Origin: a virus
Length of the DNA: 24,462 bases
Direction: 5' to 3' (one strand)
Virus record (IMG/VR): IMGVR_UViG_3300042937_000098
Span: 1 to 24,462 of that record
The notes below the pieces were generated by a model. It had not been told where the DNA came from. It saw only the letters and a program-made list of their open reading frames with translations, and did not search any database. The stretch's first letter is position 1. Each line of letters opens with the position of its first letter. The translations under genes and the position numbers were made by a program. Below are positions 1 to 24,462 of the stretch, piece by piece.

Positions 1-92
1 GGACCAAACAGGCTAGTCTCTACATATTTAAGAGGCTTACCTACCTGTTCTTTTAGTTCCTTCTTGGACTTGTAATAGACAATCATAGTCAT
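1..92 (-). CDS. Small conserved phage protein, partial (C-terminus outside window)
   Basis: The reading frame starts with ATG at 92 and is open to the window edge, giving about 30 residues: MTMIVYYKSKKELKEQVGKP, then LKYVETSLFG. A purine-rich ribosome site (GGGAGAGGG) lies about 8 nt upstream. The start overlaps the stop of the preceding leftward gene as TAATG, so the two are probably translationally coupled. The KKELKxxVGKPLxYxETSxFG pattern resembles a small hypothetical protein that recurs in many podovirus genomes, but I know no function for it. The ORF is cut by the window end, so its full length is unknown. Confidence 0.75.
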   Translation of the reverse strand, partial: MTMIVYYKSKKELKEQVGKPLKYVETSLFG

Positions 93-268
93 TACGATAC
101 CCTCTCCCTGCTAGTCCAGTAAACGACAGGCTCACCCTGCATTACAGATTCAATATACCTTTGTTCCTCTGCTGCCTTCTTCTTATTAGAGCAGATACGT
201 GAGATGTAAGTAGACCCAAACGTAGAGTTATGAGCCATGATTACGTAGACGTACTTATTCCTAGCCAT
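92..268 (-). CDS. Hypothetical protein, 58 aa
   Basis: This small leftward gene begins MARNKYVYVIMAHNSTFGST and ends WTSRERVS. A longer in-frame ORF exists up to 334, but the ATG at 268 is preferred. It is preceded by AAGGAAG at a normal distance and sits 1 nt after the stop of the upstream gene, matching the packing of its neighbours. The stop overlaps the next ATG (TAATG). No domain is recognised. The middle is lysine/arginine rich (ICSNKKKAAEEQR). It belongs to the leftward cluster of small accessory genes. Confidence 0.7.
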   Translation of the reverse strand: MARNKYVYVIMAHNSTFGSTYISRICSNKKKAAEEQRYIESVMQGEPVVYWTSRERVS

Positions 269-269
269 G

Positions 270-461
270 TCATACTTCCTTCCTGATAAGTTTGAACTCT
301 GCCTCAATCGCATACTCTGAAGGTACACCACCAAACAATCGGTACATCCTAATCATAATTTCATCTGACCTACCGAGTGTAGGATGGATACACTGACCCC
401 AACCATTAGGCTGAGACATCACCGTCTTGACATACTCTTTTGCGTAATCTTCTAGCGTCAT
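270..461 (-). CDS. Hypothetical protein, 63 aa
   Basis: The predicted product starts MTLEDYAKEYVKTVMSQPNG and ends AEFKLIRKEV. The ATG at 461 is chosen over an upstream ATG at 539 because GGAAGGG lies 8 nt before it, and the longer version would overlap the preceding gene (487-840). It is a small soluble protein with one cysteine and no recognised domain. It lies in a four-gene leftward run with 1-25 nt spacings, consistent with one mRNA. Confidence 0.7.
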   Translation of the reverse strand: MTLEDYAKEYVKTVMSQPNGWGQCIHPTLGRSDEIMIRMYRLFGGVPSEYAIEAEFKLIRKEV

Positions 462-486
462 GATATTACCCTTCCGTTTCAATATG

Positions 487-840
487 TTAGCGATTACCAC
501 CATAGAAGTAGCGCATCTCTGCCCTACGTTCTGATTCATATTCTATCTCAGCTTGCATATATTCTAGATACTTCTTCTCTTGTTCCTCCGTCATCTTTTT
601 ATGATCCGGTACTACTATCTTACCACTACCCTCGCAGCACTCACACACCCTGTCATAATCACCAGCAAAATAGTCTTCTATAAACTCATCGCCTTGTTCG
701 TTGAGTTCATCCCAAGTGAAAGAACCAAGGTAAGCAGAAGACCTACCATCACCCTGACATTGAGAACATATCTCCCACTTATATGGTAGTTGTACAAACT
801 CACCATCCTCATCTGAGAAATAACCCGGATACTTTGCCAT
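487..840 (-). CDS. DnaJ-type zinc-finger-like protein, 117 aa
   Basis: Two CxxCxGxG motifs are visible: C25-S-Q-C28-Q-G-D-G and C66-E-C-C69-E-G-S-G. They are separated by an acidic stretch (FIEDYFAGDYDRV). This is the zinc-binding pattern of DnaJ cysteine-rich domains; proteins of this layout are common in phages without a J domain and without an assigned role. The C-terminal third is charged and probably helical (MTEEQEKKYLEYMQAEIEYE). A ribosome site AAAGGA precedes the ATG at 840, which is 1 nt after the stop of the small membrane peptide. Zinc binding is inferred from the motif; the role is unknown. Confidence 0.8.
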   Translation of the reverse strand: MAKYPGYFSDEDGEFVQLPYKWEICSQCQGDGRSSAYLGSFTWDELNEQGDEFIEDYFAGDYDRVCECCEGSGKIVVPDHKKMTEEQEKKYLEYMQAEIEYESERRAEMRYFYGGNR

Positions 841-841
841 G

Positions 842-928
842 TTAGATTCCTTTCCTGCCTTCTAGATAAAGCAGCGTTACGATTGCCACCATCAAGACAT
901 ACATACCAGCCGTTAGAAACATTTCCAT
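842..928 (-). CDS. Small single-pass membrane peptide, 28 aa
   Basis: An ORF of 28 codons reads MEMFLTAGMYVLMVAIVTLL then YLEGRKGI, ending in TAA at 842-844. AAAGAGGTG stands about 7 nt upstream of the ATG, and the stop is 1 nt before the start of the zinc-finger gene. Roughly residues 4-21 form one hydrophobic membrane segment, followed by a short basic tail. Codon structure, ribosome site and spacing all match the adjacent leftward genes, so I treat it as real despite its size. It could be a small inner-membrane effector or a regulator of a host membrane protein; nothing in the sequence decides this. Confidence 0.6.
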   Translation of the reverse strand: MEMFLTAGMYVLMVAIVTLLYLEGRKGI

Positions 929-966
929 TTGGACACCTCTTTACCTTAGCTACCTTCTAGACAATT

Positions 967-979
967 AAAAAAAAAAAAA
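967..979 (-). repeat. A13/T13 homopolymer tract in leader of leftward unit
   Basis: Thirteen consecutive A residues on the plus strand (T13 in the leftward transcript) lie between the candidate promoter/operator at 992-1020 and the start codon at 928. Such a tract can slip during replication or transcription. It could also add to a terminator if a hairpin immediately preceded it, but the nearest palindrome is about 12 nt away. Confidence 0.6.
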
Positions 980-991
980 GAAGAACTGATT

Positions 992-1006
992 TCCCACATG
1001 GGAAAA
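992..1006. promoter_or_regulatory. Palindromic candidate operator, copy 1
   Basis: TCCCACATGGGAAAA is a near-perfect dyad (TCCCA-CA-TGGGA). The same 15-mer with one change occurs at 1647-1661. Here it sits about 65 nt upstream of the membrane-peptide start and just downstream of a leftward TATAAT, a usual position for a repressor or activator site. The binding protein is unknown. Confidence 0.5.
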
Positions 1007-1014
1007 CGAGTAGG

Positions 1015-1020
1015 ATTATA
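1015..1020 (-). promoter_or_regulatory. Candidate -10 element of second leftward unit
   Basis: On the minus strand TATAAT reads at 1020-1015. The -35 position at 17-bp spacing is only the T-run of the terminator (1038-1043), so the match to a sigma70 promoter is partial. The location fits, because the genes at 928 and below need a new start after the terminator at 1038-1065. Confidence 0.35.
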
Positions 1021-1037
1021 TTCTAGAATTAGGCACG

Positions 1038-1065
1038 AAAAAAGAGGCCATCCTTTCGGATGACC
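1038..1065 (-). terminator. Rho-independent terminator (leftward)
   Basis: In the leftward transcript GGTCATCC-GAAA-GGATGGCC forms an 8-bp stem (one G-U pair) closed by a GAAA tetraloop, followed after TC by six T residues (1043-1038). It lies about 28 nt past the stop of the 167-aa gene. It therefore separates that gene as its own transcript from the small-gene cluster further left. Confidence 0.9.
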
Positions 1066-1092
1066 CCTTGGTGTTTCTACTTACTACGTGAG

Positions 1093-1596
1093 TTAGGCAA
1101 CTTCCATAAACTTCTCGATTGCCTTGATGATTACTGAGTCAAAGGTTTTGATATTCTTTTCTGTCATAGACAAACGCTTCTTAATGATATGCTCCACATA
1201 AGAGGGCATTTCCATTTCATTAAGATCAACTGAGGGGATACGCGGCGTTTCCTCCGCTTCCTGAGACTTAGATAACTTGTTCGCTTGGGCAATGGCCTTC
1301 TTCCATGCGGCGTGGTCCGAGTAGTTGTGTCCTACGGCAAGTTGAATGGCCTTCCGTGACATAGACCGATAGTTAGCAAGCGTCTTAGGCATCGGATTGC
1401 CGTCAAGACCCGCGTCACGGTCACTCCAGTTGTTAGTGCGAGCGATGCTTGCCCACACCATATTCACATCGGTACCGTTGCTCTCAGCTTCCCTAAGAGC
1501 ATGAAGCAACTTGTCAGATAGTTGGATCAGGCCATTGCCTTGAGCAACGTAAAGCTTGGCAATTTCATTAGCAGCCTTGATATAGTTAATAGACAT
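1093..1596 (-). CDS. Hypothetical protein, 167 aa, first leftward gene
   Basis: The product begins MSINYIKAANEIAKLYVAQG and ends IEKFMEVA. GAAAGAAAG-type purines precede the ATG at 1596. It is predicted mostly helical and soluble. A central stretch (PMPKTLANYRSMSRKAIQLA) is basic and could be part of a DNA-binding helical domain, but I do not recognise a family. It is monocistronic: an unusual leader with nested inverted repeats stands upstream (1624-1682) and a terminator downstream. Being the first gene left of the control region suggests an early or regulatory protein; this is inference from position only. Confidence 0.85.
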   Translation of the reverse strand: MSINYIKAANEIAKLYVAQGNGLIQLSDKLLHALREAESNGTDVNMVWASIARTNNWSDRDAGLDGNPMPKTLANYRSMSRKAIQLAVGHNYSDHAAWKKAIAQANKLSKSQEAEETPRIPSVDLNEMEMPSYVEHIIKKRLSMTEKNIKTFDSVIIKAIEKFMEVA

Positions 1597-1623
1597 AATG
1601 TTTTACTTTCTTTCCAGTGTTAC

Positions 1624-1682
1624 GGACTAGAAGCTAGTCCCTCAAATCCCACGTGGGAAAATCTGAGACTTGAGGGACTAGC
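1624..1682 (-). promoter_or_regulatory. Nested inverted repeats, attenuator-like leader of the 167-aa gene
   Basis: A perfect 13-bp inverted repeat, GCTAGTCCCTCAA (1633-1645) and TTGAGGGACTAGC (1670-1682), encloses the palindrome at 1647-1661. The inner part of the left arm (CTAGTCC, 1634-1640) can instead pair with GGACTAG at 1624-1630 across a 3-nt loop. The two hairpins are mutually exclusive. In the leftward direction this ends about 28 nt before the start codon. The repeats are directly visible; a switching role is inferred, and no clear promoter was found upstream. Confidence 0.5.
1647..1661. promoter_or_regulatory. Palindromic candidate operator, copy 2
   Basis: TCCCACGTGGGAAAA contains a perfect 12-bp palindrome (TCCCACGTGGGA) and differs by one base from the site at 992-1006. 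It lies about 51 nt upstream of the first leftward gene, in the loop of a 13-bp inverted repeat. Two copies upstream of the two leftward units suggest a shared regulator. Confidence 0.55.
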
Positions 1683-1700
1683 CTAGCTCACCCCGCGCTT

Positions 1701-1922
1701 GTAAGGCGTTATCCGGTTTAGGTTGGCTATGGTCTATCGCTCATTTGCTAAGTGTCAGCTCTCTGGCTTCTACCACTCGCAAACCCATAATAGTCACAGG
1801 TCAACCCTCCCCTTTCGGAGCGAGTAAGGCGTTAACGATTTGAAACAGCAAATAGAACCTTCAGAATAGGCGAAAGCTGGAAATTGCGTCTAGTACCAGT
1901 TGGTCGGAAACCGTAGTACCAG
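1701..1922. repeat. Two short direct-repeat pairs in non-coding DNA
   Basis: GTAAGGCGTTA occurs at 1701-1711 and 1824-1834. TAGTACCAG occurs at 1891-1899 and 1914-1922, 23 bp apart. The surrounding DNA is richer in GC than the motif array to its right and shows no tRNA fold that holds up. It could contain a small RNA or protein-binding sites; neither is shown. Confidence 0.4.
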
Positions 1923-1953
1923 ATAGTTAAAGAGAGTATAGGTGTACCTGTAA

Positions 1954-2201
1954 TAGGACAGTGATGCTGACATAATGTATAATCCCAAGATAGGAATAAG
2001 ATCAATAGGATAAGAAGGATAGGATAGTATTCCTGGTGTATGACATATGCATATAGTCCTAGCGTTATACCCGTAGGAACATAACCCTATATGGATTTAA
2101 TCCTAGTGTCCTACCATGTGAATATATTCCTAGGGCTTCCCCTTGGGAATAAAGTCCTAGCATAGGGTTAAACGGGTGGGCGGGGGTTTGACTACCTCCT
2201 A
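1954..2201. repeat. TAGGA/TCCTA motif array (iteron-like), orientation switch near 2050
   Basis: The pentamer occurs as TAGGA at 1954, 1991, 2006, 2020 and 2074 and as TCCTA at 2057, 2101, 2109, 2128, 2155 and 2197: eleven sites in 248 bp, where about half a site is expected by chance. Sites at 2020, 2074, 2101, 2128 and 2155 fall on an exact 27-bp register. Right-hand copies share an AT-rich lead and a trailing G (for example ATATAGTCCTAG). The perfect palindrome ATATGCATAT (2045-2054) lies where orientation changes. This resembles a replication-origin iteron set or a cooperative regulator array. Confidence 0.6.
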
Positions 2202-2264
2202 TCCCCCTTAATCACACCATGAAATTTTCTAGAAGAAATTCTAGACAATCGGACTTACTATTGG

Positions 2265-2322
2265 AATACCCTGTCAAGATAAATATATTATTAAATTTCT
2301 GTAATAATAGAGAAAGGGTATT
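2265..2322. other. AT-rich segment flanked by inverted repeat (possible unwinding element)
   Basis: AATACCC (2265-2271) and GGGTATT (2316-2322) flank about 44 bp that are mainly A and T with only a handful of G or C. Its position beside the motif array is what a DNA-unwinding element next to iterons would look like. The right arm runs into the -35 box of the rightward promoter, so it could equally be a promoter UP-type element. Confidence 0.35.
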
Positions 2323-2350
2323 GACTCCGGGGGCGGGGATATGTTATAAT
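2321..2350 (+). promoter_or_regulatory. Sigma70-type promoter for the rightward structural genes
   Basis: TTGACT (2321-2326) and a perfect TATAAT (2345-2350) are separated by 18 bp, with an AT-rich stretch directly upstream. The spacer is strikingly G-rich (CCGGGGGCGGGG). It faces the tail-fibre genes and would give a ~195-nt leader. It points to host RNA polymerase reading at least this part of the structural block. Confidence 0.75.
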
Positions 2351-2551
2351 GATACATATTGTTAAACCCGGGGGATAGAGTTAAGGTATCTATCCTAATT
2401 GATTATTAAACTCTAGTTAAACTATTAGATAGTAACCTGAGTAGATAATCCTTCATGAGTTCTACCATAAAGGTCTTTAACTGAAGGATATACCTAAGGT
2501 AGGCTTTACATATATTAATCTTTTATCTGTGTCTCCACTAAAAGGTAGCCG
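2351..2551 (+). other. ~200-nt 5' leader with inverted repeats
   Basis: Between the promoter and the first rightward start codon are GGATAGA/TCTATCC (2373-2379 / 2389-2395), ATCCTTCA/TGAAGGAT (2448-2455 / 2482-2489) and the palindrome TACCTAAGGTA (2491-2501). No credible gene is present. The structures may protect or regulate the mRNA; no known riboswitch class is recognised. Confidence 0.4.
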
Positions 2552-3019
2552 ATGCCCCTCTATGCTATATCAGGTTCTATTAATGTAGTCGTAAACGATA
2601 CCTCAGTAAGCAGGGGTCTTTACGCTGCATCTGGGGCTATGCGAGTTACTCTTGTTCCCGGTACCTCTTATACTGGTCTTTACGCACCTGATGGATCAGT
2701 TAACGTCTGCATTGACAGTACTGGTCTCGGTAGGTACCATCCGTCTGGAGCCTTACGTGGGGTAACCCAGAATAGCCTTACGACTTATACTGGTCTCTAC
2801 GCTCCTACCGGGGCTACGAATATGTTTGGTCTCCTAACCTCTTCTGAGCTTCTCATCTATAACGACTGGGTTGGCATGAGCATTGACTTTATAAGTAATG
2901 ACTACACGATTAAGAATGCTACAGGAGCGGAACAGTTGACTGGTCTTACACCGAATACAATTGAGTCTAGTGTCTTTGCGACAGACTTTACTGATAACAC
3001 TTACTCTTTGAGGTATTAA
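2552..3019 (+). CDS. Tail-fibre-associated repeat protein, 155 aa
   Basis: First gene of the rightward block, starting MPLYAISGSINVVVNDTSVS after an AAAAGG ribosome site. It is built from about five repeats of a [GR]-[LY]-Y-x-x-[SD]-G-x-x-x-V unit (YAISGSINV, YAASGAMRV, YAPDGSVNV, YHPSGALRG, YAPTGATNM) spaced roughly 20-30 residues, followed by a ~60-residue unique C-terminus. Short repeats of this kind occur in virion fibre or appendage proteins of alphaproteobacterial phages. It lies 5 nt before the large fibre gene. A structural or adhesin role is inferred from repeats and position; the exact function is unknown. Confidence 0.75.
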   Translation: MPLYAISGSINVVVNDTSVSRGLYAASGAMRVTLVPGTSYTGLYAPDGSVNVCIDSTGLGRYHPSGALRGVTQNSLTTYTGLYAPTGATNMFGLLTSSELLIYNDWVGMSIDFISNDYTIKNATGAEQLTGLTPNTIESSVFATDFTDNTYSLRY

Positions 3020-3024
3020 TAAGA

Positions 3025-5169
3025 ATGGCAACAGTACAGACAGGCATCGCTACAGACCTAATCACGTTCTCGCGCACGTCGAATGCCACCCTCACGGACA
3101 GCGACGGCAAGATCAAGTGGGCTCCCCATAACCTCCTGCTGGCGTCTGAGCAGTTTGATGCGGCGAGTTGGACGAAGGCGGCGAGTTGCACTATTTCCGC
3201 AAATAACGCCGTAGCTCCAAACGGAACGACTACAGCAGACACTGTGACGCTTGGTGCGGGTACTGCGGCTAAAGTGTTGTACCAGACAATAGCGTCTACA
3301 GCCGCTCAGTGCGTCATTGGGGTTTATGTTAAGATAGCAAGTGGGACTGTAAGATACATTCAGTTGCTGCAGAATATTGATGTTCAATCTTATGCGAATT
3401 TTGACATCACTGGTAACGCTGTAGGGACCAAGGGAACCAATACTCTCAGCAGCGCAATTACAAACGTAGGCTCTGATTGGTACTATATCACGGCGACATT
3501 TACTGGAGCAGGAAGCGCCGCGTGGGTACAGGTTGTTGACGGCACAAGTTCTGCATACAGTTCTGCTACATCTGCAACTGGCACGTTCCACCTCTGGGGC
3601 GCACACCTCTACCGCAGCGACCTTGGCGGCATGAAGGCGAACACCTCCGCGTACCCGATGTACAACCCGACTACGCCGAAGAATTTGATTGGGTTTACCC
3701 AAGATTTCAGCAATGCGGCTTGGGTTGCGGGTAATTCGCTCGGTGGGGCTAACGGTATAAAGACACCAAACTTTGGTATTGCCCCTGATGGTACACAAAC
3801 CGCTACACGCATCCAGCTTGATGTTTCTGCCGCTAGCGTAGGCGGTCAGAGCCAGATTTACCAGTCATACACAGCGGTCATTAACACCCCATATACACTT
3901 TCCGCTTGGGTCAAAACAAACGATGGCTCCACAAAAACAATTATGGGGTTCCGAATTCCGGGTGGCACCCCGGCTACGCTTACAGTAACTGGCGAGTGGA
4001 CGCGCCTGAGTTCTGTCAAAGTACCAACTGGGACGGCGGAATTCTTCCAACTTCTTCTTGTCAAAGGCACGACCTCTGACACTGCTGATTTGCTTGTCTG
4101 GCGTCCGCAGGCTTCCGACAGCGCGTCCCTCGACACCTACGCCCCCAACTACGGAGCCGCACCGACTGCCGCTGCGTATTACGGGCCGCGACTGGACTAC
4201 GATCCGGTGACGCTGGCGGCTAAGGGGCTGCTGGTGGAGGAGCAGAGGACGAACCTCATGACCTATAGCGCCGACATCTCGCAGTGGACAGTGCAGGCAG
4301 GCGTTACTGTTACTGTAAATCAGGCTGTAGCGCCTGACGGAACAATGACTGCTGACTTGATTGTGGGGAATGGCACGGCAGGTGTCATTTCTCCCGCTGC
4401 TGCGGTTTCTGGAGCGTCGAACAATACCAAATCTATTTGGCTTCGAGCGGTTACAGGGACGACGAGTGTCATTTTAAAGGACGCCAATACAACGGTTGGC
4501 ACCGTTACATGCAACCTTACAACATCATGGCAACGGTTCTCGCTTTCTGAAACTCAGTCTGCAGGTCTTGCTGGCATATGGATTGATGACGTTGCATCTT
4601 CTGGTATCTACGCATGGGGCGGTCAGATTGAGCAAGGCTCCTTCGCCACCAGCTACATCCCGACCGGGGCCACGACCGCTGGAGCCACCCGCAATGCTGA
4701 TGTTGCCAGCGTATCAACGCAAGCGTTCCCGTATAGTGCGACTGAGGGGACGTTGGTGGCTAATGGTAGCCCGTTACCCAGTGTAGCGAATACTACTAAT
4801 GTGATTGCTGAACTAGGTGACGGAGGAGCCACTAACCTCTTTGAAATGTACCGTGTTTCAGGAACTACAAATGGCGCTCTTTACGTAGCGAGTGGTGGTG
4901 TTGGGTCTACTATAACGATAAGCAATGCGTTCCCTGCTAATGCTGCATCAAAGTTTGGCGGCGTCTATAAAGTGAACGACTTCCAAGCGGCGGCTAATGG
5001 AACACTTGGAACACCCGTCACAAGCGGCGCGGTCCCAACGGCTGCATCTAATCTGTACATTGGAAAGTATGGTGGCGGTACCACTACTCAATGGAACGGC
5101 CACATCCGCCAGATCACGTATCTGCCGCGAAGGGTCACCAACGCCGAACTTCAGACGAGGACTGCATAA
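3025..5169 (+). CDS. Large modular tail fibre / receptor-binding protein, 714 aa
   Basis: Three similar beta-sandwich, carbohydrate-binding-like modules are seen. Each opens with a N-L-(L/I/M)-x-x-(S/T)-x-(Q/D)-(F/I)-x-x-x-W type motif near residues 36, 220 and 410 and closes with a W-rich motif (WGAHL near 190, WRPQA near 358, WGGQIEQ near 531). The linker GPRLDYDPVTLAAKG before module 3 recurs in alphaproteobacterial phage fibre proteins. Residues ~560-714 form a concanavalin-like lectin domain (ending WNGHIRQITYLPRRV). The likely role is binding host surface glycans. Its GC content is much higher than flanking DNA, up to about 65% in places, indicating a horizontally acquired mosaic gene. 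The stop overlaps the next start (TAATG). Confidence 0.85.
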   Translation: MATVQTGIATDLITFSRTSNATLTDSDGKIKWAPHNLLLASEQFDAASWTKAASCTISANNAVAPNGTTTADTVTLGAGTAAKVLYQTIASTAAQCVIGVYVKIASGTVRYIQLLQNIDVQSYANFDITGNAVGTKGTNTLSSAITNVGSDWYYITATFTGAGSAAWVQVVDGTSSAYSSATSATGTFHLWGAHLYRSDLGGMKANTSAYPMYNPTTPKNLIGFTQDFSNAAWVAGNSLGGANGIKTPNFGIAPDGTQTATRIQLDVSAASVGGQSQIYQSYTAVINTPYTLSAWVKTNDGSTKTIMGFRIPGGTPATLTVTGEWTRLSSVKVPTGTAEFFQLLLVKGTTSDTADLLVWRPQASDSASLDTYAPNYGAAPTAAAYYGPRLDYDPVTLAAKGLLVEEQRTNLMTYSADISQWTVQAGVTVTVNQAVAPDGTMTADLIVGNGTAGVISPAAAVSGASNNTKSIWLRAVTGTTSVILKDANTTVGTVTCNLTTSWQRFSLSETQSAGLAGIWIDDVASSGIYAWGGQIEQGSFATSYIPTGATTAGATRNADVASVSTQAFPYSATEGTLVANGSPLPSVANTTNVIAELGDGGATNLFEMYRVSGTTNGALYVASGGVGSTITISNAFPANAASKFGGVYKVNDFQAAANGTLGTPVTSGAVPTAASNLYIGKYGGGTTTQWNGHIRQITYLPRRVTNAELQTRTA

Positions 5170-5648
5170 TGGCTATCGAAATCTTCGCATGGTGTTCGAC
5201 CCGCGAACTCTTCGTCACGGGCATGACCACGACAGCCCTCCCTGACGGCTCAATGCTGGCAACGCTCGACGAGAACGGCAACCTGATCCCGCATCAGGGC
5301 GTCATCATCGACGAGATCGGCCCGATCACCAAGACGCCTGCAACGGAGGATACTCCTGCGGTTGTCATCGCGGGGCATCACGTTAACCTCCTCGCCATCG
5401 ACCCCATCGTGGCGCTGCTGATGCAGGGACCGCCCGATGCAGAGGGCAACCCGACTGTCCTTCCGCAGTACGACGAGGACGGCAAGCTGCTGGGCGTGTT
5501 CCAGCGGACGAACATCCTGTCGCTGATCCCCGGCATGGTGTGGACGCCGATCCCCGGCCCCGGTGTTCCGGGTGGGTATGAGGGGCCGAACGGGGTGTGC
5601 CTCTTTGATCCGGCTGTCGTAAATAACCGCGCGAGGGTTTGGTTGTAA
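5169..5648 (+). CDS. Hypothetical protein coupled to tail fibre, 159 aa
   Basis: The product begins MAIEIFAWCSTRELFVTG and ends NNRARVWL. The start at 5169 overlaps the fibre stop as TAATG, and the next gene starts in the same way at 5648, so the longer in-frame ORF from 5091 is rejected. The protein is rich in Pro, Gly and Asp (TPIPGPGVPGGYEGP) and lacks membrane segments. I recognise no domain. Its GC content is very high (about two thirds in 5401-5460) and drops abruptly at its end, so it probably travelled with the fibre gene. A fibre chaperone or accessory tip protein is possible but unproven. Confidence 0.75.
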   Translation: MAIEIFAWCSTRELFVTGMTTTALPDGSMLATLDENGNLIPHQGVIIDEIGPITKTPATEDTPAVVIAGHHVNLLAIDPIVALLMQGPPDAEGNPTVLPQYDEDGKLLGVFQRTNILSLIPGMVWTPIPGPGVPGGYEGPNGVCLFDPAVVNNRARVWL

Positions 5649-5941
5649 TGGCTAAGAAGCCTAACATTAGTACAGTTAGTACGGGCTATCAGGCAACTGA
5701 TACCATAAACGATAACTTTAATAATCTTAGGAATGGGTTTGAGAATACACTCTCCCTCGATGGATCTACTCCGAATGCCATGAATGCAGACTTAGACATG
5801 AATGGTAATTCGATTATGAATGCTGATGGATTGTATGTTAACGGTGTAGATATCTTCGCTCTGTTTAATCGAGTTACTATTAGTACAGCTTCTCCTTCTG
5901 GTGGTGAAGACGGAGATGTCTGGTTTAAAGTATCTTCATAG
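5648..5941 (+). CDS. Small tail-fibre-like protein, 97 aa
   Basis: It starts MAKKPNISTVSTGYQATDTI and contains NDNFNNLRNGFENTLSLDGS and MNADLDMNGNSIMNADGL. This INxNFxxLxxxFENTLSxDGxxPNxMxADLDMN pattern is widespread at the start of podovirus tail fibres and spikes. Here it stands as a short independent protein ending SGGEDGDVWFKVSS. The TAATG overlap fixes the start. Composition is AT-rich (about 35% GC locally), unlike the preceding gene. It probably belongs to the virion appendage; it may be a detached N-terminal module of an ancestral fibre. Confidence 0.75.
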   Translation: MAKKPNISTVSTGYQATDTINDNFNNLRNGFENTLSLDGSTPNAMNADLDMNGNSIMNADGLYVNGVDIFALFNRVTISTASPSGGEDGDVWFKVSS

Positions 5942-5952
5942 GATAAGACATT

Positions 5953-6339
5953 ATGGCTGCACTATCAGATTACTCTGAGAAACTTATCCTTGACTGGTTA
6001 ATGACAACGGAGAGTGCTACTCGCCCGACTGATTGGAATGTAGCATTGTATACTGCTCCTCCGTCTGATTCAGGTGGTGGTACTGAAGTCTCAGGCTTTA
6101 ACTATTCTCGCCAGTCTGTAACATTCGCTGCTGCTAGTTCTCCCGGTGGTACAACAAGCAATACGAATACCGTTTCATTTACAGCTTCTGGAGGTAGCTG
6201 GGGTTTAATTACTCATATTGGTATCCTTGATTCTTCTGATAATCTTCTGTGGCATGGTGCTCTAACAGCAAGTAAGACTGTTAACGATGGTGATACTCTT
6301 GAGTTTGCTATCAACGATATAGATTTAGCTATTGCTTAA
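5953..6339 (+). CDS. Phage tail fibre-like protein, 128 aa
   Basis: The sequence MAALSDYSEKLILDWLMTTE ... TDWNVALYTAPPSDSGGGTE ... GLITHIGILDSSDNLLWHGA ... FAINDIDLAIA matches, by recollection, a conserved phage family: a short alpha-helical start, the VALYT motif, an ITHxGIxD..LLWHG core and a terminal F(A)xxDI(D/T)L. Members are annotated as putative tail fibre or structural proteins and are present in many podoviruses and siphoviruses. The ribosome site AGGATAAG precedes the ATG. The neighbours are other fibre genes, in keeping with a virion role. Confidence 0.8.
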   Translation: MAALSDYSEKLILDWLMTTESATRPTDWNVALYTAPPSDSGGGTEVSGFNYSRQSVTFAAASSPGGTTSNTNTVSFTASGGSWGLITHIGILDSSDNLLWHGALTASKTVNDGDTLEFAINDIDLAIA

Positions 6340-6351
6340 GAAAGATTAAAT

Positions 6352-6651
6352 ATGGCAATTCTTAATGCTAAATTCGAATCTATTCTTGTACCATTTGAAA
6401 GGTTAACAGAAGCAGGAGATACCAGAGTAACCGAATCTGGTGATACTCGAATTACAGAAAGCATAAGTGAGAATAACGCTACTGGTTCTCTCGTTGCTAC
6501 TGATACGTATATACCATTTAACTCTGAACTGTTTGTTAAGTATCTAACTAATTGGAAGATTGGATCTCCCTCTGTTAATAAAGAAGGTGTATGGGTTACA
6601 CCGATTAGTATTTACAGGTTCATGAATGATGCTTGGAAGAGGATTTACTAA
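6352..6651 (+). CDS. Hypothetical fibre-module protein, 99 aa
   Basis: It begins MAILNAKFESILVPFERLTE and carries tandem copies of an (E)xGDTRxTES unit (EAGDTRVTESGDTRITES). It then has a globular C-terminal half rich in aromatic residues (WKIGSPSVNKEGVWVTPISI). The short GDTR repeats occur in phage structural genes of several families, but no function is known to me. Spacing to neighbours (12 and 3 nt) places it firmly within the fibre operon. Confidence 0.7.
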   Translation: MAILNAKFESILVPFERLTEAGDTRVTESGDTRITESISENNATGSLVATDTYIPFNSELFVKYLTNWKIGSPSVNKEGVWVTPISIYRFMNDAWKRIY

Positions 6652-6654
6652 CTT

Positions 6655-7599
6655 ATGGCTAACATAAAAATCTCAGATCTAACTTCCGCTGCATCGGTAT
6701 CCGGTACACAGCAGTTTGAAGTTAATGAGAGTGGGACCAGTAAGAAGGTTACTGGCGCTCAGATTGCAGCCTATGTTGAAGGTGAAATTTCTTCTTCCCC
6801 TAGCTTTACTGGTCAGGTTTCTAATGCTGCTGGTTCTGCCTCTGCACCATCTATTTCAGTTACAGGTGATACGAATACGGGTGTCTATTTTCCGGCAGCG
6901 GATACAGTAGGCATTAGCACTGGTGGTACTCTAAGAGTTTCAGTTAACTCTTCTGGTAGTCTTGTTACGACAGGTGATATTGAAGTTGGTCATGCTTCGG
7001 ATACAACAATTTCTAGAGTATCTGCTGGTGTCATCGCTGTTGAAGGGCAGACACTTGCTACTCAAACCTATGTTACAAACAGTCTGAGTTCTACTATACC
7101 ATCTGGCACACGTATGTTGTTCCAGCAAACATCAGCGCCGACAGGTTGGACGAAGGATACCACCATCAATAATAGGGCTCTGCGCGTTGTAAACGGCTCT
7201 GTCGGTTCTGGTGGTTCCATTGACTTCGACGTCGCATTTGCAAGCCGAGGCTTCTCTGGTTCGACCAGCTCTGAAACGGTTACGGGCACGGTGGGCAGCC
7301 ATGCGCTCACTACTGCGCAAATCCCATCGCACTCCCACTACGTTGCTAGTGGGGGCGGCGGCACGGCAGGTGCTTTGTCGGGTACCAACTATGTTGACTT
7401 CAACGTCAACTACAGCACCAATAATAATTACATCCTCTATGGTACAAGTGTTGGGGCTGACAGAGGTTTAGCTAGTTACAGCGGCGGCGGGGAGGGCCAC
7501 ACGCACACCTTCAGTGGCGGCGCGCACGCTCATACATTCTCTGGAGCTATCGACATGGCTGTTAAGTACATCGATCTCATCATTGCTCAGAAGGATTAA
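6655..7599 (+). CDS. Tail fibre with His-rich C-terminal tip, 314 aa
   Basis: The N-terminus (MANIKISDLTSAASVSGTQQ) is followed by a fibrous Ser/Thr/Gly-rich shaft to about residue 147. A tip domain then opens with IPSGTRMLFQQTSAPTGWTK. The tip has HSH (about 226), HTH (about 282) and HAH (about 290) motifs and ends in a hydrophobic VKYIDLIIAQKD. HxH motifs in phage fibre tips, as in the T4 short tail fibre, hold metal ions in a trimeric needle, and a similar arrangement is likely here. The tip-encoding DNA (from about 7130) is distinctly GC-richer than the shaft, suggesting exchange of the receptor-binding end. Confidence 0.85.
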   Translation: MANIKISDLTSAASVSGTQQFEVNESGTSKKVTGAQIAAYVEGEISSSPSFTGQVSNAAGSASAPSISVTGDTNTGVYFPAADTVGISTGGTLRVSVNSSGSLVTTGDIEVGHASDTTISRVSAGVIAVEGQTLATQTYVTNSLSSTIPSGTRMLFQQTSAPTGWTKDTTINNRALRVVNGSVGSGGSIDFDVAFASRGFSGSTSSETVTGTVGSHALTTAQIPSHSHYVASGGGGTAGALSGTNYVDFNVNYSTNNNYILYGTSVGADRGLASYSGGGEGHTHTFSGGAHAHTFSGAIDMAVKYIDLIIAQKD

Positions 7600-7601
7600 T
7601 C

Positions 7602-7898
7602 ATGCAGCTTAAGCCTTCAAACTTCTGCCCGCTTATTAAAGAAGACTGTAAGGGTCTTGGTTGTTCTTGGTTTACTCAGCTCCGTGGTACTAACCCTAAC
7701 ACGGGTAAGGAAATTGATGAGTGGGGTTGCGCTATGGCGTGGATGCCAATGCTTATGATTGAGAACTCCCAGCAACAGCGTCAGACGGGTGCTGCTGTCG
7801 AAAGTTTCAGAAATGAAATGGTAAAGACAAATGATGTTAGCCGTCAGATTCTTCTTGCAACGATTGGTACTAATCCCGACATTAAGATGATTGGGTAA
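7602..7898 (+). CDS. Conserved phage hypothetical with Cys motif, 98 aa
   Basis: The N-terminal part contains CPLIKEDCKGLGCSWFTQLR and, about 20 residues later, DEWGCAMAWMPMLMIENSQQ. The C-terminus (GAAVESFRNEMVKTNDVSRQ) looks helical. The combination CPLIx(3)C...C...WGCA.AW.P.L.IE...Q..GAAVESFRNEM recurs in many podovirus genomes next to lysis or tail genes and is annotated hypothetical. The four cysteines (residues 9, 16, 21 and 43) could bind metal or form an iron-sulphur-like site. Function is not known. Confidence 0.75.
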   Translation: MQLKPSNFCPLIKEDCKGLGCSWFTQLRGTNPNTGKEIDEWGCAMAWMPMLMIENSQQQRQTGAAVESFRNEMVKTNDVSRQILLATIGTNPDIKMIG

Positions 7899-7904
7899 TA
7901 AAGC

Positions 7905-8177
7905 ATGGAACAGTGGCAGATTGAGGTAGCGGAGAGGTTGGCTAGAATTGAAGCCAATCAAGAATACATGAAAGATGGTATTAAAAGTCTGCCTCAGTCT
8001 GAGCAGTGTGCTAAGGACATTGCTGAATTAAAAGAAGAAGTAGAAGAACTTCAGGTATTCCAGACAGCTATAAAAGAAAAGATTGCGTATATCGGTGGTG
8101 TCATTGTTATTATTGGTATGGCTATCCCGTATGCTTTTCAGTGGATTTCTTCTCATATACACTGGAGAACACCGTAA
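7905..8177 (+). CDS. Coiled-coil membrane protein of lysis cassette (XhlA-like), 90 aa
   Basis: Residues ~1-60 are a charged heptad-like helix (MEQWQIEVAERLARIEANQE ... ELKEEVEELQVFQTAIKEKI). One hydrophobic segment of about 20 residues follows (YIGGVIVIIGMAIPYAFQW) and then a short tail. This is the layout of haemolysin XhlA-type or other accessory lysis proteins. It lies 2 nt before the endolysin gene, which supports a part in host lysis. It could instead be an antiholin or membrane-anchored partner of the holin. Confidence 0.7.
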   Translation: MEQWQIEVAERLARIEANQEYMKDGIKSLPQSEQCAKDIAELKEEVEELQVFQTAIKEKIAYIGGVIVIIGMAIPYAFQWISSHIHWRTP

Positions 8178-8179
8178 GA

Positions 8180-8581
8180 ATGGTTATTAACTCTTCGTCT
8201 GAAGCAAAGCTTAAAAGAGTCCATCCGGATCTTATTAAGGTAGTTCGTCGTACAGCTAGACTAATCAAAGATAAGTCTTTTGGGTTTGTTATTACCTGTG
8301 GTCCTAGAACTCTAGAAGAACAGAAGAAGCTGCTTAAAGCTGGTGCTACAACAACCCTGAACTCTAGACATATCCCCGGTAAGGATGGTTATAGTAAGGC
8401 TGTAGACTTTGCTGTTACACTAAACGGTAAGATTAAATGGGACTGGCCCTTGTATGCAAAGCTTGCTGTTATTGTTAAGGAAGCTGCCAAGCTAGAAAAT
8501 ATTCCTATTACTTGGGGCGGAGACTGGAAATCTTTTAAAGACGGTCCTCACTTCGAACTACCTAGAAACAAGTATCCGTAA
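8180..8581 (+). CDS. Endolysin, peptidase M15 type (L-alanyl-D-glutamate endopeptidase-like), 133 aa
   Basis: The small globular product has the zinc-peptidase signatures of the VanY/M15 group: SRHIPGKDGYSKAVDFAV, giving probable ligands H64 and D76, and KDGPHFELP, giving D121 as catalytic and H124 as third ligand. This is the arrangement of the T5-type endolysin, which cuts the peptide stem of peptidoglycan. The start MVINSSSEAK at 8180 is used rather than one at 8141, because GGAGAA lies upstream and the longer frame would overlap the previous gene. There is no signal peptide, so release needs the holin encoded next. Confidence 0.9.
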   Translation: MVINSSSEAKLKRVHPDLIKVVRRTARLIKDKSFGFVITCGPRTLEEQKKLLKAGATTTLNSRHIPGKDGYSKAVDFAVTLNGKIKWDWPLYAKLAVIVKEAAKLENIPITWGGDWKSFKDGPHFELPRNKYP

Positions 8582-8599
8582 TTAACTTAGGAGATTATA

Positions 8600-8770
8600 A
8601 TGTTTACATCGATGGATAAGGCTCTCGTTGCTCTGATTATGTCGGGCATCTTCCTGCTGAACTTCTTCTTCGGTATCAATCTGGGTACGATTAGTCAGGA
8701 GACAGTTGCTACAGTTGTTAGCCTTCTGACCCCTATCCTTGTCTGGGCTATCCCTAATAAGACTGCTTAA
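8600..8770 (+). CDS. Holin-like protein, 56 aa
   Basis: An ORF of 56 codons with an AGGAG ribosome site 6-7 nt upstream encodes MFTSMDKALVALIMSGIFLL then NFFFGINLGTISQETVATVV and SLLTPILVWAIPNKTA. Two hydrophobic segments (about 8-28 and 36-51) separated by a short polar turn fit a small two-pass phage holin. It directly follows the endolysin gene, and its stop overlaps the next start (TAATG). Assignment rests on topology and position. Confidence 0.75.
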   Translation: MFTSMDKALVALIMSGIFLLNFFFGINLGTISQETVATVVSLLTPILVWAIPNKTA

Positions 8771-9009
8771 TGTCTTGGCAGGAGATATTTGCAATAAGTC
8801 TTGTCCTCATCGGTATGTTTGCCGGGGGTTATCTTGCTGCACAGCGTCCTGCTTTTTGGATTGAATTTGGAACTAGAATATTAATTGCTTTTATCCCATT
8901 TGCTATGAAGTACATAAGTAAACGAATGACCCCTGAAGAAGAGAAGGCTTACCAAAAGTGTGTTCGTCAGGGTGGTGAGTGGGATCATTTCAGAAAGAGA
9001 TGTAAATAG
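8770..9009 (+). CDS. Small membrane protein, possible second lysis factor, 79 aa
   Basis: It starts MSWQEIFAISLVLIGMFAGG at a TAATG overlap with the holin-like gene. It has two hydrophobic stretches (about 6-24 and 30-48) and a highly charged C-terminal third (MTPEEEKAYQKCVRQGGEWD then HFRKRCK) with two cysteines. Coupling to the holin suggests an antiholin, pinholin partner or unusual spanin, but no family is recognised. The small terminase gene follows after 1 nt. Confidence 0.7.
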   Translation: MSWQEIFAISLVLIGMFAGGYLAAQRPAFWIEFGTRILIAFIPFAMKYISKRMTPEEEKAYQKCVRQGGEWDHFRKRCK

Positions 9010-9010
9010 T

Positions 9011-9508
9011 ATGGCTGCATTCCAGACCAAAGGACTGTTCTACGAGACTACACTCCCAGATGAAAGACCAATCTTCGGGACATCTTGGACATTGAAAGAA
9101 GACGATCATCGTGCTGATGGTACTCTGTATAAAAGCATGAAGAAGGTTTATATCCATATGGAGGATGTAACCGAGTACGACTTTGCTATGACTACCCTTG
9201 GTTCGTTTAAGCACTGGGAGAGAGTCCTAGAGTCTCCCATTATCAGAAAGCACGTAGACCAGTGGCGGAAGGAGCTTAACCTTAAGCTGAAGGCTAGGGC
9301 TATGCGCTCTATTATTAAGGCTGCTACTGAGGATGAGAAGCTTTCCTTCCAAGCTATGAAGTACCTCGCTGATAACGAGTACCTTGACAAGCAGGGGAAG
9401 CGCGGTAGACCCAGTAAGGAAGAAATCAACGCTGAACTCCGTAAGGAAGTCGAGACGAGTAAGACTTTCAAGGATGACGCTGAAAGAATTGGCTTGAAGC
9501 TACAGTAG
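9011..9508 (+). CDS. terS: Terminase small subunit, 165 aa
   Basis: The product begins MAAFQTKGLFYETTLPDERP. It has a central region typical of podovirus DNA maturase A / small terminase: SFKHWERVLESPIIRKHVDQ, a basic helical stretch (KLKARAMRSIIKAA) and AMKYLADNEYL with a K-RGRPSKEEI element. It ends in a charged C-terminus. The family recognises phage DNA and brings it to the large subunit. The gene stands 1 nt ahead of the large terminase gene. The ATG at 9011 is chosen because it follows the previous stop directly; the longer frame from 8960 overlaps that gene. Confidence 0.85.
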   Translation: MAAFQTKGLFYETTLPDERPIFGTSWTLKEDDHRADGTLYKSMKKVYIHMEDVTEYDFAMTTLGSFKHWERVLESPIIRKHVDQWRKELNLKLKARAMRSIIKAATEDEKLSFQAMKYLADNEYLDKQGKRGRPSKEEINAELRKEVETSKTFKDDAERIGLKLQ

Positions 9509-9509
9509 C

Positions 9510-11051
9510 ATGGCTAACCTTGATGACATTAGAGAGGCTGCTGAACAGGATCTAATTACTTTTATTAGACTTGTTGCTCCCCAGCGTGTGCTAGGCTCCG
9601 TTCATGAAGAACTCTGCCGTTGGTGGAACCGTGAGGATGCTAAGACACACCAGCTTACTCTTCTTCCTAGAGATCATGGTAAGTCTGCCCTAGTAGCCTA
9701 CCGTGTGGCTTGGGAATTAACGAGAGATCCTACTTTGAGAGTGCTATATATCTCAGCTACATCTAATCTAGCCCAGAAGCAGCTATCTTTTATTAAGTCT
9801 ATCTTTACTTCGGACATCCACCGTAGGTACTGGCCTGATTATGTCCACTATGACGAAGGTAAAAGAGAGAAGTGGACTATGACTGAGATCAGTCTTGACC
9901 ATCCTAAGAGAAAAGCTGAGTCAGTTCGTGATCCCAGCATCTTTACAGGAGGTCTAACGACTTCGCTTACTGGTTTGCACTGCGATATTGCTGTCCTTGA
10001 TGACGTTGTAGTCTACGAAAATGCGTATACCCAAGAAGGTAGAGACAAAGTTAAGTCACAGTATTCTCTTTTGTCTTCTATTGAGGGCGCTAACGCTAGA
10101 GAATGGGTGGTGGGTACCCGGTACCACCCCAAGGATCTATACTCAGAACTCCTCAGTATGGAGGAGGACATCTACAATAGTTCCGCAGAAATCATAGGAG
10201 CAGAACCTATCTATGAAACCTTCGAAAGGGCTGTCGAGAATGCTGGTGATGGTACTGGTGAGTTCCTCTGGCCCCGTCAGATACGACACGATGGTAAGGC
10301 ATTTGGCTTTGATATCCAGATCCTAGCCAAGAAGAGGGCGCAGTATTTAGATAAGACCCAGTTTAGATCCCAGTATTATAACGACCCTAACGATCCTGAT
10401 AACCGACCGATTGATTACGATAAATTCCAGTACTATCAAAAAGAACACTTGACAAACACACATGGTTCATGGTATTATAGGGATCGTAAGTTAAATGTTT
10501 TTGCGGCAGTAGACTTTGCGTACAGCCTTAGACGAAGGGCAGACTATACCGCAATTGTTGTTATTGGCGTAGACTTTGAGAATAATGTTTATGTTCTGGA
10601 TATCGACCGATTCAGGACAGATAAGATTTCTGAGTACTTCAGTCACATTCTTGAACTCCTTAATCGATGGGACTTTAAGAAGCTTCGAGCGGAAGTAACA
10701 GCGGCTCAGGCTGCGATTGTTCAAGAGTTAAAGGATAGTTATATTCGTCCTCATGGGCTTATGCTTAAGATCGAAGAGCATAAACCAACGAGGCACTCTG
10801 GTTCTAAGGAAGAGCGAATGGCTGCTGTCCTTGAACCAAGGTATGATAACCTGAGTATATACCATTACAAGGGTGGTAACTGTCAGCTTCTGGAAGAGGA
10901 GTTGATTAGTAACAATCCACCTCACGATGACATTAAAGATGCTCTTGCTTCCTGTATTGAGATTGCTGTTAGGCCGTCTTCTAATATGCACAAGAGACCA
11001 TCGAATAATAACATAATTTATTCTGAAAGATTTGGCGGGGTTTCTCACTAA
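9510..11051 (+). CDS. terL: Terminase large subunit, 513 aa
   Basis: The ATPase domain shows a Walker A-like LLPRDHGKSAL (residues about 51-61), a Walker B with acidic end IAVLDDVV (160-167) and a likely coupling motif VVGTRYHP. The nuclease domain has the RNase H-like acidic motifs FAAVDFAYS and the late PPHDDIKDALA. Length fits T7-like DNA packaging motors (about 500-590 residues). The protein pumps DNA into the prohead and cuts concatemers. It overlaps the portal gene start by one base (TAATG), and the small subunit is adjacent. Confidence 0.95.
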   Translation: MANLDDIREAAEQDLITFIRLVAPQRVLGSVHEELCRWWNREDAKTHQLTLLPRDHGKSALVAYRVAWELTRDPTLRVLYISATSNLAQKQLSFIKSIFTSDIHRRYWPDYVHYDEGKREKWTMTEISLDHPKRKAESVRDPSIFTGGLTTSLTGLHCDIAVLDDVVVYENAYTQEGRDKVKSQYSLLSSIEGANAREWVVGTRYHPKDLYSELLSMEEDIYNSSAEIIGAEPIYETFERAVENAGDGTGEFLWPRQIRHDGKAFGFDIQILAKKRAQYLDKTQFRSQYYNDPNDPDNRPIDYDKFQYYQKEHLTNTHGSWYYRDRKLNVFAAVDFAYSLRRRADYTAIVVIGVDFENNVYVLDIDRFRTDKISEYFSHILELLNRWDFKKLRAEVTAAQAAIVQELKDSYIRPHGLMLKIEEHKPTRHSGSKEERMAAVLEPRYDNLSIYHYKGGNCQLLEEELISNNPPHDDIKDALASCIEIAVRPSSNMHKRPSNNNIIYSERFGGVSH

Positions 11052-12799
11052 TGGTTGGTACAACTCTCGATATGAAGCTGATTATCAGCCCCGACAGCAT
11101 CGCTACGGAGATCTCTGATAAGTGGCGTCTTTGGAATCAGCAGCGTGTTGGCAAGCTTGAGGAGTGGAAGGAACTCAGGAACTATCTCTTTGCTACGGAT
11201 ACAAGATCGACTAGCAATAACTCTCTCCCTTGGAAGAATAGTACGACAGTTCCTAAGCTGACACAGATTAGAGATAACCTCCACGCTAACTATATGGCTA
11301 CGCTGTTCCCACAGAATAAGTGGATGAAGTGGATGGCTTCGGATAAGACAAGTAACGCTAAGATCAAGCGTGAGACTATCCAAGCCTATATGGAGAATAA
11401 GGTACAGCAGTCTGACTTTGAAGTAGTTATGTCCAAGCTGGTCCTTGATTACATCGACTACGGTAATTGTTTTGCTACGGTAGACTGGGAAGCTAACTAT
11501 ACAGAGCTTGAGAACAATGAGATTATTCCGGGGTACATTGGTCCGAGAGTAATCAGAATCTCACCGTATGATCTAGTCTTCAACCCTGTTGCCTCTGATT
11601 TCAAGGTTACACCAAAGATCATTCGCTCTCTTCTTTCGATGGGTGAAGCCCGGAAGATGATTGAGGAAGACCCCAATAAAGACTATATGAAGAAGGTCTT
11701 CGATAGAATGATTGGCACAAGGAATGCCATTCAGGGTTACTCCGATTCAGATCTCCATAAGAACGATGGCTTTGTCGTAGATGGCTTTGGTTCTATCCGA
11801 GAGTATTATAACTCCGACTATGTTGAGATCCTGACATTCTACGGGGATATCTACGATAAGCTTACGGATACCCTGCTTAAGAACAGGATCATTAAGGTTG
11901 TCGATAGATCCTACGTTCTTTCTGATAAGCCTAACCCTTCTTGGCTGGGTAGGTCTCCTATCTTCCACGTTGGCTGGAGAGAGCGTCCTGATAACTTGTA
12001 TGCTATGGGACCGCTAGACAACCTTGTCGGTCTCCAGTACAGAATGGATCACCTTGAGAACCTCCGTGCGGATGTCTTCGATCAGATTGCTTTCCCTGTC
12101 CTAAAGATTAAGGGTGACGTTGAAGACTTCGACTTCCAGCCGGGAACAAGAATCTATCTCGGAGATGAAGGGGATGTCGGTTACCTTGCCCCTGATCCAA
12201 CTGCACTGAATGCTGATAACCAGATTGCTGTCATTGAGAACAAGATGGAGCAACTTGCTGGTGCGCCGAGAGAAGCTATGGGTATCAGAACTCCGGGTGA
12301 GAAGACAGCATTCGAGATTAGTTCTCTCCAGAATGCAGCCTCGCGTATCTTCCAAAATAAGACCCAGCACTTTGAGCGTATCTTCGTAGAGCCTATCCTG
12401 AATGCTATGCTTGAGGCAAGCAGAAGAAACATGGATGCCTCTGATGTTATCCGTGTCATGGATGATGAACTTTCTGTCTCTATCTTCCAGACAATTACTA
12501 AGGAAGATATCACAGCAAACGGTAAGATCATTCCGATGGGTGCTAGGCACTTTGCTGAGAGAGCGCAGAGAGTACAGAACCTTTCTCAGCTTTGGCAGCT
12601 TAAGGCTTCTGATCCCTCTGTTGCTGCCCATCTTAGCGGCAAGGAGTTCGCTAGGATCATGGCTGAGGAGCTTGGTGAAAAGAGTCTCTTTGCTTCTAAC
12701 ATCTCTATCTATGAGAATTATGAAACACAGAAGGTTGCACAGGAAGTCCAGCTTATCGCTGACGAAGAGAATGCAATCGCTATGGATGAAGGAATTTAA
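11051..12799 (+). CDS. Portal (head-tail connector) protein, 582 aa
   Basis: This 582-residue protein follows large terminase directly and shows the features of T7-like connectors. The N-terminal helical part contains NSLPWKNSTTVPKLTQIRDN and LHANYMATLFPQNKWMKW. The central part contains GRSPIFHVGWRERPDNLYAM and GPLDNLVGLQYRMDHLENLR, and later come GAPREAMGIRTPGEKTAFEI and a Glu/Gln-rich C-terminus. Portal proteins form the dodecameric gate through which DNA is packaged and ejected. The start MVGTTLDMKLI at 11051 is supported by the TAATG overlap. Confidence 0.92.
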   Translation: MVGTTLDMKLIISPDSIATEISDKWRLWNQQRVGKLEEWKELRNYLFATDTRSTSNNSLPWKNSTTVPKLTQIRDNLHANYMATLFPQNKWMKWMASDKTSNAKIKRETIQAYMENKVQQSDFEVVMSKLVLDYIDYGNCFATVDWEANYTELENNEIIPGYIGPRVIRISPYDLVFNPVASDFKVTPKIIRSLLSMGEARKMIEEDPNKDYMKKVFDRMIGTRNAIQGYSDSDLHKNDGFVVDGFGSIREYYNSDYVEILTFYGDIYDKLTDTLLKNRIIKVVDRSYVLSDKPNPSWLGRSPIFHVGWRERPDNLYAMGPLDNLVGLQYRMDHLENLRADVFDQIAFPVLKIKGDVEDFDFQPGTRIYLGDEGDVGYLAPDPTALNADNQIAVIENKMEQLAGAPREAMGIRTPGEKTAFEISSLQNAASRIFQNKTQHFERIFVEPILNAMLEASRRNMDASDVIRVMDDELSVSIFQTITKEDITANGKIIPMGARHFAERAQRVQNLSQLWQLKASDPSVAAHLSGKEFARIMAEELGEKSLFASNISIYENYETQKVAQEVQLIADEENAIAMDEGI

Positions 12800-13044
12800 T
12801 GAAGACTATCTGGTTTATGGACCTTCCTAAAGACGAACAGGAAGGTTTTAAGAAGGAAGTCAAGTCTGCTAAGAATGTCCTAGATAAACTTGAGCAGATT
12901 GTCAACAGCAAGATTAAAGAGATTGTAATCGCTAATGATTACGATAGTCCTAGTTGGGCTTATAAGCAAGCAGACCGCAATGGTTACAACAGGGCTTTAA
13001 CAGAAATTATTAATATCTTACACCTAGACCAAGAGGTAAAATAA
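12799..13044 (+). CDS. Conserved podovirus hypothetical, 81 aa
   Basis: It starts MKTIWFMDLPKDEQEGFKKE at a TAATG overlap with the portal stop. It contains a predicted coiled helix (VKSAKNVLDKLEQIVNSKIK) and the distinctive SPSWAYKQADRNGYNRALTE. A protein of this size and ending often stands between portal and scaffold genes in T7-like phages and is annotated hypothetical. It may be a minor assembly factor; nothing in the sequence defines its activity. Confidence 0.8.
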   Translation: MKTIWFMDLPKDEQEGFKKEVKSAKNVLDKLEQIVNSKIKEIVIANDYDSPSWAYKQADRNGYNRALTEIINILHLDQEVK

Positions 13045-13046
13045 TA

Positions 13047-13808
13047 ATGAGCGACATTTTTAGTTCCGCGACCACGGATAGTACGACAAATGAAACGCAA
13101 CAGACCCAGACAAAAGAGTCTTTTGTAGATCATTTGGTAGGAGATGGCAAGAAGTTTAGGGATATCGAAGCCCTTGCTAGAGGTAAGCTTGAAGCCGATA
13201 GGCACATTGGTGAAATCACTAAGACGCTTGACGAACTTCGGGCAGAACTCTCAAAGCAAGATTACGCTAAGAGTCTCCTTGAACAGATGAGCAAGGGTTC
13301 TGAAGCTGGTGCAGAACAGCCTACTCCGGTAACAACCAGTTCCTCTAATACTGAGAACACCACTCAGAGCGCGAGTGACTTTGAAGCCCTTGTAGAAAAA
13401 GTGATTACTGCGAAGGAAAAGAGTAAGACTGCCTCTCAGAATATCTCCGTAGTTGGGGAAGAGATGCAGAAGCAGTACGGTGATAAGACTGCGGATGTCC
13501 TAAAGGCTAAGAGTCTGGAGCTTAATATGTCTCTCGACAGGCTTAAGGAAATTGCAGCCGAATCCCCTACAGCATTCTTTCAGTTGATTGGAGTTAAGAA
13601 GATGGGTGAGAAGACTAGTACTTCCACTGGTGTTACTACCCAGTCAACAATTCGTAGTGAGAACTTCAACTCTTATTCTCAGGACCGTACCTTCGAATAC
13701 TATCAGAAGATGCGTAAGGAGAACCGGAGTTTGTACTATTCCCCTAAGATCCAGAACAGTATGCTTCAGGATCGAGAAAGACTTGGGGATCGTTTCTACA
13801 ACTCTTAA
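13047..13808 (+). CDS. Capsid assembly scaffolding protein, 253 aa
   Basis: The protein is hydrophilic, highly charged and probably largely helical. The N-terminus is Thr/Gln-rich (MSDIFSSATTDSTTNETQQT). A conserved segment VDHLVGDGKKFRDIEALARG with KLEADRHIGEITKTLDELRA follows, then coiled-coil stretches and a basic C-terminus (RTFEYYQKMRKENRSLYYSP). The FKDxEALARGKxEADxHI pattern is typical of podovirus scaffolds lying just before the capsid gene. It directs prohead assembly and leaves before maturation. GAGGTAAAA serves as its ribosome site. Confidence 0.88.
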   Translation: MSDIFSSATTDSTTNETQQTQTKESFVDHLVGDGKKFRDIEALARGKLEADRHIGEITKTLDELRAELSKQDYAKSLLEQMSKGSEAGAEQPTPVTTSSSNTENTTQSASDFEALVEKVITAKEKSKTASQNISVVGEEMQKQYGDKTADVLKAKSLELNMSLDRLKEIAAESPTAFFQLIGVKKMGEKTSTSTGVTTQSTIRSENFNSYSQDRTFEYYQKMRKENRSLYYSPKIQNSMLQDRERLGDRFYNS

Positions 13809-13831
13809 CATAATATAAAGGAGAATCAGAT

Positions 13832-14776
13832 ATGTCGGGTATGACAACTGGTAATGTTTCTCTCCTTACTCGCGCTGAAGTTTGGTCGCGTGAGCTTAAG
13901 GAGATTCTGCGTGATGAGCTTATGGCTCAGACATACGTTCGCTGGCTTCAGGAGTTCCCTGATGGCGATACGTTTAAGATCCCGTCGATTGGTCAGGCGT
14001 ACGTTGATGACTACGCTGAAGACGAAGCGGTTAAGTACCGTCCTCTCGACACTGGTCAGTTTACCTTCCAGATCACTGAGTACCTCTCTTCGGGTACGTA
14101 CGTGACGAAGAAGGCTGAGCAGGATATGTTCTACATGAACGAACTTGTCTCGCGCTTTGTGCCCGAGCAGGAGCGGGCTATCATGGAGCATGTCGAGGAG
14201 GCCATTCTTGGTCTTCAGTCTCAGCAGACGGCTGGCAATACCAATACAATTAACGGTGGTAAGCATCGTTATATCGCTACTGGTTCGAGTCAGGTTATTA
14301 ACGTGGCTGACTTTGCCCGTGCTAACCTCTCGCTGAACCTTGCGAATGTCTCGGCTAATAACCGTGTCGCTATTGTGGACCCCTCTGTGGCTTACACAAT
14401 TGAAACATCGTCGATCATTAACGGTTCTTCGGGCTTTAATCCGCAGTTCGAGGGTATCGTCTCTTCGGGTATCGCGACTGGTATGCGCTTCGTCCGTAAC
14501 GTCTACGGCTTCGATGTCTATACCTCGCAGCGTCTGGCTACAATCTCTTCGGAAACGCTTGAGACTGTTAGCTGCGCTGGCTTCAAGGCTAACCTGTTCT
14601 TCTCTGCTGATGCTTCGGTTGTTCCGTTCATTGGTGCTTGGAGACAGATGCCTGAGGTCGATACTGAATATAATAAGGACCTCCAGCGTACAGAGTTTGT
14701 GACTACCGCTCGTTATGGTGTCAAGCTCTATCGTCCGGAGAACCTTATTACTGTTCTTTCGAACACCTCGGTTTAA
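13832..14776 (+). CDS. Major capsid protein, 314 aa
   Basis: It begins MSGMTTGNVSLLTRAEVWSR after a strong AAAGGAG ribosome site and lies directly after the scaffold gene. The sequence has the look of a podovirus HK97-fold coat protein: FKIPSIGQAYVDDYAEDEAV and FTFQITEYLSSGTYVTKKAE (E-loop/P-domain region), then VAIVDPSVAYTIETSSIING and the closing TEFVTTARYGVKLYRPENLI. Its codon use is GC-richer than its neighbours (around 55% in a sample line), as expected for the most highly expressed virion gene. Confidence 0.93.
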   Translation: MSGMTTGNVSLLTRAEVWSRELKEILRDELMAQTYVRWLQEFPDGDTFKIPSIGQAYVDDYAEDEAVKYRPLDTGQFTFQITEYLSSGTYVTKKAEQDMFYMNELVSRFVPEQERAIMEHVEEAILGLQSQQTAGNTNTINGGKHRYIATGSSQVINVADFARANLSLNLANVSANNRVAIVDPSVAYTIETSSIINGSSGFNPQFEGIVSSGIATGMRFVRNVYGFDVYTSQRLATISSETLETVSCAGFKANLFFSADASVVPFIGAWRQMPEVDTEYNKDLQRTEFVTTARYGVKLYRPENLITVLSNTSV

Positions 14777-14791
14777 TAGGAGGATATTAAT

Positions 14792-15256
14792 ATGGCTGAT
14801 TGGAACAACTCTGACGGACTTGAAGTCCGTTTTAAGAACCCGGAAGCGGGTCAGACAGGCGCTGGTCTGTCTACATTGGGTGCTGTAAAGAACCTTATTG
14901 TGGACTTTGACTTTGCTACTGCAATTACGGCTGCGGCTGATGGGCATGAAGCTTTCATTCCCGCTGGTGCGTACATTAAGTCTGCTACACTCATTGTGAT
15001 TACTGCGATGGGTGGTTCTTCGGGTACCCTGACTATTGGTCTGGCCCAGAAGGATGGCACGGTTATCGATGCTGATGGTATCGACGCTGCTGTGGCTCAG
15101 GCTACCCTTGTCGCAACTGCTGTCGTTAAGTGCGATGGTGCTCTGGCTGGCGGTACTGTTGGTATCGGTGCTGCTAATGGTTACGTTTATACTTCGACTG
15201 GCGGTACTGTATCGTCTGGCCGTGGTAGACTCGTGATCGAGTACATCGAACTCTAA
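14792..15256 (+). CDS. Capsid decoration / head protein, 154 aa
   Basis: An AGGAGG-like ribosome site (AGGAGGATATTAAT) precedes MADWNNSDGLEVRFKNPEAG. The rest is Ala/Gly/Thr-rich beta-type sequence (IKSATLIVITAMGGSSGTLT, GLAQKDGTVIDADGIDAAVA) ending GRGRLVIEYIEL. Proteins of this kind follow the major capsid gene in many marine and alphaproteobacterial podoviruses and are reported as virion components. It is probably a capsid surface decoration protein, inferred from position and composition. A transcription terminator follows within 11 nt. Confidence 0.75.
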   Translation: MADWNNSDGLEVRFKNPEAGQTGAGLSTLGAVKNLIVDFDFATAITAAADGHEAFIPAGAYIKSATLIVITAMGGSSGTLTIGLAQKDGTVIDADGIDAAVAQATLVATAVVKCDGALAGGTVGIGAANGYVYTSTGGTVSSGRGRLVIEYIEL

Positions 15257-15266
15257 TGCTACTCTT

Positions 15267-15288
15267 GGGGGATCAGAGATGGTCCCCC
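15267..15288 (+). terminator. Hairpin terminator after capsid genes
   Basis: GGGGGATC-AGAGAT-GGTCCCCC forms an 8-bp stem (one T-G pair) beginning 10 nt past the decoration-protein stop. Only two T residues follow, so termination may be partial. This matches the T7 layout, where a terminator follows the capsid gene to limit downstream transcription. Confidence 0.7.
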
Positions 15289-15316
15289 TTGACATCTTTG
15301 AAAGAATCGATATAAT
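15289..15316 (+). promoter_or_regulatory. Strong sigma70-type promoter before HNH gene
   Basis: A perfect TTGACA (15289-15294) and a perfect TATAAT (15311-15316) are separated by 16 bp. The -35 box starts at the base next to the terminator stem. It would start transcription about 25 nt upstream of the HNH endonuclease gene and also serve the tail genes beyond it. Confidence 0.85.
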
Positions 15317-15347
15317 AATACTAATGGTCCTCCGGGGTGAACTATAG

Positions 15348-15779
15348 ATGGCTAAGAAATGTACAAAGTGTCTTGAAGTTAAAGACGAAAGTATGTACCC
15401 AATAGCCAGTACTAAACAAGGATACCTTAGAGGAGAGTGTTTAGACTGTAAAAGAGAAATAACAAACCAAAAAGCATACTCTAAAAATTTAACTTCTAAA
15501 CAAAAACTTTCTGAATATGGGTGTTGTGTATGTGGTATTAAGAGACATGAAGTCTTGGAGGTCCATCATTTACACAGAGATTATAAGAGATACGGTAGAA
15601 GTCAAAGTGCTGTAGCTAATCTACAAGACTTAGAAAAAGGTACTGCTGTTGTTCTTTGTGCCAATGACCATAGTCTTTTTCATAGTCATTTCGGTGGTAA
15701 AAATGCTTCCTTTCCACCTCAAACAAAAGAATCAGTTATTTCAATTTGTCTCTTAGAAAGAGCAAAAGGAGGAATATAA
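15348..15779 (+). CDS. HNH endonuclease, probable free-standing homing enzyme, 143 aa
   Basis: N-terminal CxxC pairs (C5/C8 and C31/C34) form a zinc ribbon found before many phage HNH nucleases. The core shows CCVCG (59-63), LEVHHLHRDYK (H73/H74 as catalytic candidates) and VVLCANDHSLFHSHF (C104, N106, H108, H112), the HNH beta-beta-alpha-metal signature. The gene is clearly AT-rich (about 33% GC in a sample line against about 55% in the capsid gene). It interrupts the usual head-to-tail gene order and has its own promoter. This is the picture of a mobile homing endonuclease gene; target cutting is not shown here. Its last codons form the ribosome site of the next gene. Confidence 0.88.
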   Translation: MAKKCTKCLEVKDESMYPIASTKQGYLRGECLDCKREITNQKAYSKNLTSKQKLSEYGCCVCGIKRHEVLEVHHLHRDYKRYGRSQSAVANLQDLEKGTAVVLCANDHSLFHSHFGGKNASFPPQTKESVISICLLERAKGGI

Positions 15780-15783
15780 ATTG
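15765..15783 (+). promoter_or_regulatory. Perfect AGGAGG ribosome site with TTG start
   Basis: AAAAGGAGG, lying inside the last HNH codons, stands 8 nt before TTG (15781-15783), the only start that gives the expected MANVQHSSLTDPN N-terminus. A strong Shine-Dalgarno sequence compensating for a weak start codon is a common pairing. Confidence 0.75.
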
Positions 15784-16404
15784 GCGAACGTGCAGCACAG
15801 TAGTCTGACAGATCCTAACCTCCATGAGCCTAAGGGTATCTCTACGGCTTCAGCTAACCAGCTTTATCTAGCTAATGGTAGTGGCTCTGGTACATGGACT
15901 AATGCTAATAGGTTCCCCGGTACAGGCTGGGGTAAATATACTAATACGACATACGTAGGGACTACAGCACTAGCGATTAGTACTACACCTGTTCTTCTTC
16001 CCCTTACGACAGATGATACTGTATCTCAGATTCCGATTACCCTTACGGGTACGACTTCCAGTCTTATGAACTTGAGTACTGAAACTCTTCAGTTTGTTGC
16101 TGCGGGAGATCTTCATTCTATTACTACTACATTTCAGATTTATAATCTTAATCCGGGTACTCCTTCATTTATTAATATTATTCTTTATGGCTCCTCTGAT
16201 GGTACTACCTATGCTACACTTCTTGGGGAAACAACGGTATCCCTGATTAAGGGTGCTGGTCAGGTTATTACTGAAACTGCATTATTTCCAGTTACATCTA
16301 ATATGGTGTCTCATGGTGCTAGAATCTATCTTCAAACAGATCCCGGTACTGCCAATATCATTAATATTGGTCTAATCACAGCCCGTGTACATAAGGCTAG
16401 GTAA
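15781..16404 (+). CDS. Head or tail fibre structural protein, 207 aa (TTG start)
   Basis: The N-terminus (M)ANVQHSSLTDPNLHEPKG with ISTASANQLYLANGSGSGTW is a signature of virion proteins in many podoviruses, often near the connector genes. The remainder is beta-rich Thr/Ser sequence (ALAISTTPVLLPLTTDDTVS, LQFVAAGDLHSITTTFQIYN) ending RVHKAR. It begins with TTG after AGGAGG. The position between the capsid block and the tail adaptor suggests a head-fibre or neck appendage; exact location in the particle is unknown. Confidence 0.8.
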   Translation: MANVQHSSLTDPNLHEPKGISTASANQLYLANGSGSGTWTNANRFPGTGWGKYTNTTYVGTTALAISTTPVLLPLTTDDTVSQIPITLTGTTSSLMNLSTETLQFVAAGDLHSITTTFQIYNLNPGTPSFINIILYGSSDGTTYATLLGETTVSLIKGAGQVITETALFPVTSNMVSHGARIYLQTDPGTANIINIGLITARVHKAR

Positions 16405-16409
16405 GAATA

Positions 16410-17165
16410 ATGGCTACAATTAAAATGACACTCTTGGAGATTGTTCAGGATGTCCTGAATGATTTAGACTCCGATGAGGTTAACAGCATTTCCGATACAG
16501 TAGAAGCAACCCAAATAGCTAATGTCTGTAGGAGTGTGTACTATGATGTAATTACGACAGTCGATCTTCCTGAACATACAGAGTTGATGACAGTAACTGG
16601 GCTGTCTGATTCTACTCGTCCTAACTTTATGGATGCTGATAGCATCACTGAGATCAAGGAGTTGAGATACAATGTATCTGAGACTGCTGGACAACTTGAC
16701 TACAAACTTATCGATTATATTTTACCGGATGAATTTATTCAGAGAATTGTCAAGAGGGATACCTCTTCATCCGAGATAATTATTGTTACCGACCCCGTAT
16801 CAGGAATATCTCTTCCTATCGATAACAGCAAGATGCCTGACTATTACACATCATTTGATGATACGTATCTTTGCTTCGATAGTTATAAAAGCTCTGTAGA
16901 TACTACTCTGCAAAGCAGTAAGACTATGGTACTAGGGATTAAGCTTCCGTCATTCATTCTGACAGACGATTCTACTCCAGACATGGATGATACGATCTTT
17001 CCCTATTACCTTGCTGAGGTTAAAGTCAGGGCTGAATCCTTGTTTAAGGGTGGCCCTGACATCAAAACAGAACAGTTTGCTAGAAAGCACAGATACTTCC
17101 AGAAGAACAATCGCTGGAAGACTGGAGAACAAAGGATACTCAATGACTATGGTAGAAGACGATAG
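16410..17165 (+). CDS. Tail tubular protein A-like (head-to-tail adaptor), 251 aa
   Basis: It starts MATIKMTLLEIVQDVLNDLD with a DSDEVNSISDTVEATQIANV helix. Then come CRSVYYDVITTVDLPEHTEL, MPDYYTSFDDTYLCFDSYKS and the C-terminal FPYYLAEVKVRAESLFKGGP with KHRYFQKNNRW. These are the landmarks of the T7 gp11-type adaptor ring that joins portal to nozzle. Length (T7 gp11 is 196 aa; many relatives are 200-260 aa) and order before the tubular B gene agree. The end overlaps the next start by 23 nt. Confidence 0.87.
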   Translation: MATIKMTLLEIVQDVLNDLDSDEVNSISDTVEATQIANVCRSVYYDVITTVDLPEHTELMTVTGLSDSTRPNFMDADSITEIKELRYNVSETAGQLDYKLIDYILPDEFIQRIVKRDTSSSEIIIVTDPVSGISLPIDNSKMPDYYTSFDDTYLCFDSYKSSVDTTLQSSKTMVLGIKLPSFILTDDSTPDMDDTIFPYYLAEVKVRAESLFKGGPDIKTEQFARKHRYFQKNNRWKTGEQRILNDYGRRR

Positions 17166-17478
17166 CGACCTTATCGTAACTGAAGAGAATAAAGAGGGTA
17201 CAATTCTTAATGTAACTACCTCTAAAAGAAAGTCGATGTTTACTATTTATAAGCCTACCGATGGCTATAGTATGTTTAAGATTAAGTCCGAGAGTGGCAG
17301 TATGCCTGAGCATCTCTCCGGTTATTACACAAATAGAAAGACAGCCCTAGCTGATTTAACCTACTGGTTGGTGCATACACCCGAAAGTAAGGAAGCTAAG
17401 TGGGATAGAATGTTCGGTGAGGAAAAGGCTCCTCCTCCGAAGTTAAAGGAAAAGAAGAGTGCCACCACAACAGTATAG
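17143..17478 (+). CDS. Hypothetical protein between tail tube genes, 111 aa
   Basis: The product begins MTMVEDDSDLIVTEENKEGT. The ATG at 17143 has AAAGGA 6 nt upstream. A second ATG at 17149 is possible, and the longer frame from 16987 lies inside the adaptor gene. It contains RKSMFTIYKPTDGYSMFKIK and a basic, proline-rich tail (EEKAPPPKLKEKKSATTTV). It overlaps both neighbours by about 20 nt. I recognise no domain. A small protein in this slot is frequent in related phages, perhaps an assembly aid. Confidence 0.75.
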   Translation: MTMVEDDSDLIVTEENKEGTILNVTTSKRKSMFTIYKPTDGYSMFKIKSESGSMPEHLSGYYTNRKTALADLTYWLVHTPESKEAKWDRMFGEEKAPPPKLKEKKSATTTV

Positions 17479-19846
17479 TCAAAAAACTGTAAATACTTTT
17501 ATTAAGGGGCTTTATACTGAAGCCTCTGTAATGACCTATCCTGAGAACACTTCTTCAGACGAACTAAACTTTGATCTTCTTATTGATGGTAGCAGACGCA
17601 GAAGAAGAGGCATTGCCTACGAAGATAACTATCAGAACAGTACCTTTGCTGTAGCCTCTGGTGATCTTATCCACAACGAGACTTGGACAAACGTATCCGG
17701 TATCGGTGGTACTGAGTTCCTCGTTGTCCAGCATAACAACATGGTCTACTTCTACGATAAGTCTCTTGACACTATTTCTGCTGGTCAGAAGTCTTTCAGC
17801 ATTGACCTGAATAATTACTCTGCTAATAATAGCTACTCTGTCTCTAGCACTTACATCAATACGGCTTCTGTTACTGGGTATCTCATCATTGTATCCCCGG
17901 CTATCGACCCTATCCGTGTAGAGTACATCCCTAACGATGACAACATTACTGTCTCTAAGATCAAGGTCCAGATTAGAGATCTTGAATATCTTGGGATGTC
18001 CTCGAATATTACCTTTATCTCTAGAACAAGCAACCTTGTTACTGTTACAGTTAATACGCCACACTATTATAATGCTGGTGATACTGTAGAGATTGATTCC
18101 AGTATCTTCCAATTTAACGGTACGTTTACTCTTGCTGGTGCTCCGACTAGCACGACTATGACTTACACTCTCGCTGGTGCAAACTTCTCTAGTACAGCAG
18201 CGACTGGTCTAGCAATTAAAGAAGTAGCACCTGAGACTCCTCCTGCTGCTATTACGAATAACTATCTCTACGATCTCTTTAATCAGGGATGGTACTCAGA
18301 TAATAATGGTAGGTCTGGTAATGCCTTTGACTATTGGGACAATACAAGAACTGGTGACTTTCCCCCTAGAAACAAGTCTTGGTGGGTTGGTAAGAATACG
18401 AGTAATGATCAGGACATCGACCAGTACTTAAAGATTGAATACGGTAATACCCTTGCTCCGAATGGTCACTTCATTCTGGACTTCTTTAATCAGAATAGAT
18501 CTGCTGCTTCTAGCATTAACAATCTTACAACGGTTGTTGAGACCGCTAGGTTTAACTCTGTTGCACCGTATGCTGGTAGAGTCTGGTATGCTGGTCTTGA
18601 TTCGAGTAAGAACGGTGGTAAGATCTTCTACTCAAAGACAATCGAAAGCGAGAAGGACTTTGGTCTTTGCTACCAGAAAGAAGATCCTACCTCTGAAGAT
18701 ACTCCCGGTCTGGTAGACTCTGATGGTGGGTACATCATTATTCCTGAGGCTTCCAGTATCCAAGCTCTCTTCACGACAGGTTCTATCCTGTATGTCCTCG
18801 CTGCTAACGGTGTATGGGTTATCGGTGGTGTCGATCAGGTCTTTAAGGCTACAGAGTACTACGTTAGTAAGATATCCAGCTTCGGTATCTCTAGCAAGAG
18901 AACCTTGATTAATGTTGCAGACTCTCCTGTCTATTGGGATACCTCTGGTATTTACACCGTAGCCATTAAAGAATCTACTCCGTTTGTTACGAGTATGTCG
19001 GATAACATTCGTTCTTTCTACGATGCTATCTCTCCTGACAAGAAGAAGGATGCTACGGCTGTCTTCGATAGACTGGGTAAACGAATCATCTGGATGTACT
19101 CTAGTGAGACAGAAACAATCGCTAATAAGAAGACTAAGATCCTTATCTATGATCTTAACCTTCAGGCTTTCTTCCCTTGGGAGATATCTAATGCGACAGA
19201 AGCTAGCCCGTATCTCTACGGTGGGTTCTTCCTATCTGGTCTTGGCTCTAGTGAAGTAGCCTATAATATTCTTGTTGGTGCCGATCAAGTAATCGATGCC
19301 AGTTCTAATACTGTTGTAGAGACAATCTCGTCTAGCTCTGCATCTAACTCTGATACAAAGTTTTTCGTAAGGACCGATGATGGATATCTTACTGTTGCTA
19401 ACTTTACTGATAGGGCTTTCCTTGACTGGGGTTCTGCTAATTACTCTTCTTACGCTGAGACAGCCTATGACTTCTCCGGTTCGGCTATGCTCAAGAAGAA
19501 TGTACCGTACATCGTAAGCTATATGAGAAGGACAGAGGAGAACTTTATCCCAGTAAATGAGGGTTATGTAGCAGACTATCCCTCTGGCTGTATCTTTACT
19601 GTTAAGTGGGATCTCTCTGTTGATAGTTCTAGATGGAGTACCCCAAGCCAGATATACCGTATGGTGAATTACCCAACCGTAGATATAAACGATTTGACTT
19701 TTACTTATCCTTATGATACAATTGTAGCTAGGACAAAGATAAGAGGTAAGGGTCGAGTCTTGCGTATGCGCTTCGAAAGCGAGACAGGTAAAGACCTGAA
19801 CCTTATTGGTTGGGAAACTGTCGATGCAAGTAATACCAGTTATTAG
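17459..19846 (+). CDS. Tail tubular protein B-like (tail nozzle), 795 aa (GTG start)
   Basis: The start is GTG at 17459 with AAAGGA 8 nt upstream, giving MPPQQYSQKTVNTFIKGLYT. Then come EASVMTYPENTSSDELNFDL and DGSRRRRRGIAYE, the typical opening of T7 gp12-type nozzle proteins (FxxGLxTEAS...YPxN). Central YAGRVWYAGLDSSKNGGKIF and WVIGGVDQVFKATEYYVSKI, and later FPWEIS, also fit. Length (795) matches the family (T7 gp12 is 794). It forms the hexameric tail tip through which DNA passes. It overlaps both neighbours by about 20 nt. Confidence 0.93.
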   Translation: MPPQQYSQKTVNTFIKGLYTEASVMTYPENTSSDELNFDLLIDGSRRRRRGIAYEDNYQNSTFAVASGDLIHNETWTNVSGIGGTEFLVVQHNNMVYFYDKSLDTISAGQKSFSIDLNNYSANNSYSVSSTYINTASVTGYLIIVSPAIDPIRVEYIPNDDNITVSKIKVQIRDLEYLGMSSNITFISRTSNLVTVTVNTPHYYNAGDTVEIDSSIFQFNGTFTLAGAPTSTTMTYTLAGANFSSTAATGLAIKEVAPETPPAAITNNYLYDLFNQGWYSDNNGRSGNAFDYWDNTRTGDFPPRNKSWWVGKNTSNDQDIDQYLKIEYGNTLAPNGHFILDFFNQNRSAASSINNLTTVVETARFNSVAPYAGRVWYAGLDSSKNGGKIFYSKTIESEKDFGLCYQKEDPTSEDTPGLVDSDGGYIIIPEASSIQALFTTGSILYVLAANGVWVIGGVDQVFKATEYYVSKISSFGISSKRTLINVADSPVYWDTSGIYTVAIKESTPFVTSMSDNIRSFYDAISPDKKKDATAVFDRLGKRIIWMYSSETETIANKKTKILIYDLNLQAFFPWEISNATEASPYLYGGFFLSGLGSSEVAYNILVGADQVIDASSNTVVETISSSSASNSDTKFFVRTDDGYLTVANFTDRAFLDWGSANYSSYAETAYDFSGSAMLKKNVPYIVSYMRRTEENFIPVNEGYVADYPSGCIFTVKWDLSVDSSRWSTPSQIYRMVNYPTVDINDLTFTYPYDTIVARTKIRGKGRVLRMRFESETGKDLNLIGWETVDASNTSY

Positions 19847-20276
19847 GTATTGTAAACCTGAAGATTATGAAGAGTTAGTAACCCTTATAAAAGAAGCCGT
19901 AAGTAAAGCCCTCCCTGATGAGGAGTTCGAAGAAGACAAGATTAAAGATCTCTTCGATAATGCCTTACTTAATGAAGAGTATACTGGAATAGTATTGCTA
20001 ATAGACGGTAAGATTTCTGGGTATGTCTTAGGACTTCTAACAGATCAGTACTTCCATTCAAAGAAGATAGCGTATTGCCTTTCGATCTATGTATCAGAAG
20101 AACATAGAAAGTATGGGTTAGAGATGCTGAGATCCTTCGAAGCTTGGGGTAAGTACAGAGGTGCTAAGACACTTTCGATAAGTTCTTTTAAAGGATTAAG
20201 CCCAGAGAAACTGGGTAAGGTTTTAAATAAAATGGGTTACTCTGAACAAGAGATTGCATACTGGAAGGAAGTATAA
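19824..20276 (+). CDS. GNAT-family N-acetyltransferase, 150 aa
   Basis: It begins MQVIPVIRYCKPEDYEELVT and shows the GNAT plan: an N-terminal RxxxPEDYxxLxxL helix, a central strand GIVLLIDGKISGYVLGLLTD, the acetyl-CoA region CLSIYVSEEHRKYGLEMLRS with the R-K-Y-G pyrophosphate loop, then FEAWGKYRGAKTLSISSF and KVLNKMGYSEQE. The substrate is unknown. It overlaps the nozzle gene by 23 nt and precedes an internal virion gene, so it is expressed with late genes; it may modify a virion or host protein. An in-frame TTG at 19806 is less likely as start. Confidence 0.82.
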   Translation: MQVIPVIRYCKPEDYEELVTLIKEAVSKALPDEEFEEDKIKDLFDNALLNEEYTGIVLLIDGKISGYVLGLLTDQYFHSKKIAYCLSIYVSEEHRKYGLEMLRSFEAWGKYRGAKTLSISSFKGLSPEKLGKVLNKMGYSEQEIAYWKEV

Positions 20277-20277
20277 A

Positions 20278-20718
20278 ATGGGTGGTGTTGTTGGTGGGAT
20301 TGTCGGTGCTGTTGGTAGCATGAAGGCAATGAAGGCTCAGGAAAAGGCTATGGAGATGCAGCAGAAGGCTGCTCAAGAACAACTCAAGATGCAGAAGATG
20401 GCTGATATGCGTGAGAGACGGCGTATGCTACGTGAAGCTGCTATTGCTAGGGGCCAGACTGTTAACATCTCCGCTCAGATCGGTGGTGGGCAAGGTAAGT
20501 TCTCTTCTAGTTCGCTTATGACTGGTCTCTCTGGTCTTCAGGGTCAGGTTCTCTCTGGTCTTGGGTACCAACAGACTGCTGCTAAGTCTGCTCAAGTTCA
20601 GCAGAAGTTCCTTAACAAGGCCGCTCAGTACGAGATGGATGCTAGTAAGTGGGCTGGCTTTGGTAGCATGGCTAGTAATATCCTTGGTGCATTCCCGACT
20701 CCTAAGATCTTTGGGTAA
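20278..20718 (+). CDS. Internal virion protein, gp14-like, 146 aa
   Basis: The start MGGVVGGIVGAVGSMKAMKA has GGAAGGAAG upstream and is 1 nt past the acetyltransferase stop; the longer frame from 20254 is rejected. A short hydrophobic glycine-rich N-terminus precedes a Met/Gln/Lys-rich helix (QEKAMEMQQKAAQEQLKMQK), and the C-terminus is Gln/Ala/Ser rich (GYQQTAAKSAQVQQKFLNKA). This is the character of the small ejection protein (T7 gp14 class) which enters the host envelope first. The gene order tube B, small internal protein, giant internal protein supports it. Confidence 0.75.
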   Translation: MGGVVGGIVGAVGSMKAMKAQEKAMEMQQKAAQEQLKMQKMADMRERRRMLREAAIARGQTVNISAQIGGGQGKFSSSSLMTGLSGLQGQVLSGLGYQQTAAKSAQVQQKFLNKAAQYEMDASKWAGFGSMASNILGAFPTPKIFG

Positions 20719-20723
20719 ATTGA

Positions 20724-23700
20724 ATGGGTATCTTTGATGAAGTCTTTGGATCAAAAGAGCTTGAAGTTGTCAAGAGTGTCTTTCCATCTGAAGAAGAAGT
20801 AAATGAAGAAGTAACTAAGACAGAGAAGTATAAGCTTTCTCTTGCAGAGAGATATGCCAATCATCTTAATATCTCTGTCACTGAAGCTAAAGTAGCTATT
20901 GAAGAAGGTAGATCACAGGAGCTTCTATCTGAGAAGACAGATATTAATTATACTCCTGTTCTTAATAATGCTTATGCTACTGGACAGACGCCGGAAGAAT
21001 TTAAGAAAACCCTTGATACATATCGTATTAATACTGAAATGCTTCTTAAGGCTGGTGATTCAAAGGATGTCCTTGAAGGCATTCTTATAGATAAGTTTGA
21101 TCCAAAGGTAGATAATCGAGGTATTACCCAAGCAATTTTGACAGAAGAATTTCTAAAGGTTGCTCCAGATGAAGGTTTCATTGGCACTGCTGGATCTTTT
21201 TTTGGTATGCTTTTTACAGAAAGCACAGTTGGTGTAGCAGAAAATTTCCTTGGTGTTGCAGGGGAAAGTGTTGGAGATTGGAAAGGAAAGTCTCAATTTG
21301 GTAGAGAGGCTCTTCAAGCCATGCTTACTGAAACAGACCTCGATAAAAAAAGACTGATTGCAAAGGATCTTGCTAGACAAGCTAAAGAACGTGGTATCTT
21401 TGGTGATAATAGTTTTAATTACTGGTCTGTCTTTGAAACTATTAAGTCTGGTGGTACTGGAGAAGCTGAAGAAATTTGGCTTGCTTTGGATGTTGCAGGG
21501 TTAATCCCATTTGGTAAGGCTTTTGGTCTTACTGGAAAAGGTCTTAAAACTACAGGAACAGCAGCAAAGCTTTCTGTGGCAACGGATGCTCTTGAGATGG
21601 GAGAGGCTACTGGTGGTAAAGTAGCTGCTAACAACATACTTGATACAGCTTTGTCTAATTCTGAAACATCAATTAATACAGCGAAACATGCCGCTCCTTC
21701 TTCTTCTTCCGTAGGTAGCAATGGTATGGGGCCTACTATTAAGCCAACCCTTTCAAATGAAGTTTCAAACGATTATTACGACTATCTTCGTAATGCTTAT
21801 AAGGGTATCTATTCAGAGGAAGTTCTTCAGGCTGCTAAGTCTAGAAAGAAAGTTGAACTAGAAAAGACTACAAGATACCATGTCCTTGACATTGCCGAGA
21901 AGGATATCGGATTTGATAATTACACTGTTGAGATTACAATGGGTAAGGACAATGGACTTCCCTTCGTAGACAAGATCAACGCTGAGAAGTTTGCTAAGAC
22001 TCTTGGTGGTAGAGTGGAACCGTACGGTGTTAACTCATCGGGTACAGCCCCGGAAGGTTTCGTAGTTAAGTTTGATAGAAACTTGAATATGAAAGGCTTG
22101 TCAAGTGCTACTGAGCTAGGTAAGCTTCGTGCAAATATGTTTGATATTCTTCTTTCTCCTGAGATTACCTCTAGTAAGGACTTAAATACTGTCCTAAAAA
22201 GAGGTCTTGATAAGATTGGTGCTGTCGAAGTAGAGATTTTTAAGACTCATGCTCGTATCTTTAAGAAGATTAGCAAAGAAGATATCAATGGTATTGATCT
22301 TGTTATTAGTAAACTGAAGACAGAAAATCCTCTTAATGGTGACTGGTATGATATCAGCACTTTTAAAGATGTCTTTTATAATCAGACTGGTAGAACTGCT
22401 ACTCAAGAAGTAATCGATGGATATACCTCTGCCTATAAACTTGCTAATACTCGTCAGCTAATAGAAGCTGATAAAATTCTAAAGAGAACAACAGGCGAAA
22501 CAATAGACCAGTTTATGGGTTCTTCCGATGGTCAGACTTTTTATCGTATGAAGAAGCTTCCTTCTGGAAGGCTTCCAAGTGGTAAAGAGTATGGTCAGGA
22601 ACAAATCCTAGATTTTAATACTGGTAAAATGATGAGCCTTAAGGACTTTAATAAGGGTCGTAAGGAGCGTACACTTTATCAGATTGTTGATGTTGATAAC
22701 GGTCCAAAGATAGGGGGTAAGTCTGCTCTCTATGCAACTGGTGATTTAAAAATTTCTCGTCCTCTTCTTTCATCAGATGTCGTACCAAAGATTGCTGGAG
22801 GGTATAGGTCAACAGACAACATTCATGGTATGCTTACCTCTCAAAGAAAATCAGTAGACCTTTCTGATAATCCTATTAATCTTACTCCAGTTATCTTTGG
22901 GGTAGCTAGGACAGCAAAAGAACTTGTCCGTATGGGTACTGAGACTAATATTCTTTTGAAGGGACTTCGTGATTATGAAGCGGGGTCTATCTCAAAAGAA
23001 CTCATGGATAATTTGGTTAGGGCTAATAATGGTTTTAATCCTAGCATTGAGGATACTGATGGGCTAAAAGTTTTCTTTGATAAACATGGTGTCAATACAG
23101 CAGAAGACATTCAGATTGTAACGAAGGATATGAACCTTCCTGATGTTGGTGTTGAATACTTTGAAAACTATCGCCTTGGTAAATTTACAACATACGAAGA
23201 CCTTTACTCTAAGGGTGCAATAGATAATGCTATTATGTATGGGTATGGTGGTGGAAAGTTTAAGACTGTTGATCCTGTCCGTGCTATTGAAAGAGACTTT
23301 GCTAAGGGTGTAAACTACGTAGCTGAAAGAGAGTACTCGATGAAGTCAGTCGAGGGCTGGCTTGGTGCTGGGGTTAAGAATAACCTTATATTAAACTATA
23401 ACGATATTCAGAATAAACCTTTCTATCAGCAGTTGAAAGAAGCTCAGCTTGTTAACTCTAAGGCTGGTGATAAACTTAAGACAGAGAGAAGAGTTATCCT
23501 GAATAGATTGAGTGAGAGCAACGAGTTTGCTCAGGCTTGGGACAGAAGGATGGCTGGGTTAGGCGAATGGATCTTTGACACTAGCTATAAAGTTGGTGGC
23601 AAGGGTATCGATGTCATTGATAGAATGACTGTAAGACCTGATGTATTCCTTCGTAGTCTTGCTTTTGACATGAAGATGGGGACATTTAATCCTGATCAGT

Positions 23701-24462
23701 TTGTTGTTCAGGCATCTTCTGCTATGAACATTATAGCTATTTCTCCAATGAATGGACTTAAGTCTGCTGCTTCGTATCTTCCCTTAAGAGCGGCTATGCT
23801 TAGACCAGATCCAGAAACTATTAAAGAGATCTATAAAAGATCTGGTTCTTTTATTGGAATGACTGAAGGAGAGTTTATCGAGTCTATCTCATATCTTAGA
23901 AAGTCTGGTAGATTTGAAGTCAATCAAAATATTACAGAACTAAACAACACCGCTAATATTACAAAGGGTGCTATTAATAAGTTCAGAGAAAAAGGGCGCG
24001 TCTTCTTTAACGAGGGTGAACGTGTTCAGAGATTAATGGCAAGTAATGTAGCCTATCGTGAGTTTAGGAAGGCGTATCCTGTCCTTGATGTTACGACTGA
24101 TGTTGGCTTCAGGATCATGGATGACTTCATTACGAACCGTGCTGATGCTCTTACAATGAATATGACGAGAGCTTCTTCGGCTTGGTGGCAGCAAGGCTTT
24201 ATGTCCCTTCCTACTCAATGGCTTTCCTATCAGGCAAAGCTTATGGAGAATATTTTCTTTGGTGCAAACTTAACTGACGCTGAAAGAATTAGGCTTGGTT
24301 TGTCACAACTTGTTATGTTTGGTGGTGCTGGTATACCTCTTGGTGGCTGGGCAGTTAACTCCTTTGTTGATGAAACTTCAGAAGGTATAGATAAAGACGC
24401 TTATACATTCTTTAGGTACGGTCTTCTTGATCTGACTCTATCTAAAATTATTGGTGATTATA
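20724..24462 (+). CDS. Giant internal virion / DNA ejection protein, partial (over 1,246 aa)
   Basis: The frame opens with ATG at 20724 (an in-frame TGA precedes it) and reads MGIFDEVFGSKELEVVKSVF. It is open at every stretch checked to the end of the window, where it reads LLDLTLSKIIGDY. No lytic transglycosylase motif is seen in the visible part. There is a hydrophobic or amphipathic segment DVAGLIPFGKAFGLTGKG near residue 260. Near the right edge, the stretch LPTQWLSYQAKLMENIFFGA followed by FGGAGIPLGGWAVN is typical of giant ejection proteins (T7 gp16 class) in podoviruses. It would help form the channel across the cell envelope. The ribosome site is weak, so coupling to the preceding gene is likely. 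Confidence 0.85.
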   Translation, partial: MGIFDEVFGSKELEVVKSVFPSEEEVNEEVTKTEKYKLSLAERYANHLNISVTEAKVAIEEGRSQELLSEKTDINYTPVLNNAYATGQTPEEFKKTLDTYRINTEMLLKAGDSKDVLEGILIDKFDPKVDNRGITQAILTEEFLKVAPDEGFIGTAGSFFGMLFTESTVGVAENFLGVAGESVGDWKGKSQFGREALQAMLTETDLDKKRLIAKDLARQAKERGIFGDNSFNYWSVFETIKSGGTGEAEEIWLALDVAGLIPFGKAFGLTGKGLKTTGTAAKLSVATDALEMGEATGGKVAANNILDTALSNSETSINTAKHAAPSSSSVGSNGMGPTIKPTLSNEVSNDYYDYLRNAYKGIYSEEVLQAAKSRKKVELEKTTRYHVLDIAEKDIGFDNYTVEITMGKDNGLPFVDKINAEKFAKTLGGRVEPYGVNSSGTAPEGFVVKFDRNLNMKGLSSATELGKLRANMFDILLSPEITSSKDLNTVLKRGLDKIGAVEVEIFKTHARIFKKISKEDINGIDLVISKLKTENPLNGDWYDISTFKDVFYNQTGRTATQEVIDGYTSAYKLANTRQLIEADKILKRTTGETIDQFMGSSDGQTFYRMKKLPSGRLPSGKEYGQEQILDFNTGKMMSLKDFNKGRKERTLYQIVDVDNGPKIGGKSALYATGDLKISRPLLSSDVVPKIAGGYRSTDNIHGMLTSQRKSVDLSDNPINLTPVIFGVARTAKELVRMGTETNILLKGLRDYEAGSISKELMDNLVRANNGFNPSIEDTDGLKVFFDKHGVNTAEDIQIVTKDMNLPDVGVEYFENYRLGKFTTYEDLYSKGAIDNAIMYGYGGGKFKTVDPVRAIERDFAKGVNYVAEREYSMKSVEGWLGAGVKNNLILNYNDIQNKPFYQQLKEAQLVNSKAGDKLKTERRVILNRLSESNEFAQAWDRRMAGLGEWIFDTSYKVGGKGIDVIDRMTVRPDVFLRSLAFDMKMGTFNPDQFVVQASSAMNIIAISPMNGLKSAASYLPLRAAMLRPDPETIKEIYKRSGSFIGMTEGEFIESISYLRKSGRFEVNQNITELNNTANITKGAINKFREKGRVFFNEGERVQRLMASNVAYREFRKAYPVLDVTTDVGFRIMDDFITNRADALTMNMTRASSAWWQQGFMSLPTQWLSYQAKLMENIFFGANLTDAERIRLGLSQLVMFGGAGIPLGGWAVNSFVDETSEGIDKDAYTFFRYGLLDLTLSKIIGDY

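Follow-up and report, generated by a model that had tools for sequence, protein, structure and literature searches.

A repeated 16-bp dyad near the predicted terminus of a cobavirus-like phage genome: a putative operator array

A dense cluster of TAGGA/TCCTA pentamers in the 24,462-bp virus record IMGVR_UViG_3300042937_000098 (a fragment, hereafter the window) was found to consist of half-sites of a 16-bp two-fold-symmetric dyad, TAGGA-N6-TCCTA (consensus TRGGAATATATTCCYA). Six such dyads, together with loose half-sites, lie in the divergent gap between the early and late genes, and we give a probability of about 45% to the reading that they form an operator array for a dimeric DNA-binding protein of the phage, serving as a switch on early transcription. 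A loose pentamer cluster is in this way turned into a defined, testable putative binding site at the predicted end of a phage genome. The phages concerned are poorly studied aquatic ones, seemingly without an RNA polymerase of their own, and the dyad array offers a handle on how their early and late genes are regulated and their genome ends marked.

Half-sites of a 16-bp dyad

The first-pass annotation had counted eleven pentamers in the 248 bp from 1954 to 2201, and the count is exact: TAGGA starts on the plus strand at 1954, 1991, 2006, 2020 and 2074, and TCCTA, representing minus-strand copies, starts at 2057, 2101, 2109, 2128, 2155 and 2197. At the window-wide pentamer rate about 0.7 would be expected by chance in a stretch of this length, and dinucleotide shuffles of the region gave a mean of 1.4 and a maximum of 6 (0 of 1000 reached 11). 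The window as a whole shows no overall enrichment (58 pentamers observed versus 66 expected), and outside the control region no 248-bp stretch of it holds more than three. The enrichment is therefore local; equal density elsewhere had been named beforehand as the result that would count against the array, which instead is uniquely dense in the window.

The nature of the repeat unit emerged from relatives, which were collected via both neighbouring genes and a conserved promoter string. In ten of their control regions TAGGA is followed by TCCTA eleven times at a spacing of 6 bp and not once at any other spacing between 0 and 10 bp; when one mismatch per arm was allowed, 32 pairs were found at 6 bp versus 1–9 at the other spacings in that range. 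It follows from this fixed spacing that the unit is a 16-bp dyad. A matrix trained on the sites of the relatives only, with the window excluded, returned as the six best sites of the window those starting at 2020, 2046, 2074, 2090, 2117 and 2144, with scores of 10.4–21.1, the seventh site scoring 5.2. Since single scores of up to 17 also arise in shuffled whole windows, the weaker dyads rest on their clustering and not on score alone. In order, the sites are dyad 1 (TAGGATAGTATTCCTG, 2020–2035, score 14.4), dyad 2 (TATGCATATAGTCCTA, 2046–2061, 15.6), which has a degenerate left arm and overlaps the palindrome ATATGCATAT, dyad 3 (TAGGAACATAACCCTA, 2074–2089, 11.3), dyad 4 (TATGGATTTAATCCTA, 2090–2105, 10.4), dyad 5 (TGTGAATATATTCCTA, 2117–2132, 19.2) and dyad 6 (TGGGAATAAAGTCCTA, 2144–2159, 21.1). 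The remaining pentamers lack a good partner arm; that is, there are three unpaired plus-strand TAGGA half-sites at 1954–2010 (starting at 1954, 1991 and 2006) and two further half-sites at 2109 and 2197.

This anatomy changes how the layout of the pentamers is to be read. Five copies (2020, 2074, 2101, 2128 and 2155) do sit on multiples of 27 bp, as had been annotated, and the palindrome ATATGCATAT is present at 2045–2054, but the five pentamers combine arms from different dyads. The steps from dyad to dyad are 26, 28, 16, 27 and 27 bp in the window and 19, 20, 24–29, 31, 37 and 38 bp in the relatives, so that a 27-bp register is a local pattern (the 27-bp steps of dyads 4–6 recur in L008) and no rule of design. 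Likewise, the strand positions behind the proposed switch of orientation are real, but the switch itself is only apparent: it arises mostly because the intact arm differs from one dyad to the next, the other arms being degenerate half-sites.

Lineage and conservation of the dyads

The major capsid protein of the window is 54–60% identical to its counterparts in SIO1, P12053L, ICBM1-2 and CRP-4/5, and its terminase (TerL) gene shares 70% DNA identity with that of CRP-4; on these identities the window is placed, by sequence, as a new podovirus-type relative of the Cobavirinae (Zobellviridae; SIO1, CRP-4, ICBM1). Besides these two homologies it has the cobavirus gene layout, and in the close relative G001 the corresponding leftward arm carries the early gene set (primase-helicase, PolA, exonuclease and others), with functions assigned through similarity to annotated cobaviruses. 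In the window the leftward genes at 1–1596 make up the early side and the rightward genes from 2552 onwards the structural side, and the array sits within the gap at 1597–2551. The open reading frame adjoining the gap on the early side (1093–1596, minus strand, 167 aa) has a product that is 94–99% identical in L002, L008 and L036 and 51% identical in L014, with no counterpart found in the other dyad phages; the structural arm begins with an open reading frame at 2552–3019 (plus strand), also found in relatives. No terminase relatives were found in bacterial genomes, and hence there is no host lead; a search of the window for RNA families and tRNAs returned none.

Some features of these records lie apart from the array. 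A large likely tail-fibre gene at 3025–5169 has a GC content of about 0.5–0.6, above its surroundings, which suggests exchange, and an HNH endonuclease gene (15348–15779) is inserted downstream of the capsid gene in the structural arm. In the G001 record (L036/L037; 46,964 bp) about 3 kb at one end is repeated at the other apart from small differences, and the record is probably a strain-mixed assembly of a genome of roughly 43.9 kb.

The dyads are kept in the relatives that keep the flanking genes, as had been predicted for a real element. Every relative with this control region contains one or more good dyads, which invariably lie on the side of a G/C-rich box that faces the early genes, and one dyad position, with which dyad 5 of the window aligns, is kept in 10/10 aligned sequences. 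The number of sites varies from a near-perfect row of five in 130 bp (L025/L035) to one good dyad each in L013, L014 and L026. Across seven records a relaxed dyad pattern was found in the control region only, with the exception of a one-mismatch match in a record without this region; what is conserved is thus a set of two-fold-symmetric sites with a fixed arm spacing, confined to the control region. Exact-pattern matches in L020, L021 and L023 fell in coding DNA of unrelated contigs and were discarded.

The sister phages, on the other hand, do not share the motif: by matrix, no TAGGA dyads above background were found in CRP-4, CRP-5, SIO1, ICBM1 or P12053L. Other short motifs are over-represented in the corresponding gap of some of them, namely TGTTAC in both P12053L and SIO1, and TTAAAG in CRP-4; these enrichments are moderate, and the motifs were chosen after the fact. 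The presence of different motifs at this position in sister lineages suggests that the protein binding the dyads is probably encoded by the phage. Binding sites of a host regulator exploited by the phage would be compatible with a binder that is so far only a candidate and with the occurrence of such operator geometry in bacteria too; the different motifs of the sister phages speak against this, though their hosts differ as well, and we regard it as improbable.

The predicted genome end

The array also overlaps what is predicted to be the end of the virion DNA, which the first-pass annotation had missed. ICBM1 has a 172-bp direct terminal repeat within the corresponding early/late gap. According to excerpts of PMC6775973, this repeat was determined from PacBio reads and extended by the authors to other cobaviruses, terminal repeats in ICBM phages measure 159–173 bp, and cobavirus terminal repeats share a conserved G+C-rich end; the same excerpts describe no repeat array of the dyad type for these repeats. 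The ICBM1 repeat ends at a base whose aligned counterpart in the window is position 2213; combined with the known lengths, this gives a predicted direct terminal repeat at about 2041–2213, its right edge being placed by homology and its left edge by length only. This predicted repeat takes in five of the six dyads. Its G/C-rich box (2171–2210) is the counterpart of the G+C-rich end of the cobavirus repeats and is followed, at and just outside the predicted repeat end, by a terminus box (2211–2248) that matches SIO1 (84% across 37 bp, E = 3e-5; a single hit arose in ten runs on shuffled sequence) and is conserved in ten relatives. The sequence immediately beyond the late-side end of the ICBM1 repeat is homologous to this box, and the gap thus contains a terminus sequence homologous to that of cobaviruses. 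Within the box, 2222–2244 forms an imperfect palindrome (AATTTTCT..AGAAATT), both arms of which seemingly vary together in L009.

A block of about 150 bp around 2100–2252 is common to four phages with 93–100% identity. On its left the window and L033 share one flank and L008 and L002 another, and on its right the window and L002 are set against L033 and L008, so that all four combinations occur, a pattern that fits a linear genome with one flank at each end. This mosaic is no proof of a genome end, because further mosaic junctions occur in the gap near 1694 and 1890. Contig ends were set aside as a clue to the genome end, being too few and confounded by repeats.

These observations bear on a second explanation, namely that a phage protein on the dyads aids duplication of the terminal repeat, concatemer cutting or packaging. 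In its favour, part of the array falls within the predicted repeat and the terminus box directly adjoins it, the flank combinations around the shared block point the same way, and T7 has CCTAAAG repeats both within its terminal repeat and in the flanks on the inner side. Yet in the dyad-phage group the repeat is predicted rather than mapped, most dyads fall to the early side of the terminus instead of occurring on either side of it, T7 has 7-mers that run in one direction and form no dyads, and the additional junctions indicate that recombination is not confined to the terminus. We rank a role at the terminus second, as less likely than the operator array.

A putative switch on early transcription

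The favoured reading, an operator array, takes its cue from the geometry of the sites. The midpoints of the two arms are separated by 11 bp, or roughly a full helical turn, with an AT-rich centre between them, from which we infer a dimeric binder with a helix-turn-helix or similar fold. With the dyads as its multiple operators, such a protein would probably switch early transcription, which would run leftward from near the genome end, and might shut this transcription down or modulate it once enough protein has built up. The best candidate binder, weakly supported, is a 98-aa early helix-turn-helix (HTH) protein whose gene lies outside the window (L036:8300-8596). It is found in every dyad-phage record whose stretch spans both features, although this co-occurrence links protein and dyads inside one lineage only. 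Its first 50 residues are confidently predicted to form three helices, the remainder being of low confidence; the GcrA DNA-binding domain is among its weak fold hits, and no match was found among the named phages (50,697 phage records).

Several findings sit uneasily with an operator array. Six dyads and further half-sites spread across 200 bp exceed the needs of a simple repressor, three relatives get by with a single good dyad, and no early-direction promoter conserved across relatives was found under the dyads. A sigma-70 promoter as an explanation of the repeats was rejected: the minus-strand candidate at 2149–2121 occurs in the shared block but is missing from the other relatives. On the late side there is a near-consensus sigma-70-type promoter at 2321–2350 (plus strand; TTGACT-18-TATAAT with an extended -10, 11/12 match), which is conserved in all relatives and lies about 160 bp from the dyad array. 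In L008, L009 and others, a second symmetric element corresponding to 2321–2385, CATATG-N10-CATATG followed by ACCGGGG, overlaps this late promoter and is perhaps another operator. The early side of the array has two TAGTACCAG copies 23 bp apart (1891–1927, plus strand), with similar pairs in L013, L028 and L034. The early leader contains, immediately ahead of the first leftward gene, a long, very stable hairpin (1633–1682, minus strand; about 20 bp, fold z -4.4) with the inner palindrome CCCACGTGGG; L008 and L002 have a diverged version with the stem kept, and a fragment of the hairpin, TTTCCCACATGGGAAAA, recurs near 990.

The first-pass annotation had offered a replication origin with initiator iterons or a cooperative regulator array. 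The regulator fits the dyad anatomy; the origin gained no specific support. An origin in which the dyads are initiator iterons beside an AT-rich stretch, as in lambda, would agree with the presence of multiple dyads in a non-coding gap and with AT-rich DNA at about 2280–2320, but the latter lies beyond the G/C box. Similarly, the GC skew does shift over the divergent region, from negative values to values near zero or slightly positive, as a check of its sign had been meant to reveal, but the change tracks the switch in gene orientation. Origin priming of the T7 type, which relies on a phage polymerase, may not be open to these phages, since the parts of their sequence that were read contained no recognisable RNA polymerase gene, and this too would leave room for an iteron origin. 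Against it stand the single good dyad each of L013, L014 and L026, the variable spacing and the lack of any recognised initiator-like gene in the gene sets examined, and we consider an origin unlikely.

The operator, terminus, origin and host-regulator readings are not fully exclusive, and one bound protein could do several jobs. A broader and rather unlikely proposal is that a single dyad-bound protein in the terminal repeat links early transcription from the genome end to concatemer processing, each cobavirus lineage having a motif and protein of its own.

Among known systems, the terminal repeats of the cobaviruses ICBM1-3 and SIO1 are closest in setting, with the same early/late gap and gene layout and a homologous G/C box and terminus box, but they carry other short motifs, e.g. 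TGTTAC. In T7, the short motif CCTAAAG recurs in many copies across the terminal repeat and the sequence flanking it on the inside; these end repeats (SRL/SRR) are suspected to act in terminal-repeat duplication, concatemer cutting or packaging. The window resembles T7 in having many copies of a short motif at a predicted genome end, and differs in that its repeats are dyads, mostly on the early side, rather than one-directional 7-mers, and in that T7 encodes its own RNA polymerase. At the lambda origin, O dimers bind repeated imperfect dyads, and a row of several imperfect dyads in non-coding DNA is likewise seen here; unlike lambda, the dyad phages have no recognised initiator gene, as few as one dyad in some relatives and no fixed spacing. 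The operators of the phage 434 and lambda repressors (434 type, ACAA-N6-TTGT) share with the dyad a 6-bp centre and two arms about one helical turn apart, whereas the array of the window has more sites, uneven spacing and no identified promoter that it overlaps. Dyad operators and terminal short-repeat arrays are both known kinds of element; this dyad motif and its place are apparently new to the literature searched.
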